NCBI GenBank assembly: GCA_017519405.1
Contig: JAFWSH010000007.1
Span: 1-64,000 of the forward strand
Direction of reading: 5' to 3'
DNA from: Clostridia bacterium
Lineage (GTDB): Bacteria > Bacillota > Clostridia > Christensenellales > Aristaeellaceae
DNA length: 64,000 nucleotides
In this document: positions 1 through 64,000 of the stretch, in pieces
Numbering within the stretch: position 1 is the first letter of the stretch
How the letters are laid out: each line of letters starts with the position of its first letter
Notes under the pieces: model-generated
The model's input: only the letters and a program-made list of their open reading frames with translations
Database searches by the model: none
What the model was told of the DNA's origin: nothing
Made by a program: the position numbers and the translations under genes

Positions 1-163
1 CGAATTTCCGTGTTTCCTTCCTGTCCGGGTTGGCGCTCATCTTGATTTCAAGAGGATGAATGCTGCCGTTCTCCTCCACAAACACGTCGATCTCCTTGGC
101 TTTGTCATCCCGATAAAACGTCAGAACGGCCTGCTGCGGCGCACAGGCATCGATGCACATCCA
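1..163 (-). pseudogene. C-terminal remnant of a DUF4143-type AAA ATPase
   Basis: On the minus strand an open frame without a start follows an in-frame TGA at 164-166 and runs off the window edge. It encodes a tail with FYRDDKAKEIDVFVEE and HPLEIKMSANP, the EID...EIK pattern of the C-terminal DUF4143 domain found in bacterial AAA ATPases of the ATP-binding/DUF4143 group. No matching upstream part (Walker motifs) can be read between 164 and 415, so I treat it as a decayed gene. The family match is by motif only. The rest of 164-357 shows no convincing gene. Confidence 0.5.
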
Positions 164-357
164 TCAACCGATTCGGCCGGTACCGTCTCCCCTGCCCGAT
201 GGCGGATGCAGCGTCCATGTTCTTGCCGGGATCGGGGACTTCGGAGAGATCACCGGGCTGTCGGACAGCATGAACGTTCATCTGTTTTGCCACCGGCAGG
301 CCGGGAAGCCGCTTCTGTTCCAATCCTGTGCAGACGCCATAATCAGACGTAAGCACC

Positions 358-386
358 TTGCCACAGTCCGGGAAATCTGTTATAGT
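358..386 (+). promoter_or_regulatory. Sigma-A promoter of the LytTR/GHKL operon
   Basis: TTGCCA at 358-363, a 17 bp spacer and TATAGT at 381-386, with TG one base before the -10. It lies 30 bp upstream of the response regulator start. No LytTR-like repeats precede it, so autoregulation is not evident. Confidence 0.6.
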
Positions 387-415
387 GTAGCCAGACAAGA
401 GGCGGAGGCGATCCC

Positions 416-1129
416 ATGCTCAACATCGTTCTGCTGGAGGATGAGAAGGAACAGGCGCAGCGGCTGATCGGGTTTTTGCGCAGGTATTCGGAGGAGCATC
501 CGGATTTCCAGTTCAGCCTGGTCCATTACGACCGGTCGCTGCAGATGGTGAACGAATACAAGTGTGACGCCGACATTGCGTTCCTGGATATCCAGGTGCC
601 TGATATGACGGGCATGGAGGTGGCGCGGCATATCCGGGAGATGGACAAGCGTGTCATCATCATCTTCATCACCATGCTCACCCAGTACGCCATCGAGGGG
701 TATTCCGTGGGCGCCTTTGACTATGTGCTGAAACCTGTGCGCTACGACGAGTTCTCCACTAAGATGGACCGGGTCTGCCGGATGCTGGCCCACCAGAGCA
801 CCTCCGTCAGCCTGGAGATCCGCACCAAGGAGGAGATCCGCCGGGTGGACGCGGACAGCATCACCTTCATCGAGGTGGCTAACCACGACATCCTGATCCA
901 CACGGACCGGGAGGTGATCCGCCAGTGGGGCAACCTGAAGAGCTATGAGGAGAAGCTGGCGCCGGCGCATTTCGTGCGCTGCAACGCCTGCTATCTGGTG
1001 AACCTCCGTTACGTCCGCGGGATCAGCGGGGACACGGTGACGGTGGGGGAGGAGCGGCTGCCCATCAGCAAGTCCAAGCGGAAGGACTTCCTGACGGCGC
1101 TGGCCCAGTATAAAGGGGGGAGCAGATAA
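416..1129 (+). CDS. LytTR-family response regulator
   Basis: 237 aa cytoplasmic DNA-binding regulator of the AgrA/LytR type. Residues 1-120 are a receiver domain: acidic pocket LLEDE near residue 8, phospho-acceptor D58 in FLDIQVPD, and the conserved Lys in YVLKPVRY. Residues about 135-235 are a LytTR domain, which in this family binds two 9-bp direct repeats separated by 12-13 bp. Its stop overlaps the start of the kinase gene by one base (TAATG), so the two are translationally coupled. Matching repeats lie before three promoters just downstream, so the secreted esterases are its probable targets. Family assignment is firm; the regulon is inferred. Confidence 0.95.
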   Translation: MLNIVLLEDEKEQAQRLIGFLRRYSEEHPDFQFSLVHYDRSLQMVNEYKCDADIAFLDIQVPDMTGMEVARHIREMDKRVIIIFITMLTQYAIEGYSVGAFDYVLKPVRYDEFSTKMDRVCRMLAHQSTSVSLEIRTKEEIRRVDADSITFIEVANHDILIHTDREVIRQWGNLKSYEEKLAPAHFVRCNACYLVNLRYVRGISGDTVTVGEERLPISKSKRKDFLTALAQYKGGSR

Positions 1130-2445
1130 TGTCGTCCTACATGCCCCTGTGGTACCGGGACTGGCGCAGCGCGCTGGTGCTGCTGCAGTCGGTGCTGGGG
1201 CTGTTCATGTTCTCCTACTCCCTGAAGAAACGCTCCGCCTTCCCGCTGCGCCTGCTCCTGAGCCTGGCCGCGGGCATGGCCTTCATGTTCCTTGCCGTCC
1301 GGCACATCTACGTGCCGGGCACCACCCCGGAAGCCATGGCCTCCCATGCCGTGGTGTCCGTCATCAGCTATGTCATCCTGATCGGCATCACCTGGTGCTG
1401 CTACGACGAGTCCGTGTGGTCGGCCATGTTTGCTGCCGCGTCAGGCTACCTGGCCCAGGATATCGGCGGCAGCGTGAAGACCCTCCTGCGGCAGTTCGAC
1501 TTTATGAACCGCCTGGCGGGCGCAGACCTGGGCATCCTGCTGGTGGACATGATCTGTTACGGCCTGGCCTACGCCGCGATCTTCTGCCTGATCCGGCCTT
1601 TTGCCCAGAGCCGGGAGGGCAACTTCGACAACAAGATCAAGGCGGTGTTCTCGGCGGCGGTGCTGCTGCTGTGCATCGGCATGGCGCGGCTCACCCAGGA
1701 CAACCCGGACCGCAACAACATGGCGGTGGCGGCGGAGGCCGTGCTGCAGATCATCATCGACGCCCTGGCCATCGCCCTGCAGTTCGGCGTGATGGAGCAG
1801 GCCAGACTCTCCAGCCACGTGGAGACCATGCGGGAACTGGTGCACCAGCAGCGGGTCCAGTACGAGGCCAGCAAGGAGAGTGCCCAGCTCATCGCGGAGA
1901 AATACCACGACCTGAAGCACCTGCTCCGGTCCTTCCAGGGGGCGGTCCCCCAGGAGCAGCTGGACCGGCTGAAGCAGTCTATCGCTGCCTATGAGCGCCC
2001 CGCCAACTCCGGCAACGAGGTGCTGGACATCCTGCTGGCGGAGAAACTGGGCATCTGCCAGCAGCGGGGGATTGTGCTGACCTGCAGCCTGGGGCAGACG
2101 GACTTCTCCTTTGTGGAGGAGCTGGACCTGTACTCCCTCTTCCAGAACGCGCTGAACAACGCCATCAATGCCGTGTCGGCCCTGCCCGAGGGAGTGGAGC
2201 GCTTCATCTCCCTCTCCGCCACACGGGACGGGAATATGCTCACCATCCACATGGAGAACCCCTGCGGGGAGGACATCGACTTTGTGGACGGCCTGCCCCG
2301 GACCAAGGACGACCCGGACTGGCACGGCTTCGGCATGAAGAGCATGGACCGGATCACCAGGAAATACGACGGCATGCTCACCGCCCAGCAGCGGGGGCGG
2401 ATGTTCTTCCTGGACATCCTGCTGCTGGCGCCGGAGGAGGGGTGA
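1129..2445 (+). CDS. GHKL-domain sensor histidine kinase (AgrC-like)
   Basis: 438 aa membrane kinase, partner of the LytTR regulator immediately upstream. The N-terminal 220 residues hold about six or seven hydrophobic segments without a large periplasmic domain, as in AgrC-type sensors. A coiled linker leads to the phospho-acceptor His in EKYHDLKH (H260). The C-terminal ATPase is the GHKL type: N-box FQNALNNAINAV and a glycine-containing segment HGFGMKSMDRI. The ligand cannot be told from sequence: no agrB/agrD-like peptide gene lies nearby, so sensing of a small molecule or an exogenous peptide is equally possible. Confidence 0.93.
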   Translation: MSSYMPLWYRDWRSALVLLQSVLGLFMFSYSLKKRSAFPLRLLLSLAAGMAFMFLAVRHIYVPGTTPEAMASHAVVSVISYVILIGITWCCYDESVWSAMFAAASGYLAQDIGGSVKTLLRQFDFMNRLAGADLGILLVDMICYGLAYAAIFCLIRPFAQSREGNFDNKIKAVFSAAVLLLCIGMARLTQDNPDRNNMAVAAEAVLQIIIDALAIALQFGVMEQARLSSHVETMRELVHQQRVQYEASKESAQLIAEKYHDLKHLLRSFQGAVPQEQLDRLKQSIAAYERPANSGNEVLDILLAEKLGICQQRGIVLTCSLGQTDFSFVEELDLYSLFQNALNNAINAVSALPEGVERFISLSATRDGNMLTIHMENPCGEDIDFVDGLPRTKDDPDWHGFGMKSMDRITRKYDGMLTAQQRGRMFFLDILLLAPEEG

Positions 2446-2458
2446 AAGCCCCGGACAT

Positions 2459-2527
2459 CCGGTTTACGATGTGGAACGGGACACTTGCGCGGTTCGTCTT
2501 GAGGCGGGCGGCGCTTTTCGCTATGGT
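2459..2527 (+). promoter_or_regulatory. LytTR-type operator and promoter of the glucuronoyl esterase gene
   Basis: Half-site 1 CCGGTTTAC (2459-2467), 12 bp, half-site 2 GACACTTGC (2480-2488), 10 bp, -35 TTGAGG (2499-2504), 17 bp, -10 TATGGT (2522-2527). The layout matches base for base that at 3852-3920 and 6736-6804. LytTR regulators are known to use 9-bp repeats with a 12-13 bp spacer. Binding by the regulator at 416-1129 is inferred. Confidence 0.65.
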
Positions 2528-2593
2528 GCAATCAGAGGGTGATTGCCCGCATGCACAGACGATCAAACAGACAATCAAAAGGAGGCTTCTGCA

Positions 2594-3805
2594 ATGAAAA
2601 GACTGCTTTCCCTGCTGCTGGCCGTGCTGCTGCTGCTTCCGACGGTGACCCTGGGGGAGGAGCTCTTCGGCCGGACCTATGTCAACCTGCCGGACCTGAT
2701 GACCATGGGGGACGGCAGCCCCGTGGACACCCCGGAGAGGATGGCCGCCCGGCGGGCGGAGCTGCTGGCCCTCTTCGCCGACAGCATGTACGGCCCGATC
2801 CCCTCAGAGGGATTCGAGAAGCACTTCGAGGTGCTGGAGGAGGGGGAGACCCTGGACGGCACCGCCATCCGCCGGCAGGTGAAGATTACCGTCACCACGC
2901 CAATGGGCTCCTGCGATGCGCTGATGCTGATGATCCTGCCCAAGTCGGATGCGCCGGTGCCGGTGGTGTTCGGTCTGGGGGGCGAGGTGCACACGGTCCT
3001 GGCGGATCCGGCGATTCTGCCCTCCTACTCCATGAACAAGTATCCCAACATCAAAGAGGAGCCCCGGGGCCAGGGCGCCGCGGGCTGGTGCGTCGAGGAG
3101 GCGGTGAAGCGGGGCTACGGCATCGCCGTCGCCTGCTATAACGACTTTGTGCCCGACACCGTCCGCAGCTACAAGAAGCGCCTGTTCTCCATCTTCGAAA
3201 AGGACACGGTCTCCGGTATGAGCGCTTGGGCGCTGGAGCTGAGCTGTATGGCGGACTGGCTGGTGCAGGATCCCCAGGTGGACGCGGGCCGGCTGGCGGT
3301 GGTGGGCACCTCCCGCTTGGGCAAGGCAGCTCTGTGGTACGGCGCCAACGACGAGCGGGTGGCCCTGGTGATCCCCAACGTCAGCGGCACCTGCGGCGCG
3401 GCCCTGACCCGCAGCTGCGAGAAGGAGCAACTGGCTGACCTGAACGCCAACTTCCGCTGGTGGATGAGCGAAACCTGCAAGACCTACAACGACCGGGTGG
3501 AGGAGCTGCCGGTGGACCAGCATGAGCTGATCGCCTGCGTGGCGCCCCGGAAGGTTTACGTCAGCAGCGCCGAGACCGACACCTCCAACGATTCCCAGGG
3601 CACCTGGATCGCCCTGATGCTCAGCCGGGACGCCTTCCGCCTCTATGGCCTGAAGGTGATTGAGGACGCGGGTGTGGAGCAGCCTGCCCCCGGCGAGCGG
3701 ATCTTCACGGAGAGCATGGCGTACCATATGCGCACAGGAAATCACGGCATCACCCCGGAGGACTGGGGCAACTATTTCGACTACATGGACGAGTACCTGA
3801 AGTGA
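2594..3805 (+). CDS. Secreted CE15-type glucuronoyl esterase
   Basis: 403 aa exported alpha/beta hydrolase. The start at 2594 is preceded by AAAGGAGG and begins a signal peptide (MKRLLSLLLAVLLLLP). CE15 hallmarks are in order: nucleophile S240 in VVGTSRLGKAALW (family motif GCSRxGKGA), the substrate-loop segment SGTCGAALTR, HELIACVAPRKVYV, and catalytic H384 in RTGNHGITPED. CE15 enzymes cut the ester between 4-O-methyl-glucuronic acid on xylan and lignin alcohols. It has its own LytTR-type promoter and is followed by CE1-like esterases, consistent with hemicellulose side-chain removal. The canonical GCS reads GTS here, a mild change. Substrate is inferred from family. Confidence 0.88.
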   Translation: MKRLLSLLLAVLLLLPTVTLGEELFGRTYVNLPDLMTMGDGSPVDTPERMAARRAELLALFADSMYGPIPSEGFEKHFEVLEEGETLDGTAIRRQVKITVTTPMGSCDALMLMILPKSDAPVPVVFGLGGEVHTVLADPAILPSYSMNKYPNIKEEPRGQGAAGWCVEEAVKRGYGIAVACYNDFVPDTVRSYKKRLFSIFEKDTVSGMSAWALELSCMADWLVQDPQVDAGRLAVVGTSRLGKAALWYGANDERVALVIPNVSGTCGAALTRSCEKEQLADLNANFRWWMSETCKTYNDRVEELPVDQHELIACVAPRKVYVSSAETDTSNDSQGTWIALMLSRDAFRLYGLKVIEDAGVEQPAPGERIFTESMAYHMRTGNHGITPEDWGNYFDYMDEYLK

Positions 3806-3851
3806 TCGGGGAGGGGGAGCCGCCCGGCCGGGGTCTCTCCTCCCCAAAATG

Positions 3852-3920
3852 TCCAGTTACGATGTGAATCCGTGCACTTGCGCGGTTCGCCTTTCAGGGC
3901 GGGCCGCGCTTTTGTATAGT
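3852..3920 (+). promoter_or_regulatory. LytTR-type operator and promoter of the first CE1-like esterase
   Basis: Half-site 1 TCCAGTTAC (3852-3860), 12 bp, half-site 2 TGCACTTGC (3873-3881), 10 bp, -35 TTTCAG (3892-3897), 17 bp, -10 TATAGT (3915-3920). It shares CACTTGCGCGGTTCG with the 2459-2527 operator although the flanking sequence differs, so the segment looks functional. Regulation by the adjacent LytTR protein is inferred. Confidence 0.68.
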
Positions 3921-3966
3921 ATGATCAGCCGGCAGCAATGCCGAAAAAAGTGAAGGAGGCGTCCCC

Positions 3967-4905
3967 ATGAAAAAGTTTCTTGCCCTGATGCTCGCCCTGC
4001 TGCTTTGCCTGAGCGCCCTGGGCGCCACGGCGGAGATTCCCGAGGAGAAAAAGCCTGTGGAGACCGAGCTGGACGGCGGTGTGGTGGCCAGCATGCACAC
4101 CTTCAACGCCAAGATTTATGAGGCGGAGTGCGAGCAGCCCGGCACCATCGAGCGTCTGGACTACACCACGGCCGTGTACGGCGACGGCGTCACCTATCAG
4201 CAGTGGGCCAACGTCTACCTGCCCTACGGCTACGACGAGACCCGGCAGTACAACATCCTCTACTTCTTCCACGGCACCAACGAGACCCAGAACAGCTTCA
4301 TCGCCGAGCCCATCGTGAAGAACGTGGTGGACAACATGATCTTCTACGGCGTGTGCGATCCCTTCATCATCGTCTGCCCCACCTACTACTACGTCTATGA
4401 GAACCGCACCGTGCAGCACGACGTCTTCCCCCTGGAGGTGCGCAACGACCTGATGCCCGCGGTGGAGTCCAAGTATTCCACCTATGCCGAGACCGCCGAT
4501 GAGGCCGGCTTCATCGCCTCCCGGGCGCACCGGGCCATTTCCGGCTACAGCCAGGGCTGCCACGCCTGCTGGAACAACGCCTATGTGAACTTCGACCTGG
4601 CGAAGTGGATCGTGCCCATGTCCGGCAGCAGCGTGGACAACCTGCAGGCCATGAAGGACGCCTTCGCCGCCAAGCCCGGCTATGAGGACGACACCTTCTT
4701 CATCCTCTGCTCCGGCGGCAAGCGCGACTTGGCCTACGAGGGCACCGTCGCCCTGGCCAACGCCATGCTGGCCGACGAGGCCTTCAGCTACGGCACCGAC
4801 CCCCAGGAGAACAACTTCTACGTCGCCATCTCCAAGGACCTCCATCAGACCCTGAAGGGCCGCAACAACCTCTACAGCATCCTGGTGGATGTGCTCTTCA
4901 AGTAA
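3967..4905 (+). CDS. Secreted CE1-like esterase (feruloyl/acetyl esterase type)
   Basis: 312 aa alpha/beta hydrolase of the esterase D/CE1 group with a cleavable signal peptide (residues 1-22, ending near ATAEI). The fold signatures are NVYLPYGYDE, YFFHGTNETQ (oxyanion region), the nucleophile elbow AISGYSQGC with S195, an acid-loop segment SGGKRDLAYEG and the C-terminal His in KDLHQTLKGR. It is one of three paralogues here (see 4972 and 10616). CE1 enzymes release ferulate or acetate from arabinoxylan; which ester this one cuts is not visible. It starts the second LytTR-controlled unit and probably shares a transcript with the next two genes (66 and 51 bp gaps). Confidence 0.85.
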   Translation: MKKFLALMLALLLCLSALGATAEIPEEKKPVETELDGGVVASMHTFNAKIYEAECEQPGTIERLDYTTAVYGDGVTYQQWANVYLPYGYDETRQYNILYFFHGTNETQNSFIAEPIVKNVVDNMIFYGVCDPFIIVCPTYYYVYENRTVQHDVFPLEVRNDLMPAVESKYSTYAETADEAGFIASRAHRAISGYSQGCHACWNNAYVNFDLAKWIVPMSGSSVDNLQAMKDAFAAKPGYEDDTFFILCSGGKRDLAYEGTVALANAMLADEAFSYGTDPQENNFYVAISKDLHQTLKGRNNLYSILVDVLFK

Positions 4906-4971
4906 ATCTGCGGGCCGCGGCGGGGGAGAGAAGCCTCCGCCGCGCTTTGCCCTGAGAAAGGAGTGCTGTGC

Positions 4972-5940
4972 ATGAGAAAAGTGCTGGCAGCCCTGCTGAT
5001 CCTCGCGCTGCTGATTCCCGTCTTGCCGGTGCAGGCGGAGGAGACGGCGGCCGGGGAGCTTGATCTGAGCGACCTGGCGGGGGTGCCCACCCACTACCGG
5101 CGCTACGACGCCGCCGTCTTTGAGGCGGAGGATGAGCAGCCCGGCACGGTGGTGAAGATGAAGTACACCACCGAAAAGTACGACAAGCCCTACAAGAAGA
5201 CACTGAACGTGTACCTGCCCTACGGCTATGACGAGAACGGGACGGAGCGCTACCCGGTGCTGTACTTCTTCCACGGCCGGGGCTGCAATCCGGACACCCT
5301 GATCGGCAACCCCCAGACCAAGAACGCCTTCGACCACATGATCTCCAGCGGCCTGGTGCGGCCCTTCATCCTGGTGTCGCCCACCTACTACTACGACATG
5401 CGCAAGCAGCTGGTGGACTATGACCGGTTTGTGCTGGAGATGCGGGAGGAGATCATGCCCCTGGTGGAGGGCACCTACCGGACCTGGGCCCAGACCCCGG
5501 ACGAAGCGGGCTTCCGGGCCTCCCGGGAGCAGCGGGCCATCAGCGGCTTCTCCATGGGGAGCTTCACCACCTGGAACCTCTTCGGCAGCATGCTGGACGT
5601 GAGCGCCACCTTCCTGCCCTTCTCCGGCGCCTTCAGCCTGATCGAGGGCGGGGAGACCACCCTGGACAGCATCCGCGGGACCATCGACGCCGTGGAGGGG
5701 GACTACTTCATCTACATGGCCTGCGGCGGGGAGGAGGACCTGGCCTTCGAGGGCTGCAGCGCCCTGGCCCGGGAGATGCGGGGGGACGAGGAGTACTTCT
5801 CCTACGGCACGCAGCGGGGGAGCAGCCACTTCTACTACGTCCAGTCCGACAACATCCACCAGGACCTCACCAGCCGCTACTATCTCTACAACGCTTTCCT
5901 GGACGGTGTGCTCTGGCCCGCCCCGCCCGCACAGGAATGA
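4972..5940 (+). CDS. Secreted CE1-like esterase, second paralogue
   Basis: 322 aa exported alpha/beta hydrolase. The ATG at 4972 is chosen over the GTG at 4963 because AAAGGAG (4957-4963) sits at proper distance and the protein then begins with the signal peptide MRKVLAALLILALLIP. It has the canonical family elbow SGFSMGS with S194, the acid-loop segment CGGEEDLAFEG and His in DNIHQDLTSR. NVYLPYGYDENG and YFFHGRG align with its paralogues. It lies in an apparent operon with the genes on both sides. The best guess is feruloyl or acetylxylan esterase; the substrate is not established from sequence. Confidence 0.85.
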   Translation: MRKVLAALLILALLIPVLPVQAEETAAGELDLSDLAGVPTHYRRYDAAVFEAEDEQPGTVVKMKYTTEKYDKPYKKTLNVYLPYGYDENGTERYPVLYFFHGRGCNPDTLIGNPQTKNAFDHMISSGLVRPFILVSPTYYYDMRKQLVDYDRFVLEMREEIMPLVEGTYRTWAQTPDEAGFRASREQRAISGFSMGSFTTWNLFGSMLDVSATFLPFSGAFSLIEGGETTLDSIRGTIDAVEGDYFIYMACGGEEDLAFEGCSALAREMRGDEEYFSYGTQRGSSHFYYVQSDNIHQDLTSRYYLYNAFLDGVLWPAPPAQE

Positions 5941-5991
5941 GAACCCGCGAGCCCCGACACCGTATGAATTGAGAAAAAAGAGGGAAAAACC

Positions 5992-6717
5992 ATGAGAAAG
6001 ATGCTTGCCCTGCTGCTGACCCTCGCCCTGCTCCTGGCCCTGTCCCCGGCCCGGGCGGAGGAGGCGCCCTCCCCCTACAGCGTCATCAGGCAAATGCTGG
6101 ACGGCCGCAGCTGGACCATGACCGCCGCCGTCACCGACGTTCAGGCGGAGGCGGGGGCCATCCCCTTTGAGACGGCCGCCCTCAGGCTGTGGGAGGAGGC
6201 GGACGCCATCCTCTGCGAGGGCACTCTGAACGGTGGGGCGGTGCTCACCGCCCGGATGACTGCCGAGGGCTTTGCCTATGAGTGCGCCATGATCGCCGAC
6301 GGCCCCCAGGCCTGGACCTGGGCGGAGATGCCCCCCAGCGCGTCGCTGGAGACGGCGGAGGACGGCTTCAGCCTGAGCCTGCGCCTCAACGGCCTGGACT
6401 ATGAGCACATCACCATCTCCATCGACCTGGACGGCAGCTGGCCGGAGGGTTATGAGGGCGAGTTCGGCTACACCCTGATGAAAGGCAGCGGCGAGATCTA
6501 CGGCCTGTGGGACGTGTTCTCCGCCCAGGCGGGAGAGACGGGCACCGAGCTGATCATCAGCCTGGTGAACGAGACCTGCCTGACCGGGGAGGGCGTGCAG
6601 ACCGTGGAGACCGGGGTGCAGGGGATGACCGTCACCCGGGTGGAGAACGTGGCCGTGCTGGTGGACGACGTGGAGGCTGGCACTGCCACCCTGACCCGCA
6701 CCGTGACCTGGGAGTGA
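5992..6717 (+). CDS. Secreted protein of unknown function
   Basis: 241 aa, not recognised. A typical signal peptide (MRKMLALLLTLALLLA..., cleavage near ARAEE) precedes an acidic, Thr/Gly-rich domain with alternating polar and hydrophobic residues that suggests a beta-rich fold. There is no lipobox and no catalytic motif that I can name. It follows two CE1-like esterases by 51 bp, with its own ribosome site (AGAGGG), so it is probably co-transcribed with them and may be an accessory binding protein. That role is a guess from context. Confidence 0.75.
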   Translation: MRKMLALLLTLALLLALSPARAEEAPSPYSVIRQMLDGRSWTMTAAVTDVQAEAGAIPFETAALRLWEEADAILCEGTLNGGAVLTARMTAEGFAYECAMIADGPQAWTWAEMPPSASLETAEDGFSLSLRLNGLDYEHITISIDLDGSWPEGYEGEFGYTLMKGSGEIYGLWDVFSAQAGETGTELIISLVNETCLTGEGVQTVETGVQGMTVTRVENVAVLVDDVEAGTATLTRTVTWE

Positions 6718-6735
6718 CCCGGGACTGCTGGCTTG

Positions 6736-6804
6736 TCCGTTTACGATGAAAAACAGTCCGTTTACGCTGTTTGCCTTGAATAGTACGATGATGACTGCTA
6801 TAAT
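6736..6804 (+). promoter_or_regulatory. LytTR-type operator with perfect direct repeats, and promoter
   Basis: TCCGTTTAC occurs twice (6736-6744 and 6757-6765) with a 12 bp spacer, an exact 21 bp period. After 10 bp come -35 TTGAAT (6776-6781), 17 bp and a perfect TATAAT (6799-6804) with TGC before it. This is the best copy of the operator and the strongest of the three promoters. Confidence 0.75.
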
Positions 6805-6857
6805 GGCCCCAGAAAAACAACCTGTCCAAAAAGGTTGAAAAAGAAGGAGGAACCCCC

Positions 6858-7451
6858 ATGAAGAAACTGGTTGCGATCATCCTGGCCCTGGCCCTGGCCC
6901 TGTCCATCGCCTCCGTCGCCACTGCTGCCCCGATCCTGAGCACCTACAACCTGAGCGGTGTGGAATTCATTGATGCGGTGGGCTGGTACTGGACCACGGA
7001 CGTGAGCCTGGTGCTCCGCGACGAGACCAACTATGAGCTGTTCTACCGCGTGTACACCTTCGGCACCACCGACCCCGGCCTGAAGGCCAACAAGGTCATC
7101 GTGTACTCCGGCACCTACAGCAAGGTTGAGTCCGCTGACGATGAGGCCTGCCACTTCGACATCACCCTGAACACTGTGGACGGCATCTACTTCGAGCAGC
7201 ACGGCAAGGGCTTCGGCCGCAATCCCCTGGGCTATGCCATGGTGCTGGACACCTTCGCCTGGACCGACGAGATGACCGAGATCGCTTTCCCGGATGGCTC
7301 TGACGACGGCGCTGCCGACTTCATCGCCAACCACAACATCGCCGGCACTGTGATCACCGTGGAGGATCTCCGCGAGGATCTGGACGATGTCACCCTGGAG
7401 AACAAGATCGTCGCCCTGCCCGAGGGCTTCAATGCCGACATCACCGAGTAA
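6858..7451 (+). CDS. Secreted protein of unknown function, strongly promoted
   Basis: 197 aa, no family recognised. The signal peptide covers about residues 1-23 (MKKLVAIILALALALS, cleavage near ATAAP). The mature part is aromatic-rich at first (GWYWTTDVS, YELFYRVYTFG) and acidic at the end. It has only one Cys, no lipobox and no cell-wall anchor. It carries the perfect LytTR repeats and the best -10 of the locus plus a strong ribosome site (AAGAAGGAGG), so it is probably the most abundant product of the regulon. A hairpin follows its stop. A small carbohydrate-binding or signalling role is possible but unsupported. Confidence 0.8.
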   Translation: MKKLVAIILALALALSIASVATAAPILSTYNLSGVEFIDAVGWYWTTDVSLVLRDETNYELFYRVYTFGTTDPGLKANKVIVYSGTYSKVESADDEACHFDITLNTVDGIYFEQHGKGFGRNPLGYAMVLDTFAWTDEMTEIAFPDGSDDGAADFIANHNIAGTVITVEDLREDLDDVTLENKIVALPEGFNADITE

Positions 7452-7473
7452 TCCGACATCTGCCTGAAACCGA

Positions 7474-7508
7474 GGGCCGCCGTGCGAAGAGTGCGGCGGC
7501 CCTTTCCC
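7474..7508 (+). terminator. Terminator or attenuator between the small secreted protein and GH3 genes
   Basis: A perfect 9-bp GC stem GGGCCGCCG/CGGCGGCCC (7474-7482 with 7494-7502) is followed by TTTCCCTCTTT. No separate promoter is evident before the GH3 gene, so partial read-through is likely, giving more of the upstream protein than of the enzyme. Confidence 0.65.
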
Positions 7509-7545
7509 TCTTTGCCAATTCCGCCGGAGATAAAGGAGAGTCACC

Positions 7546-10500
7546 ATGGCCAAGAAAGAGAACGGAAAACCCAAGGGCAAGCTGGTTTGGAAAATCCTCT
7601 GCGGGGTTTTCGCCTTCCTGTTTGTGTTTCTGATGATCGCCGGCCCCATCGCCAACAACTACACCGCCATCATCGACATGGTGCTGGGCATCGACGCCCC
7701 GCCGCCCAAGGTGGATGACAGCGGGGAAGCGCTTCCCCCCCGCTTTGTGGCCGACTACGCCACCAGCGCGGAGCAGGCGGCAGCGGCTGACCTCGTCTGC
7801 GAGTCCGTGGTGGCCAACGGCGCCGTGCTGCTGCTGAACCGGGGCGAAGCCCTGCCCCTGGCCGGCAGCGAGAAGGTGAGCCTCTTCGGCACCTCCTCTG
7901 CCCGCTTCGTCTACGGCGGCACCGGCTCCGGCGGCATGAACAACGCCAACGCCACCACCCTCAAGGACGCCCTGGAGCAGGACGGCTTCAACGTGAACCC
8001 CACCCTGTGGGCCTTCTATCGGGAGGGCGCCGGCAGCCAGTATGGCCTGAAGGACGCCGCCGGCTCCCTGAACAACTACATCTTCAAAAACGAGGAGTTC
8101 ACCGTCAATGAGGTGCCCCAGAGCGTCTACACCGACGCGGAGTGGGACAGCGTGAAGGAATACGGCGACGCGGCCATCGTGGTCATCGGCCGGGTGTGCG
8201 GCGAGGGCAAGGACCTGCCTGTGGTGGGCGCCAGCGACGCGAACGGCAACATGCTCTCCATCAGCCAGGAGGAGCGGGATCTGCTCCAGAATCTGGCGGA
8301 TCTGAAGGCCGCGGGCACCATCAAGAAGATCGTGGTGCTCCTCAACACCGCCAACGCGGTGGAGGTGGACGTGCTGGAGCCCGCCGTCTGCGGCGTGGAC
8401 TACGGCATCGACGCCTGCCTGTGGGTGGGCAATGTGGGCCAGAGCGGCATCCGGGCCATCGGCGATCTGCTCTCCGGCAAGATCAACCCCTCCGGCCGCC
8501 TGGTGGACACCTACTGCTACGACAACACCACCTCCCCCGCGGTGCAGAACGCCTATGTGACCTCCTACACCAACGCCGCGGAGAAGGGCCTGGCCTTCGC
8601 CAAGACCAACAACGAGTACTACGTGGTCTACCAGGAAGGCATCTACATCGGCTACCGCTACTATGAGACCCGCTATGAGGACATGGTGCTGGGCAACGCC
8701 AATGTGGGGGACTATGACTACGCCAGGACTGTGGCCTTCCCCTTCGGCTACGGCCTGAACTACTCCGGCCTGACCTACGGCAAGCTGGCCATGAAGGAGA
8801 GCGGCGACCACTTCGACTTCACGGTGGACGTGACCAACCCCTCCGGCCGGGACGCCCGGGAGGCGGTGCTGATCTTCATGCAAAGCCCCTACACCGAATA
8901 TGACCGGCAGAACGGCATCGAGAAGGCCGCCGTGGAGCTGGTGGGCTACACCAAGGTGGACGTGCCCGCCGGCAAGACCGTGACCGCCAGCGTGACCGTG
9001 GCGAAGTCCGAGATGCGCACCTATGACGCCAACGGCGCGAAGACCTACATCGTGGACGAGGGCAGCTACTACTTCGCCACCGGCAATGGCGCCCACGACG
9101 CCCTGAACAACATCCTGATGCTCAAGGCTGCCCAGAACGACACCGCCAACGGCACCGTGGACACCGGCCGGATGGTGGGCGAGGGCAAGGCGGACCTGGC
9201 GGTGGTCTTCAAGCAGGGCAAGCAGGACACGACCACCTACGCCAAGAGCCACACCGGCTTTGAGATCACCAACCAGCTGGAGCACGGCGACCTGAACAAG
9301 GTGGACAGCGACACCACCAACGACGTGAAGTACCTGACCCGGGCCGACTGGGCCGGCACCATGCCCAAGGCGGACCTCTCCGGCGGCGTTTACAAGGCGG
9401 CCGTGCAGATCCCCGCCAACGACGAGCTGGTGAAGAGCCTGAACACCATCATCGACTCCGAGGGCAAGGGCACCATGCCCACCCTGGGCAAGGAGGGCAC
9501 CCTGACCCTGGCCCACTTCATCGGCGTGCCCCTGGACGGCTCCGTCACCCTCCCCGACGGCAAGACCTACACCTGGGACGACCTGATGGACCAGGTGAAG
9601 TTCAACGAGATGGTGAAGCTCATCGGCCAGACCTACCACGCCACCGCCACCGTGAAGAGCGTGGGCAAGCCTGCCACCAAGGATGAGAACGGCCCCCAGG
9701 GCATCACCGCCACCCTCACCGGCGGCGCCTCCTCCACCAGCTACACCTCCGAGGATGTCATGGCCGCCAGCTTTGACCCGGCCATCGCCGAGGCGGTGGG
9801 CCGCTCCATGGGCAATGACTGCCTGATGGCCAACCGCAAGGCCTACTCCGGCATCTACGGCCCCGGCGCCAACATCCACCGCACCCCCTACTCCGGCCGC
9901 AACTTCGAGTACTACTCCGAGGACCCCTTCATCTCCGGCAAGACCTGCGCCGCGGAGACCGCCGGCATCCAGTCCAAGGGTGTGTATGTCTACAACAAGC
10001 ACTTCGCCTTCAACGACCAGGAGACCGGCCGGGACGGCATCTGCGTGTGGACCAACGAGCAGGCCGCCCGGGAGATCTACCTCCAGGCCTTTGAGTATCC
10101 CATCCGGGACGCCAACGCCTACTGCGTCATGACCTCCTTCAACCGTCTGGGCACCGTGTGGGCCGGCGGCGACTACAACCTGATCACCAACATCCTCCGG
10201 GGCGAGTTCGGCATGCCCGGCTTCGTCCTGACCGACTTCTCCAACAACAACGCCTTCATGGACGTGATCCAGGGCCTGATGGCCGGCGGCGACGGCTGGG
10301 ACTGCAACGACGCCTCCAAGTGGTCTGACAAGCTGAAGAAGTATGAGAACGATCCCCAGGTGGTCACCGCCATGCGGGAGGCCGCCAAGCACATCCTCTA
10401 CACCGTGGCCAACTCCAACGCCATGAACGGCATGGGATTCACCACCATTGTGGAGGAGCCATACCGCTGGTGGCAGGACGCCATCAAGTACGGCCAGATC

Positions 10501-10581
10501 GGCACCGGCGTGCTGGCGGTCCTCTTCCTGGGCCTGGCCATCGCCAGCGGCGCCCGGGCGAAGAAAAAGGCCGCCCAGTGA
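7546..10581 (+). CDS. Membrane-anchored GH3 glycosidase with reversed domain order
   Basis: 1011 aa. Residues about 15-45 form a transmembrane anchor. The usual GH3 second domain (alpha/beta sandwich; NGAVLLLNRGEALPL, VSLFGTSSARFVYGGTGSGG) comes first, at about 75-390. A fibronectin III-like domain follows (about 410-525, VTNPSGRDAREAV). The catalytic TIM barrel comes last (about 650-950): GPGANIHRTPYSGRNFEYYSEDP, KHFAFNDQE, and nucleophile D897 in FVLTDFSNNN. A second hydrophobic helix and a basic tail end the protein. Normal GH3 order is barrel, sandwich, FnIII. Inverted GH3s are known from Ruminococcus albus and Butyrivibrio. Likely beta-glucosidase or beta-xylosidase, exported and held at the membrane. 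Confidence 0.92.
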   Translation: MAKKENGKPKGKLVWKILCGVFAFLFVFLMIAGPIANNYTAIIDMVLGIDAPPPKVDDSGEALPPRFVADYATSAEQAAAADLVCESVVANGAVLLLNRGEALPLAGSEKVSLFGTSSARFVYGGTGSGGMNNANATTLKDALEQDGFNVNPTLWAFYREGAGSQYGLKDAAGSLNNYIFKNEEFTVNEVPQSVYTDAEWDSVKEYGDAAIVVIGRVCGEGKDLPVVGASDANGNMLSISQEERDLLQNLADLKAAGTIKKIVVLLNTANAVEVDVLEPAVCGVDYGIDACLWVGNVGQSGIRAIGDLLSGKINPSGRLVDTYCYDNTTSPAVQNAYVTSYTNAAEKGLAFAKTNNEYYVVYQEGIYIGYRYYETRYEDMVLGNANVGDYDYARTVAFPFGYGLNYSGLTYGKLAMKESGDHFDFTVDVTNPSGRDAREAVLIFMQSPYTEYDRQNGIEKAAVELVGYTKVDVPAGKTVTASVTVAKSEMRTYDANGAKTYIVDEGSYYFATGNGAHDALNNILMLKAAQNDTANGTVDTGRMVGEGKADLAVVFKQGKQDTTTYAKSHTGFEITNQLEHGDLNKVDSDTTNDVKYLTRADWAGTMPKADLSGGVYKAAVQIPANDELVKSLNTIIDSEGKGTMPTLGKEGTLTLAHFIGVPLDGSVTLPDGKTYTWDDLMDQVKFNEMVKLIGQTYHATATVKSVGKPATKDENGPQGITATLTGGASSTSYTSEDVMAASFDPAIAEAVGRSMGNDCLMANRKAYSGIYGPGANIHRTPYSGRNFEYYSEDPFISGKTCAAETAGIQSKGVYVYNKHFAFNDQETGRDGICVWTNEQAAREIYLQAFEYPIRDANAYCVMTSFNRLGTVWAGGDYNLITNILRGEFGMPGFVLTDFSNNNAFMDVIQGLMAGGDGWDCNDASKWSDKLKKYENDPQVVTAMREAAKHILYTVANSNAMNGMGFTTIVEEPYRWWQDAIKYGQIGTGVLAVLFLGLAIASGARAKKKAAQ

Positions 10582-10615
10582 CCGGCTGACCTGTGGAAGC
10601 TGAAAGGAGAACAAC

Positions 10616-11599
10616 ATGAAGAGACTGATCGCCCTGCTCCTCGCCCTGGTTCTGCTCTGCAGCACCGCCGCCCTGGCCGAGGGCCGCACCGCCCCCGAGG
10701 ACAAGAAGGTCACCACCACCACCGATGTCGTCGGTGTGGAGACCACCTACAAGAAGTATGACAACAAGTTCTACGAGGCGCCCTCCGAGCAGCCCGGCAC
10801 CGTGGTGCGCCTGGACTACACCACCACCGCCTACGGCAGCGAGCTGGCCACCTGGGCCAACGTCTACCTGCCCTACGGCTACGACGAGAATGGCACGGAG
10901 CGCTACAACATCATCTACTTCCTCCCCGGCACCAACGAGACCCAGGACAGCTTCATCACCGACGAGAAGGCCAAGAACGCCCTGGACAACATGATCGAGG
11001 TGGGCATTACTGAGCCCTTCATCATGGTCTTCCCCTGCTACTACTACGACTATGAGAACCGGGCCATCGACATGGAGGCCTTCTCCACCAAGGAGATGCG
11101 GGACGACCTGATGCCCGCTGTGGAGAGCACCTACCGCACCTGGGCCGAGACCACGGACGACGCCGGCTTCATCGCCTCCCGGGAACACCGCGCCTTCGCC
11201 GGCTTCTCCCGCGGCTGCTATGCCTGCTGGCACCAGTTCTTCCACAGCCTGGACCGGGCCTACTGGTTCATGCCCTTCTCCGCGAACATTTCCGGCGCGG
11301 AGGAGATGAGCCTGGAGATGCCCGTGGAGGAGCAGATCCAGATGCTCAAGGACGCCCTGGCCGCCCAGAGCGAGTACAAGGACAGCTTCTTCATCTACGC
11401 GGCCTGCGGCAGCAAGCGGGACATGATGTACGACGTGAACGCGGCGCTGATCAAGGCCATGATCGCCGACAGCGAGGACTTCAGCTACGGCACGGACAAG
11501 AGCGTGAACAACCTCTACTTCTGCTCCTCCACCGAGCTGCACCAGACCCTGGTGTCCCGCTTCTACTTCTACAACGCCTTCGACGTGGTGTTCAAGTGA
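10616..11599 (+). CDS. Secreted CE1-like esterase, third paralogue
   Basis: 327 aa exported alpha/beta hydrolase, close to the proteins at 3967 and 4972. The signal peptide is residues 1-21 (MKRLIALLLALVLLCS). Conserved segments: NVYLPYGYDENG, YFLPGTNETQDSF, elbow AFAGFSRGC with S198, acid-loop segment CGSKRDMMYDV and His in TELHQTLVSR. It starts 34 bp after the GH3 gene with its own ribosome site and is followed by a strong terminator, so GH3 and this esterase form the last unit of the locus. The oxyanion motif reads LPGT where the first paralogue has FHGT, which may shift specificity. Confidence 0.85.
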   Translation: MKRLIALLLALVLLCSTAALAEGRTAPEDKKVTTTTDVVGVETTYKKYDNKFYEAPSEQPGTVVRLDYTTTAYGSELATWANVYLPYGYDENGTERYNIIYFLPGTNETQDSFITDEKAKNALDNMIEVGITEPFIMVFPCYYYDYENRAIDMEAFSTKEMRDDLMPAVESTYRTWAETTDDAGFIASREHRAFAGFSRGCYACWHQFFHSLDRAYWFMPFSANISGAEEMSLEMPVEEQIQMLKDALAAQSEYKDSFFIYAACGSKRDMMYDVNAALIKAMIADSEDFSYGTDKSVNNLYFCSSTELHQTLVSRFYFYNAFDVVFK

Positions 11600-11616
11600 G
11601 ACAACTCCGGTAAATG

Positions 11617-11668
11617 AGAGACAGCCTGCGCCAGACCCCGTGAGAGTCAGCGCAGGCTGTCTCTTTCT
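11617..11668 (+). terminator. Rho-independent terminator of the GH3-esterase unit
   Basis: A perfect 15-bp stem pairs 11617-11631 with 11650-11664 around an 18-nt loop, followed by TTTCT. Confidence 0.85.
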
Positions 11669-11727
11669 GCGGCGGCTTCACGCCTGCGGGCCGCAGCAAA
11701 CAAACGATGGAAGGAAGGGTAATCATC

Positions 11728-12774
11728 ATGGCAAAGCGGGTTTTCATTCTGTTCCTGGTGGCGCTCCTGCTCCCGCTCTGGGCCTTTGCGGAGGGGTCGG
11801 ACGTGTGCCTGCGGATCGACCGGGATAACGCCACGGCCTGGAAGGGCCGGCTGGCCAACGCGCGCCACCTGAATGAGGAGCGCATGTCCGGCTGTGCCCA
11901 GTTCTCTGTCAACCAGTTCGGGAAATGGGCAGCCGCGCTGAAGAAAAAGTCTGCGCACGTCTGGATTGTGGACTGTCGGCTGGAGACCCACGGCTTCATC
12001 AACGGCATCGCCGTCTCCTGGGCCAACACCCTGAACAATGCCAACCTGGGGAAAACCGCGGCGGAGGTGGAGGCGGAGGAGACGGCTCTTGCCAGCCTGG
12101 TGGGCACTACCGTGACCGCCTGTACCATGAATACCGATCCGCCGGAGCCCGCGGTGGAATTCACCGTGGAGACCTGGCAGACCGAGCGGGAGCTGGTGGA
12201 GGCTGAGGGCTTCGGCTACCTCCGGCTGGCCTGTCCGGACCACATCTGGCCGCCTGCCGGGGCCATCGACGAGTTTATCACCTTCACCCGGGATCTGCCG
12301 GAGGACGCCTGGCTCTGCTTCCACTGCCACGCCGGCTCCGGCCGCACCGGCGCCTTCATGACCATCTGGGAGATGATGCAAAAGCCGGACACGCCGTTGG
12401 AGGAGATCCTGCAGCACCAGGCGGAGACCGGCAGCACCAATATGGTGGCCCGCTCTGCGTCGGATACGGAGCCCGGCGGCGGCCTGCCGGAGGGTCCCGC
12501 CCTGGAGAGAAAACGGGCGACGCAGCAGCGCATCATCATGGTGCGGGCCATGTACGCCTATCTCCGGGAAAACCGGGAGACGAACTACGCCGTGACCTGG
12601 AGCGACTGGCTGGCCGCCCACTCCCGGACCGAAAAACTGCAGGTGGGACAGCACCTGGAGGGGGAGGGCATGAGCTCGGACCCGCTGGTGGTCAGCGATA
12701 CGCTGGAGGCGCTGGCCCCCGGACAGGTTGTGGTGCTGGCGGGTGACACGGTTCTCTTCATCACCGTGGAATAG
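11728..12774 (+). CDS. Secreted PTP-like cysteine phosphatase (phytase-like)
   Basis: 348 aa exported protein. ATG 11728 has an upstream AAGGAAGGG and starts a signal peptide (MAKRVFILFLVALLLP). The core holds the tyrosine-phosphatase P-loop HCHAGSGRTGAF with nucleophile C200, and before it the segment YLRLACPDHIWPPAGAIDEF, which resembles the general-acid loop region (DHxWP) of Selenomonas-type PTP-like inositol polyphosphatases. Such enzymes dephosphorylate phytate outside the cell. A substrate other than phytate is possible. It stands alone between two terminator-like regions. About 50 residues after the catalytic domain have no clear family. Confidence 0.85.
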   Translation: MAKRVFILFLVALLLPLWAFAEGSDVCLRIDRDNATAWKGRLANARHLNEERMSGCAQFSVNQFGKWAAALKKKSAHVWIVDCRLETHGFINGIAVSWANTLNNANLGKTAAEVEAEETALASLVGTTVTACTMNTDPPEPAVEFTVETWQTERELVEAEGFGYLRLACPDHIWPPAGAIDEFITFTRDLPEDAWLCFHCHAGSGRTGAFMTIWEMMQKPDTPLEEILQHQAETGSTNMVARSASDTEPGGGLPEGPALERKRATQQRIIMVRAMYAYLRENRETNYAVTWSDWLAAHSRTEKLQVGQHLEGEGMSSDPLVVSDTLEALAPGQVVVLAGDTVLFITVE

Positions 12775-12954
12775 GCTGAGTGCCGGATCCGGAAACGGCC
12801 GGAGCGCGATTGCTGGCCATGCCGGAAAGGCAAGCTAACCATTTTTCGTGTCGTGTGTTGGGCGATCGCGAAATTGCAGACCGGCAAGTCGAAACAGGCT
12901 TCACTGTGACTCAGGAAAGCCCAAAACCATCCCGACCTTCCCGGCCGGGCGGGA

Positions 12955-13374
12955 TCACAGGTGCGCCTTGATTTTCCCGATCATCTCGGCGTAGGCTTCC
13001 TCCGTCAGGAAGGTCTGGCCGGGGTTCATGGCAAACACGCCGCCCCACTCGAAGCCGTCCCGGTATTTGGGCACCAGGTGCACGTGGAGGTGGCAGCCGG
13101 TGTCGCCGTAGGCGCCGTAGTTCACCTTGTCGGGATGGAAGGCGGCGTGGATCGCCCTGGCGGCGCGGTTCACATCGGCGAAGAAAGCGTCCCGCTCCGC
13201 GTCGGAGATGTCCACGATCTCGCTCACATGGTCCTTGTAGGCCACGATGCAGCGGCCGGGGTGGCTCTGCTCCTTGAAGAGGATCAGCTGGCTGACGCTC
13301 AGGTCACAGATCTTGATGCCGAAGGCGGCCAGGGGTTCCCCGCCCGCGCAGTATCCGCAATGGGAATCAAACAT
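12955..13374 (-). CDS. HIT family hydrolase
   Basis: 139 aa cytoplasmic protein with the histidine triad HLHVHLVPK near residues 95-103, the nucleotide-binding active site of HIT hydrolases/transferases that split dinucleotides or AMP adducts. An N-terminal CGYC pair with the preceding HC may bind zinc, as in some Hint-like proteins. It begins after a strong AAGGAGGAAG site and has its own promoter on the minus strand. It is convergent with the phosphatase gene; 12775-12954 between them holds no gene I can support. The exact substrate is unknown. Confidence 0.88.
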   Translation of the reverse strand: MFDSHCGYCAGGEPLAAFGIKICDLSVSQLILFKEQSHPGRCIVAYKDHVSEIVDISDAERDAFFADVNRAARAIHAAFHPDKVNYGAYGDTGCHLHVHLVPKYRDGFEWGGVFAMNPGQTFLTEEAYAEMIGKIKAHL

Positions 13375-13434
13375 GGTTCTTCCTCCTTCTTATGTCAGGC
13401 CGGGGTGCCGTCCCCCGGTCCTCTGTCTGCCCTG

Positions 13435-13463
13435 ATTGTAGCGGATTGTCCGGGGAATTGCAA
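13435..13463 (-). promoter_or_regulatory. Sigma-A promoter of the HIT gene
   Basis: Minus strand: TTGCAA (13458-13463), 17 bp, TACAAT (13435-13440). Confidence 0.6.
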
Positions 13464-13617
13464 GAGCGGGGAGAGTGCGCATTCCGGGCTTTCTGGCGCT
13501 TGACGGGACGTCCCGGCAGGAAATCGCCCTTCCGCGGGGAATCATTGAAGGAGCAGATTTCACAGCGCCACGCGGCACGGAAGCCGGATGTGTCGGCTGA
13601 CTCGGAGGTGCTTTCGG

Positions 13618-14367
13618 ATGGACAGAGATGAAATCCTGGCTGAGCTTTACAGCCTCCGGGACAGGCCGTACGCGGCCCTGCAGGCGGCCACCATCCCCAC
13701 CGTGCTGCCGGAGCGGATCATCGGCGTCAGGACCCCGGCGCTGCGAAGCCTGGCCGGGAAGCTTTTCAGGGACGATGGAAAAGGGGCCTTCCTGGCCGCG
13801 CTGCCCCATCCCACCTTCGAGGAGAACCAGCTCCACGCGTTTGTGATCGCCCTGGAGAAGGATTTCGATACCTGCCTCCGGGAGGTGGAGCGGTTTCTGC
13901 CGTATATCGACAACTGGGCCACCTGTGACCAGCTCTCCCCGAAGGTGTTCGGGAAGGAGGCGGAGAGGCTGCTGCCCGCCATTGAGACCTGGCTCGGGTC
14001 CGGTCACGCGTATACGGTCCGTTTTGCCGTGGGCATGCTGATGCAGCACTTTCTGGATGCGCGCTTTGACCCGGCCTATGCGGACCGGGTGGCTGCCATC
14101 CGGTCGGAGGAATACTACGTCAGGATGATGGTGGCCTGGTACTTCGCCACGGCGCTGGCCAAGCAGTATGACCGCATTCTCCCCTGTCTGGAGGAGAGGC
14201 GGCTGGATCCCTGGACGCACAACAAGGCGATTCAGAAGAGTCTGGAGAGCTTCCGGATCCCGCCGGAGCACAAGGCCTATCTGCGGACGCTGAAGATCAG
14301 GCGTTCCCGGGGGAATAAGGCCGGGCCCTTTTCCGCAGACGACGACAGGGAGGAAAACCGGAGATGA
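13618..14367 (+). CDS. AlkD-like DNA alkylation repair protein
   Basis: 249 aa all-helical HEAT-repeat protein of the AlkD/AlkC glycosylase group, which removes bulky or charged alkylated bases. Recognised from GVRTPALRSLA, ENQLHAFVIALEKDF, DNWATCDQLSPKVF and VRFAVGMLMQHFLD. ATG 13618 is chosen because GGAGGTG lies at 13604-13610. The C-terminal 30 residues are basic. It heads a run of six genes that overlap or nearly touch; the next start overlaps its stop (ATGA), so it is coupled to an unrelated hydrolase. Confidence 0.88.
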   Translation: MDRDEILAELYSLRDRPYAALQAATIPTVLPERIIGVRTPALRSLAGKLFRDDGKGAFLAALPHPTFEENQLHAFVIALEKDFDTCLREVERFLPYIDNWATCDQLSPKVFGKEAERLLPAIETWLGSGHAYTVRFAVGMLMQHFLDARFDPAYADRVAAIRSEEYYVRMMVAWYFATALAKQYDRILPCLEERRLDPWTHNKAIQKSLESFRIPPEHKAYLRTLKIRRSRGNKAGPFSADDDREENRR

Positions 14368-15140
14368 GACATGAATTGCTGACCGTTCCCGGGACTGGCG
14401 TGAAGATGGAAATCTACCTGACGGACAACCGGGCGGTGGAGCCGGAGCGGGAGCGGCCCTTGGTGCTGATCTTTCCCGGCGGCGCCTACGCATGGCGCAG
14501 CGACCGGGAGGCGGAGCCGGTGGCTCTGCGGCTGCTGGCCCTGGGGATCCAGGCGGCGGTGGTCCGCTATTCCGTGGCGCCGGCACGTTATCCCAGGGCG
14601 CTGGAGGAGGCCGCGGACGCCGTAGCATACGCCAGGGCCAACGCGGCGGCATGGCTTTGTGACCCGCACAGGATCGCGGTGCTGGGCTTTTCCGCCGGCG
14701 GGCATGCGGCGGCGCACATCGGGCTGAAGTGGCATCAGATGCCCCAGGGAGCGGCCTGCAGGCCGGACGCCATGATCCTGGCGTATCCGGTGATCACCGC
14801 CGGACCCCACACGCACGCGGAGTCCATCAGGAACCTCCTGGGGGACGCGGATGCGCAACTGAAGGAGGAGGTGTCGCTGGAAAAGCTGGTGCGGGAGGAT
14901 ACGCCGCCGGTCTTCCTGTGGCACACCCGGGAGGATGCCAGCGTGCCCGTGGAAAACAGCCTGCTGCTGGCGGACGCCCTCTGCCGCAAGGGCATCCCCT
15001 TTGAGCTGCATGTCTGGCAGCACGGTGGCCACGGCCTGTCCCTGGCCAGTGATCAGGTGTACCCGGAGGGGGACGGAAACATCCGGCCTGAGTGTCAGGC
15101 GTGGATCGAAATGGCAGCCCGCTGGCTGCGGGATTTATGA
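14364..15140 (+). CDS. Alpha/beta hydrolase, acetyl esterase/xylan esterase-like
   Basis: 258 aa cytoplasmic serine hydrolase of the BD-FAE/acetyl esterase family. Seen: oxyanion motif FPGGAYAW, VRYSVAPARYPRALEEAADAV, nucleophile elbow LGFSAGGHAAAH, acid region HTREDASVPVENS and catalytic His in QHGGHGLSLA. It lacks a signal peptide, so it would act on imported, short acylated sugars. This fits the secreted esterases upstream, but the operon mates are not sugar genes. Overlaps alkD by 4 bp. Confidence 0.88.
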   Translation: MRHELLTVPGTGVKMEIYLTDNRAVEPERERPLVLIFPGGAYAWRSDREAEPVALRLLALGIQAAVVRYSVAPARYPRALEEAADAVAYARANAAAWLCDPHRIAVLGFSAGGHAAAHIGLKWHQMPQGAACRPDAMILAYPVITAGPHTHAESIRNLLGDADAQLKEEVSLEKLVREDTPPVFLWHTREDASVPVENSLLLADALCRKGIPFELHVWQHGGHGLSLASDQVYPEGDGNIRPECQAWIEMAARWLRDL

Positions 15141-15157
15141 GCCGGGAGGGAAAACGC

Positions 15158-15946
15158 ATGCAGGAGATTCGCTGGTGCGCCATCGGGGATTCCTTTACCT
15201 ACCTGAATGACCATCTGGACGAGACAGGTCACCGGGTGTCCCGGGGATACCTCACCCGGATTCTGGAGAAGGTTCCGGGCCTGCGCCTGAACAACGTGGG
15301 GATCAACGGCTCCACCTTCCGGGACTGGATCACCCAGCCGATCCCGGAGGCCGATCTCTACACGGTGCTGCTGGGGACCAACGACTGGCGCCACGGCATC
15401 CCCATGGGATCGGAGACGGACTTCCGGCGCAGAAACGCCGACACCATTCTGGGCACCCTGGGGATTCTGCTGGACCATATCCGGGAGGCGGCGCCGGAGG
15501 CCCGGATCCTGGTGGGCAATCCCGTGGAACGGGCGGATTTTGTGTACCTGTGGGATCCGGAGAACAACGCCCGGGGCAGCTATGCGCCGGAGCAGGGGCT
15601 GATGCTGTCCACGCTCGCTTCGGAAATCCTGCGGTGCTGCGATGCGGAGAACATCCCAACGGTGAACTGCCACGACCTGTCCGGCTTCACGCCGGCGAAC
15701 GCGGTCCGGTTCAAGCGCGTCAGGCGGGGCAGCCGGGTGGAGGATCTGTCCTACCCCGATTATGTCGGCATCCCCTTCTCCCCCGGCGCAGACCCGTATC
15801 CCTACCCGCCGGAAGCGGCCTGGATGACCTACGACGGCCTGCACCCCACGGATGAGGGGAATGAGATCCTGGCGAGTCTGTTTGCAGAGCGGATTTGTGA
15901 CATCACCGGGCTGTCTGTGCAGCCGGCGCAAAAACCGCAGGATTGA
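15158..15946 (+). CDS. SGNH/GDSL-type hydrolase
   Basis: 262 aa. The start at 15158 is favoured over ATG 15137 because GGGAGGG (15144-15150) precedes it. Block I is CAIGDSFTYLND (nucleophile Ser near residue 10), block III is LGTNDWR, and block V is YDGLHPTDEGNEI with the Asp-His pair. The family cleaves acyl esters, often from sugars. There is no signal peptide. It follows another predicted deacetylase, so the two could remove acetyl groups from imported oligosaccharides. Substrate unknown. Confidence 0.87.
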   Translation: MQEIRWCAIGDSFTYLNDHLDETGHRVSRGYLTRILEKVPGLRLNNVGINGSTFRDWITQPIPEADLYTVLLGTNDWRHGIPMGSETDFRRRNADTILGTLGILLDHIREAAPEARILVGNPVERADFVYLWDPENNARGSYAPEQGLMLSTLASEILRCCDAENIPTVNCHDLSGFTPANAVRFKRVRRGSRVEDLSYPDYVGIPFSPGADPYPYPPEAAWMTYDGLHPTDEGNEILASLFAERICDITGLSVQPAQKPQD

Positions 15947-15987
15947 CGGAATCCCGGATCAGCGGCCGGGGCAGAGGAGGAAAAGTC

Positions 15988-16548
15988 ATGGGGAAAAGAA
16001 GATCCGTCCCACCGGTCTATTCCATGTGTGTCCAGCCCGCCTTCCTCATCGGGACAAACAATGAGGACGGGACAGCCAACTTCGCCCCCATCACCTGGGT
16101 CAGTGTCACCCAGGGGGAGGGCGACGGCTACATGCTGGTCATCAGCATGTTCGGCACGAAGAAAACGAAGCAGAATGTGCAGCGCACAGGCATCTTCAGC
16201 GCAAACCTTGTGAGCGTGGACATGCTGCCGCTGATGGATTACTTCGGCTCCCGCCACGGGTCGGACGGCGTCAAGGACGGAGTCCCCTGCGAGGTCAGCC
16301 GGGGGGAGGTGCTGGACGTCCCGGTGCTGGCGCAGAGCCGCTGGGTCTATGAATGCCAGGTGGCCGAAGCCGTGGAGACCGGGGCTTCCACCACATTTTT
16401 CTGTCCCATCCGGAACATTCAGATGGATGAGCGCCTCTCCTGCCGGGATCCTTTTGACGTGGACCTGACCCTGCTGGACCCCGTCATCTATTCCGGTAAG
16501 TATCACAGTCTCGGGAAACTCCTGGGGGACATCGGGGATTTCCTGTAA
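15988..16548 (+). CDS. Flavin reductase-like FMN-binding protein
   Basis: 186 aa. Start chosen at 15988 because AGAGGAGG lies 8 bp upstream; a longer frame from 15943 overlaps the preceding gene. Residues about 10-160 match the flavin reductase-like split barrel: VQPAFLIGTNNEDGTANFAPITWVS and FSANLVSVDMLPLMDYFGSRHG. Such proteins bind FMN and act as NAD(P)H:flavin reductases or as unknown flavoproteins. No partner monooxygenase is adjacent. Confidence 0.82.
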   Translation: MGKRRSVPPVYSMCVQPAFLIGTNNEDGTANFAPITWVSVTQGEGDGYMLVISMFGTKKTKQNVQRTGIFSANLVSVDMLPLMDYFGSRHGSDGVKDGVPCEVSRGEVLDVPVLAQSRWVYECQVAEAVETGASTTFFCPIRNIQMDERLSCRDPFDVDLTLLDPVIYSGKYHSLGKLLGDIGDFL

Positions 16549-16559
16549 GGAGGAATTCC

Positions 16560-17102
16560 ATGAAGCAGCCCCTTGAATCCCTGGTCATCCGGGACGCCGC
16601 GCCCGGGGATGCCCGGCAGATCGCGGAGATCCTCGTGGAGGACTGGCAGACCGCCTACCGGGGGATCATCGACAGCGCCTATCTGGACGCCATGGACGTG
16701 GAGGAGCGGTATAGGCGGGAAGTACAGCGATACCGGCAGTATGTGGTGGCCTCCGCCGGCGGGGAGGTCCTGGGCTTCGCATGGAACGAGCTGACCGGCG
16801 ACGGGGCGGCAGACTGCGAAATCGTCGCGCTGTATGTGCGGTATGCCAGGCGGCACTGCGGCGTCGGGAAGGCCCTCTTCCAGCATGCGCTGGAGACGTT
16901 CCGGGCAGCCGGCAGGAAGCGCATGATCGTGTGGTGCCTCAGGGGGAACGCCGAGGCCAGGCGGTTCTATGAGCGGATGGGCGGGGAGCTGTATCAGACC
17001 GGGACCCACCCATGGGGTGACCGGGCGTATGAGATGGTGTCCTACCTCTATCATCTGGACGGAGGGGAAAATGGTCAGCTTGCGGCAATTTACCGAACAT
17101 GA
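16560..17102 (+). CDS. GNAT family N-acetyltransferase
   Basis: 180 aa with the acetyl-CoA fold: N-terminal IRDAAPGDARQIAEILVEDWQTAYRGI, central strand IVALYVRYARRHCGVGKALFQHAL (variant of the Q/RxxGxG/A acetyl-CoA loop), and LRGNAEARRFYERMG near the end. Good ribosome site (AAGGAGGAA). It resembles the RimI-like group; the acceptor is unknown. Its last 32 bases overlap the next gene in another frame. Confidence 0.87.
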   Translation: MKQPLESLVIRDAAPGDARQIAEILVEDWQTAYRGIIDSAYLDAMDVEERYRREVQRYRQYVVASAGGEVLGFAWNELTGDGAADCEIVALYVRYARRHCGVGKALFQHALETFRAAGRKRMIVWCLRGNAEARRFYERMGGELYQTGTHPWGDRAYEMVSYLYHLDGGENGQLAAIYRT

Positions 17103-17517
17103 TGCAGCCGTCATCCGGGAAAAGTGGATGTTCACCGCTTCCACAGAGGAAATCTGCCGGATGATCAAAGAATGGAAATCACGGACTTTTGAGGGCAAGT
17201 ATTTTGAAATGGTGGCATTGACGGCGAATGATGCCGTGGTGGGCTGCGTCTCCCTGTATGGAAAAACGGCGGGAATCGCATCCGTAGGCGTGGAAGTTTT
17301 TGCCGGCGAAAGAGGCAAGGGATATGCCGCAGAAGGCGTCAGGCTGATGCTTGAAAACGCGAAGCGGCTGGGCTATCGGATCATCCAGGACCAGGTGAGC
17401 GCGGACAACGCAGCCAGCATCGCCCTACACAAAAAGCTGGGGTTTGAGACCGACGGTTATCTCTATGTTAACGCCAGGAATCGCCAGGTACTCCTCTTTC
17501 TGCTCTGTCTGTCATAA
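17071..17517 (+). CDS. GNAT family N-acetyltransferase
   Basis: 148 aa. Begins inside the end of the preceding GNAT gene, where GGAGGGGAA (17061-17069) precedes ATG 17071. Fold signatures: VGVEVFAGERGKGYAAEGVRLMLENAKRLG (acetyl-CoA loop) and ADNAASIALHKKLGFETDGY, as in RimJ/RimL-like enzymes. Two adjacent, different GNATs with overlapping ends suggest a coupled pair rather than a recent duplication. Its GC is lower than that of its neighbours, a weak sign of separate origin. Substrate unknown. Confidence 0.83.
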   Translation: MVSLRQFTEHDAAVIREKWMFTASTEEICRMIKEWKSRTFEGKYFEMVALTANDAVVGCVSLYGKTAGIASVGVEVFAGERGKGYAAEGVRLMLENAKRLGYRIIQDQVSADNAASIALHKKLGFETDGYLYVNARNRQVLLFLLCLS

Positions 17518-17598
17518 CGGCCCGGCATGCGATCTGCACCTTCGGTCTCCAGCCGTTCTTTTCCGTTCTTTTTTCTTTATCGTTTTCCCCATCCGCGC

Positions 17599-17627
17599 TT
17601 GCGAAATACAGACTTGCGCATTATACT
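17599..17627 (+). promoter_or_regulatory. Promoter of the Ig-like repeat protein gene
   Basis: TTGCGA (17599-17604), 17 bp, TATACT (17622-17627), 69 bp before the start. The pyrimidine-rich stretch 17550-17590 contains CCGTTCTT twice, 10 bp apart, but not in the LytTR operator geometry. Confidence 0.5.
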
Positions 17628-17695
17628 GCGGAAGGGGAAGAAAACCCCGGGCTCATCCGTTTTTATGATGAATCACCCATAATGGAGGGATCAAC

Positions 17696-20296
17696 ATGCG
17701 AAACAAGATACTGGCGGTGCTCCTGTGCATGGCCCTGTGCCTGCTGGGGGCCGCCGCGCTGGCAGACGGGGATTTCCAGTTTGCGGCGAACCGTTATCAG
17801 GTTTTTGAGGGGCAGACCCTGCAGCTGGAACTGCTGCGCCAGGGGGACGCGGCCTCTGCCGCCGACCTGACGTTCACCTCGTCCAACCAGAAGCTGGCGA
17901 CAGTGGATGAAAACGGCCTGGTGACTGCCCGGAGCAAGGGCACAGTGACCATCACGGCGGCGGTCACCGTGGGCAGCCGGAAGGTCACGGCCCGGACCAC
18001 GGTGAACGTTCAGCGGCCGGTGACGGAGCTGCAGTTCAACGAAGAGAAGCTGGGCCTGCTGGCGCCGGACGATCCGGCCCTGGCGGGCCTGCTGACCCTG
18101 GAGAGCGAGCTGCCGGTGCTGGTGCTGCCGGTGGGCCGGACCACCAGCCTGCCGCTGACGGTGGTGCCCCGGGACGCGGACAACCGCGGCGTCACCCTCA
18201 GCGCAGAGGATGAGACGCTCTTCAAGCGGATGACAGCCCATGGCTATCAGCTGCAGCCGGACCGGGTGGGGGAGACCATCCTGACCGTCGCCTCCGTGTC
18301 CAACCCCGAAGTCGCGCTGCAGTACCATGTGCTGCTGGCCCAGCCGGCCAGGAAGGTGACGGTCACCCTCTCCCAGGCGGATGTGGTGGTGGGCCGGTCC
18401 ATCCAGGCCATGGCGGACTTCCAGCCGGAGGACACCACCCTGCGGAAGGTCACCTGGACCACCAGTACCCCGAAGATCCTCTCGGTGGATGAAAACGGCG
18501 TGGTGACCGGCCTGGCCATGGGTACCGGCCGGGTGCGCGCCACCGCCGCGGACGGCTCCGCGGTCTACGGCGAGGCCACCATCCGCGTGGCCCAGCAGCC
18601 CACCGGGGTGGTGATCAAGTCTGGCGGCCGGGAGCTGGCCACCGGCAGCGTGCTGGTGGGCGGCAGCGTGACCCTGCAGGGCAGCGTGCTGCCCCAGAAC
18701 GCCAATGTGAAGACCGTGACCTGGTCCTCCTCCGACGATGCCGTCGCCACCGTCAATGCCAACGGCACGGTGAAGGGCGTGAAGGCGGGCGCCTGCGTCA
18801 TCACCTGCGCCTCCACAGTGGATGAGGCCATCTTCGCCAGCATCCCCATGGTGGTGGAGCAGCGGGTCACCGGCATCACCCCCGCCCAGAAGAGCCTGAC
18901 GCTGAATGTGAACGAGACGGCGGCCATCCGCTGGGAGACCGCCCCCTACGACGCCACCAACCCCGCCGTGACCCTCACCAGCAGCAACAAAAAAGTGGCC
19001 ACGGTGGATGAGACCGGCACGGTGCAGGCCCTCAGCCGGGGTACTACCCAGATCACCATCAAGGCGGCGGACGGCTCCAACAAGTCCGCCACGGTGAGCG
19101 TGACGGTGAACCAGCCCCCCACGGGCGTGACCATCAAGGGCGGCGACTCGGTGCTGGTGGGCCATTCCATGACGCTGCAGGGCGTGGTGGAGCCCTCCAA
19201 CGCCAACGTGAAGACCGTGACCTGGACTTCCTCCGACCCGCGGGTGGCCACCGTCAGCACCGGCGGCCGGGTCACCGGCGTGAAGGCTGGCATCTGCGTC
19301 ATCACCTGCACCAGCACGGAAGATCCGGCGATCTTCAACAGCAAGCCCGTGACGGTGATCCAGCGGGTGACGAAGATTGAGTACACCGTGCCCGCCATGA
19401 CCCTGAACGTGGGGGAGACGGGCCTCCTGTCCTGGACGGTGGCGCCCGAGGATGCCACGGACAAGACGGTGACCCTCTCCACGGCCAACAAAAACGTGGC
19501 TACCGTGGACCAGGACGGCACCGTGCACGCAGTGAAGCGCGGTGAGACCTACATCACCGTGAAGGCCAACGACGGCTCCAACCGCTCCGCCAAGATCAAG
19601 GTCACGGTGCTGCAGCCGGTCTACGGCGTGCACATGCGCAACGACACCATCACCGTGGGCGTGGGGGAGACGGTGACCGCCCGGGCCGAGCTGGAGCCCA
19701 GCGACGCCAGCAACCGCAACATGACCTGGTCCATCGCGGACACCTCCCTGGCCACGGTGAAGGGCACCAACAACCTGCCCAGGGTCTTCGGCATCGCTTG
19801 GGGCACCACCACCCTCACCGGCTTCACCGAGGACGGCGGCTACATGGCCCAGTGCACCGTCAAGGTGGGCCGCAACGAGCAGGCGCTGAAGATCCTGAAG
19901 GTGGCTGTGGAGAACAACCGGATCCGCCTCCTGGTGCACAATGAGAGCAACATGAACATCACCCGGTTCTATTTCAGGGTGGAGTGCTTCAACAACAACG
20001 ACGACCACATGGTGGTGGCCTACGGCGGAGCCGACAGCTTCACCGGCTACTACATGGACACCCTCTATGAGGGGGAGAACACCGTCCATGGCCGCTTCCA
20101 CTTCGACGACTATCTCCAGCCCGATGAGGAGATCGGCCGGGTGGTCTTCACCATCACCGGCTACCGCTGCGACGACGGCTTCTCCTTCTCCTACAGGCCG
20201 GAGCAGATGCCGAAGGTGGAGTACAAGGGTCCCAACTGGACGGAGCCCCAGCAGCCCTCCGAGGACGACCCCATTGTGGAGACGGAGAATCCCTGA
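17696..20296 (+). CDS. Secreted multi-domain Ig-like (BIG_2) protein
   Basis: 866 aa. Signal peptide residues 1-22 (LLGAAALADG). About eight consecutive Ig-like domains of the bacterial BIG_2 type fill residues 25-720, most with the signature TVTWxSSDxxVATVxxxGxVxGVKAG. Domains 4-5 and 6-7 are more alike than adjacent ones, so a two-domain unit was duplicated. Domain 2 is divergent. The last 140 residues form another beta-rich domain (VAVENNRIRLLVHNESNMNI). No LPXTG, transmembrane tail or SLH domain is visible, so it is probably released or held non-covalently. Likely adhesin or carbohydrate-interacting surface protein; function not proven by sequence. Confidence 0.88.
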   Translation: MRNKILAVLLCMALCLLGAAALADGDFQFAANRYQVFEGQTLQLELLRQGDAASAADLTFTSSNQKLATVDENGLVTARSKGTVTITAAVTVGSRKVTARTTVNVQRPVTELQFNEEKLGLLAPDDPALAGLLTLESELPVLVLPVGRTTSLPLTVVPRDADNRGVTLSAEDETLFKRMTAHGYQLQPDRVGETILTVASVSNPEVALQYHVLLAQPARKVTVTLSQADVVVGRSIQAMADFQPEDTTLRKVTWTTSTPKILSVDENGVVTGLAMGTGRVRATAADGSAVYGEATIRVAQQPTGVVIKSGGRELATGSVLVGGSVTLQGSVLPQNANVKTVTWSSSDDAVATVNANGTVKGVKAGACVITCASTVDEAIFASIPMVVEQRVTGITPAQKSLTLNVNETAAIRWETAPYDATNPAVTLTSSNKKVATVDETGTVQALSRGTTQITIKAADGSNKSATVSVTVNQPPTGVTIKGGDSVLVGHSMTLQGVVEPSNANVKTVTWTSSDPRVATVSTGGRVTGVKAGICVITCTSTEDPAIFNSKPVTVIQRVTKIEYTVPAMTLNVGETGLLSWTVAPEDATDKTVTLSTANKNVATVDQDGTVHAVKRGETYITVKANDGSNRSAKIKVTVLQPVYGVHMRNDTITVGVGETVTARAELEPSDASNRNMTWSIADTSLATVKGTNNLPRVFGIAWGTTTLTGFTEDGGYMAQCTVKVGRNEQALKILKVAVENNRIRLLVHNESNMNITRFYFRVECFNNNDDHMVVAYGGADSFTGYYMDTLYEGENTVHGRFHFDDYLQPDEEIGRVVFTITGYRCDDGFSFSYRPEQMPKVEYKGPNWTEPQQPSEDDPIVETENP

Positions 20297-20310
20297 CCCC
20301 CTTCAACCCG

Positions 20311-20345
20311 ACCGCGGCGGCGCAGCCCGCCGCGGTTTTCTTTTC
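20311..20345 (+). terminator. Terminator of the Ig-like protein gene
   Basis: Perfect 9-bp stem ACCGCGGCG/CGCCGCGGT (20311-20319 with 20328-20336) followed by TTTTCTTTT. Confidence 0.85.
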
Positions 20346-20353
20346 CGTTCCCC

Positions 20354-20382
20354 TCCCTTCCGGCGGAAAGATGTGCTATACT
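20354..20382 (+). promoter_or_regulatory. Extended -10 promoter of radA
   Basis: TATACT (20377-20382) preceded by GTGC; the -35 position (20354-20359, TCCCTT) is poor, so recognition probably depends on the extended -10. Confidence 0.5.
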
Positions 20383-20418
20383 GTCGGCGGGTATACTGTA
20401 CAGACAGGAGGATGGCCC

Positions 20419-21801
20419 GTGGCGAAGGAGAAAACGGTTTACGCGTGCACGGCATGCGGGTATGAGACCCCCCGGTGGGCAGGGCGCTGCCCGGGCTGCG
20501 GCGCGTGGAATACCATGGAGGAGACGCTGGCGGCAGCGGCCGCCGGCCCGGCCAAGGCGCCGAAGCAGCGTCCGGGCACCGGTGCCGAACCCCGGCCCAT
20601 CACGGAGATCCCGGAGGATGACACCCTGCGGCTCTCCACCGGCATTGAGGAGCTGAACCGGGTGCTGGGGGGCGGCATTGTGGAGGGCAGCCTGGTGCTC
20701 CTGGGGGGTGACCCCGGCATCGGCAAGAGCACGCTGCTGATCCAGGTCTGCGCCAACCTGTGCCGGGCAGGTCACCGGGTGCTCTACGTCAGCGGCGAGG
20801 AGAGCGCCAGGCAGATCAAGCTCCGGGCAGCCCGCCTGGGCATCCGGGAAAAGGAACTCTATGTGCTGGCGGAGAACGCCATGGACAACATCGAGAAGCA
20901 TATGCGGGAGCTGGCTCCGGATATGATGGTGGTGGACTCCATCCAGACCATGTACCGGCCGGAGCTGGCCTCGGCCCCCGGCTCGGTGAGCCAGATCCGG
21001 GAGTCCACCAGCCTGCTGCTGCGCCTGGCCAAGGAGAGCGGCACCGCGGTCTTCCTGGTGGGGCATGTCACCAAGGAGGGCGCCATCGCGGGCCCCCGGA
21101 TGCTGGAACACATGGTGGACGTGGTGCTCTACTTCGAGGGGGACCGGCAGCAGGAGTACCGCCTGCTCCGGGCGGTGAAGAACCGCTTCGGCTCCGTCAA
21201 TGAGCTGGGCGTGTTCCAGATGACGGAGAAGGGCATGCAGGTGGTGGCCAACCCCTCCGAGCAGCTGCTGTCCCACCGGGCGAAGGGCGCCAGCGGCTCG
21301 GTGGTGTTCTGCGGGCTGGAGGGGACACGGCCGCTGCTGTGCGATGTGCAGGCCCTGGCCTCCCAGAGCTGGTTCGGCACGCCCCGGAGGACGGTGGAGG
21401 GCGCCGACAGCAGCCGGGTGGCACTGCTGCTGGCGGTGCTGGAGAAGCGCGCCGGGCTGAAAACCTACAACCAGGACGTCTACATCAATGTGGCCGGCGG
21501 GCTGGAGCTCTCCGAGCCTGCGGCGGATCTGGCCCTCTGTATGGCGGTGGCCTCCTCCCTCCGGGACGAGGCGGTGCCGGCAGATGTGGCGGTGGTGGGG
21601 GAGATTGGCCTGGCGGGGGAGATCCGGGCCATTCCCCAGTGTGAGCGGCGGGTGGCGGAGTGCCAGCGGCTGGGCTTCACCACCGTGCTGCTGCCCAAGG
21701 AAAACGCCCGCCGCATGAAGGCGCCGGAGGGACTGCGGCTGCTGGGGGTGGATACGGTGATGCAGGCCATCGCCGTGCTCTTTTGCGGAAAGACCCGATG
21801 A
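20419..21801 (+). CDS. radA: DNA repair protein RadA
   Basis: 460 aa, usual length. GTG 20419 is chosen since ACAGGAGG sits 8 bp upstream and no ATG precedes the zinc finger. In order: Cys4 zinc finger (YACTACGYETPRWAGRCPGCG), RecA-like ATPase with Walker A GGDPGIGKST, the RadA signature VKNRFGSVNELGVF, and a C-terminal Lon-protease-like domain (about 290-455; DVYINVAGGLELSEPAADLA). RadA promotes branch migration in recombinational repair. It stands alone with its own promoter and terminator. Confidence 0.97.
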   Translation: MAKEKTVYACTACGYETPRWAGRCPGCGAWNTMEETLAAAAAGPAKAPKQRPGTGAEPRPITEIPEDDTLRLSTGIEELNRVLGGGIVEGSLVLLGGDPGIGKSTLLIQVCANLCRAGHRVLYVSGEESARQIKLRAARLGIREKELYVLAENAMDNIEKHMRELAPDMMVVDSIQTMYRPELASAPGSVSQIRESTSLLLRLAKESGTAVFLVGHVTKEGAIAGPRMLEHMVDVVLYFEGDRQQEYRLLRAVKNRFGSVNELGVFQMTEKGMQVVANPSEQLLSHRAKGASGSVVFCGLEGTRPLLCDVQALASQSWFGTPRRTVEGADSSRVALLLAVLEKRAGLKTYNQDVYINVAGGLELSEPAADLALCMAVASSLRDEAVPADVAVVGEIGLAGEIRAIPQCERRVAECQRLGFTTVLLPKENARRMKAPEGLRLLGVDTVMQAIAVLFCGKTR

Positions 21802-21869
21802 ACCGAGACCGGGCTCCGGCGGATCGGTCCGCGCAGGGGACAGCCCGGCGCATACAAAGAATGACAAGG

Positions 21870-21897
21870 CGCCCGGCCGGGAACGGCCGGGTGTTTT
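21870..21897 (+). terminator. Terminator after radA
   Basis: Stem CCCGGCC/GGCCGGG (21872-21878 with 21885-21891) extended by two pairs, 6-nt loop, then TTTT. Confidence 0.75.
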
Positions 21898-21985
21898 CAA
21901 TCCGCATGCCGGAGCCCATTGCATCGAAAAAGCCGGGCATGGCTGTTCCATGTCGCGGCTGTTTTGTTTCGCTCTCTGACGGAGA

Positions 21986-22252
21986 TCAGCAGGCGGTAAA
22001 GCCCGACTCGTCCTCCACCACAGGGATGCTCTGCCTTTCTGTGCGGGTGATCTCCACCCAGGGTCCGGCGGCGATGGCCTCCAATACCTGCTCCACTGCC
22101 CGGGCGCTGCCCTGGATCTCCATGGCCACGCTGCCGTCCCACTCGTTTCTGACCCAGCCGGTGCAGCCGTAGAGGGCTGCCGCATGGCGCGCACGCCAGC
22201 GGAATCCCACCCCCTGCACCGTGCCGAAAAAGCTGATGCGCTGTCGGATCAT
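21986..22252 (-). CDS. acyP: Acylphosphatase
   Basis: 88 aa, normal size. The active site is visible: GTVQGVGFRWRARHAA with the phosphate-binding Arg of GFR, and GWVRNEWDGSVAMEIQG with the catalytic Asn. It hydrolyses acyl phosphates such as acetyl phosphate or 1,3-bisphosphoglycerate in the cytoplasm. It is the last gene of a minus-strand run (ABC ATPase, permease, CAT-like, acyP), 21 bp after the CAT-like gene, which suggests co-transcription but no clear functional link. Confidence 0.93.
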   Translation of the reverse strand: MIRQRISFFGTVQGVGFRWRARHAAALYGCTGWVRNEWDGSVAMEIQGSARAVEQVLEAIAAGPWVEITRTERQSIPVVEDESGFTAC

Positions 22253-22273
22253 GGCCCTTCCTTTCGGAGAGAC

Positions 22274-22939
22274 TCAGCCCTGCATGGTTTCCGGGTGCTG
22301 CACAAAGCCGGTGAGCCCCTCGTAGAATGCCGCCATATGCACCCCATCCGCCAGGGCGTGGTGGACCAGCAGGGAGACCGGCATTATCAGGCAGCCGGCG
22401 GCGTCCTCCTCGTACCGGCCCCAGGTGATGCGGGGATTGGACTCATCGCCGCAGGCCACGGGCTGTACCAGGGCGGTATAGTGCAGCCAGGGCAGGGTGG
22501 AGACAAAATACATGCTCTCCACATCCTCGTCCTCCACCAGGCCCCTTTGGTGCCTGGCCGCCTCCCGGGCCTCCCCGGCTGTGCGGAGATAGTCGGCCAG
22601 GGGCATGTGGTGGCGCAGGGTACAGTAGGTGTAGGTCCCGTCTTCTGCCGCCTCCGTGTGGGAGGTGGGGCACTCGGCGTACTCCACCACCTGATCCCCC
22701 CGGATCCGCCGCCGCAGCTCGGGGATCCGATCCGCCGCCAGGGCTGCCGCGTGGATGAATGCCAGATAGAAGGAACACGGCGTGCGGCGGCAGAAATCCG
22801 CCAGGGCCGTCACGTCCACATTCACCGTCACCCCGGTATAGGGGTAGGGCAGGGAGCGGAAATACGCGAAGTGGGAGTGCCTGGGGGAGGCGGCGATGTC
22901 CACGACCCTGCAGGGGATCGGCTGGCTTTGATGGCTCAT
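22274..22939 (-). CDS. Chloramphenicol acetyltransferase-family protein
   Basis: 221 aa. The start at 22939 excludes an implausible Ser/Trp-rich extension that is antisense of the permease gene. The catalytic signature HHALADGVHM near residue 190 matches the CAT motif HHxxxDG, and the N-terminal part has the CAT-like FAYFRSLPYPYTGVTVNVDVT. The family transfers acetyl groups from acetyl-CoA; chromosomal members of this group in Clostridia often have unknown acceptors. It sits directly behind an ABC exporter, which could hint at modification or export of a small molecule. Resistance to chloramphenicol should not be assumed. Confidence 0.85.
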   Translation of the reverse strand: MSHQSQPIPCRVVDIAASPRHSHFAYFRSLPYPYTGVTVNVDVTALADFCRRTPCSFYLAFIHAAALAADRIPELRRRIRGDQVVEYAECPTSHTEAAEDGTYTYCTLRHHMPLADYLRTAGEAREAARHQRGLVEDEDVESMYFVSTLPWLHYTALVQPVACGDESNPRITWGRYEEDAAGCLIMPVSLLVHHALADGVHMAAFYEGLTGFVQHPETMQG

Positions 22940-22961
22940 GGCTGTGCTTCCTGTCTGTTTC

Positions 22962-24434
22962 TCAGCGCTTGTCTTTGTCGATGAACTCCAGCGCCAGCAT
23001 GGCGAGGAAGGCGAACACCAGGATGAACACCCCCAGCATGACCCAGTTGGAGACCACGTTGTCCGTGGTGCGGGCATAGATCTCCTTCTGGCTGGCGGCT
23101 GCGGTTTTCTGCTGAATCAGCTGCTGCACATTCTCCCGCCCGAACAGGTCCAGGAGATCCCCCACGGTGGCCTTCAGCGTGATGGTCCTGTCCCGCTGGG
23201 CCTGCACGGCCTCGTTGGTGGTGAGGAAATCGGCGATCTGGCCCAGGGTGACCGGCTGGTTCAGCACCTTATCCGACGCGGCCTCCGCCAGCTCCTGCAG
23301 ATGGAGGAAGTCCAGCACCTCGCCCAGGGTGATGGTGGTGCCCATGTCCCGGTCCAGCAGGGGCTGGGCCTCCGGGTCGGCGAGCAGCTCGGTCAGCAGC
23401 ATCTCCAGGGTATACGGCGCCTCCCCCTCCGTACCGGGGACGAGGGTGGTGGCCCGCACGTCCTTCATCTCATCCGCTGTCTGCAGATAGGTCAGCAGCT
23501 GGCGGACCTGGACGGGATGGGTGATCTCCCTGTCCCGGAGATGGAGGTACTCCTCCGCGGCGCTGAGCACCTCCGCCGCCTCGCCCACGGTGTAGGACTT
23601 CACCACTTCCATGTCCCGGCGGTTCTGAATGGCGGGGTTTTTCAGCAGATCCAGCACCTGGCCTACGGTGAAGGTGCCGCCCACCTCGCTGTTCTCCATC
23701 CCGGCGATGGTGTTCCAGCCGGTGACCATGGGCAGCTCGTTATAGCCCGACTGGGCAACCACGGCCCGGATGCCGTAGTTGGAGATGGTGAAGTCGGACA
23801 AGCCCTGGGCCCAGGCGGGCAGGGGGATGATGCCGCCGGAGAACACCAGCTGGAAGATCAGCACAAAGGGCATGACCGTCATGGCGCCGGTGGTGGTGTG
23901 GGAGATGCTGGAGATGAAAAGGCTCAACATGTCTGCGGCATAGGTGATCAGCAGCATGGTGATGCCGATGTCCACCATCATCCAGGGCGTCATGAAGCCC
24001 TTCTCGGGGAACTGCACGCCCAGGATGCCCAGCACATACATGGTCAGCCCCGTCTGCAGCGCGCACAGGAAGAACTGGTAGATCATGTGCGCCGCCACAT
24101 AGGAGGAGATGTGCATGCCGGAGCGGTGCTCCCGCTTGATGATGGCCCGCTCCCGGCACACCGCCTGGATGGAGTTGAAGCACCCGTTCCAGATGGCCAC
24201 GCAGGTCAGGGCGAAGCCGCCGATAAGGCTGCCCTCCATGTTGATGAAGAAGCGCTTGCGGATCACCATGCCCACCAGGGCGGCGATGACCGCGGCCATG
24301 GGCAGCACTTTCCAGTCGCTCTCATTGACGAAGAAACGAAGCTGCTTTCCCAGATAAATCAGGATCTGACTGCCGCGTCCCTTGTGACGCACCCTTCTGG
24401 TGCGGGCGGGCTTTGTCTCATGCATTTCAGCCAT
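22962..24434 (-). CDS. ABC-2 type exporter permease with a repeat-bearing loop
   Basis: 490 aa. The N-terminal part (about 40-235) has five hydrophobic segments and ABCG-like features: RERAIIKREHRSGMHISSYVAAH and GGIIPLPAWAQGLSDF. One last membrane segment lies at 460-485. Between them, residues 253-448 form a large non-membrane region built of seven repeats with a period of 27 residues. The gene overlaps the ATPase gene by 8 bp and has a GGAGGTG site. It should form an exporter with the upstream ATPase; the substrate is unknown. Membrane topology places the repeat region outside the cell if five segments precede it. Confidence 0.87.
   Translation of the reverse strand: MAEMHETKPARTRRVRHKGRGSQILIYLGKQLRFFVNESDWKVLPMAAVIAALVGMVIRKRFFINMEGSLIGGFALTCVAIWNGCFNSIQAVCRERAIIKREHRSGMHISSYVAAHMIYQFFLCALQTGLTMYVLGILGVQFPEKGFMTPWMMVDIGITMLLITYAADMLSLFISSISHTTTGAMTVMPFVLIFQLVFSGGIIPLPAWAQGLSDFTISNYGIRAVVAQSGYNELPMVTGWNTIAGMENSEVGGTFTVGQVLDLLKNPAIQNRRDMEVVKSYTVGEAAEVLSAAEEYLHLRDREITHPVQVRQLLTYLQTADEMKDVRATTLVPGTEGEAPYTLEMLLTELLADPEAQPLLDRDMGTTITLGEVLDFLHLQELAEAASDKVLNQPVTLGQIADFLTTNEAVQAQRDRTITLKATVGDLLDLFGRENVQQLIQQKTAAASQKEIYARTTDNVVSNWVMLGVFILVFAFLAMLALEFIDKDKR
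23091..23678 (-). repeat. Seven protein-level repeats of about 27 residues in the permease loop
   Basis: In the permease, motifs of the form (Y/V/I/A)T(V/L)G(E/Q/D)-hydrophobic-x-(D/E)-x-L recur with the Gly (or its equivalent) at residues 258, 284, 311, 344, 371, 398 and 425: spacings 26, 27, 33, 27, 27, 27. Examples: TVGQVLDLL, TVGEAAEVL, TLGEVLDFL, TLGQIADFL, TVGDLLDLF. The one 33-residue gap contains an inserted GTEGEAP. Predicted secondary structure is helical. Confidence 0.75.
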
Positions 24435-25800
24435 GCTGCACCTCCGCGAATTTCAGGATGAACTCGTCCGCCCGGCCCTCGCCGCCCTCTTCCGTGCGGT
24501 TGATGGACTTGACGATCTCCTCCATTTTCTGCTTCCCGAAGAAGTTCCGGGCCTCCTCAATGGGGCCGAAGTAGGCCAGGCGGCCGGTGCGGCTGGCGTC
24601 CTTGGCCAGCACGATCACATCGTCAAACAGATCGATGACCCGGTCGGGGGTGTGGGTGATGACGATGATGATCTTGCCCTGGTCGGCGATCTGCCGCAGC
24701 TGGGTGAACAACTCCCGGGCCATCACGCCGTCCAGGCCGCTGTCAGGCTCGTCCAGGATGAACAGGGAGGGGTTGGAGATGAATTCCATGGCGATGGAAA
24801 GCCGCTTGCGCTGACCGCCGGAGAGCTTCACCACCAGGTTGTTCTTCACCGGCGTCAGGCCGAAGATCTGCATGACCTCCTCCACGCGGGCCTGCCGGTC
24901 CGCCTTGCTGAAGCCGACGGGAAGCCGCAGGCTGGCGGCGTCCATCAGGGTGCGGAAGACACTGTCCGACCCCCGCATCAGGTCCAGCTGCGGCACGAAG
25001 CCGATGTCATACTGCATATCCCGGTAGTTCTTGTACATATTCTGCCCGTTGAGCACCACCTCTGCCTTGGCCTTTTCATAGCCGTTGATGGCGTTCAGGT
25101 AGGTGGTCTTGCCGGCGCCGGAACCGCCCAGCAGCAGCACCATGTGGCCGGGCTGGATGTACATGTGGATGTCCCGCAGCAGGTATTTCTTCTTGAAGAA
25201 CTCGGTGGCGGTTCGCTCCTCCAGGTTGACGGTCAGCCCCTGGTTCAGCACCTGGGCCCGGGCGTTGGAGAAGTAGTTGGCGGCCTCACTCTGAATCTCC
25301 GAGACCGTCCACTGGGGCTGATAACGGCGGCTCCAGCCCCAGAGGCATGCGGGCAGGCATTCCAGCACGATCCACAGGATAATCCAGGACTTCTTCTGAC
25401 CGTATACGTCAATCAGTCCCAGGTAAATGCGGATGCGGTAAATCGTGGAGACGAGGGCGAGCACAACCTGGATGACCAGCAGCATCAGCACCAGGGTATC
25501 GATGCCGGGCGTCTCGACGTCCAGAAAGCTGTCCATGATCTGTGTGGCAAACATCAGCAGGGTGGAGCAGCCCCGGATGACTGCCAGAATCCGGCCCTCC
25601 GGCTCCCGGTCGGCGATCTGTCCCAGCTTGTACTCCCGGACGCAGGGGATCAGGGCCAGCCAGCCTTTGACGCCGCTCTTCCGGAATATGCCGAACAGGC
25701 CGAACGCGGTGAGCACGCTCAGCACCAACGGAAAGACAGACTCCAGATCGGACTCAAAAAACAGGCGCAGCAGCAGGTTCAGGAGCGAGCGAAGATCCAT
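24427..25800 (-). CDS. ABC transporter ATP-binding protein with N-terminal membrane domain
   Basis: 457 aa. Start 25800 has AAAGGAG upstream; a longer frame adds a sequence without support. Residues 1-165 carry about four hydrophobic segments, with GWLALIPCVREYKLGQIA resembling the small membrane domain of DUF5684-like proteins. The ABC module follows: Walker A LLGGSGAGKTTYL, signature LSGGQRKRLSIAMEF, Walker B LFILDEPDSGLDG and the H-loop ITHTPDR, most like the ABCG group. It is the first gene of an operon with its permease. Fusion of a four-segment membrane domain to an ABCG-type ATPase is unusual. Confidence 0.9.
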   Translation of the reverse strand: MDLRSLLNLLLRLFFESDLESVFPLVLSVLTAFGLFGIFRKSGVKGWLALIPCVREYKLGQIADREPEGRILAVIRGCSTLLMFATQIMDSFLDVETPGIDTLVLMLLVIQVVLALVSTIYRIRIYLGLIDVYGQKKSWIILWIVLECLPACLWGWSRRYQPQWTVSEIQSEAANYFSNARAQVLNQGLTVNLEERTATEFFKKKYLLRDIHMYIQPGHMVLLLGGSGAGKTTYLNAINGYEKAKAEVVLNGQNMYKNYRDMQYDIGFVPQLDLMRGSDSVFRTLMDAASLRLPVGFSKADRQARVEEVMQIFGLTPVKNNLVVKLSGGQRKRLSIAMEFISNPSLFILDEPDSGLDGVMARELFTQLRQIADQGKIIIVITHTPDRVIDLFDDVIVLAKDASRTGRLAYFGPIEEARNFFGKQKMEEIVKSINRTEEGGEGRADEFILKFAEVQHG

Positions 25801-25833
25801 CGGACCATCTCCTTTGCAGGTTTCTCTCGCTGC

Positions 25834-25862
25834 ATTATACCGCAATGCCGCAGCCTTGTCCA
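25834..25862 (-). promoter_or_regulatory. Promoter of the ABC exporter operon
   Basis: Minus strand: TGGACA (25857-25862), 17 bp, perfect TATAAT (25834-25839), 34 bp before the ATPase start. Confidence 0.75.
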
Positions 25863-25910
25863 TAAAAACCACAACAAAACCGGGGGCCAAGACAATATAA
25901 AAACCGGGAG

Positions 25911-26144
25911 TCAATAGATGGTTTTGATCTCCCGGTCCCCCAGGCCGTACTCCTCCCGGAACAGCTGCAGGTCCGCGTCGGACTGCAGCAGGCGAACGGA
26001 GATGAACTGGCCGCTGCCGTGCTGGATGAAGCCGGCCACCCGCTCACCGGTGCAGATGGAAGCCCGGATGGCCGGGGTCTGCTGCTCCGGATCCCAGCTT
26101 TTGTGCGGGGCCTTTTGCTGTCTGCGTCTGTCGAAAAGTCCCAT
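25911..26144 (-). CDS. Small conserved-looking protein of unknown function
   Basis: 77 aa, not recognised. Cytoplasmic, with a basic N-terminus (MGLFDRRRQQK) and a central segment SICTGERVAGFIQHGSGQF followed by an acidic end. A strong ribosome site (AGGAGGAGGT) supports expression. It lies 37 bp after the eno terminator with no promoter of its own that I can see, so it may depend on read-through from eno. Confidence 0.65.
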   Translation of the reverse strand: MGLFDRRRQQKAPHKSWDPEQQTPAIRASICTGERVAGFIQHGSGQFISVRLLQSDADLQLFREEYGLGDREIKTIY

Positions 26145-26175
26145 GGATCAGGACCTCCTCCTGCCTTGCGTCCAC

Positions 26176-26207
26176 AGAAAAGCCCCGGCAGCGGGTGCTG
26201 CCGGGGC
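26176..26207 (-). terminator. Terminator of eno
   Basis: Minus strand: perfect 11-bp stem (26182-26192 with 26197-26207) and 4-nt loop, followed by TTTTCT. Confidence 0.9.
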
Positions 26208-26214
26208 GGAAGCG

Positions 26215-27537
<1,323 letters not shown>

Positions 27538-27589
27538 TCAGAATTTGCGCGGCGGCGCGGGTGCGTCCACTGCGCATCACAACAGATAA

Positions 27590-27617
27590 ATTATAGCATG
27601 AGGCCCTGATTTGTCAA
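27590..27617 (-). promoter_or_regulatory. Promoter of eno
   Basis: Minus strand: TTGACA (27612-27617), 16 bp, TATAAT (27590-27595) with TGC before the -10. Both hexamers are perfect. Confidence 0.9.
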
Positions 27618-27662
27618 GCGCTCGGGGCCAATTCCCCGGCGGCGCCGACGCGGGTTTTCCGA

Positions 27663-27691
27663 TTGAAAAAACAGGCGCCCTGTGCTATGAT
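27663..27691 (+). promoter_or_regulatory. Promoter of the methionine aminopeptidase gene
   Basis: TTGAAA (27663-27668), 17 bp, TATGAT (27686-27691) preceded by GTGC. Confidence 0.75.
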
Positions 27692-27738
27692 GGGACAGGC
27701 TTCCGGGCATCACCCGGGGCCTGACGGAGGAAGACTGC

Positions 27739-28614
27739 ATGCTGGAGAAATTCGGACGGAACCTGCCCTGCTGGTGCGGCAGCGGAAGAAAATACAAGGC
27801 CTGCCACATGGCCTTTGACGAGCGGATCGCCCAGGCCAGGGCCGCGGGACATATCGTGCCCGGCCACAAGCTCATCAAGAACGACGCGCAGATCGCGAAG
27901 ATCCGGGAGAGCTGCGTGGTGAACATGGCGGCGCTGGACGCGGTGGCGGCGGCCATCCGCCCCGGCATGACCACCAAGGAGATCGACGACATCGTCTACG
28001 GCACCACCACGGCCATGGGGGGCATTCCCGCCCCCCTGAACTACCACGGCTTTCCCTACAGCGTCTGCACCTCGGTGAACGAGCAGGTCTGCCACGGCTT
28101 CCCCTCGGACCAGGTGGTGCTGAAGGAGGGGGACATCATCAATGTGGACTGCTCCACCATCCTGGACGGCTACTTCTCCGACTCCTCCCGGATGTTCTGC
28201 ATCGGGGAGGTGAGCCCGGAGAAGAAGCGCCTGGTGGAGGTCACCAAAGAGTGTGTGGAGCTGGGCCTGGAGCAGGTGAAGCCCTGGGGCTTCCTGGGGG
28301 ACGTGGGCCAGGCGGTGCACGACCATGCCCGGGCCAACGGCTACAGCGTGGTGCCGGACATCGGCGGCCACGGGGTGGGGCTGGAGTTCCACGAGGATCC
28401 CTTTGTCAGCTATGTGACCCGGCGGGGGGAGGAGATGCTCCTGGCCCCGGGTATGATCTTTACCATCGAGCCCATGGTGAACATGGGCGGCGCGGCCCAC
28501 GTCACCAACAGGGCCAACGGCTGGGAGATCTCCACCCGGGACGGCCTGCCCTCTGCTCAGTGGGAGATCATGGTCCTGGTGACGGAGGAGGGCCACGAGG
28601 TGCTCTGCTGGTAA
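27739..28614 (+). CDS. map: Methionine aminopeptidase with N-terminal SEC-C motif
   Basis: 291 aa type I enzyme that removes the initiator Met. Residues 1-30 are a SEC-C zinc motif (RNLPCWCGSGRKYKACH), and the pita-bread catalytic domain follows. Substrate His in NYHGFPYSVCTSVNEQVCHGFPS, metal ligands in DIINVDCSTILDGYFSDSS, HGVGLEFHEDPF, and FTIEPMVNMGG. The SEC-C extension is known in a subset of Firmicutes MAPs and is thought to help ribosome contact. It is not in a ribosomal-protein operon here; a radical SAM gene follows after 33 bp. Confidence 0.97.
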   Translation: MLEKFGRNLPCWCGSGRKYKACHMAFDERIAQARAAGHIVPGHKLIKNDAQIAKIRESCVVNMAALDAVAAAIRPGMTTKEIDDIVYGTTTAMGGIPAPLNYHGFPYSVCTSVNEQVCHGFPSDQVVLKEGDIINVDCSTILDGYFSDSSRMFCIGEVSPEKKRLVEVTKECVELGLEQVKPWGFLGDVGQAVHDHARANGYSVVPDIGGHGVGLEFHEDPFVSYVTRRGEEMLLAPGMIFTIEPMVNMGGAAHVTNRANGWEISTRDGLPSAQWEIMVLVTEEGHEVLCW

Positions 28615-28647
28615 GGCGGAACCGATGATCCGGAGAGGAATCGTGTG

Positions 28648-29772
28648 ATGAAAATATCGAAGAAAGATGCCCTGGCCTGGTTCACCTTTTTCGCCCAGCT
28701 CCAGGAGGCGGGGGAGACGCTGACGGTGCGCCAGCAGGAGGTGGCCCTGGCGGTGCTGCGGCAGCTGGAGCTGGCAGCCCGGGCCAGACGGGACGCCATC
28801 GCCCGGGAGATCCCCGGCCTGAAGAGCCTGCGGGGCCGCACCTTCTATGTGGGGGAGGAGAAGCAGTTCCCCCGGGGCTGCGTCTCCTGCCTGTTCGGCA
28901 GCGGGCTGAGCGCCGTGCGGAAAACCAACCGCTGCAACCTGCGCTGTCCCTTCTGCTACGACTACGGCTGCACCGAGGAGCAGCCCCCCATCGGGGAGGG
29001 GATGTGGGAGATCGGCGGGACCCGCTTCGCCGAGGAGGACCTGCCGCTGCTGCTGGACATCCAGAAGAAGCCCACCGGGGTGGCCTACGTCTACCTGGAG
29101 CCCTTCATGGAGATTGAGCGCTACTACGGGGTGATCCGCCGCTTCCACGAGGCGGGGGTCTATCAGCACATGTACACCAACGGCACCCTGGCCACGCCGG
29201 AGAACCTGGCCGCCCTGGGGGAGGCCGGGCTGGACGAGCTGCGCTTCAACCTGGGGGCGACAAACGCGGCGGACGGGGTGATCGACGCCATCGCCGAGGC
29301 GAAGCGCCACATTCCGGCGGTGGGCATCGAGACGCCCATGACCCCGGTGCTGTATCAGGCTTTCCTGGAGAAAAAGGAGAAAATCCTGGCCACCGGGGTG
29401 GACTTCATCAACTTTGCGGAGCTGCACCTGAACCCCAACAACATCGGCAACTACTGGGGAGAGAGCTTCTACATCGCCCGGCAGGGCTACCTCAGCCCCT
29501 TCTGGAGCCGGGAGCTGACCCTGAGGATGATGAAGCTGGCGGATCAGGAGCGCTGGCCTGTCCTGGTGCACGACTGCTCCAACCGCACCAAGTTCGCCCG
29601 GGACCTCCACCAGAAGGCCGTGGAGGGCGGCTGGTTCGGCGCGTCCTCCTGGGGCGGCGAGTTTGAGACGATCCCCTATGAGGCGCTGATCCCCGCCCTG
29701 CAGGACCCGGACATTGTATTCACTCAGGAGGAACCGCTGCCCCCGGGCTACCGCTTCGGGGAGTGCTTCTGA
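28648..29772 (+). CDS. Radical SAM protein of unknown substrate
   Basis: 374 aa. ATG 28648 is 7 bp after GGAGAGGAA. The [4Fe-4S] cluster motif CNLRCPFC (CX3CX2C) is at about residues 97-104, preceded by another pair CVSCLFGSG. The barrel continues with YVYLEPFMEIERYY, HMYTNGTLA and VGIETPMTPV. The C-terminal 120 residues (FAELHLNPNNIGNYWGESF, VHDCSNRTKFARDLHQ) match no subfamily I can name; there is no obvious SPASM cysteine cluster. Its neighbours give no peptide precursor. Function unknown, probably a radical-dependent modification or oxidation. Confidence 0.85.
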   Translation: MKISKKDALAWFTFFAQLQEAGETLTVRQQEVALAVLRQLELAARARRDAIAREIPGLKSLRGRTFYVGEEKQFPRGCVSCLFGSGLSAVRKTNRCNLRCPFCYDYGCTEEQPPIGEGMWEIGGTRFAEEDLPLLLDIQKKPTGVAYVYLEPFMEIERYYGVIRRFHEAGVYQHMYTNGTLATPENLAALGEAGLDELRFNLGATNAADGVIDAIAEAKRHIPAVGIETPMTPVLYQAFLEKKEKILATGVDFINFAELHLNPNNIGNYWGESFYIARQGYLSPFWSRELTLRMMKLADQERWPVLVHDCSNRTKFARDLHQKAVEGGWFGASSWGGEFETIPYEALIPALQDPDIVFTQEEPLPPGYRFGECF

Positions 29773-29806
29773 TCGGGCCGGCGCAAGAGCGTGAAGGAGG
29801 ATGACG

Positions 29807-30871
29807 ATGAAAAAACTGCTGAAACTGCTGGGCATCCTGCTGCTGATCGTGGTGATCCTCGCGGCGCTGCTCATCGGCGTGCTGAGTGTGGCGGAGTACA
29901 AGCCCGCCGACCGGGAGCCGGTGGCGGTGTCGGGCACGGCCGCCGAAGAGCTCTCCCCGGGGAGCACCGTCAACATCCTGAGCTGGAACATCGGCTACGG
30001 CGCCCTGGGAGACAACGCCGACTTCTTCATGGACGGCGGAAAGAACGTCTACACCGCGGACCGGGAGCGGGTGGGGAACAACGTGGCGGCCATGGCGGCC
30101 TCCGTCAGCGCCCTGGACCCCGACCTGCTCTTCCTGCAGGAGGTGGACGTGGACTCAGACCGCTCCTACGGCATGAACCAGGTGGACATCTTCCGCACTG
30201 TGCTCAGCGGCCGGGTCTCCGCCTTTGCCAACAACTTCAAGGCCCTCTTTGTGCCCTACCCCCTGCCCCCCATCGGCAAGGTGGACAGCGGCCTGCTGAC
30301 CCTGTCCCGGGCGCCGGTGTCCTCTGCGGAGCGGATCTCGCTGCCCTGCCCCTTCTCCTGGCCCATCCGCACGGTGAACCTGAAGCGGTGCCTCCTGGTG
30401 AGCCGGATTCCCCTGGCGGGCACGGACCGGGAGCTGGTGGCGGTGAACCTGCACCTGGAGGCCTACGACAGCGGCGAGGGCAAGGCGCAGCAGACCGCCA
30501 TGCTGGCCGCCTTCCTCCAGAGCGAGGTGGACAAGGGCAACTACGTGATCGCCGGCGGGGACTTCAACCAGCTCTTCTCCAACGTGGACGCCGGCGCATG
30601 GCCGGTGTACGAGGGAAAATGGCAGCCCGGCCTTGTGGAGGCCAGCGCGTTCAGCAGTGATTTCTCCCTGCTGATGGACCCCCGGGTGGCCACCTGCCGT
30701 TCCCTGGACCAGCCCCTGAAGGGCGCGGATCTTTCCGGCTTCCAGTTCTATGTGATCGATGGCTACATCGTGTCCGCCAATGTGGAGGTGCAGTCCCTGG
30801 AGACCCTGGACATGGGCTTCGTGGCCTCGGACCACAACCCGGTGCAGCTCCGGGTCCGCCTGGTGCCCTGA
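29807..30871 (+). CDS. Exported endonuclease/exonuclease/phosphatase-family protein
   Basis: 354 aa. Start 29807 is preferred over 29801 for its spacing from AAGGAGG. A single N-terminal membrane segment (KLLGILLLIVVILAALLIGVLS) anchors or exports it. The EEP fold is recognised from ILSWNIGYG, FLQEVDVDSDRS, NLHLEAYDSGEGKAQQ, AGGDFNQLFS and the catalytic SDHNPVQ end. Members cut phosphodiesters or phosphoinositides; an extracytoplasmic nuclease or sphingomyelinase-like role is possible. It follows the radical SAM gene by 34 bp and ends at a bidirectional terminator. Confidence 0.88.
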   Translation: MKKLLKLLGILLLIVVILAALLIGVLSVAEYKPADREPVAVSGTAAEELSPGSTVNILSWNIGYGALGDNADFFMDGGKNVYTADRERVGNNVAAMAASVSALDPDLLFLQEVDVDSDRSYGMNQVDIFRTVLSGRVSAFANNFKALFVPYPLPPIGKVDSGLLTLSRAPVSSAERISLPCPFSWPIRTVNLKRCLLVSRIPLAGTDRELVAVNLHLEAYDSGEGKAQQTAMLAAFLQSEVDKGNYVIAGGDFNQLFSNVDAGAWPVYEGKWQPGLVEASAFSSDFSLLMDPRVATCRSLDQPLKGADLSGFQFYVIDGYIVSANVEVQSLETLDMGFVASDHNPVQLRVRLVP

Positions 30872-30887
30872 GCTCCCTGAACCCACA

Positions 30888-30930
30888 GAAAAACCCTTCC
30901 TCACTCCGGCGGGAGCGGGGAAGGGTTTTG
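30888..30930. terminator. Bidirectional terminator between EEP and NfnA-like genes
   Basis: Stem AAAACCCTTCC (30890-30900) pairs with GGAAGGGTTTT (30919-30929); U-runs result on both strands. It serves the convergent genes. Confidence 0.85.
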
Positions 30931-30938
30931 TGGTCCGG

Positions 30939-31787
30939 TCAGGCCTGCTGATCCGCCTGGCGGAAGAGGTTGCAGGCCTCCTCCCGGGCGTGGCGCTCGA
31001 AGTCCGCGTACATCCGGCCCCGGGCCATGGCCTCGTCGAAGTCGATCTCATGGCCGTCAAAGTCCGGGCCATCCACGCAGGCAAAGCGGGTCTTGCCGCC
31101 CACCGTGAGCCGGCAGCCGCCGCACATGCCCGTGCCATCGATCATGATGGGGTTCATGCTGGCCACGGTCTTCACGCCGTACTGCCGGGTCAGGGCGCAG
31201 ACGAATTTCATCATGATCAGCGGGCCGATGGTGATCACCTCGTCATACTCCTCGCCGCTTTCGATGAGCTGCCGCAGGGCGTCGGTCACCAGGCCCTTCT
31301 CGCCCCAGCTGCCGTCGTCGGACACCCGGCAGACCCGGTCGGAGACCGCCGCGAACTCGTCCTCCAGGATCACCAGATCCCGGGTGCGGAAGCCGGTCAC
31401 CGAGTGCACCACGGCCCCCTGCTCATGCAGCTTCTTGGCCACGGGATAGGCGATGGCGCAGCCCACGCCGCCGCCCACCACGGCCACTTTTTTGAGCCCC
31501 TCCGTCTCGGTGGGGCGGCCCAGGGGGCCCACAAAGTCGTGGATATACTCGCCCTCACGCAGATGGTTCAGCGTCTGCGTGGCGGCGCCCACAATCTGGA
31601 AGATGATGGTCACGGTGCCCGCTTCCCGGTCAAAGTCCGCCACGGTCAGGGGAATGCGCTCCCCCTCCGCGTCCGCCCGCAGGATGATAAACTGCCCGGG
31701 CTCCGCCTTGCGGGCCACCAGGGGGGCCGCCACCTTCATCAGGGTGACGGTGGGGTTCAGGGCACGCTTTTCCACAATCAGGTTCAT
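30939..31787 (-). CDS. NfnA-like ferredoxin-NADP reductase subunit (FAD/NAD-binding)
   Basis: 282 aa protein of the dihydroorotate dehydrogenase electron-transfer/NfnA/SudB family. FAD domain with RIPLTVADFD; NAD domain with VAVVGGGVGCAIAYPVAKKL; and a [2Fe-2S] site GTGMCGGCRLTV...FACVDG that has the Asp-Cys3 ligand set of NfnA. In NfnAB this subunit joins NfnB for electron-bifurcating NADPH/ferredoxin transfer. No nfnB or dihydroorotate dehydrogenase gene is adjacent: its stop is followed at once by a terminator. The partner must lie elsewhere or the protein acts alone. Confidence 0.9.
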   Translation of the reverse strand: MNLIVEKRALNPTVTLMKVAAPLVARKAEPGQFIILRADAEGERIPLTVADFDREAGTVTIIFQIVGAATQTLNHLREGEYIHDFVGPLGRPTETEGLKKVAVVGGGVGCAIAYPVAKKLHEQGAVVHSVTGFRTRDLVILEDEFAAVSDRVCRVSDDGSWGEKGLVTDALRQLIESGEEYDEVITIGPLIMMKFVCALTRQYGVKTVASMNPIMIDGTGMCGGCRLTVGGKTRFACVDGPDFDGHEIDFDEAMARGRMYADFERHAREEACNLFRQADQQA

Positions 31788-31831
31788 CCGGTTCCCTCCG
31801 ATTCCGCTTTCGCAGCGGCTTGATTCGCCCT

Positions 31832-31861
31832 ATTATAGCACAGGAAGCCGGACTTCGGCAA
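31832..31861 (-). promoter_or_regulatory. Promoter of the NfnA-like gene
   Basis: Minus strand: TTGCCG (31856-31861), 18 bp, perfect TATAAT (31832-31837) with GTGC before it. Confidence 0.75.
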
Positions 31862-31909
31862 AAACTCACAAAAGAAAACAGGAAAGGTACAACTTTCCCG
31901 CCCGGCCGG

Positions 31910-31939
31910 TTTCTGTTTTCCGCCGTTGTGTGCTACAAT
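31910..31939 (+). promoter_or_regulatory. Extended -10 promoter of aroE-aroQ
   Basis: TACAAT (31934-31939) with GTGC before it; the -35 (TTTCTG, 31910-31915, 18 bp spacer) is weak. It is 23 bp upstream of the aroE start. Confidence 0.5.
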
Positions 31940-31961
31940 CACCCGGGGAGGAGGTGCATCC

Positions 31962-32756
31962 ATGGCGGGTAAGCGTTTTGCCCTCTTGGGGGAGCGGCTG
32001 GGCCACAGCCTGTCGGTTCCCATACACCGGGCGATTTTTCGCCTTCTGGGCACGGAGGACGACTACCGGCTGGCGGCGGTGCCCCGGGACAGGTTCCCCA
32101 CCGAAGTGCCGCGGCTGATGGCGGAGCTGGACGGCTTCAACATTACCATCCCCTACAAGCGGGAGATCATGCCTTATCTGGACCGCCTGGACCCCGGGGC
32201 GGCACGGGTCGGCGCCGTGAACACAGCGGTCCGCACCCCGGACGGGTGGATGGGCTGCAACACGGACGTGGCGGGATTCGCCGCCATGCTGCAGGCGCAG
32301 GGCCTGAAGGCGGAGGGGCAGGACTGCTGGATCCTGGGCACAGGCGGCGCCTCGGCGGCGGTGATAGCGGCCCTGGAAGGCCTGGGGGCCCGGCGGATCA
32401 CCCTGGTGTCCCGGCATCCGTCGGGGGACGCCGTGGGCTACGACGCCTTCACTGAGGAGGCCGCGGGGCTGCTGGTGAATGCCACCCCCGCCGGCATGCA
32501 GGGGCAGACGGACGACTGTCCCCTGACGCCGGAACAGCTGCGGCGGGTGCTGCCCCGGCTCACCGGGGTGGCGGACCTGATCTACAACCCGCCGGAGACG
32601 GTGCTGATCCATGCGGCGCGGGTGGCGGGGATCCCGGCCTGCAATGGCCTGTATATGCTGGTGGCCCAGGCGGTGGCGGCGGAGCGGCTCTGGCAGGGCC
32701 GGGAGATTCCCGATGAGATCATTCCCGGGATCATGAGAGAGGTGGAACTGAAATGA
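31962..32756 (+). CDS. aroE: Shikimate dehydrogenase
   Basis: 264 aa. Reduces 3-dehydroshikimate with NADPH. Seen: GERLGHSLSVPIHRAIF (substrate site), FNITIPYKREIMPYLD with the catalytic Lys, GAVNTAVRTPDGWMGCNTDVAGF with the catalytic Asp, and a nucleotide loop ILGTGGASAAVIAAL. ATG 31962 follows GGAGGAGG. It overlaps aroQ by 4 bp (ATGA), so the two are coupled. Confidence 0.95.
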   Translation: MAGKRFALLGERLGHSLSVPIHRAIFRLLGTEDDYRLAAVPRDRFPTEVPRLMAELDGFNITIPYKREIMPYLDRLDPGAARVGAVNTAVRTPDGWMGCNTDVAGFAAMLQAQGLKAEGQDCWILGTGGASAAVIAALEGLGARRITLVSRHPSGDAVGYDAFTEEAAGLLVNATPAGMQGQTDDCPLTPEQLRRVLPRLTGVADLIYNPPETVLIHAARVAGIPACNGLYMLVAQAVAAERLWQGREIPDEIIPGIMREVELK

Positions 32757-33193
32757 AGAAGATTCTTGTGCTCAACGGCCCCAACATCAACCTGACCGGG
32801 CTGCGGGAAAAGGAAGTATACGGAAGCCGGAGCTACGAAGCGCTGCTGGAGGAGATCCGGTCGGAGGCCGAACGCCTGGGCGTTACGGTGAAGTGCCTGC
32901 AGTCCAACCATGAGGGCGTGCTCATCGACGCGATCCAGAAGGCCTGGATGGACGGTATGGACGGCATTGTGTTCAACCCCGGCGGCTACACCCACACCTC
33001 CGTGGCCCTCCACGACGCCATCGCCTCGGTGCCCATCCCCACCATTGAGGTGCACATGTCCAACATCCAGGCCCGGGAGTCCTTCCGCCATGTATCCCTG
33101 ACGGCGCCCGCCTGTGTGGGACAGATCACGGGCCTGGGCTTCCTGGGCTACCGGCTGGCGCTGCAGGCCTTGGCGGAGCGGACGGAACACTGA
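32753..33193 (+). CDS. aroQ: Type II 3-dehydroquinate dehydratase
   Basis: 146 aa, normal for the dodecameric type II enzyme, which precedes shikimate dehydrogenase in the pathway. Motifs: LNGPNINLTGLREKEVYG with the catalytic Tyr, QSNHEGVLIDAIQKA, FNPGGYTHTSVALHDAI and EVHMSNIQARESFRHVS with the catalytic His. Coupled to aroE. Confidence 0.97.
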   Translation: MKKILVLNGPNINLTGLREKEVYGSRSYEALLEEIRSEAERLGVTVKCLQSNHEGVLIDAIQKAWMDGMDGIVFNPGGYTHTSVALHDAIASVPIPTIEVHMSNIQARESFRHVSLTAPACVGQITGLGFLGYRLALQALAERTEH

Positions 33194-33220
33194 CCGCCGG
33201 GGAATTGTCCCCACACGAAA

Positions 33221-33254
33221 GAAAAAGGCTGCCCGGCGTGGACAGCCTTTTCCA
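33221..33254. terminator. Bidirectional terminator between aroQ and mscL
   Basis: AAAAGGCTG (33223-33231) pairs with CAGCCTTTT (33243-33251). A-run and T-run flank both sides. Confidence 0.75.
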
Positions 33255-33273
33255 AACCCCTGCTGAGGGCTGA

Positions 33274-33687
33274 TCACTTCAGCTCGGAAGTGCAGTGGGG
33301 GCAGCGAGTGGCGTTGATGGAAATCTCGCTCTGGCAGAAGGGGCACACCTTGGTGGTGGGAGCGGCGGGCGCTTCCTCGGGCTTCTTCTTCAGGTCCTTG
33401 GCCTTGTTGATGGCCTTGACAATCAGGAAGAGGACCAGCGCGGTGATGATGAATTCGATCAGCACGAACGCAAAGCTGACCAGGCTTCCGGCAAAGCCGG
33501 TGCTGCCGCTGGGATCGCCGCCCTGAATCGCCGCCTGCTTGAGGGCCTCGATGATGGGATTCAGGAAGATGTCCACCACGGAGGTAACGACCTTGCCGAA
33601 CGCTGCGCCGATGACCACCGCGACGGCCAAATCGACCACATTGCCCTTCATGGCAAACTCTTTGAACTCTTTGAGCAGCTTTTTCAC
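33274..33687 (-). CDS. mscL: Large-conductance mechanosensitive channel MscL with zinc ribbon
   Basis: 137 aa. Residues 1-100 are a normal Msc[27 protein letters not shown] (pore helix), then the second membrane helix [24 protein letters not shown]. After a Pro/Ala linker the last 27 residues form a zinc ribbon [18 protein letters not shown] in place of the usual C-terminal helix end. The channel opens under membrane tension to release osmolytes. Such zinc-ribbon tails are found on some Firmicutes MscLs; their role is unclear. Confidence 0.95.
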
Positions 33688-33728
33688 AGTAATTCCTCCT
33701 TATGATTCTTTGGGGTCCCGATACGCAG

Positions 33729-33757
33729 AGTATAGCACAGTTCGCAGGTCACTTCAA
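33729..33757 (-). promoter_or_regulatory. Promoter of mscL
   Basis: Minus strand: TTGAAG (33752-33757), 17 bp, TATACT (33729-33734) preceded by GTGC. Confidence 0.75.
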
Positions 33758-33831
33758 GGGTGAAAAGCCTGTTTTTTCGCGGTTTTTTCGCCCTTTCGGG
33801 GCAAAAAGAGGAAAAACCCCGCGGGGAGGCC

Positions 33832-33860
33832 TTGACAGTGCATAAGGGCGTGGCTATAAT
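33832..33860 (+). promoter_or_regulatory. Consensus promoter of the zinc-ribbon gene
   Basis: TTGACA (33832-33837), 17 bp, TATAAT (33855-33860): both hexamers perfect. A strong constitutive promoter for a small gene. Confidence 0.88.
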
Positions 33861-33943
33861 GCAACAGCATTAAGGGACGGCACAGCCGGCCCGAACTGAC
33901 GGAAACAGGATAGCCGCGCGAGAACGCGACGAGGAGGATGGCC

Positions 33944-34354
33944 ATGAGGTGTGTTCTGTGCCCCCGCTGTGAGCTGAACTACATCATCGGTAATGACGAG
34001 TATTGCAAGGTCTGTCTCCAGGAGCTCCGCGGCAGCGCTGTGCAGGAGCCGGAGGAACTGTGCTCCGTGTGCAACGAGAACCCCGTGATCCCCGGCCGGG
34101 ATATCTGCGAGGCCTGCCTCCGGGAGATGAACACCACGGAGGGCGAGGACACCGAGGCGGCGGAGGCCGAGACCCATCAGCAGATGGCGGGGATCGGCGA
34201 GATGGATTCCGTGGCCCAGATGGACGAGATCATCCCGGATGTAAAGGAAGGGGACAAGGAATACGGTACCCTCTCCAACCCCATGAGCCTGGAGGACGCC
34301 CGTGAGGAGGAGGAAGAGGAGGACCGGGAGGATGAGGATAACGCCGACATGTAA
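33944..34354 (+). CDS. Zinc-finger protein with acidic tail, function unknown
   Basis: 136 aa. ATG 33944 is better spaced from GAGGAGG than ATG 33938. Two zinc modules fill the first 60 residues: CPRC...CKVC and CSVC...CEAC, so four CxxC pairs. The rest is highly acidic (EEEEEEDREDEDN) and probably disordered. No family recognised. It has a perfect sigma-A promoter and is 18 bp upstream of a metallophosphoesterase gene, so it is probably abundant. Acidic tail plus zinc knuckles could suit a protein-binding adaptor; that is a guess. Confidence 0.8.
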   Translation: MRCVLCPRCELNYIIGNDEYCKVCLQELRGSAVQEPEELCSVCNENPVIPGRDICEACLREMNTTEGEDTEAAEAETHQQMAGIGEMDSVAQMDEIIPDVKEGDKEYGTLSNPMSLEDAREEEEEEDREDEDNADM

Positions 34355-34372
34355 GGCGTGGAGAGGAAACAC

Positions 34373-35071
34373 ATGAGACTGTTTGCCATCGCCGATCTGC
34401 ACTTGCCGGGCGGGGGTGACAAGCCCATGGAGGTTTTCGGCCCCCAGTGGGACCACCACTTCGGGAAAATCAGCGAGGATTGGCGCAGCCGGGTCACCGA
34501 CGGGGATGCGGTGCTGATCGCCGGGGACATCTCCTGGGCCATGCAGCTGGGGAATGCGGCGGAGGATCTGCGGGCCATCGGCGCGCTGCCCGGCCGGAAA
34601 ATCCTCATCAAGGGCAACCACGACTACTGGTGGTCCTCCCTGACCCGGGTGCAGGAGCTGATGCCGGAGGGCATGACGGCCCTGCAGCACACGGCCGCCG
34701 ATCTGGGCTGCTGCGTGGTCTGCGGCACCCGGGGGTGGATGATCCCCACCGAAAACGAGCCCCTGTCGCCCGAGGATGGGAAGATCTACCGGCGGGAGAC
34801 AGCCCGGCTGGAGATGGCCCTGCAGGCGGCAGCGCGAATCGCGGCCGGCCGGCCGGCGGTGGCCATGCTGCACTACCCGCCCCTGCTGCAGGGCTGCACG
34901 GAGAGTGCCTTCACGGAGCTGCTGGAGCGTTACGGCGTCTCCGTGTGTGTCTACGGTCACCTGCACGGCAGCGGGATCCGGGCGGGATACACCGGGGAAT
35001 GCCGTGGGGTGCACTACCATCTGACGTCCTGTGACAGCCTGGCGTTTCAGCTGAAAGAGATAGAGATCTGA
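34373..35071 (+). CDS. Metallophosphoesterase
   Basis: 232 aa calcineurin-like phosphoesterase. Metal-binding motifs in order: DLHLPGG (DxH), AGDISWAM (GD), KGNHDYWW (GNHD), and a C-terminal YGHLHG (GHxH). Cytoplasmic. Close in pattern to a Firmicutes group annotated only as metallophosphoesterase. Follows the zinc-ribbon gene in the same transcript and ends in a terminator. Substrate unknown. Confidence 0.9.
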   Translation: MRLFAIADLHLPGGGDKPMEVFGPQWDHHFGKISEDWRSRVTDGDAVLIAGDISWAMQLGNAAEDLRAIGALPGRKILIKGNHDYWWSSLTRVQELMPEGMTALQHTAADLGCCVVCGTRGWMIPTENEPLSPEDGKIYRRETARLEMALQAAARIAAGRPAVAMLHYPPLLQGCTESAFTELLERYGVSVCVYGHLHGSGIRAGYTGECRGVHYHLTSCDSLAFQLKEIEI

Positions 35072-35098
35072 GCCTGACCGGTGCGTCAGGCTTTTCTT
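35071..35098 (+). terminator. Terminator after the metallophosphoesterase gene
   Basis: AGCCTGAC (35071-35078) pairs with GTCAGGCT (35085-35092), then TTTCTTGT. It begins at the stop codon. Confidence 0.8.
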
Positions 35099-35104
35099 GT
35101 GCCC

Positions 35105-35300
35105 GAAAAATTAATTTTCTGGTGAAGTTTTTTTCGTTTAGCCATTTTTCCAGTGCCCCGGAATGCCACAAATACAAAATATTGTTAGGGGAACGTATGT
35201 GCGCACAAAATAAACGGAATCATATGACAAATGTGTTACTAAATTATGTTAATTATGACAAATTAAGTGAATTCTGTTAAATTACCCCATTGAATTCCCT
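35105..35300. other. AT-rich intergenic region upstream of mraZ
   Basis: About 200 bp are much richer in A+T than the window, with no ORF of substance. TATGACAAAT occurs twice (35223-35232 and 35254-35263), 31 bp apart, or about three helical turns. It lies just upstream of the mraZ promoter and may be a regulatory or UP-element region. No MraZ-box repeats (TGGGN at 10 bp spacing) are seen. Confidence 0.5.
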
Positions 35301-35301
35301 A

Positions 35302-35330
35302 TTGTCTACTTTGAAAACGTGTGATAAAAT
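35302..35330 (+). promoter_or_regulatory. Promoter of the mraZ-dcw operon
   Basis: TTGTCT (35302-35307), 17 bp, TAAAAT (35325-35330), with TG one base before the -10. Confidence 0.65.
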
Positions 35331-35381
35331 GGGTTCGGCGCCCAAAAAGGGGCATCTGAGAGCAGAAAGGTGGGGATCGAG

Positions 35382-35942
35382 TTGGACGCGGATCAACTGC
35401 TGCTGTTGCAGGGCCTGCCGCTCGACGAGGACCTCACCGAGGAGGATCTTGCGCTTCTGCGGCGCTACAGCCGCACATTCACAGGCTCTTACAGCCACAC
35501 GCTGGACGGCAAGGGACGCATGGTGGTGCCCCAGGCATACCGGGACCGCCTGGGCAGCAAGTTCTGCATCGCGCCCTCTGCGGATTTTGAGAGTTTTTCC
35601 CTTTATTCCAACCTGGCCTGGGCAAGGCTGCGGGACCGCTATGCCCGCCTGGCCCAGCTGAAGGCCGAGGTCATCGAGTTCCAGAACGAGTTTGACGCCC
35701 TCTCCTTCCAGGGGCAGGAGTGCGACGGACAGGGCCGTATCCTTGTCCCCGCCAAGATCCGCACCCGCTTCCTGGGGGAGGAGAAGGACGTGGAGATCAC
35801 CGGCGCCATGGACCATGTCCGGGTGGTGGCCGCTTCCCGCAGCGAGGAGCAGTATCGCCGCTTCAAGGAAAACCTGCCCCATATCCAGCAGGTGATCGGC
35901 GAACTGGACGAGGCGGCCCAGAACAGAAACAACGAGAACTGA
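35382..35942 (+). CDS. mraZ: Transcriptional regulator MraZ, N-terminally extended
   Basis: About 186 aa, against about 143 in typical MraZ. Two SpoVT/AbrB-like halves are seen: SYSHTLDGKGRMVVPQAYRDRL and DGQGRILVPAKIRTRF. Ahead of these lie roughly 40 extra acidic, Leu-rich residues. No ATG exists near the usual start, so TTG 35382 (AGGTGGGG 7 bp upstream) is favoured; GTG 35370 is possible but has a poor ribosome site. MraZ represses its own dcw operon in other bacteria. Here it heads the operon mraZ-ftsL-like-murE-mraY-murD-ftsQ-like, with rsmH absent. Confidence 0.88.
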   Translation: MDADQLLLLQGLPLDEDLTEEDLALLRRYSRTFTGSYSHTLDGKGRMVVPQAYRDRLGSKFCIAPSADFESFSLYSNLAWARLRDRYARLAQLKAEVIEFQNEFDALSFQGQECDGQGRILVPAKIRTRFLGEEKDVEITGAMDHVRVVAASRSEEQYRRFKENLPHIQQVIGELDEAAQNRNNEN

Positions 35943-35983
35943 TATCTGAGATTTTTGCATAAGATCGGGAGGGGGACTTTTCC

Positions 35984-36622
35984 ATGCAGGCTGTGACGGT
36001 CACGCGGAGAAGGCGCACCATGCGGCTGAACCCCGGGAGAGGGTCCGACTTGAGTTGGCAGCAGGGCATCCGTGCCATCCACGAAGCGGTGAATGACCGC
36101 TATGGCTATGTGGAGAGCAGCCACCTGAACCGCCAGCGGATGTCTGTCCGCGGGGAGCTGCCGGAAGTGGCCGACGATATGCAGCCCGTCTACCGCAGGA
36201 CTGCCTACCGGACAACCCGCCAGGACCGGCTGGCCATGGAGCGGGCGGAGGAGAACCGCCGCGTTGCCAGCGCCATGGACATCGACGGCGTGCGGGCCAG
36301 CATCGCGCTGGCGGTGGCCGCCGTGCTGCTGGTGGTGCTGCTGATCTGCTGGACCACCAACACCGGCAGGCTGACTGCGGTTCAGAACAGGATTGATCAG
36401 CTCAGCAGCAGGATTGCGGCCATGGACATCGAATATAATGAAGGAAAGGCCGCCTATGAGCAGAAGGTGGCGAGCGTGGATGTGGGCTACGCTGCGGTCA
36501 GCCAGGGGCTGATCTCCAGCGTGGACGCCCAGTCCGTCAAGCTCTATGTACCGGCAGATGCCGTGATTGTGGATCCGCGCACCGCGGAGCAGGCACAGAG
36601 GACGGTCAGCAGCCGGCGCTGA
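35984..36622 (+). CDS. FtsL-like single-pass divisome protein
   Basis: 212 aa. The cytoplasmic part is long (about 100 residues) and basic; one membrane helix follows (IALAVAAVLLVVLLICW), then a short coiled coil (LTAVQNRIDQLSSRIAAMDIEYNEG) and a small outer domain. Position (between mraZ and murE) and topology fit FtsL, but sequence similarity is weak and the cytoplasmic region is unusually long. It contains LSWQQG near residue 26, a motif repeated in the FtsQ-like protein of the same operon. FtsL joins FtsQ/DivIB and FtsB/DivIC to activate septal wall synthesis. Confidence 0.7.
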   Translation: MQAVTVTRRRRTMRLNPGRGSDLSWQQGIRAIHEAVNDRYGYVESSHLNRQRMSVRGELPEVADDMQPVYRRTAYRTTRQDRLAMERAEENRRVASAMDIDGVRASIALAVAAVLLVVLLICWTTNTGRLTAVQNRIDQLSSRIAAMDIEYNEGKAAYEQKVASVDVGYAAVSQGLISSVDAQSVKLYVPADAVIVDPRTAEQAQRTVSSRR

Positions 36623-36648
36623 TTCAGCATACGTGGGAGGAAAGACCC

Positions 36649-38109
36649 ATGAGGTTAAGGGAGCTACTGGCAGACCTGCCTTATCTGGTGGAAACCCGGG
36701 GTGACATGGACCGGGAGATTGAGGTGTTGACTGCCTCCAGCACGGAGCGGGTAGTGAACGGCCTGTTTTTCTGCATTGTGGGCGCGCGCTTTGACGCCCA
36801 CCGTTTTGCGCCTCAGGCGGTGGAGAACGGCTGCTGCGCCCTGGTGGTGGAGCACTATCTGGACGCGCTGGACGTGCCGCAGGTGCTGGTCAGCAACGGC
36901 CGCGGCGCCATGGCGAGGATTGCGGCGGCCTTTTATGGCTGGCCGTCCCGGCAGATGAGGCTCGTCGGCATCACCGGCACCAAGGGGAAAACCACCACCT
37001 CCTACATGGTAAAGAGCATCGTGGAGGCGGCGGGGCTGAAGTGCGGCCTCATCGGCACTACCGGCGACATGATCGGCGACCGCCGCATCGAGAGCCATTT
37101 CACCACCCCGGACCCCATCGAGCTCCAGCGCACCCTGCGGCTGATGGCCGATGAGCAGGTGGATGTGGTGAGCATGGAGGTCTCTGCCCACGCCATCGAC
37201 ATGCTGCGGCTGGACGGTATGGTCTTTGATGTGGGCTGCTACACCAACCTGAGCCAGGACCATCTGGACTGGTTCCACACCATGGAGAACTACTTCGAGA
37301 CCAAAAAGCGGTTCTTCACCTCCGGCATGGTGCGCAACGCCGCCATCAACGCGGATGACGAGACGTCGGAGAAGATCGTCCGGGACCTGAAAACCCGCTT
37401 CATGACCTACGGCATCGCCCGGAATGCGGACCTGTTTGCCAGGGATGTGGAGATCCGGGAGGACGGCGTGAATTTCGAGATGCTCTTCCACGGCTTCGAC
37501 CGCTGCCATCCGGCCCTGAAGATGACCGGCATGTTCAACGTGTACAACGCGCTGGCTGCGGCCTCCTGCGCCATGATGCTGGGCATCGGCATGGAGACCA
37601 TCAAGGCGGGCCTGGAGGCCATCGCCTCCGTGCCGGGCCGCATTGAGATGCTGAATACCCACACGCCCTACAAGGTGATTCTGGACTACAGCCACTCCCC
37701 GGATGCCCTGAAGAACATCCTGGAGACCGTGCGCTCCTTCACCCGGGGCCGGCTCATCGCCCTCTTCGGCTGCGGCGGCGACCGGGACCAGGGCAAGCGG
37801 CCCATGATGGGCCAGATCGGCGGCGAGCTGGCGGATCTGTGCATCCTCACCAGCGACAACCCCCGCACGGAGGATCCCATGGCGATCCTGGCGGCCATCG
37901 AGGAGGGCATCCGCCCCACCGGGAAGCCCTATGAGGTCATCGAGAACCGGCGGGAGGCCATCCGCCGGGCGCTGAGCATCGCCCGGGAGGGGGACATCAT
38001 CGTCCTGGCGGGCAAGGGCCACGAGACGTATCAGGAGATCAACGGGATCCGGCACCCCTTTGACGAGAAACAGGTGGTGGCGGAGCTGCTGGAGGAGATG
38101 GGCGGCTGA
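36649..38109 (+). CDS. murE: UDP-MurNAc-tripeptide synthetase MurE (meso-DAP type)
   Basis: 486 aa cytoplasmic Mur ligase adding the third amino acid to UDP-MurNAc-dipeptide. ATP site GITGTKGKTTTSYM, middle-domain EVSAHAIDMLRLDG and NLSQDHLDWFHTMENYF (carbamylated Lys region nearby), and the C-terminal selectivity motif DNPRTEDP. The DNPR form marks meso-diaminopimelate, not lysine, as substrate. This agrees with the asd-dapA-dapB operon at 53977-56767. Confidence 0.97.
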   Translation: MRLRELLADLPYLVETRGDMDREIEVLTASSTERVVNGLFFCIVGARFDAHRFAPQAVENGCCALVVEHYLDALDVPQVLVSNGRGAMARIAAAFYGWPSRQMRLVGITGTKGKTTTSYMVKSIVEAAGLKCGLIGTTGDMIGDRRIESHFTTPDPIELQRTLRLMADEQVDVVSMEVSAHAIDMLRLDGMVFDVGCYTNLSQDHLDWFHTMENYFETKKRFFTSGMVRNAAINADDETSEKIVRDLKTRFMTYGIARNADLFARDVEIREDGVNFEMLFHGFDRCHPALKMTGMFNVYNALAAASCAMMLGIGMETIKAGLEAIASVPGRIEMLNTHTPYKVILDYSHSPDALKNILETVRSFTRGRLIALFGCGGDRDQGKRPMMGQIGGELADLCILTSDNPRTEDPMAILAAIEEGIRPTGKPYEVIENRREAIRRALSIAREGDIIVLAGKGHETYQEINGIRHPFDEKQVVAELLEEMGG

Positions 38110-38136
38110 GTCCGCCTCTGACAAGGAGTGTTGCGG

Positions 38137-39222
38137 ATGTACGGATACGGCTTGCTTTCCGCGGGAGCGGCGATGGTGCTGGTGCTGGCGGTGATGCCCT
38201 TCTTCCTGCCCTTCCTGAGGAAGCTCAAGTTTGGCCAGACGATCTATGATCTGGGCCCCCAGGCCCACAAGGCCAAGCAGGGAACGCCCAACATGGGCGG
38301 CATTGTGACGGCAGGCGCGACGGTGATCACAACGGTGGTGCTGAGCGTCGGCCGCTGTGTGACCAAGGGTGATCCCATGGGTCTGGCGTGCGCCTTGTGG
38401 CCGCTGCTCTTCATCACCATCGGCTGCACGGCCTTCTTCGGCTTCCCGGATGATTACATCAAGGACGTGAAGAAGGACCACGAGGGCCTGAAACCGAAAC
38501 AGAAGCTGATCGGGCAGATGATTGTCGGCCTGATCTTTTCACTGTATTGCTACTTTTTTGTGGGCCACGACGTATGGCTGCCCTTTACCCGGACGACCTG
38601 GGACCTGGGCATCTTCTATGTCCCGATCATGACGGTGCTGGTGATGTTCATCACCAACAGCGCCAACCTCCAGGACGGCGTGGACGGCATCCTGTCCTCC
38701 GTGACCGTGATCGGCATGGCCGCCTTCGGGGTCATCGCCCTGGTGTTTGCGGGCGATACCACGGGCGGCGAACCGGCTGCTTGGATGGATACGGTTTTTC
38801 CGGGCCTGGAGGGGAACCCGTGGTTCATGGCCATCGCCATTCTCTGCTTTGCCCTGGCCGGGGCCAGCGTGGGCTTCCTGTTCTTCAACCATCATCCGGC
38901 GAAGATCTTCATGGGGGACACGGGCTCCATGTTCATCGGCGGTGCCTTCGTGGGCGTGGCCATGCTGACCAAGACCGAGTTCCTGCTGATCCCCATCTGC
39001 TTCACCTGCATCATGAGCTCCGTCTCCGTGATGATGCAGACCACCTACTTCAAATACACCAAAAAGAAATACGGCGAGGGCCGGCGGATCTTCAAAATGT
39101 CGCCCATCCATCACCACTTTGAGCTGTGCGGCATGAAGGAAAACCAGATCGTGCTCATGTACGCCGCGGTGACCCTGGTGCTCAGCGCCCTGGCGGTCTG
39201 GTCCGTCGTGGCCGTGTTCTGA
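38137..39222 (+). CDS. mraY: Phospho-N-acetylmuramoyl-pentapeptide transferase MraY
   Basis: 361 aa, about ten membrane helices. Transfers phospho-MurNAc-pentapeptide to undecaprenyl phosphate, making lipid I. Family markers: KQGTPNMGGIV, the catalytic DD pair in FPDDYIKDVKKDHEGLKPKQKL, NLQDGVDGILS, FMGDTGSMFIGGA and the His cluster SPIHHHFELCG. ATG 38137 follows AAGGAG. Between murE and murD as in many Firmicutes, except that murF is not before it. Confidence 0.97.
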   Translation: MYGYGLLSAGAAMVLVLAVMPFFLPFLRKLKFGQTIYDLGPQAHKAKQGTPNMGGIVTAGATVITTVVLSVGRCVTKGDPMGLACALWPLLFITIGCTAFFGFPDDYIKDVKKDHEGLKPKQKLIGQMIVGLIFSLYCYFFVGHDVWLPFTRTTWDLGIFYVPIMTVLVMFITNSANLQDGVDGILSSVTVIGMAAFGVIALVFAGDTTGGEPAAWMDTVFPGLEGNPWFMAIAILCFALAGASVGFLFFNHHPAKIFMGDTGSMFIGGAFVGVAMLTKTEFLLIPICFTCIMSSVSVMMQTTYFKYTKKKYGEGRRIFKMSPIHHHFELCGMKENQIVLMYAAVTLVLSALAVWSVVAVF

Positions 39223-39242
39223 GTGCCCTGAAAGGAAGCGTT

Positions 39243-40616
39243 GTGAAGATGATGTCCCTGAAAGGAAAACGGGTGCTGGTGGTGGGCCTGGCCCGCTCCG
39301 GCGTGGCGGCGGCCCGGCTGCTGGTGCGCCACGGGGCTGTGGTGACGGTGAACGACAGCAAGACCCGGGAGGGCCTGGGGGAGGCCATCGCGCCCCTGGA
39401 GGCCCTGCCGGTGACCTGGCGCCTGGGCTGCCCGGCCATGGATGCGCTGCCCGGCCAGGAGCTGCTGGTGATCAGCCCCGGTATCCCGGACACGGCGCCC
39501 TTTGTGGGGAAAGCCCGGGAGATGGGCATCCCCGTCATCGGCGAGCTGGAGCTGGCCTACAGCCTGTGCCCCGGCACCATGGTTGCCGTGACGGGCACCA
39601 ACGGCAAGACCACCACCGTGACGCTGCTGGGGGAGATTTTCCGCAACGCCGGGAAGAAGAGCTGGACCGTGGGGAACATCGGCTTCCCCTACTCCCAGGC
39701 GGCCCTGGAGGCCACGGGGGAGGACGTGCTGGTCTGCGAATGCTCCTCCTTCCAGATGGAGACCATTGTGGACTTCCATCCCCGGGCGGCGGCCCTGCTG
39801 AACATCACCGAGGACCATCTCAACCGCCACGGCACCATGGCGGAGTACACCCGGCTGAAGATGCGGATGTTCGAGAACCAGACCGGGGAGGACTTCGCGG
39901 TGTTCAACGCGGATGATCCGGCACTGGCGCCCCTCACCGGCCAGGTAAAAAGCCGCGTGCTGCTCTTCTCCCGCAAGCGGGAGGTGGAGGAGGGCGCCTT
40001 CCTCCGGGACGGGGTGATCGTGTTCCGCCTGGACGGCCGGGAGGAGTCGGTGCTCCCTGCCGGGGACGTGTACATCCCCGGCCCCCACAACACGGAGAAC
40101 GCCCTGGCGGCGGTGTGCATCGCCATGGCCATGGGGGTGCCGGCGGAGACCGTGGCGGAAACCCTGCGGACCTTCCGTGGGGTGGAGCACCGGATCGAGT
40201 TCACCCGGGAGCTGGACGGGGTGCGCTGGTACAACGACTCCAAGGGCACCAACGTGGACTCCACCATCCGGGCGGTCCAGACCATGGACCGGCCCACGGT
40301 GATCATCCTGGGCGGGTCGGACAAGCACTGCGATTTCACGCCCCTGGCCCTGGAGATGAAGGCGGCGGAGAACATCCGGGAGGCGGTGCTCATCGGGGTG
40401 ACGGCCAACCAGATAGAGGACACGCTGCGGCGCTGCGGCTGGGAGCACATCCACCGGGCCCACAGCTTCCGGGAGGCGGTGGATCTGTGCCGCCGCCTGG
40501 CCAAGCCGGGCTGGAACGTGCTGCTCTCCCCGGCCTGTGCGTCCTTTGACATGTTCCGGGATTATGAGGAGCGGGGCCGCGTCTTTAAGGACCTGGTGGC
40601 GGCCCTGGAGGATTGA
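39243..40616 (+). CDS. murD: UDP-MurNAc-L-alanine:D-glutamate ligase MurD
   Basis: 457 aa. GTG 39243 lies 6 bp after AAAGGAA; ATG 39249 is an alternative. Domain 1 dinucleotide loop VLVVGLARSGVAAA; ATP site VTGTNGKTTTVTLLGEIF; NITEDHLNRHGTM; C-terminal WYNDSKGTNVDST and FDMFRDYEERGRVFKDLV. Adds D-glutamate, the second residue of the stem peptide. Last mur gene of this cluster. Confidence 0.97.
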   Translation: MKMMSLKGKRVLVVGLARSGVAAARLLVRHGAVVTVNDSKTREGLGEAIAPLEALPVTWRLGCPAMDALPGQELLVISPGIPDTAPFVGKAREMGIPVIGELELAYSLCPGTMVAVTGTNGKTTTVTLLGEIFRNAGKKSWTVGNIGFPYSQAALEATGEDVLVCECSSFQMETIVDFHPRAAALLNITEDHLNRHGTMAEYTRLKMRMFENQTGEDFAVFNADDPALAPLTGQVKSRVLLFSRKREVEEGAFLRDGVIVFRLDGREESVLPAGDVYIPGPHNTENALAAVCIAMAMGVPAETVAETLRTFRGVEHRIEFTRELDGVRWYNDSKGTNVDSTIRAVQTMDRPTVIILGGSDKHCDFTPLALEMKAAENIREAVLIGVTANQIEDTLRRCGWEHIHRAHSFREAVDLCRRLAKPGWNVLLSPACASFDMFRDYEERGRVFKDLVAALED

Positions 40617-40624
40617 GGAGCGAT

Positions 40625-41704
40625 ATGGCCAGGCGTGAGGAACAGACGGGGAGCGGCGGACCGAACCTGGCGTGGCAGCAGGGCGGCTACCACATGCAGG
40701 ACAGCCCGTGCGAGCATGCCGTTCCCATCAACGAACAGAACGACACCGGCTATCTGCCGGTCTCCCCGGACAGCCGGGACCGCGGGAACCCCTTTGATGA
40801 CGGCGCGGTGGACGAAGATCTGCGCAAGCAGCGCTCCCGGAGCGTAGAGGCGCATGATTCCACCTTCTGGATCGGCCCGGGACAGGCGCCGGAGGACGCG
40901 GTGATTCAGCGGGAGCCGCGGGATAAGGGCAAGGGAAGAAACACCTCCGCCCTGAAGGCCCTGCTGTGCATCGGCGCAGCCCTGGTGCTGATGGTCGTGG
41001 GCACCATGATCTTTATGCATCTGCGGTACACGATCCGCCAGATCCGCGTGGAGGGCAACAGCGAGTGCTCCGACCAGGAAGTGATCGCGGCGTCCGGCAT
41101 CTCCGTGGGCATGAACATGCTGACGGTGGACCGGGAGAAGGTGGAGAAGAACCTCGCCGCCAACAGCAGTCTGCTGCGGCTGATCAGCGTGAAATGGGAT
41201 GACTCCGGCACCCTGGTGCTCACGGTACGGGAACGGCATCGGGCGTCCTACATCACCTGCAACGGCATCATCTGCATTCTGGACAACCACGGCATGGTGC
41301 TGCAGGAAAACGTGCAGATTGCCAACCTGCAGGACGGGGAACCGGACCCGCTGGAGGGCCTGGTGCGGGTGGAGGGCTTCTCCGTCCGCTATTACCGGAA
41401 GGGCCGGGTGCTGGAACTGTACAACCAGAAACAGATGGATGCCTACTGGGATGCCATGCTGGAGATTCAGGTGATGTCGCTGACGGATGTGGTGGAGGTC
41501 CTGTATGTCACGGATACGGACAACCTCTACCTGGCCACCCGGGACGGTTTCTCCGTCCGCCTGGGGGACAGTGAGGACATGCACGCCAAGCTCCGGGCGA
41601 TGCAGCTGACGGTCCGGTGGCTGCAGGAAAATGGCAAGGCCGGCGGCACGGTGGACGTCTCCAACCCCGTGGAACCCACCTGGATTCCGGAGGGCACCGG
41701 CTGA
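40625..41704 (+). CDS. FtsQ/DivIB-like divisome protein
   Basis: 359 aa. A cytoplasmic region of about 110 residues precedes one membrane helix (ALLCIGAALVLMVVGTMIFM), then a POTRA domain (IRQIRVEGNSECSDQEVIAASGI) and an FtsQ-type beta domain. Homologues bind FtsL and FtsB/DivIC at the septum. The N-terminal part is long and contains NLAWQQG near residue 15, echoing LSWQQG of the FtsL-like protein. It ends the dcw transcript: a perfect terminator follows. Confidence 0.88.
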   Translation: MARREEQTGSGGPNLAWQQGGYHMQDSPCEHAVPINEQNDTGYLPVSPDSRDRGNPFDDGAVDEDLRKQRSRSVEAHDSTFWIGPGQAPEDAVIQREPRDKGKGRNTSALKALLCIGAALVLMVVGTMIFMHLRYTIRQIRVEGNSECSDQEVIAASGISVGMNMLTVDREKVEKNLAANSSLLRLISVKWDDSGTLVLTVRERHRASYITCNGIICILDNHGMVLQENVQIANLQDGEPDPLEGLVRVEGFSVRYYRKGRVLELYNQKQMDAYWDAMLEIQVMSLTDVVEVLYVTDTDNLYLATRDGFSVRLGDSEDMHAKLRAMQLTVRWLQENGKAGGTVDVSNPVEPTWIPEGTG

Positions 41705-41731
41705 GACCGGACCGGGAACAAACAGAACAAG

Positions 41732-41766
41732 AAAAAGCACGGATCAGCAGCCGATCCGTGCTTTTT
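41732..41766 (+). terminator. Terminator of the dcw operon
   Basis: Perfect 14-bp stem (41732-41745 with 41753-41766) around a 7-nt loop, with A-run and U-run within the stem ends. Confidence 0.9.
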
Positions 41767-41825
41767 CAACGATCAAAAGTGAAAAAGGGCTGTCGTGAAC
41801 GGCCGGAAATCAGACGTGAAGCAAG

Positions 41826-41854
41826 TTGCAAAAGCCGGGGAAATATGGTATCGT
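41826..41854 (+). promoter_or_regulatory. Promoter of the phosphoglucomutase gene
   Basis: TTGCAA (41826-41831), 17 bp, TATCGT (41849-41854) with TG one base before. Confidence 0.5.
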
Positions 41855-41896
41855 TTACACAAGGACAAACCCATGACAACCGAAGGAGGAAAAACC

Positions 41897-43618
41897 ATGG
41901 ATATCCGTGCAGCCTATGAACAATGGCTTCGTGACTTCGCCGGAGATGCGGACACGGTGGCGGATCTGCAGGCCATCGCCGACAATCCCGCGGAGATGGA
42001 GGATCGTTTCTACACCGAGCTGTCCTTTGGCACTGCGGGCATGCGGGGCGTGCTGGGCGCCGGCACCAACCGGATGAACCGCTACAATGTCCGCCGGGCC
42101 ACCAAGGGCCTGGCCCAGTACCTGAAGCAGGACCCCGTGAACGCCCAGCGGGGCGTGGCCATCGGCTATGACAGCCGGAACTTCTCCGCGGAGTTCGCCC
42201 GGGATACCGCGCTGGTGCTCTGCGCCGAGGGCGTGCCCGCCTACCTCTTTGACGCCCTGCGGCCGGTGCCGCTGCTCTCCTACGCAGTGCGCCACCTGAA
42301 CTGCGCGGCCGGCGTGGTGATCACCGCCTCCCACAACCCGCCCCAGTACAACGGCTACAAGGTCTATGGCGAGGACGGCGCCCAGTTGGGCCCGGAGCCT
42401 GCCGAGGCCGTGACCCGCTATATCCGCGCCCTGAACTATCTGGAGTGCCAGCCCATGGATGAGGAGGAGGCCAAGGCCAAGGGCCTGCTCCACATCATCG
42501 GCGACAAGGAAGTGGACGACGACTACATGGTGGAGGAGAAGACCCTCACCATCCAGCCGGATATGCTCCAGCGCATGGGCAGCAAGCTCTCCATCGTCTA
42601 TACCCCCCTGCACGGCTCCGGCAACGTGCCGGTGCGCCGCATCCTGCGGGAGGTGGGTGTCACCAACGTGTCCGTGGTCACCGAGCAGGAGCGCCCGGAC
42701 GGCAACTTCTCCACCCTGTCCTGCGCCCCCAACCCGGAGAACCCGGAGGCCTTCACCCTGGCCATCCGGCTGGCGGACAAGGTGGGTGCCAACACCATCT
42801 TCGCCACCGACCCGGACTGCGACCGCCTGGGCGTGGCCGTGCGGGGCAAGGACGGCGCCTTCCACCTCCTCACCGGCAACCAGATCGGCTGCGTGCTGCT
42901 GCACTACATCCTCTCCACCCTGAAGAAGCAGGGCCGGCTCCCGGCCAACGGCGCGGCGGTGAAGTCCATCGTCTCCACCTCCCTGGCCAACCGGATCTGC
43001 GAGGACTTCGGCATCGCCATCTATGAGACCCTCACGGGCTTCAAGTTCATCGGCGAGAAGATCCAGCAGTTCCAGGACACCGGCAGCAACACCTTCCTCT
43101 TCGGCTTTGAGGAGAGCTACGGCTTCCTGTCCTCCACCTTCGTGCGGGACAAGGACGGCGTCAACGCCTCCCTGCTGGTGACGGAGGTCTCTGCCGCCTG
43201 CGAGGAGGAGGGCATCACCCTCTACGACCGGATGCAGGAGATCTTTGCCCGCTACGGCTACTATGTGGAGAAGGTGGTCTCCGTCACCCTGCCCGGCAAG
43301 GAAGGCCTGGGCCGCATGAAGGAGATCATGAAGGGCCTGCGGGATAATCCCCCCAAGGAGATCGGCGGCATGAAGGTCACCGCCGTGCGGGACTACCTGA
43401 AGGGCACCCGCACCGACGCCCAGGGGACGACCCCCACGGGCCTGCCCGCCTCCGACGTGCTGTACTTCGAGCTGGAGAGCGGCTGCTGGGTCTGCATCCG
43501 TCCCTCCGGCACAGAGCCCAAGATCAAGCTCTACGTCAACGCCAACGCCCCGGAGAAGGCCGCGGCGGATGCGCTGGTGGAGAAGCTTCGCGCCGCCAGC
43601 GAGGAGCTGGTGAAGTAA
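41897..43618 (+). CDS. Phospho-sugar mutase (phosphoglucomutase type)
   Basis: 573 aa alpha-D-phosphohexomutase of the long Firmicutes PgcA type. Start 41897 has AAGGAGG. Four domains: FGTAGMRGVLGAGTNRMN, catalytic phosphoserine in VITASHNPPQYNGYKVY, metal loop FATDPDCDRLGVAV, sugar loop FGFEESYGFL, and phosphate loop RPSGTEPKIKLYV. Interconverts glucose-1-P and glucose-6-P (or the mannose pair). Monocistronic, with its own promoter and terminator. Codon bias indicates good expression. Confidence 0.95.
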   Translation: MDIRAAYEQWLRDFAGDADTVADLQAIADNPAEMEDRFYTELSFGTAGMRGVLGAGTNRMNRYNVRRATKGLAQYLKQDPVNAQRGVAIGYDSRNFSAEFARDTALVLCAEGVPAYLFDALRPVPLLSYAVRHLNCAAGVVITASHNPPQYNGYKVYGEDGAQLGPEPAEAVTRYIRALNYLECQPMDEEEAKAKGLLHIIGDKEVDDDYMVEEKTLTIQPDMLQRMGSKLSIVYTPLHGSGNVPVRRILREVGVTNVSVVTEQERPDGNFSTLSCAPNPENPEAFTLAIRLADKVGANTIFATDPDCDRLGVAVRGKDGAFHLLTGNQIGCVLLHYILSTLKKQGRLPANGAAVKSIVSTSLANRICEDFGIAIYETLTGFKFIGEKIQQFQDTGSNTFLFGFEESYGFLSSTFVRDKDGVNASLLVTEVSAACEEEGITLYDRMQEIFARYGYYVEKVVSVTLPGKEGLGRMKEIMKGLRDNPPKEIGGMKVTAVRDYLKGTRTDAQGTTPTGLPASDVLYFELESGCWVCIRPSGTEPKIKLYVNANAPEKAAADALVEKLRAASEELVK

Positions 43619-43621
43619 CAC

Positions 43622-43662
43622 AAAGCCCGGGTCAGGATCGCCTCCTGTCCCCGGGCTTTTTT
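43622..43662 (+). terminator. Terminator of the phosphoglucomutase gene
   Basis: AAAGCCCGGG (43622-43631) pairs with CCCGGGCTTT (43650-43659), with an inner CAGGA/TCCTG helix, then a U-run. Confidence 0.88.
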
Positions 43663-43746
43663 CCTGCTCATGTGAGCGTCTGCAGCATGAAGCAAAAGAA
43701 CCGTCTCCGGCACCATTGGGCACCGGGGACGGTTTTTGATTCGGAA

Positions 43747-45201
43747 TCAGTAGGCCTTGGCGAAGTACATCACCGTGTCAGCGGGGCGGCCGCAGCAGAC
43801 GCACTTGGTGCCGAAACGGTGGGCCGCCTGGTTGAAGGGCATGTTCCGGGAGGTGGCGTTGAAGCGCTCCTTGATGGCGTCCTCACAGGCCCGGTCGCCG
43901 CACCACATGGCCTTGGCGAAGCCGTGCTCCACCGCCTGGCCCAGCTCCTCCAGGTCGTGCACCTCGTAGGTGTGGGTGTCCCGGAAGGCCTTGGCCTGCT
44001 CGTAGAGGCCTTTCTGGATGTCGTCCAGCAGCGCCTTGATGGCCTCGGTAATGCCCTCCAGGGGCAGGGTGGTCTTCTCGCAGGTGTCCCGGCGGAAGAC
44101 GGTCACCACGCCGTTCTCCAGGTCCCGGGGACCCACCTCCAGGCGCGCGGGCACGCCCTTGAGCTCCCAGTCATTGAACTTGAAGCCGGCGGAGACGGTG
44201 TCCCGGTCGTCCAGCTTCACCCGGATGCCGGCGGCCTTCAGCTCGGCGAAGAGCTTCTCACAGGCCTCGGTGACGCCGGGCTTGTGGGCCGCGATGGGCA
44301 GGATCACCGCCTGGATGGGGGCGATGCGGGGGGGCAGGCGCAGGCCGCGCTCGTCGCCGTGGGTCATCACGATGGCGCCGATGAGCCGGGTGGAGACGCC
44401 CCAGCTGGTCTCTTCCGCATACTGCAGGCGGCCCTCCTTGTTCTGGAACTGGATCTGGTAGGCCTCGGCGAAGTTGGTGCCGAAGTTGTGGCTGGTGCCG
44501 GCCTGGAGGCTCTTGCCGTCCTGCATCATGGCCTCCATGGAGTAGGTGGCCCGGGCACCGGCGAACTTCTCCTTGTCGCTCTTGCGGCCCACGTACACGG
44601 GCAGGGCCATCACGTCCTCGGCGCACTCCCGGTAGACCTCCAGCATGTCCAGGGTCATCTGCTGGGCCTCCTCCTGGGAGGCGTGGAGGGTGTGGCCCTC
44701 CTGCCAGAGGAACTCACTGGTGCGCAGGAAGGGCCGGGTGGCCTTCTCCCAGCGCATGACGGAGCACCACTGGTTGTACTTCATGGGCAGGTCCCGCCAG
44801 GTCTGTACCCACTTGGAGAACATGGCGCAGAAGATGGTCTCGGAGGTGGGCCGGACGGCCAGCCGCTCGGTGAGCTGCTCCGTGCCGCCCTGGGTGACCC
44901 AGGCCACCTCGGGGGCGAAGCCCTCCACGTGCTCCTGCTCCTTCAGCAGCAGACTCTCCGGGATCAGCATGGGGAAGTAGACGTTCTCCACCCCGTGCTC
45001 CTTGAAGCGCTGGTCCATCTCCGCCTGAATCCGCTCCCAGATGGCGTAGCCATAGGGGCGGACGATCATGCAGCCCCGCACCGGCGCGTAGTCGCACAGC
45101 TGGGTCTGGGTGATCACATCCGTGTACCACTGGCTGAAGTCCACGTCCCGGGGTGTGATGAAGCTGACGAACTCCTGGCCCTTGTCCTTGTTCTTGCCCA
45201 T
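43747..45201 (-). CDS. proS: Prolyl-tRNA synthetase (archaeal/eukaryotic type)
   Basis: 484 aa class II synthetase of the short type 3 form, without the bacterial editing insert. Start 45201 has AAGGAGGAGG; frames upstream belong to the T-box leader. Class II motifs: YFPMLIPES, RTSEFLWQEGHTLHA, and the HGDERGLRLPPRIAP block. Anticodon-binding domain at about 300-400; the C-terminal zinc-type domain has CVCCG and ends in the characteristic AKAY with terminal Tyr. Controlled by a T-box leader that senses uncharged tRNA. Confidence 0.97.
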   Translation of the reverse strand: MGKNKDKGQEFVSFITPRDVDFSQWYTDVITQTQLCDYAPVRGCMIVRPYGYAIWERIQAEMDQRFKEHGVENVYFPMLIPESLLLKEQEHVEGFAPEVAWVTQGGTEQLTERLAVRPTSETIFCAMFSKWVQTWRDLPMKYNQWCSVMRWEKATRPFLRTSEFLWQEGHTLHASQEEAQQMTLDMLEVYRECAEDVMALPVYVGRKSDKEKFAGARATYSMEAMMQDGKSLQAGTSHNFGTNFAEAYQIQFQNKEGRLQYAEETSWGVSTRLIGAIVMTHGDERGLRLPPRIAPIQAVILPIAAHKPGVTEACEKLFAELKAAGIRVKLDDRDTVSAGFKFNDWELKGVPARLEVGPRDLENGVVTVFRRDTCEKTTLPLEGITEAIKALLDDIQKGLYEQAKAFRDTHTYEVHDLEELGQAVEHGFAKAMWCGDRACEDAIKERFNATSRNMPFNQAAHRFGTKCVCCGRPADTVMYFAKAY

Positions 45202-45231
45202 GGAAACCTCCTCCTTATGTTCCGTCGCCGG

Positions 45232-45475
45232 CAAAGAAAAGCCTTCGCCCGCGCTTGTTTTGCAGGGACGAAGGCAGATTGCTGCTTTCGCGGTACCACC
45301 CGGCTTGACCCGCCGGGGCGGGTCCACTCTTTCGGCATCCTTTCACGGGGATGAGGCGGCGGGGATTGGCCGCGGCTCCGGGCTGGGAGATGGACGCCTC
45401 CGCCGCGCACCTCACACTGCCTGTGCGCTCGCTGTGGGTTCGGGATCCATCGGGCCCCTCATGGCCTGTGGGTGG
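45232..45475 (-). promoter_or_regulatory. T-box riboswitch leader of proS
   Basis: The minus strand carries the T-box core GGTGGTACCGCG (45289-45300). After it comes a terminator: GCCTTCG (45269-45275) pairs with CGAAGGC (45241-45247) and TTTTCTTT follows. Upstream is a long structured leader; GATGGA and TCCATC can close stem I. In T-boxes, uncharged cognate tRNA stabilises the antiterminator. Proline is inferred from the downstream gene; I did not fix the specifier codon. Confidence 0.9.
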
Positions 45476-45504
45476 ATTATAGCCTTTTTCCGCCGGAAAA
45501 GCAA
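45476..45504 (-). promoter_or_regulatory. Promoter of the T-box-proS transcript
   Basis: Minus strand: TTGCTT (45499-45504), 17 bp, perfect TATAAT (45476-45481). Confidence 0.85.
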
Positions 45505-45539
45505 GTCTTTTCTTTATAAAGGACAGACAGCGGGGGAGG

Positions 45540-47183
45540 TCAGGCCTTGTTCTGGGCCTCCACCAGGCGGACGCCGCAGTACTGCTGGCGGAGCTTGGGC
45601 TTCTCGATCTTGCCGGTGGCGTTGCGGGGCACATCGGCGAAGATGATCTTCCGGGGGCGCTTGTAGCGGGGGAGACCCAGGCAGAACTCGTCGATCTCCT
45701 CCTCGGTGCAGCTCATGCCCTTCTTCACCTGGATGATGGCCGCGGCGATCTCTCCCAGGCGGGGGTCAGGCAGGCCGATGACCGCCACGTCGTGCACCTT
45801 GGGGCAGGTGGCGAGGAAGTTCTCAATCTGCACGGGGTAGAGGTTTTCGCCGCCGGAGATGATCACGTCCTTCTTCCGGTCCACCAGGAAGATGAAGCCG
45901 TCCTCGTCCTCCATGGCCATGTCGCCGGTGTGGAGCCAGCCGTCCCTGATGGCCTCCGCCGTGGCGGCCTCGTCATGGAAGTAGCAGCGCATGACGCCGG
46001 GGCCCTTGACGCACAATTCGCCCACGTCCCCCTGCTTCACCGGGACGTCATGCTCGTCCACGATCTTGGCCTTCCAGCCGAAGCCGGGCTTGCCGATGGC
46101 GCCCACCTTGTGGATGTTCTCCATCCCCAGGTGCACGCATCCGGGACCGGTGGACTCGCTCAGGCCGTAGTTGGTGTCGTACTTGTGGTGGGGGAAGTAC
46201 TCCAGCCAGTGCTTGATCAGGGAGGGCGGCACGGGCTGGGCGCCGATGTGCATCAGCCGCAGCTGGCTCAGGTGGCGGCCCTCCAGGGTGAGCTCCCCCC
46301 GGTCCAGGGCGGCCAGGATGTCCTGGGCCCAGGGCACCAGCAGCCAGACGATGGTGCAGCGCTCCCAGGAGATGGTGTCCAGGATGGCCTTGGGCCGGTT
46401 GCCCTTGAGCAGCACGGCGCGGCTGCCGGTGAAGAGGGAGCCGAACCAGTGCATCTTGGCACCGGTGTGATACAGGGGCGGAATGCACAGGAAGATGTCG
46501 TTATGGGTGGTCTCGTGGTGCACCGCCTCCATGCGGGCACTCTGCATCAGCGCGGTATGGTCCAGGAGGATGGCCTTGGGGAAGCCGGTGGTGCCGGAGG
46601 AGTAGTAGATGGCGGCCTCGTCCGTGTCCTGCACCAGCACCTTGGGGGCGGAGGAGGAGCAGTTGGCCACGGCCTCGGCGTAGCTCTCCGCAAAGGAGGG
46701 ACAGCTGTCCCCCACAAAGAAGAGCAGGCGTTCTTTGCCGATGTTGGGCACGATATCCTCCACCCGGCCGATGAACTCGGGCCCGAAGAAGAGGATGTCC
46801 GCCTCCGCCAGCTTCACGCAGTACTCGATCTCCGAGGCGGTGTAGCGGAAATTCAGGGGCACGGCCACGGCGCCGGTTTTCAGGATGCCGAAATAGATGG
46901 GCAGCCACTCCAGGCAGTTCATCAGCAGGATGGCCACCTTCTGCCCCTTCCGGATGCCCCGGGACAGCAGCATATTGGCGACGCGGTTCGCCTTCTCGTC
47001 AAACACGCTCCAGGTGATCTCCCGGCGGTAGGGGGTGGCGGAGGTGGGCTGGATCAGTTCATATTCCCGCCAGGTGACCCGGGGCTCCTCCTGGATCTCC
47101 GGGTTGATCTCCACCAGGGCGACCTCCTCACCGTAGAGCTTGCTGTTGCGCTCCAGCAGGTCGGTAATGGGCACGTTCAACAT
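45540..47183 (-). CDS. AMP-dependent acyl-CoA synthetase/ligase
   Basis: 547 aa adenylate-forming enzyme. Phosphate loop YYSSGTTGFPKAI, NYGLSESTGPG, hinge region WLHTGDMAMEDEDGFIFLVDRKKDVIISGGENLYP, and the C-terminal catalytic Lys in RNATGKIEKPKL. Activates a carboxylic acid with ATP and joins it to CoA; aromatic acids such as cinnamates or ferulate are one option given the feruloyl-esterase-like enzymes here, but fatty or other acids are equally possible. ATG 47183 abuts GAGAGG; GTG 47174 is better spaced and could be the true start. Confidence 0.92.
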   Translation of the reverse strand: MLNVPITDLLERNSKLYGEEVALVEINPEIQEEPRVTWREYELIQPTSATPYRREITWSVFDEKANRVANMLLSRGIRKGQKVAILLMNCLEWLPIYFGILKTGAVAVPLNFRYTASEIEYCVKLAEADILFFGPEFIGRVEDIVPNIGKERLLFFVGDSCPSFAESYAEAVANCSSSAPKVLVQDTDEAAIYYSSGTTGFPKAILLDHTALMQSARMEAVHHETTHNDIFLCIPPLYHTGAKMHWFGSLFTGSRAVLLKGNRPKAILDTISWERCTIVWLLVPWAQDILAALDRGELTLEGRHLSQLRLMHIGAQPVPPSLIKHWLEYFPHHKYDTNYGLSESTGPGCVHLGMENIHKVGAIGKPGFGWKAKIVDEHDVPVKQGDVGELCVKGPGVMRCYFHDEAATAEAIRDGWLHTGDMAMEDEDGFIFLVDRKKDVIISGGENLYPVQIENFLATCPKVHDVAVIGLPDPRLGEIAAAIIQVKKGMSCTEEEIDEFCLGLPRYKRPRKIIFADVPRNATGKIEKPKLRQQYCGVRLVEAQNKA

Positions 47184-47247
47184 CCTCTCTATGTGTGAAT
47201 TCAGCGGCGGGCTCTTCAATGCTTTATTGCTTTTACCCGCTAAAGAT

Positions 47248-47276
47248 ATGATACCAGAATGATGATGCCCTGTCAA
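47248..47276 (-). promoter_or_regulatory. Promoter of the acyl-CoA synthetase gene
   Basis: Minus strand: TTGACA (47271-47276), 17 bp, TATCAT (47248-47253) with TG one base before. Divergent from the ABC importer promoter. Confidence 0.85.
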
Positions 47277-47331
47277 GCGCCGAGGGACAGAAAACATTGT
47301 TAATTCTTTGTCAAAATCGTGCCTTCCGGGA

Positions 47332-47360
47332 TTGCAACCGCCTGTTGTTTGTGCTATACT
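47332..47360 (+). promoter_or_regulatory. Promoter of the ABC importer operon
   Basis: TTGCAA (47332-47337), 17 bp, TATACT (47355-47360) with GTGC before it. Confidence 0.78.
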
Positions 47361-47383
47361 GCGGGTGAAAGGAGACGATAACC

Positions 47384-48349
47384 ATGTGGAGAAAACTGAT
47401 TGCGTTTATGCTGACCCTGGCGCTGCTCGGCGCCTGGGGAGCCTCTGTGGCCGAGACGGAGGCCGCGCCTCTGCGGGTGGTGGCGCTGAAAGGCCCCACC
47501 GCCATGGGCATGGTGAAGATGATGGAGGACAACAATGACAGTTATGACTTCACCATCGCGGCCGCCATCGACGAGGTGACGCCCCTGATCGCCCAGGGCA
47601 AGACGGACATCGCCGCCGTGCCGGCCAACCTGGCCGCCGTGCTGTACCAGAAGCTGAACGGCGAGGTGCAGGTGCTGGCCATCAATACTCTGGGTGTGCT
47701 CTACATCGTGGAGAACGGCGACACCGTGCACAGCGTGGAGGACCTGCGGGGCCGCACCATCTACGCCAGCGGCAAGGGCGCCACGCCGGAGTATGCCCTG
47801 CAGTACATCCTCTCCGGCAACGGCCTGGACCCGGAGAAGGACCTCACCATCGAGTGGAAGAGCGAGCACACCGAATGCCTCAACGCCCTGCTGAACGATG
47901 AAAAGGGCATCGCCCTGCTGCCCCAGCCCTTTGTCACCACGGCCATGACCAAGGCAGAGGGCCTGCGGGTGGCCATCGACCTGAACGATGCCTGGGACGC
48001 CCTGCAGAAGGACGCCGAGAACCCCTCCGCCCTGCTCACCGGCGTGGTGGTGGTGCGCCGTGCCTTCGCCCAGGAGCATCCCGACCAGGTGAACGCCTTC
48101 CTGGATGCCTACGCCGCGTCTGTGGCCTTTGTCCAGGAGAACAACGACGAGGCGGCGGCCCTGGTGGGGAAGTATGAGATCATCCCCGAGGCGGTGGCCA
48201 AGAAGGCCCTCCCCGCCTGCAACATCGTGTTCATCGAGGGGGAGGAGATGGCCCGGAAGCTCTCCGGCTACCTGACGGTGCTCTTTGAGGCCAACCCCGC
48301 GTCCGTGGGCGGCCAGATGCCTGACGAGGCCTTCTATTTCAAGCGCTGA
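47384..48349 (+). CDS. ABC transporter substrate-binding protein (NitT/TauT/SsuA type)
   Basis: 321 aa exported periplasmic-binding-protein-like receptor. Signal peptide 1-22 (MLTLALLGAWGASVAE) without a lipobox Cys, odd for a Gram-positive-type binding protein, which usually has a lipid anchor. Two-lobe fold with IDEVTPLIAQGKTDIAAVPANLAAVLYQ and DLRGRTIYASGKGATPEY as in the NitT/TauT/ThiY group. Ligand unknown (sulfonates, pyrimidine precursors, nitrate-like ions or others). Followed by permease and ATPase. Confidence 0.9.
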   Translation: MWRKLIAFMLTLALLGAWGASVAETEAAPLRVVALKGPTAMGMVKMMEDNNDSYDFTIAAAIDEVTPLIAQGKTDIAAVPANLAAVLYQKLNGEVQVLAINTLGVLYIVENGDTVHSVEDLRGRTIYASGKGATPEYALQYILSGNGLDPEKDLTIEWKSEHTECLNALLNDEKGIALLPQPFVTTAMTKAEGLRVAIDLNDAWDALQKDAENPSALLTGVVVVRRAFAQEHPDQVNAFLDAYAASVAFVQENNDEAAALVGKYEIIPEAVAKKALPACNIVFIEGEEMARKLSGYLTVLFEANPASVGGQMPDEAFYFKR

Positions 48350-48363
48350 TTTCCGGAAAGGAA

Positions 48364-48402
48364 AAAGGGCAGGGACCGGACATCCGGCGCCTGCCCTTTC
48401 TT
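48364..48402 (+). terminator. Intra-operon hairpin after the binding-protein gene
   Basis: AAAGGGCAGG (48364-48373) pairs with CCTGCCCTTT (48390-48399), then CTTG. The U-run is weak. It probably lowers permease/ATPase expression relative to the receptor or protects the 5' mRNA segment. Confidence 0.65.
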
Positions 48403-48408
48403 GAAACA

Positions 48409-49167
48409 ATGAGAGATGACAACCGGAGAATCCCGGTCCGGCTCTGGGCGGCCCTGTGCTGGATTGCCGTATGGCAGCTGGCTGCCATGGCCATCGGCCG
48501 CGAACTGCTGCTGCCCACCCCGCTGCAGGTGGTGGCGCGGCTCTTTGAGCTGGTGCAAACCGCGCAGTTCTGGACCTCCGTGGGGGGCTCCCTGCTGCGG
48601 ATTGCCTGCGGATTCTTCTCCGCGGTGCTGCTGGGGGTGCTCTTCGCCGGGCTGGCCAGCCGTTTCACCTGGGCGGAGGCGCTGATCTCCCCGGTGATGC
48701 TCACCTTCAAGACCGTGCCGGTGGCCAGCTTCATCATCCTGGCCCTGATCTGGTTCTCCTCCCGGAACCTGGCCATCCTGATCTCCTTCATGATGGTGCT
48801 GCCGGTGATCTACATCAACGTGCTGGGGGGCATCCGCTCGGTGGATCCCCAGCTGGACGAGATGGCCAGGGTCTTCCGCCTGCCCCTGTCCCGCCGGATC
48901 CGCTGCGTCCTCCTGCCCCAGGTGATGCCCGCCTTCCGCAACGGCATTACCCTGGGCCTGGGCCTGTGCTGGAAGAGCGGCGTGGCAGCGGAGGTGATCG
49001 GCATGCCCCGGGGCTCCATCGGCGAGCGGCTGCAGCAGGCCAAGGTTTACCTGGAGACCCCCGACGTCTTCGCTTGGACGCTGGTCATCGTGGCGGTGAG
49101 CCTGCTGTTTGAGCGCCTGGTGCTGCTGCTGGTCAAGGCGGCGGAGCACAGGCTGGAAAGGGTGTGA
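48409..49167 (+). CDS. ABC transporter permease (NitT/TauT type)
   Basis: 252 aa, about six membrane helices. The family coupling loop is seen near residues 145-190: DEMARVFRLPLSRRIRCVLLPQVMPAFRNGITLGLGLCWKSGVAAEVIGMPRG, matching the EAA motif of SsuC/TauC permeases. Start 48409 follows the intra-operon hairpin closely with no clear ribosome site (the TTGAAACA upstream is weak), which fits low expression. Overall unit: receptor, permease, ATPase. Confidence 0.92.
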   Translation: MRDDNRRIPVRLWAALCWIAVWQLAAMAIGRELLLPTPLQVVARLFELVQTAQFWTSVGGSLLRIACGFFSAVLLGVLFAGLASRFTWAEALISPVMLTFKTVPVASFIILALIWFSSRNLAILISFMMVLPVIYINVLGGIRSVDPQLDEMARVFRLPLSRRIRCVLLPQVMPAFRNGITLGLGLCWKSGVAAEVIGMPRGSIGERLQQAKVYLETPDVFAWTLVIVAVSLLFERLVLLLVKAAEHRLERV

Positions 49168-49171
49168 GGGC

Positions 49172-49744
49172 ATGGAGGACATCCGGATCCGGGGGCTGGA
49201 GAAGGCCTTTGGGGACAAGCAGGTGCTGCGGGAGGTGAGCCTCACCATCCCCGCCGGCGGCACGGTGTGCCTCATGGCCCCCTCCGGGGCGGGCAAGACC
49301 ACCCTGCTGCGGATGCTGGCGGGCCTGGAGACCCCGGACGCGGGGGAGATCACCGGGCTGGCGGCATACCGCACCGGCATGGTGTTTCAGGAGGACCGGC
49401 TCATCGGGGCCCTCTCCCCGGTGGAGAACATCCGCCTGGTGGCGCCGGAGCGCAGCCGGGATTCCCTGCTGCCGCTCCTGGAGCGCTTCCTGCTGAGGGA
49501 CTGCGCCGACCAGCCCGCCCGGGAGCTCTCCGGCGGCATGGCCAGGCGGACGGCGCTGCTCCGGGCGCTGCTGTCCGACGCCAACCTGCTGCTGCTGGAC
49601 GAACCCTTCACCGGGCTGGACGGGGAGACCCTGGGGGTGGTGCTGGAGGAGACCCGCGCCCTGCTGGCCGGGCGAACCTGCGTACTGGTGACCCACCGGC
49701 CGGAGGAGGCGGAGGCCCTGGGGGCGGAGATTGTATCGCTCTGA
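49172..49744 (+). CDS. ABC transporter ATP-binding protein
   Basis: 190 aa, short for an ABC ATPase (usual 230-260) because the C-terminal extension is missing, but all catalytic motifs are kept: Walker A APSGAGKTTLLR, Q-loop FQEDRLIG, signature ELSGGMARRTALLRAL, Walker B LLLLDEPFTGLDG and H-loop VTHRPEEAE. Begins 4 bp after the permease stop (GTGAGGGC between). Completes the importer. Confidence 0.92.
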   Translation: MEDIRIRGLEKAFGDKQVLREVSLTIPAGGTVCLMAPSGAGKTTLLRMLAGLETPDAGEITGLAAYRTGMVFQEDRLIGALSPVENIRLVAPERSRDSLLPLLERFLLRDCADQPARELSGGMARRTALLRALLSDANLLLLDEPFTGLDGETLGVVLEETRALLAGRTCVLVTHRPEEAEALGAEIVSL

Positions 49745-49755
49745 CGTGGTGCCTG

Positions 49756-50745
49756 TCAGGCCGCGAAAAGACGGATGTACAGGAAACTGATCAGACCTGT
49801 GGCGGAGGCGCTGACGAGGAAGAATACGCCGTTGTAGCAGTAGGTCAGAGGCGTGTAGTCTTCATCACCCGGAAACCGGTCATGGCCCCAGCCATACAGG
49901 AAATGGAAGCCCATCGAGATCAGACCGGCCAGCACAATGTATCCGATGCGGCTTGCGTCGCTGAAGAGGGGCGTGATGAACAGGCGGGAGACCGCGCAGC
50001 CGAGCATCACGCAGAGTACGCTGTTCTCCATGATCTCCTTCAGCACGACGCCGATCATCAGGCCGCCCACCGCGATGACCCAGACCATGTGGAGAATCGA
50101 CAGGAACACATTGCTGACGGCATCGGGGAAGAAACGCCCGGTGCCCCAGGAAAGGACCCAGATCAGGGCAGACCGGATTTCATGCCAGCAGGTGAAGGCG
50201 ATGACAGCCGCGCCGACGGAGATGATCCAATTGGCTGCCCCTGTTGCAGCTGTCTGCCATGTCTCAAACAGGGCTGCGTCCTCCCGGTCACAGAGCAGAT
50301 GGCAGAGCAGGCCCCACACAAGCAGGATCAGCGCCGCGCCGACGCTGGTACAGAACGCCTCGCCGGAGGTGAACTGCGTCAGCAGGAAGCCGTTTGGGTC
50401 CTTTTTTATTGCCTCCAGCAGGACCGTGCTGTCCGGCACTTCCAGCAGGGCTTCCACATCCCCCCGGGGGAGCACCAGGTCGACCAGCTCGCCGGGGGAA
50501 ACCCCGGAGGCAAACGTGGCGAGAAAGGCCAGACCGGCCACGACAGCGGCGGCTGCCAGACTGACCCACACAGTGGGGAGCCTGGGGAGAGAGCGGGGGC
50601 GATCCGACCCGCTGAGTTCGTGGACATAGGACATGCCCAGGGACGCGGGAATACATCCAAGCAGCCCGATCCCCCAGAACACGGCCATGCCGAAGAGAAC
50701 CTGGATCACAATCCAGAGGGTGTGGAGAACGGAGAATACCGTCAT
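49756..50745 (-). CDS. Polytopic membrane protein of unknown function
   Basis: 329 aa, about eight hydrophobic segments (for example VIQVLFGMAVFWGIGLLGCIP, VSLAAAAVVAGLAFLATFASG, AALILLVWGLLCHLL). No recognised family or catalytic motif. An extracytoplasmic loop of about 60 residues lies near residues 80-135. Its start has GGAGG upstream. It follows ftsZ on the same strand but a strong terminator lies between, so it is probably separate. Function unknown. Confidence 0.75.
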   Translation of the reverse strand: MTVFSVLHTLWIVIQVLFGMAVFWGIGLLGCIPASLGMSYVHELSGSDRPRSLPRLPTVWVSLAAAAVVAGLAFLATFASGVSPGELVDLVLPRGDVEALLEVPDSTVLLEAIKKDPNGFLLTQFTSGEAFCTSVGAALILLVWGLLCHLLCDREDAALFETWQTAATGAANWIISVGAAVIAFTCWHEIRSALIWVLSWGTGRFFPDAVSNVFLSILHMVWVIAVGGLMIGVVLKEIMENSVLCVMLGCAVSRLFITPLFSDASRIGYIVLAGLISMGFHFLYGWGHDRFPGDEDYTPLTYCYNGVFFLVSASATGLISFLYIRLFAA

Positions 50746-50776
50746 ACAGTCCTCCCGATGCCGGAATCGGCGCTAA

Positions 50777-50805
50777 AAAACGGGCAGCGCAGCGCTGCCC
50801 GTTTT
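50777..50805 (-). terminator. Terminator of ftsA-ftsZ
   Basis: AAAACGGGCAG (50777-50787) pairs with CTGCCCGTTTT (50795-50805), 7-nt loop; a U-run follows on the minus strand. Confidence 0.88.
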
Positions 50806-50812
50806 GGTTGGT

Positions 50813-52213
<1,401 letters not shown>

Positions 52214-52262
52214 GTTGCATCCTCCTGACTCTTTTGACGTTGCTTTATTTGTCCGGCTGCGC

Positions 52263-53456
52263 TCAGCCGCCGATCAGGCTGCGGAACCAGTCTGCCACGC
52301 GGCCGCCCACGGTGACGGCCTCCCGGTTTCTGGTCTCCACGGTGTCGATGATGAGATCAACGAGGCCCAGGGCGCTGGAGTAGGGAGGCTCGTTCATCTT
52401 GGCTGTCCGCTTGTAGGCGTCCTTGATGGTCAGGCCGATATGGCTGCCCAGGAACTTGGCGGCGCCGCGGTTGTAGCCCAGACCGCCGCCGGTCAGGTAG
52501 TAGGTGGTCCAGCTGCCCAGCCGGATGCCGCTCTTGTCCAGGGCTTCCTTGATCAGCTCGGCAATCTCCTCCACCCGGGGCTCGACGATGGCGGCCACCT
52601 GCTTCTGGGTGAAGCTCCTGGCGGGCTGGCCGTCCTCGGCGGGCACCTCGTAGGTCTTCTCCTCGTCCCCCAGGAAGGAGTAGAGGCGCTTGACCTTGCC
52701 CTCCGCCTGGCTCATGGTGAGGTCCAGCCCATCCGTCAGATCCGCCGTGATGTGGCCGCCGCCGATATCGATGGAGCGCATGTAGACCAAGGCGTCTCCC
52801 TCGGCCACCATGACATCGGTGGTGAGATAGCCCACGTCGATGAGCACCGCGGTGTGATCCCGGTCCTCGTCCGGCAGGAAGAGGGTCATCTCGCCGGGGG
52901 CCGTGGCATAGACGCCGTCCACGTCGTAGCCCAGGTCCTTCAGCCGGTTGGACACGTCCTCGATAAAGCGGGCGTCCGCGTAGACGAAGGAGATCATGGC
53001 CCGGAGCTCGCGGCCCGCCTTGCCCACGGGGGTCAGGGTCTTCTTGCCGTTGTCCACCACGAACCAGGCCGGGGTGGCGTGCACCTTGATGCCGCCCGTC
53101 TGCTGGATCTTCTGCTCGGCCTCCTTGAAGGCCTGCCGGACATCGGCGGCACTCACCCGGGGATCCGTTCCCTTCAGCTCAATGGTGACCTCCTTGCAGT
53201 ACACCCTGGTGAAGGTGGCGGGAACACCCACGTTGATCTTGTGGATCTTCCGGCGGCCCTGTCTCTCCGCATCCTGGATGCTGGCGCGAATGCAATCATT
53301 GACGCTGCCGGGCGCGTTCCACCCGTCATCCATGAAGCCGTCATAGGCTGCCACGCCTACCCCCACAATATCGCAGCGCAGGCTGCTGGAATTCTCCGCA
53401 ACCAGTGTCACGATCTTGCTGGTGCCAAAGTCAATGGCTGCTACAGTGGTCTTCAT
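52263..53456 (-). CDS. ftsA: Cell division protein FtsA (FtsA/PilM-like ATPase)
   Basis: 397 aa actin-like protein. Start 53456 has AGGAGGGCAGAGGG upstream. Phosphate 1 loop [19 protein letters not shown]2-like subdomain ([18 protein letters not shown]); phosphate 2 [15 protein letters not shown]; adenosine motif [17 protein letters not shown]. The last helix [11 protein letters not shown] is amphipathic, as expected for the membrane-targeting end of FtsA. Location just upstream of ftsZ supports FtsA rather than PilM. The pair is not linked to the dcw cluster. Confidence 0.93.
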
Positions 53457-53537
53457 AACCCTCTGCCCTCCTGTGTATGACAAGCTGAATCGGGCTGCGG
53501 ACATGATCCGCATGCCTCATCCAATTTACCATCATGC

Positions 53538-53566
53538 ATTATAGCCGCTTTTCCGTCGGATTGCAA
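53538..53566 (-). promoter_or_regulatory. Promoter of ftsA-ftsZ
   Basis: Minus strand: TTGCAA (53561-53566), 17 bp, perfect TATAAT (53538-53543). Its spacer is similar to that of the proS promoter. Confidence 0.8.
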
Positions 53567-53679
53567 GTCTTTTGCACGGAATGGGCGGAAAATCGGCACA
53601 GCGGAGCCGGGAAAACCCCTTTGTACTGCCTGCCCGGGCTAAAATGCACGAAAAACACAGCGCCGCCGGGGATCACGCC

Positions 53680-53708
53680 TTGACACGCCTTTTCTGACGT
53701 GCTAAGAT
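53680..53708 (+). promoter_or_regulatory. Promoter of the lysine-riboswitch operon
   Basis: TTGACA (53680-53685), 17 bp, TAAGAT (53703-53708) with GTGC before it. Confidence 0.82.
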
Positions 53709-53724
53709 GGGGCATCCCGCAAGG

Positions 53725-53900
53725 GATGACGGATTCAGAGGCGCGCGTCTGATGCGTACCGCGGCGGAGGAACGGACACTCCGGTGAAGCCGCGGGAGAG
53801 GCAGACGCGCCGAAGGGCGCGCAGGTCCGCTGCGCTGCCCTGGGCGGCACCCGAAGAGCGTGCCGACTGTCGCCGATACGGCGGAGTGCTGAAACGCCTG
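53725..53900 (+). promoter_or_regulatory. Lysine riboswitch (L box)
   Basis: The leader matches the L-box core in order: AGAGGCGCG (53737-53745), GATGCGTACC, GGTGAAG, GGGAGAGGCAGACGCGCCGAAGG, GCCGACTGTCGCC and GGAGTGCTGAA (53882-53892). TTCAG (53734-53738) and CTGAA (53889-53893) can close P1. A short hairpin with a GCAA loop lies just before it (53713-53728). It precedes asd-dapA-dapB, and an intrinsic terminator follows, so lysine should lower expression. Confidence 0.9.
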
Positions 53901-53931
53901 ATGTGCAGCCCTTTCGGCTGGGCAGGCTTTG

Positions 53932-53953
53932 GCACCGCGCCGCGGTGCTTTTT
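53932..53953 (+). terminator. Riboswitch expression-platform terminator
   Basis: GCACCG (53932-53937) pairs with CGGTGC (53943-53948), 5-nt loop, then TTTTTCT; 24 bp before the asd start. Confidence 0.85.
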
Positions 53954-53976
53954 CTGAAGAAGGGAGACGAACAGAC

Positions 53977-55074
53977 ATGGAAAAGAAGCTTCGCGCCGGC
54001 ATCATCGGCGCCACCGGCATGGTGGGACAGCGCTTTGTGCTCCTGCTGCAAAACCACCCCTGGTTTGAGATCACCGCCCTAGCGGCCTCCGCCGCCTCCA
54101 GCGGAAAGCCCTACGCGGAGGCGGTGGGCAGCCGCTGGGCCTTTGACGAGCCCATTCCCGACGCCGTGGCCGGCATGACGGTGATGGACGCCGCGGACGT
54201 GGCGGCGGTGGCGGACAAAGTGGACTTCGTCTTCTGCGCCGTGAACATGAAGAAGGACGAGACCCGGGCCCTGGAGGAGACCTACGCCCGGCACGAGGTG
54301 CCCGTGATCTCCAACAACAGCGCCTGCCGCGGCCTCCCCGACGTGCCCATGATCATCCCGGAGATCAATGCCGCCCACCTGGAGGTCATCCCCACCCAGC
54401 AGAAGCGTCTGGGCACTCAGCGCGGCTTCATCGCGGTGAAGCCCAACTGCTCCATCCAGTCCTACGTGCCCGCCCTGACGCCCCTGATGGACTTCGGGCC
54501 ACAGCAGGTCATGGTCTGCACCTATCAGGCCATCAGCGGCGCCGGCAAGACCTTCCGCACCTGGCCGGAGATGGTGGACAACGTGATCCCCTACATCGGC
54601 GGCGAGGACGAGAAGAGCGAGATCGAGCCCCTCAAGATCTGGGGCCGGGTGGAGGAGACGGAGCGGGGCAAGGAGATTGTGCCCGCCGCAAAGCCGGTGA
54701 TCTCCGCCCAGTGCCTGCGGGTGGCCTGCTCCGACGGCCACATGGCGGCGGTCTCGGTGAAGTTCGCCCGCAAGCCGGAGATGGAGGAGATGATCGCCCG
54801 CTGGCGCGGCTTCGAGACGGAGGCCCAGCGCCTGGGCCTGCCCAGCGCCCCGAAGCCCTTCCTGCAGTATTTTGAGGATCCCTCCCGTCCCCAGACCCGG
54901 CTGGACCGGGACTTTGAGCGGGGCTTCGGCATCTCCATCGGCCGGCTCCGCCCCGACGCCATCCTGGACTACCGCTTTGTCTGCCTGAGCCATAACACCA
55001 TCCGCGGCGCCGCCGGCGGCGGTCTGCTCACCGCGGAGCTGCTGCGGGCGAAGGGCTGGCTGCAGGCGAAATAA
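53977..55074 (+). CDS. asd: Aspartate-semialdehyde dehydrogenase (archaeal/fungal-type)
   Basis: 365 aa. NADP loop GIIGATGMVGQRFVLL; catalytic Cys in AVKPNCSIQSY; NNSACRGLPDVPMIIPEIN; catalytic His near ACSDGHMAAVSVKF. This branch of ASADH resembles the archaeal and fungal enzymes more than the usual E. coli type. Reduces aspartyl phosphate to the semialdehyde, the branch point to DAP/lysine and threonine/methionine. First gene after the lysine riboswitch. Confidence 0.96.
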   Translation: MEKKLRAGIIGATGMVGQRFVLLLQNHPWFEITALAASAASSGKPYAEAVGSRWAFDEPIPDAVAGMTVMDAADVAAVADKVDFVFCAVNMKKDETRALEETYARHEVPVISNNSACRGLPDVPMIIPEINAAHLEVIPTQQKRLGTQRGFIAVKPNCSIQSYVPALTPLMDFGPQQVMVCTYQAISGAGKTFRTWPEMVDNVIPYIGGEDEKSEIEPLKIWGRVEETERGKEIVPAAKPVISAQCLRVACSDGHMAAVSVKFARKPEMEEMIARWRGFETEAQRLGLPSAPKPFLQYFEDPSRPQTRLDRDFERGFGISIGRLRPDAILDYRFVCLSHNTIRGAAGGGLLTAELLRAKGWLQAK

Positions 55075-55117
55075 GCCCGTCCGGACACGCCTATATCCTA
55101 TTTAAGGAGGAAGCGCC

Positions 55118-56002
55118 ATGCAGGCACTGTTTGAAGGCTGCGCCACCGCCCTGATCACCCCCTTCAAGAACGGGGAGATCGATTATCCCGCCCTGGACCG
55201 CCTGGTGGAGAGCCAGATCGCCGCCGGCATCGACGCCCTGGTGGCCGCCGGCACCACCGGCGAGCCCGCCACCATGACCTGGGAGGAGCACCTCAATGTG
55301 ATCCGCCGGGTGGTGGAGGTTGCGGACCACCGGGTGCCCGTCATCGCCGGCACCGGCTCCAACTCCACCCGTGAGGCGGTGCACGCCGCCCGCATGTCCG
55401 AGCAGTTCGGCGCGGACGCCCAGCTGGTGGTCACCCCCTACTACAACAAGACCAGCCAGGAGGGCCTGGTGGCGCACTTCAACGCCGTGGCGGACGCCGC
55501 GACGCTGCCGGTGATCGTCTACAATGTCCCCAGCCGTACGGGGATCAACATCGGCCCCTGGGCGCTGGAGCAGATCTGCCGCCATCCCAAGGTGGTGGCG
55601 GTGAAGGAGGCCAGCAGCGACGTGGGCCAGGCCCTGGACAAGCTGCGGCTGGTACGGGACGACGCGGTGTTCTACTGCGGCAACGACGACCTGATCGTGC
55701 CTACCATGGCCTGCGGCTTCAAGGGCGTCATCTCGGTGCTGTCCAACGTGGCGCCTGCGGAGACCGTGCGGATGACCCACTGCGCCCTGGCGGGGGACTA
55801 CGCCGGCGCCGCGGCGCTGCAGATGCAGCTGCTGCCCCTGATCAACGCCCTCTTCTGCGAGACCAGCCCCATCCCGGTGAAGGCCGCCATGGCCCGCCTG
55901 GGCATGTGCGAGGACGAGCTGCGCCTGCCCCTGGTGCCCATGCAGCCCCGGAACCGGGAGAAGCTCTTTGCCATCATGGACGATCTGGGCCTGCGGGCGT
56001 GA
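55118..56002 (+). CDS. dapA: 4-hydroxy-tetrahydrodipicolinate synthase
   Basis: 294 aa TIM barrel. Condenses aspartate semialdehyde with pyruvate. LITPFKNGEIDYPALDRLV, AAGTTGEPATMTWEEH, YYNKTSQEGLVAHF, YNVPSRTGINIGPWAL with the catalytic Tyr, and Schiff-base Lys in VVAVKEASSD. Strong ribosome site (AAGGAGG). Starts 43 bp after asd. Confidence 0.97.
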   Translation: MQALFEGCATALITPFKNGEIDYPALDRLVESQIAAGIDALVAAGTTGEPATMTWEEHLNVIRRVVEVADHRVPVIAGTGSNSTREAVHAARMSEQFGADAQLVVTPYYNKTSQEGLVAHFNAVADAATLPVIVYNVPSRTGINIGPWALEQICRHPKVVAVKEASSDVGQALDKLRLVRDDAVFYCGNDDLIVPTMACGFKGVISVLSNVAPAETVRMTHCALAGDYAGAAALQMQLLPLINALFCETSPIPVKAAMARLGMCEDELRLPLVPMQPRNREKLFAIMDDLGLRA

Positions 56003-56011
56003 GGTGACGGC

Positions 56012-56767
56012 ATGAAGATCTGGATCAGCGGCGCTGCCGGCTTCATGGGCCGCGCTGTGGCCGAGGAAGCGGCAAAGCAGGATGTGACGGTGCTGGGCGG
56101 CGTGGACCGGGTGCCCTGCCGCTGTGACTTCCCGGTGGTTTCCCGTTTTGACGATCTGCCCCGGGGCGGGGACGCCATGATTGACTTCTCGGCGCCGGCT
56201 GCCCTGACGGAGCTGCTGGCCTTCTGCACCCGGGAGAGGGTGCCTGCGGTCCTGTGCACCACGGGCTACAGCGAGGAGCAGATCCGGGAGATTGAGGCCG
56301 CTGCCCGGGAAATCCCGGTGTTCCGGTCCGGCAACATGAGCATCGGCATCGCCCTGCTCCGGCGCCTGGTCCGGGAGGCTGCCCGGGTGCTGGGCCCCTC
56401 CTTCGACATTGAGATCACCGAGGCCCACCACCGGCGGAAGAAGGACGCCCCCAGCGGGACGGCGCTGATGCTGTATGAGGCCGTGAAGGACGCCCGGGGG
56501 GCGGAGAACACCGGGGCGGTCTGCGGCCGCAGCGGCAGGGACTGCCAACGCACGCAGGGGGAGGTGGGCATCCACTCCCTCCGGGGCGGCACCGTGGTGG
56601 GGGAGCACGAGGTGGCCTTCCTGGGGGACATGGAGCGCATCCGCCTCTCCCACAGCGCCGAGAGCCGCAGCGTCTTTGCCCTGGGTGCCCTGCGCGCGGC
56701 GGCGTTCCTGCCCGGAAAGGCCCCCGGCCTGTACGACATGGACGCCATGCTGTCCGATCTTCTGTGA
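56012..56767 (+). CDS. dapB: 4-hydroxy-tetrahydrodipicolinate reductase
   Basis: 251 aa. NAD(P) loop ISGAAGFMGRAVAEEA; CTTGYSEEQIREIEAAA; catalytic EAHHRRKKDAPSGTALML with His-His and Lys; substrate-binding SLRGGTVVGEHEVAF. Makes tetrahydrodipicolinate, precursor of meso-DAP. Only 9 bp after dapA, likely coupled. The later DAP steps are not in this window. Confidence 0.97.
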   Translation: MKIWISGAAGFMGRAVAEEAAKQDVTVLGGVDRVPCRCDFPVVSRFDDLPRGGDAMIDFSAPAALTELLAFCTRERVPAVLCTTGYSEEQIREIEAAAREIPVFRSGNMSIGIALLRRLVREAARVLGPSFDIEITEAHHRRKKDAPSGTALMLYEAVKDARGAENTGAVCGRSGRDCQRTQGEVGIHSLRGGTVVGEHEVAFLGDMERIRLSHSAESRSVFALGALRAAAFLPGKAPGLYDMDAMLSDLL

Positions 56768-56776
56768 TCCCTTATG

Positions 56777-56798
56777 AAACCGCCTTCGGGCGGTTTTT
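56777..56798 (+). terminator. Terminator of asd-dapA-dapB
   Basis: AAACCGCC (56777-56784), TTCG loop, GGCGGTTT (56789-56796), T-run. Confidence 0.93.
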
Positions 56799-56812
56799 CA
56801 TTGCGCCAAGAG

Positions 56813-56859
56813 AAAACCGTCTGGACTGCCGCACTTTCGGGCGCGGGTTCCGGACGGTT
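56813..56859 (-). terminator. Terminator of the histidine phosphatase gene
   Basis: AACCGTCTGGA (56815-56825) pairs with TCCGGACGGTT (56849-56859), one wobble; the minus strand then reads TTCTCTT. Confidence 0.75.
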
Positions 56860-56864
56860 CTGAA

Positions 56865-57551
56865 TCAGTCTGCGGCCTGCTCCGCTTCCCGGAGGTGGGC
56901 GGCGTCCCCGGCCAACTCCATCACCGGCAGGGCCTTTTCTCCCGGCCGGCTGGTGAGCCGCACAATGGTCAGGGAGGTGAAAGGCTGGTGCAAGGTGCCG
57001 CACAGGTAGGGGAAGGGGAGGTTGAAGATCCTGGCCAGGGCTGCGGTGGAGGAGCCGCCGTGGCAGAACAGGGCGATGGTATGCTGCTTGCCGTCCTCCC
57101 GGACACAGCGGTAGAACATGCCCTCCCGGACGTAGCCCAGGCCCTCCAGCCAGGCATCGGTCTGGGCGCCCACCTTTTCGGCCTCCCGGGTCACCAGGTT
57201 ACTGCGGAAATACGGGTGCTCCGGCCAGTCGGTGCGGGTCAGATCCCAGCCCTGCCGGGCCAGCTCGTCGGTGATGTCCCAGGGGTGGCCGTCGGCGAAG
57301 GCGGGGCTGCCGTCGCTGCTCCCCCAGCGCAGCTCATGCATGAAGGGCAGCACCTGCACCGGGGCGATCTGCAGCGCCTCCGAAGCCGCCCGGGCAGTCT
57401 CCATGGCCCGGCCCATGGGGGAGGAATAGATGGCCTCGATGCCCTCGCCCCGCAGCCGCAGGGCAGCCGCCCTCGCCTGGCGCCGGCCCAGGGGCGTCAG
57501 ACAGTCCAGCCCGTAGTCCGGCTCCCCGTGGCGTACAATAATAATCCGCAT
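56865..57551 (-). CDS. Histidine phosphatase (phosphoglycerate mutase-like)
   Basis: 228 aa branch 1 histidine phosphatase. Catalytic RHGEPDYGLDCLTPLGRRQA with the phospho-His, second Arg/Glu region YSSPMGRAMETARAASEAL and FMHELRWG, and late His in LFCHGGSSTA. Cytoplasmic. Could be a small-metabolite phosphatase such as an alpha-ribazole phosphatase; no cobalamin genes are near. Own promoter and terminator. Confidence 0.9.
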   Translation of the reverse strand: MRIIIVRHGEPDYGLDCLTPLGRRQARAAALRLRGEGIEAIYSSPMGRAMETARAASEALQIAPVQVLPFMHELRWGSSDGSPAFADGHPWDITDELARQGWDLTRTDWPEHPYFRSNLVTREAEKVGAQTDAWLEGLGYVREGMFYRCVREDGKQHTIALFCHGGSSTAALARIFNLPFPYLCGTLHQPFTSLTIVRLTSRPGEKALPVMELAGDAAHLREAEQAAD

Positions 57552-57580
57552 GGTGCTGCACCTCCTGTCTTTCTGACAGC

Positions 57581-57609
57581 AGTATAGCAGAGGATCCCGC
57601 CAGGTTCAA
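57581..57609 (-). promoter_or_regulatory. Promoter of the histidine phosphatase gene
   Basis: Minus strand: TTGAAC (57604-57609), 17 bp, TATACT (57581-57586) with TGC before it. Confidence 0.75.
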
Positions 57610-57636
57610 CACCCCTTCTCCGGCAATCCGTAAAAC

Positions 57637-57670
57637 AAAAGACGGCAGGCTGCGGAGGCGCTGCCGCCTT
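57637..57670 (-). terminator. Terminator after ftsK
   Basis: CTGCCG (57661-57666) pairs with CGGCAG (57643-57648), then on the minus strand TCTTTTGTTTT. Confidence 0.7.
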
Positions 57671-57693
57671 TTGCAAGGGGTTGATGCAGACGA

Positions 57694-60354
57694 TCAGAGG
57701 CTGCCGTCGCTCTTCATGGCCTCGAACTCCTCCCGGGAGATGAGGCACTGGCGCGGCTTGGAGCCGTCCTGCTGGGAGACGATACCCCGCTTCTCCATCT
57801 CATCCACCAGCCGGCCCGCCCGGGAGTACCCCACCCGGAGCCGCCGCTGGAGCATGGAGGTGGACACCTGGCCGTCCTCCACGGCGATCTCGATGCACTG
57901 GGCCAGCAGGCTCATGTCGGTGCCGCCGCTGCCCTCCGGCGTGCTGTCGGGGGAGGGGAGGGTGCTCTCCTCGTCGTCGCAGTGCTCCAGATGGTCGATG
58001 ATCTCCGGGTCATACTGGGCAGGACAGGTCTGCCGGATGAAGTCCGTGACGGCATTCACCTCCTCGTCGGTGAGGAAGCAGCCCTGGACCCGGATGGAGG
58101 AGAACTGGCCGGTGGGCTTGTAGAGCATGTCGCCCCAGCCCAGCAGCTGGTCCGCGCCGCTGCCGTCCAGGATGGTGCGGCTGTCGGTGAAGCTGGACAC
58201 CTTGAAGGCGATGCGGCTGGGGATGTTGGCCTTGATCAGGCCGGTGATGACGTCCACGGAGGGGCGCTGGGTGGCCACCACCAGGTGGATGCCGGCGGCC
58301 CGGGCCAGCTGCGCGATGCGGCAGATCCGCTCCTCCACATCCCGCTTGCAGACCATCATCAGGTCCGCCAGCTCGTCGATGATGATGACAATGCGGGGCA
58401 TGGGCTCCTCGCCCTCCGGCAGGTGCGTGTTGTAGCCGTCGATGCCCCGGACGCCCACCTGCTTGAACTTGGTGTAGCGGCCCATCATCTCCTCCACGGC
58501 CCACTCCAGGGCCGCCGAGGCCTTCCGGGGATCGCTCACCACCGGCAGCAGCAGATGGGGCACGCCGTTGTAGCACTGGAGCTCCACCATCTTGGGGTCG
58601 ATGAGGATCAGCCGGACCTGGCCGGGGGTGCACCGGTAGAGCAGGGAGTTGATGATGGCGTTGATGCAGACCGATTTGCCGGAGCCGGTGGCGCCGGCGA
58701 TGAGCAGGTGGGGCATCTTCTCCAGGTTGCAGATGATGGGGGAGCCGGCGATATCCCGGCCCAGGGCCACGGTCAGGGGGTTGCTGTTTCCGCGCATCTG
58801 GGCCGACTCCAGCACCTCCCGCAGGGTGACGGTGGCGATGGCGTGGTTGGGCACCTCCACCCCGATGAGGGATTTGCCGGGGATGGGCGCCTCGATGCGG
58901 ATGCTCTTGGCCTCCATGCGCATGGCCAGGTTGTCCCCCAGGGAGGTCACCTTGCTGACCTTGATGCCCGGCGGAATCTCCAGCTCAAAGCGCGTAACGG
59001 CGGGGCCGTGGGTGATGTGCCGAACCTTGGCCTCCACGTGGAACGAGGCCAGGGTCTCCTCCAGCCGCTGGGCACGGATCATGTCCTCCTCCGGGTTGTT
59101 GTCCGTCTGGGGCTGGGGCTGGGCCAGCAGGTCAATGCTGGGGAAGACATAGGGGGTCTGCGCCTGCTCCTCCTGGGCCTTCCTGCGCTGGCGCTGTCCC
59201 AGGGTCTCCTGGCCCTCCGCCGCGGGCGTCAGGACCAGCCGGTCCCCGGTGGCGGTGGTGGGGTCGTGGAGCACAGGCAGCACGGCCTGGGGCGCCTCGG
59301 ATGCCTCGTGCCCTTCCGCGGCAGGCTGCGGGGCGTCCTCCGCCTGCGGTGTCCTCCGTCTGCCCCGGTTGGTCACCCGCACCGGCGGCTCCTCCGCAGT
59401 CTCTGTAACGGCAGGCTGGGGCTGGGTGGGGGCAAACACGCTGTCCTCAGGCCGGCGGACGGCCCGGCGGACAGGTTGCTCCTCCTGCTGCTGCTGCCCG
59501 CCGCGGAACAGCCGCTGGAAGAAGCCGGATCCGGCGCCATCGGAGGCTGCAGGGGCGCGGGTCTCCTCCGGAACCGGGGCAAAGCCGTAGGGAGTGGCGG
59601 CTGCGGTGCGGGGCTGCTGCCAGTTCTCCACCGGCTGGGGAGCGGTCGCCGGGCGGCCCTGCCGGGCCCACTGGGCTTCCTGCTGCTGCCGCATGGCCTG
59701 TTCCCGCAGCACGGCCTCCTGCCGTTTCTCCTCGTGCTGCTGCATCATGGCGGTGGTCATCCGGGTCAGGGCCTTCCGGAAAAGCAGCAGCATGCAGCCG
59801 ACAATCAGCAGCCCGGCGAGCACCGCCGCCACCACGTTTCCGCCGATGCGGAAGAGGGGATAGCCCAGCAGCATCCCGATGGCGCCGCCGCCGTACCCGC
59901 CCATGCTGTAGAAATAACTGACGGAGATCATGTTCCACCAGGTCATCCACCAGTTGTCGCTTCGCCCTGCGGTGGCTACATTGTAGAGGTTCATGGCCAG
60001 GGGAATCTCCAGTTCGCTCACCATGGTGATCATGATGACAAAGGCCTCCAGCAGCAGAAATGCCAGGAGGACGATGAAAAAAGGCCGGAAGGGTGCCCGC
60101 CGGGAAGCGCTGTACATGAGCAGCGCTCCCAGCCAGATCAGCAGCAGGGGCAGCGCCCAGGCCAGCGCGCCGGACAGGCCGAAGACAATGCCCCGCAGCA
60201 GCTCAAAGGCCTGGCCGGGCACAAACCCGGTGGCGGCCAGAAACAGCATGATGCCCAGCGCACAGCAAAGCAGGCCGAAGACGATCTTGGCCATCCGCCC
60301 CCCTGCCGTATGGACGGGGGCTGCCTGTCCCTTGCGCTTCTGTTTGTTTGCCAT
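57694..60354 (-). CDS. ftsK: DNA translocase FtsK/SpoIIIE
   Basis: 886 aa. Four N-terminal membrane helices (about 25-185), then a Pro/Gln-rich linker (about 205-385) and the motor: alpha/beta domains with VRHITHGPAVTRFELEIPPGIKVSKV, Walker A IAGATGSGKSVCINAI, Walker B IVIIIDELADLMM, and a C-terminal winged-helix gamma domain (VSTSMLQRRLRVGYSRAGRLVDEME) that reads polar DNA motifs. Pumps chromosome through the septum. Lies 20 bp after the upstream secreted-protein gene on the same strand. Confidence 0.97.
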   Translation of the reverse strand: MANKQKRKGQAAPVHTAGGRMAKIVFGLLCCALGIMLFLAATGFVPGQAFELLRGIVFGLSGALAWALPLLLIWLGALLMYSASRRAPFRPFFIVLLAFLLLEAFVIMITMVSELEIPLAMNLYNVATAGRSDNWWMTWWNMISVSYFYSMGGYGGGAIGMLLGYPLFRIGGNVVAAVLAGLLIVGCMLLLFRKALTRMTTAMMQQHEEKRQEAVLREQAMRQQQEAQWARQGRPATAPQPVENWQQPRTAAATPYGFAPVPEETRAPAASDGAGSGFFQRLFRGGQQQQEEQPVRRAVRRPEDSVFAPTQPQPAVTETAEEPPVRVTNRGRRRTPQAEDAPQPAAEGHEASEAPQAVLPVLHDPTTATGDRLVLTPAAEGQETLGQRQRRKAQEEQAQTPYVFPSIDLLAQPQPQTDNNPEEDMIRAQRLEETLASFHVEAKVRHITHGPAVTRFELEIPPGIKVSKVTSLGDNLAMRMEAKSIRIEAPIPGKSLIGVEVPNHAIATVTLREVLESAQMRGNSNPLTVALGRDIAGSPIICNLEKMPHLLIAGATGSGKSVCINAIINSLLYRCTPGQVRLILIDPKMVELQCYNGVPHLLLPVVSDPRKASAALEWAVEEMMGRYTKFKQVGVRGIDGYNTHLPEGEEPMPRIVIIIDELADLMMVCKRDVEERICRIAQLARAAGIHLVVATQRPSVDVITGLIKANIPSRIAFKVSSFTDSRTILDGSGADQLLGWGDMLYKPTGQFSSIRVQGCFLTDEEVNAVTDFIRQTCPAQYDPEIIDHLEHCDDEESTLPSPDSTPEGSGGTDMSLLAQCIEIAVEDGQVSTSMLQRRLRVGYSRAGRLVDEMEKRGIVSQQDGSKPRQCLISREEFEAMKSDGSL

Positions 60355-60374
60355 AGAAACCCTCCTGTTTATAC

Positions 60375-61553
60375 TCAGGGAAGAAGAAATACAGCCCGGA
60401 GAATGCCGTCTGTGTCGGCGTGCAGGCGGAGCTGCGGCATGCCCTCTCCTGTCCGGTAATAGTCGCTGGTGCCCGGGGGAAGGCGCATGGCGTCGGCCTG
60501 GTTCTCATCCAGCTGAACGGTGTCGTCCGGTTCTCCCAGCGCTGACCGCCACGTCTCCAGGGTGGTCTGCCCGGTGATAAGCCCCATGGCGCCGAAGCGG
60601 TCGGCCCGGATGCCCCGGACAAGGCTGTCGGTGAAGTCATCTCCGCTGAGCCGGTCCGTCATCAGCATCACGCCCCGGAACCGGCTGTCCTCCAGCTCCA
60701 CATAGCGGCCGTTCTCATAGAAATCCGGGTCGGCCAGCAGGCGATAGCGACTGACGGTCTCCGCCATGCTGTCCCCCAGACGGACCGGAATCCCCGGCAG
60801 GCTGCCGGTCTCCCCTGCCTCGGACAAGAGATCCCGCAGGTTCTCCTCAAGGCAGCCGACGGCCCCCGCCCTGCGGGGCAGGCTGTCCTCCGTCAGGTCC
60901 AGCACATCCGACAATTCGGTCCACGCGATCGTCACTGCGCCGGGCCGGCCGGAGAGCAGGGTGAACTGCTCCGGCGGGTAGTACAGGGTGACGCCTGCGG
61001 GGGAGAAGCCCCAGGTCTCCGGGAGGGGGAGGAGATCGGCGCTGGCCAGGTAGCCGCTGAGCTGCGGCGCCACTTCTTCCGTCAGGATTTCCTCAATCCT
61101 CGATTTTCCGGCTGCCGGGTCCGTGAAGAGGGCGTCCAGGGGGCGTTCATTCCCATCCCGCAGGTCCATGACCAGCGGCGTCCGGACGGATTCCGTCAGG
61201 ACGTCCTTCTGCATCTGTTCCCGGAGAAATACCACGCAGAGGAGCCCATCCCCCAGGGTGGCCTCGTAGCCTGCGTCGATCCGGCTGTCCCCGCTCATGG
61301 CGGCGGGCAGGGCGGCGGTGAGCCGGGAAGCCTGGGCGGCCTCCATCAGCCGGGCGTTCACGGCGGCGGCGACCTCCTCCGGAGATGTGTCCTCCGCCAC
61401 GGACCAGGTGCCCCCCAGCTCGGGCCAGTGCACCCGGCTGTGCCCCAGATCCAGCCCCCGGTCTGACAGATACGCCCCCACGGACGATTCCGACCGGGCG
61501 ATGGTGAAGAGCAGAACCAGACACAGCACAAGGCATCCCAATCGCTTCATCAT
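60375..61553 (-). CDS. Exported protein, possibly DUF3298/RsiV-like
   Basis: 392 aa. Signal peptide MMKRLGCLVLCLVLLFTIARSES; the Cys residues inside do not form a clear lipobox. A central region (about 95-215) with LRDGNERPLDALFTDP, WGFSPAGVTLYYPPEQFTLLSG and VTIAWTELSDVL resembles the DUF3298 domain of RsiV-like proteins; the rest (residues 220-392) is unfamiliar. Possibly co-transcribed with ftsK (20 bp gap). Function unknown; the domain call is by eye and tentative. Confidence 0.75.
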   Translation of the reverse strand: MMKRLGCLVLCLVLLFTIARSESSVGAYLSDRGLDLGHSRVHWPELGGTWSVAEDTSPEEVAAAVNARLMEAAQASRLTAALPAAMSGDSRIDAGYEATLGDGLLCVVFLREQMQKDVLTESVRTPLVMDLRDGNERPLDALFTDPAAGKSRIEEILTEEVAPQLSGYLASADLLPLPETWGFSPAGVTLYYPPEQFTLLSGRPGAVTIAWTELSDVLDLTEDSLPRRAGAVGCLEENLRDLLSEAGETGSLPGIPVRLGDSMAETVSRYRLLADPDFYENGRYVELEDSRFRGVMLMTDRLSGDDFTDSLVRGIRADRFGAMGLITGQTTLETWRSALGEPDDTVQLDENQADAMRLPPGTSDYYRTGEGMPQLRLHADTDGILRAVFLLP

Positions 61554-61577
61554 GGACTCACCTCCCGTTCCTTCCGT

Positions 61578-61606
61578 ATTCTACATGAAAATGACCGGCC
61601 ACGCAA
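61578..61606 (-). promoter_or_regulatory. Promoter of the exported protein-ftsK unit
   Basis: Minus strand: TTGCGT (61601-61606), 17 bp, TAGAAT (61578-61583). Confidence 0.6.
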
Positions 61607-61675
61607 GATTTCAGCCGCAAAATCGAAATGAAGGCGTAATATTTTTACAAATGATCCGGAATCCCGGCGGCATGA

Positions 61676-61703
61676 TTGACACAGGTTCCGGAATCCGTAT
61701 AAT
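61676..61703 (+). promoter_or_regulatory. Consensus promoter upstream of the alcohol dehydrogenase remnant
   Basis: TTGACA (61676-61681), 16 bp, TATAAT (61698-61703): both hexamers perfect. It may now serve the GNAT and dus genes downstream of the broken gene. Confidence 0.85.
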
Positions 61704-61753
61704 AATGTCAGGCACAAAAAGGACATCGCCCTGAACACGAAGGAGGATCCCCA

Positions 61754-62306
61754 TGGAGAACTTTACCTTTTATTCTCCCACGTGTTTTGTTTTCGGCAAG
61801 GACACGGAGCAGCAGGCAGGCGCGCTGGTGAAACGCTTTGGCGGGACCAGGGTGCTGATCCACTACGGGGGGCGGCAGTGCGGTGCGCTCCGGGCTCATC
61901 GGGCGGATTGAGGCATCCCTGGAACAGCCACAATATCGAGCACGAGCTCTCCGCCCTCTACGACTGCGCCCACGGCGCCGGTCTGGCGGTGACCATGCCG
62001 GCGGTATTCACCTATGTGATGCAGCACGATGTGATGCGCTTCGCCCAGGTGGCTGCCCGGGTGTGGGGCTGCCAGATGGATTTTGCCCACCCGGAGGTCA
62101 CGGCCCGGGCCGGCATCGGGGCCCTCCGCGCCTTCCTGACCTCCATCGGCATGCCGCGCAACTTTGCGGAACTGGGCGCTCGGGAGGAGGATATCCCCGC
62201 CCTGGTGCAGACCCTGTGCCGCGGCGACGGACGTCCGGGGAGCATCTCCGGCTTTGTGACGCTGGACGAGGCGGACTGCACGGCGATCTACCGGATGATG
62301 CTGTGA
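61754..62306 (+). pseudogene. Iron-type alcohol dehydrogenase, internally deleted and frameshifted
   Basis: The start is intact, with AAGGAGG and MENFTFYSPTCFVFGKDTEQQAG, the N-terminus of butanol dehydrogenase (BDH/YqhD)-like iron-dependent alcohol dehydrogenases. Near 61870 one extra G in a G-run shifts the frame; one base less restores GGGSAVRSGLIGRIEASL. At about 61915 the sequence jumps to HPWNSHNIEHELSALYDCAHGAGLAVTMPA, the C-terminal third of the family. Around 200 residues, including most of the NAD site and the metal ligands before this point, are missing. The remaining tail is open to 62306 (ends YRMML). Cannot make an active enzyme. Confidence 0.88.
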
Positions 62307-62352
62307 CAAGGTATTCCGATGAACGCGGAAGCCGGACAGGGAGGAAGCGCCT

Positions 62353-62853
62353 GTGCCTGTTGATCTGATCACCCCGAATTTTCGTGACCTCTGGTTCCGG
62401 CAGGCTATGATGGCGGATCCGGCCACCATGAGCTACAACCACGCCTGGGGCGGCACGATTCCATTCCCCGAGGCGCAATGGCCGGACTGGTATGACCATT
62501 GGGTGCTTCACCCGGAGGGCAAGCGTTTTTACCGCTATGTGGTCAGTGAGGAAGACGGCGGCTTTGTGGGTGAGGCTGCCTGCCACTGGGACGAATCCCG
62601 CGCTATCTGGTGCGCGGATGTGATCATCCACGCAGCCCACCGACGCCGCGGCTTCGGCCGTGCCGCCCTGCGGCTGCTTTGCGGGGCTGCCCGGGCCATG
62701 GGGGTCGATGTGCTGCGGGATGATCTTGCGACAGACAATCCGGCCATCGGGCTCTTCCTGTCGGAAGGGTTCGCGGAGGAGTACAGGACGCCGGAGATTA
62801 TCATGCTGCGGAAGGACCTCCGCCACTGTTGTCACGGGGAGGGATCCGGTTGA
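62353..62853 (+). CDS. GNAT family N-acetyltransferase
   Basis: 166 aa. GTG start 62353 with GGGAGGAAG upstream. Acetyl-CoA loop ADVIIHAAHRRRGFGRAALRLLCGAAR and the late DNPAIGLFLSEGFAEEY. N-terminal part contains the segment YNHAWGGTIPFPEAQWPDWYDHWV, as in an uncharacterised GNAT subgroup. Overlaps dus by 4 bp, so co-translated. Acceptor unknown. Confidence 0.85.
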   Translation: MPVDLITPNFRDLWFRQAMMADPATMSYNHAWGGTIPFPEAQWPDWYDHWVLHPEGKRFYRYVVSEEDGGFVGEAACHWDESRAIWCADVIIHAAHRRRGFGRAALRLLCGAARAMGVDVLRDDLATDNPAIGLFLSEGFAEEYRTPEIIMLRKDLRHCCHGEGSG

Positions 62854-63776
62854 TCATTTACTTTGCGCCTATGGAGGGCATCACGGACGGTGTGCTCCGG
62901 CGGGTTCACCATCAGATCTTCGGGGGCATCGACGTCTACGGCCTGCCGTTTCACAAGTTGACGCAGTCCCTGTCCCTGACCACCCGGGAGAAGCGGGACA
63001 TTGCCCCGGAGGAGAACCGGGGCCTGACGGTGCTGCCCCAGGCCCTAACCCGGGATTCCGGGCAGCTGGCCGCCTGGCTGGCCTGCGTGGGCGAATTGGG
63101 CTATGCCTGCGCGGACCTGAACCTCGGGTGCCCGTCGCCCACGGTGACGAGGCGGGGGAGGGGCAGCGGCATGCTCCGGGATCTGCCTGCCCTGCGCGCC
63201 TTCCTGGATAAGGTGTTTGCCGCCCCGCTGCCCATTCCCCTCTCCGCCAAAACCCGCATCGGCTATGAGCAAGCGGGGGAGTGGCCGGGGATCCTGGCCC
63301 TGCTGGCCGGCTATCCCTTCGCCCATGTGACGGTCCACGTCCGGACCATGCGGGAGCAGTACACCGGGGGCATCCATCCGGAAGCCTTTGATTTGGCCCT
63401 GCAGCAGGGCTTGCCGCACCCGGTTTACAATGGGGATCTGCGGACACCGGAGGATGTGCAGCGCCTGCTCGCCCGCTGCCCCGGCACAGAGGCGGTCATG
63501 ATCGGCCGCGGCCTCCTGGCAGACCCTGCCCTCGCCCGGCGGATCCGGGGAGGTCCGGAAGCCGGCGAGGACGAGCTGTGCGCCTGGTACACTGCCCTGT
63601 ATGAGGGCTGGACAGAACGTTTTCATGCCACGGTGGCGCTGGGCAGAATCAAAAAGCTGATGGTGTGGCCCATCGGGGACGACGTCCGGCGGAAGCGCCT
63701 GCTGCGCCGGGCAGAGGACATCGGCAGCTGCATCGATGCCGCGCTGGGGCGTGGGCTGGAACGGCTCCCGACGTGA
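62850..63776 (+). CDS. dus: tRNA-dihydrouridine synthase
   Basis: 308 aa FMN-dependent TIM-barrel enzyme that reduces uridines in the tRNA D-loop. TTG start 62850 overlaps the GNAT stop (TTGA) and has GGGGAGGG 6 bp upstream; an alternative GTG start at 62829 lies inside GNAT. Family markers: YFAPMEGITDGVLRR, LNLGCPSPTV, SAKTRIGY, VTVHVRTMREQYTG, VYNGDLRTPED, AVMIGRGLLADP. C-terminal helical domain is short. Note LNLGCPSPTVTRRGRGSGML, with the GCP cysteine present. Confidence 0.95.
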   Translation: MIIYFAPMEGITDGVLRRVHHQIFGGIDVYGLPFHKLTQSLSLTTREKRDIAPEENRGLTVLPQALTRDSGQLAAWLACVGELGYACADLNLGCPSPTVTRRGRGSGMLRDLPALRAFLDKVFAAPLPIPLSAKTRIGYEQAGEWPGILALLAGYPFAHVTVHVRTMREQYTGGIHPEAFDLALQQGLPHPVYNGDLRTPEDVQRLLARCPGTEAVMIGRGLLADPALARRIRGGPEAGEDELCAWYTALYEGWTERFHATVALGRIKKLMVWPIGDDVRRKRLLRRAEDIGSCIDAALGRGLERLPT

Positions 63777-63904
63777 TCAGATGCATTGTCTGGGGATGCC
63801 TGCACGGCAAGAAGTACAGGCTCGTGATAAGCCGGACCAGTTCTCCGTGTATGCCTGCGGTGGGGGCAACGCAAAATAAAAATCTGCAAGCGTCGAAAAA
63901 ACCC

Positions 63905-63933
63905 TTGACAAGCGGCGGGAAAAGGGGTATTAT
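63905..63933 (+). promoter_or_regulatory. Promoter of the tRNA
   Basis: TTGACA (63905-63910), 17 bp, TATTAT (63928-63933), about 45 bp before the tRNA. The rest of 63777-63977 shows no gene. Confidence 0.82.
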
Positions 63934-63977
63934 ACCGAATGTCGCCTGCGGGATGACCTCGAAGGGGGTACGCAAAC

Positions 63978-64000
63978 CGGGGTGTAGCGCAGTCTGGCAG
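63978..64000 (+). tRNA. tRNA-Pro, 5' part, cut by the window end
   Basis: CGGGGTGTAGCGCAGTCTGG at 63978-63997 matches the 5' acceptor strand and D-arm of bacterial tRNA-Pro (CGGGG start with GCGCAG). The anticodon lies beyond the window, so the identity is probable but not proven. Preceded by a near-consensus promoter. Confidence 0.75.

Follow-up and report, generated by a model that had tools for sequence, protein, structure and literature searches.

Candidate LytTR-type operators, some overlapping predicted terminators, beside plant-fibre enzyme genes of an uncultured Clostridia bacterium and its relatives

Three operator-promoter units in the window (the whole stretch of 64,000 nt that was analysed) are probably switches that turn on neighbouring genes for plant-fibre enzymes, as judged from sequence, and the same arrangement is seen in related gut bacteria. 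The units follow the genes of a LytTR response regulator and a GHKL sensor kinase, and a self-contained two-component cassette that activates its own neighbours is very likely the best explanation of the data as a whole. The operators are confined to the cassette and co-occur with the adjoining kinase. The window genome is 2.27 Mb and 80.3% complete, and all features described below lie on the + strand.

The regulator operon has a sigma-70-like promoter at 358–386 (TTGCCA-17-TATAGT, with TG before the -10), which has no adjoining operator in the window genome. The regulator (416–1129, 237 aa) consists of a receiver and a LytTR domain, both above the Pfam cut-off (PF00072, 54.9 bits; PF04397, 56.1 bits), with D58 lying within FLDIQVPDMTG. 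The LytTR motif FhRhHRS reads FVRCNAC in this protein, which counts against the main reading; the H is replaced by N, S or T across the entire group aligned. The adjoining kinase (1129–2445, 438 aa) has six N-terminal transmembrane helices by hydropathy prediction, a YHDLKH motif with its presumably functional histidine, and an HATPase_c_5 domain above the cut-off (PF14501, 76.3 bits). The pair thus carries the domains of a LytTR two-component system. It resembles GHKL-LytTR pairs of the AgrC/AgrA type, in which a multi-helix kinase without a separate ligand domain is combined with a LytTR regulator. The regulator is not an AgrA by profile (47.1 bits against a cut-off of 400), and no Agr peptide precursor or processing gene was named among the nine proteins scanned.

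Downstream lie a secreted CE15-type (glucuronoyl esterase-like) protein (2594–3805; PF22244, E 7.9e-30), the secreted CE1-like esterases EstA (3967–4905) and EstB (4972–5940), both PF00756, and U241 (5992–6717), a secreted protein with no Pfam family. EstA and EstB also match an NCBIfam xylanase/feruloyl esterase model, far under its cut-off. They are followed by U197 (6858–7451), a secreted protein for which family searches gave only signal-peptide or sub-threshold matches, a GH3 (7546–10581) that has hydrophobic helices close to both termini and its Glyco_hydro_3_C domain ahead of Glyco_hydro_3, and a third secreted CE1-like esterase, EstC (10616–11599; PF00756, 22.1 bits against a cut-off of 22). 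U197 and GH3 are predicted to be co-transcribed.

The three operator-promoters are at 2459–2527 (-35 TTGAGG at 2499–2504, -10 TATGGT at 2522–2527), 3852–3920 (TTTCAG, TATAGT) and 6736–6804 (TTGAAT, TATAAT), the first of them 13 bp from the kinase stop codon. A sequence-only reading had given them a common layout, and all of its coordinates were verified on the sequence, as were two perfect copies of TCCGTTTAC in site 3, at 6736 and 6757. Its geometry was right, but the conserved half-site core is TTACGATG, with a period of 21 bp and a few bases to the right of the TCCGTTTAC frame. The cores are at 2464–2471 (TTACGATG) and 2485–2492 (TTGCGCGG) in operator 1, 3857–3864 and 3878–3885 in operator 2, and 6741–6748 (TTACGATG) and 6762–6769 (TTACGCTG) in operator 3; the second half-site of sites 1 and 2 is the variant TTGCGCGG, which doubles as an arm of a terminator-like hairpin. 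A simple sigma-70 scan listed only promoter 3 among the three; the -35 boxes of the other two are poor.

AgrA and ComE act at LytTR promoters of the direct-repeat type. Published LytTR repeats are 9 bp long, are usually separated by 12 bp and show a strong preference for a position 10 bp upstream of the -35 (PMC6193735, as far as the available text goes), and the layout found here matches this. The HdrR/BrsR LRS operons described in the accessible part of the same paper share the two 9 bp repeats, the 12 bp between them and the distance of about 10 bp to the -35, as well as an operator ahead of the regulator gene, a feature seen in 8 of 17 loci of the cassette's relatives. They differ in that the present system is a two-component pair, has secreted esterases and a GH3 as predicted targets, uses the core TTACGATG, and has a second repeat that can serve as a terminator arm.

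When the window genome was scanned with the shared operator pattern, allowing up to 3 mismatches, these three sites alone were matched, with none on the reverse strand and none in a backward control. Under a relaxed consensus, all 16 matches in nine genomes fell inside the cassette and backward controls gave none. There were no matches in three genomes of the same genus (G001, G003 and G009), which also yielded neither a kinase orthologue (G001 and G003 gave only paralogues of 25–37%) nor a U197 match, while kinase orthologues of 70–86% share contigs with operators. The proposed tie between a LytTR-type operator and the adjoining LytTR/GHKL pair is therefore supported. The pattern is not fully sensitive: in G058 it found one of three known A-type sites and missed two composites, so a diverged site in trans could also escape it. 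In a wider scan of 150 genomes, matches of some kind turned up in 58. Outside G000, G006, G008, G020 and G065 these were scattered and almost always had 3 mismatches (G083 and G120 had 2); as the backward control likewise gives scattered matches, they were taken as chance. One match with 3 mismatches, G006:C2:35412, lies 3′ of the kinase of another cassette, the regulator of which groups with cassette E.

The spacing of half-sites was computed over 18 loci (246,092 bases), comprising the first 16 kb of the window and 17 others, and leaving out four near-duplicate loci and one paralogue. Exact TTACGATG pairs less than 60 bp apart were at period 21 in 13 of 13 cases, as were 24 of 29 pairs when each core was allowed one mismatch; the reversed-sequence control gave none. 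A single half-site is a weak signal: the window has 14 matches where 8.2 are expected, a count that 4 of 100 shuffles reach. A -10 matching at least 4 of 6 bases was exactly 17 bp from the -35 at 38 of 49 sites, and within 16–18 bp at 45 (in shuffles, 11.1 on average and at most 20). Because a fixed-spacing pattern was used to gather the 42 to 49 sites, the spacing that they share is in part built in, and only the TTACGATG-pair test is free of this. A composite with a 22 bp period at locus L076 shows that the spacing is not absolute. Chance similarity of the three sites is ruled out by the genome scan, the half-site period and the confinement across nine genomes. A genome-wide regulon was also rejected, as no operators were found outside the cassette in nine genomes at up to 3 mismatches, with the reservation that the window genome is 80% complete and two G058 sites were missed.

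Could the sites serve another LytTR protein of the genome, different or shared, with the adjoining pair being incidental? The window genome has ten GHKL matches, the cassette kinase among them, and the repeat of cassette E is somewhat alike, scoring 9.7 bits under a matrix built from the cassette's own (A) sites. Against this, operator clusters were found only where the cassette kinase occurs, the operator also precedes the cassette regulator in 8 of 17 loci (at most 350 bp upstream, the window regulator being without one), and the other cassettes own different repeats with low A-matrix scores, which makes this alternative extremely unlikely. Binding by the cassette regulator is the reading that we prefer.

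Sites 1 and 2 each contain a GC-rich hairpin followed by a T-run, overlapping half-site 2 and the -35: hairpin 1 (2487–2518) is a stem-loop at 2487–2514 plus four T, and hairpin 2 (3880–3913) has a 13 bp stem. From their form both are predicted to be terminators of the preceding genes; operator 3 has no such structure. A simple terminator scan listed hairpin 2 and missed hairpin 1 (stem mismatch, four T), which was equalled by 4 of 200 shuffles. Across the loci compared, the variant second half-site after the kinase gene is the 5′ arm of a predicted intrinsic terminator, and a hairpin of -8 kcal/mol or better with a T-run was computed at 14 of 15 after-kinase sites, compared with 2 of 5 sites that precede an esterase, 1 of 13 that precede U197 and 1 of 11 that precede the regulator. 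It was absent from all four sites first placed between kinase and U197, from three of the five before esterases, and from locus L069. L076, one of those four kinase-U197 loci, has a separate composite after the kinase. The stem covaries: 89.7% of cells pair (shuffles 76.1, slid versions 33–44) and 18 stem cells are altered on both sides (shuffles 5.6); sliding by -1 gives just as many pairs altered on both sides (six), and of 15 sequences 5 do not form the outermost pair and 6 do not form the innermost. When 308 family genomes were searched with a covariance model of the operator-terminator composite, 16 of them gave a total of 23 hits. Every hit lies among genes of the cassette, and 14 of the 23 are training sequences.

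The overlap may be genome economy without regulatory meaning, a view compatible with the main operator reading and to which we give somewhat less than an even chance. The gap of 13 bp after the kinase is short, and plain operators without a hairpin occur elsewhere in the cassette; however, diverged species share the overlap after the kinase while carrying compensatory changes, and paralogous cassette B has it with other half-sites.

In the proposed mechanism, the six-helix kinase would sense a signal and phosphorylate the regulator, which would bind the tandem pair of TTACGATG-type half-sites, with its 21 bp period, just upstream of the -35 and recruit RNA polymerase to the three promoters. 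Promoter 1 would drive CE15, promoter 2 EstA-EstB-U241 and promoter 3 U197-GH3-EstC. Because half-site 2 and the -35 of promoters 1 and 2 lie inside the upstream gene's predicted terminator, transcription running on from the regulator operon (or CE15) would halt just short of the next -10, and the enzyme genes would be insulated and rely on the activated promoter. The regulator might instead repress these promoters or act as a road-block at the terminator, since protein bound at a half-site within the hairpin would stand in the path of read-through polymerase. We regard this as very unlikely, because the repeats sit where the available text of PMC6193735 places LytTR activator sites, and the poor -35 boxes TTGAGG and TTTCAG would fit activator-dependent promoters. 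Activation from upstream of the -35 is favoured. An extension is that the composite is a two-way element, in which regulator occupancy and polymerase at the embedded -35 link the activity of the enzyme promoter to what becomes of the regulator-operon transcript, and that secreted U197 acts with the kinase as a signalling partner; this we consider unlikely.

The targets had been read as a regulon of enzymes for hemicellulose side chains, which is partly supported. Esterases of the CE15 and CE1-like types do lie downstream, but their presence varies between species, and the most constant downstream genes are U197 and the GH3 with transmembrane helices. The suggestion that such a link was new for the LytTR class is likewise only partly upheld. 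In Butyrivibrio proteoclasticus B316, three LytTR regulators are, as here, each near a secreted GH3 with a transmembrane helix, C-terminal in that species, and a common function was proposed (PMC2914790, 2010). Roseburia gpPUL Ros-7, an arabinoxylan locus, has RR[LytTR] and HK (PMC5320581), and so likewise places a LytTR two-component pair in a polysaccharide-enzyme locus (hemicellulose in that case), but with GH43, GH51, GH25 and ABC and GPH transporters. The available parts of the two papers give no operator, and that of PMC2914790 no promoter or terminator. The LytTR-GH3 association was therefore already on record in 2010, and the present cassette adds operators and the operator-terminator overlap to it, together with an extra secreted protein and esterases. 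Neither a LytTR operator inside a terminator nor the same cassette was found in the literature searched, in which subscription journals were thinly covered.

Repeats of 20–21 bp with different sequences lie upstream of GH3 genes at five of the nine other LytTR/GHKL loci of the window genome, and the other four have no assignable repeat, in both cases among the repeats listed. In cassette B, which has an embedded terminator too, U197 is duplicated along with the regulator, kinase and GH3. Under the A matrix the repeats of other cassettes score 17 and -4 (B), 9.7 (E), -18 (D) and -38 bits (C), compared with 27.7–61.7 bits for the A sites, the majority of which went into training it; cassettes C–F come from few genomes, and their repeats were chosen by eye, without a significance test, from lists that also hold chance repeats. 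A residue-to-base code relating LytTR contact residues to half-sites was tried and set aside, as the domains differ between cassettes and the classes are too few. Since the paralogous cassettes carry repeats of other sequence, each channel is probably private to its own repeats.

Little is known of how plant-fibre enzymes are switched in uncultured rumen Clostridia, and a regulator that adjoins its own operator allows target genes to be assigned from sequence. The paralogous cassettes of one genome form a natural series for the divergence of LytTR specificity. The overlap of operator and terminator is also compact, and as a genetic part it may prevent leaky expression of an inducible gene that lies next to a constitutive one. 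If the two-way composite and the U197 partner were true, the genome would hold parallel, sequence-insulated glycan-sensing channels derived by duplication of one module.

The sequence-only reading had placed one shared operator at three promoters, 2459–2527, 3852–3920 and 6736–6804 (sites 1–3, before the CE15 gene, the EstA esterase gene and U197), and inspection of the sequence confirmed all three at these positions. Each consists of two tandem half-sites with a period of 21 bp, a -35 element about 10 bp further on (counted in the half-site frame of that reading) and a -10 element after 17 bp. Allowing up to three mismatches, the shared pattern matched sites 1–3 only in the 2.27 Mb genome (80.3% complete), and a backward control pattern gave no match in the same sequence. 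A simple promoter scan listed promoter 3; promoters 1 and 2 were absent from its list.

By Pfam, the neighbouring genes encode a LytTR response regulator (RR, 416–1129), a GHKL kinase (HK, 1129–2445), one CE15-type protein and three CE1-like esterases (EstA, EstB and EstC, with EstC at the cut-off), and the GH3 protein (7546–10581) has two GH3 domains in swapped order, the C domain first. Hydropathy gives the kinase six transmembrane helices and the GH3 protein hydrophobic helices close to both termini. U241 (5992–6717) and U197 (6858–7451) carry signal peptides; U241 has no match in Pfam, and no family was found for U197 in Pfam, NCBIfam or PDB sequences. Directly past the enzyme cluster lies a gene for a PTP-like phytase family protein (11707–12774), and the gene at 17696–20296 encodes a protein of 866 aa that contains repeated copies of the bacterial Ig-like domain Big_2.

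A kinase search of genome contigs returned 28 loci: 19 with 69–86% identity over nearly the whole kinase, two contig-end fragments (L089, 79%; L087, 87%) and seven distant paralogues. They were deposited as Clostridia, Clostridiales, Oscillospiraceae, Ruminococcaceae and one Christensenella sp. (UBA2853), and several records name digestive tracts (sheep, goat, buffalo, deer). Mapping the genes of the window and of 21 loci (L088 excluded) places RR-HK first, followed by esterases and U241 in varying combination; operator-U197-GH3, usually with EstC, comes last and is visible only where the contig extends that far. In locus L085, RR-HK has the U197-GH3-EstC block on its upstream side. The kinases of L068 and L069 are 86 and 80% identical to that of the window, and their regulators only 66% in both.

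With L082, near-duplicate loci and matches on the minus strand or in coding sequence excluded, 42 selected sites gave the consensus ccAnTTACGATGtrAAAnngnnCAgTTrCG[AC][TG]GTtcGcCTTG. With spacing left free, 24 of 29 close core pairs, and 13/13 for exact cores, were 21 bp apart (control, 0). Among 49 sites, near-duplicates included, the -10 stood at 17 bp in 38 and at 16–18 bp in 45 (shuffles: mean 11.1, largest 20). All 16 matches to a relaxed consensus in nine genomes fell inside the cassette, a search that is incompletely sensitive, as two A-type sites of G058 were missed and recovered by the covariance model described below. In 8 of 17 loci, an operator lies no more than 350 bp ahead of the regulator gene, whose start was estimated; none was found within that distance in the window, L068, L069, L077, L082, L083, L085, L086 (only 168 bp available for inspection) or L084, which has one about 390 bp upstream, beyond the limit. 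In the window, an ordinary promoter stands before this gene.

At the site after the kinase gene, half-site 2 is TTRCGCGG in most loci and starts a hairpin that is followed by a T-run, forming a composite of operator and terminator-like element. With a threshold of -8 kcal/mol or better, hairpin and T-run were found in 14 of 15 after-kinase sites, about 12 of the 15 being independent (L070/L071/L072 and L082/L089 are near-identical groups). The counts elsewhere were 2/5 before esterases, 1/13 before U197, 1/11 before the regulator, 0/1 before U241 and 0/4 at sites scored as lying between adjacent kinase and U197 genes. One further composite, with a period of 22 bp, was found in L076 after this count; there (L076:2388–2545) it is followed by the last codons of EstB and then the U197 operator, a deletion scar.

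The test of an 11-pair stem used 15 distinct sequences, including two that belong to the paralogous cassette B. Standard pairs made up 89.7%, against 76.1 in shuffles and 33–44 in slid versions, the latter comparison being biased in favour of the stem because the structure was drawn from the same sequences. Eighteen cells were changed on both sides (shuffles 5.6) and the covariation score was 0.370 (shuffles 0.137). Counted by pair, six showed changes on both sides, which the version slid by -1 equals, and at the two ends of the stem pairing breaks down in 5 and 6 of the 15 sequences. In the window, the folding energy is -18.1 kcal/mol (z -2.4) for the hairpin at site 1 and -26.4 kcal/mol (z -6.1) for that at site 2, values matched by 4 and by none of 200 shuffles; operator 3 gives -4.1 kcal/mol (z -0.4). 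A covariance model built from 14 composites, run with strict filters, gave 23 matches in 16 of 308 family genomes (52.7 to 79.8 bits). Fourteen are training sites, judged by coordinates, five are in near-copies of training loci (G008, G065, G248, G259, G058:C14) and four are further matches (G326, G330:C188, G006:C1:26733, G246:C2:4826). Nineteen of the 23 are directly after a kinase gene and four after a cassette esterase or U241 gene; for one of these four, G330:C188, no kinase occurs within the 1.5 kb examined.

Cassette B (L104, G000:C30:90290–93000), on the same contig beyond the window, has the order RR-HK-operator-U197-GH3, with identities to the window cassette (A) of 52% (RR), 42% (HK), 36–37% (U197) and 62% (GH3). 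Its operator shares the layout and terminator overlap of A with differing half-sites, GATATGATG/GATATGCGG (half-site form of the locus, ATATGATG), and the corresponding operator of the relative G058 has TTATGATG/TTATGCGG and a different stem. In four more GHKL loci of the genome (cassettes C–F), GH3 genes are preceded by 20–21-bp repeats that differ in sequence, C and D being present in two other genomes each; the remaining four of its nine other GHKL loci gave no assignable repeat. Under the window-operator matrix, the repeats of cassette B give 17 and -4, that of E gives 9.7, D -18 and C -38, and in F the best score within the examined stretch falls elsewhere than the repeat; A sites score 27.7–61.7, most of them having trained the matrix. 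GH3 genes related to that of the window lie within the available flank (at most 1.5 kb for 26 of 32) of 17 of the 32 paralogous kinase loci. In a further cassette, L109 (G000:C25:116500–122500; 3880–6001), a 20-bp-period repeat divergent from the GHKL gene precedes genes for another small secreted protein, of 181 aa and unlike U197, and for a membrane GH3, echoing U197-GH3. Four loci (L043, L046, L057, L067) have the reversed order HK-RR, and in L046 the gap between the two genes contains a 21-bp-period repeat (TTGCGCGATG).

A LytTR gene adjoining a secreted GH3 with a transmembrane helix has already been noted in Butyrivibrio (PMC2914790), and a LytTR pair in a Roseburia arabinoxylan locus (PMC5320581). 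For the operators, their divergence between cassettes and the terminator overlap, our literature search, which covered papers in part, found no description. Both proteins of the RR-HK pair carry the domains usual for their class, and the repeats are laid out as published for LytTR systems (PMC6193735), so the default reading is that the regulator, bound beside the -35, would activate the promoters. The terminator would block read-through of the regulator operon from entering the first enzyme gene. No extracellular domain was seen in the kinase, so that its input is likely either a small ligand or a partner protein, and U197, because it was duplicated together with the RR-HK pair, may, as a guess, be that partner.
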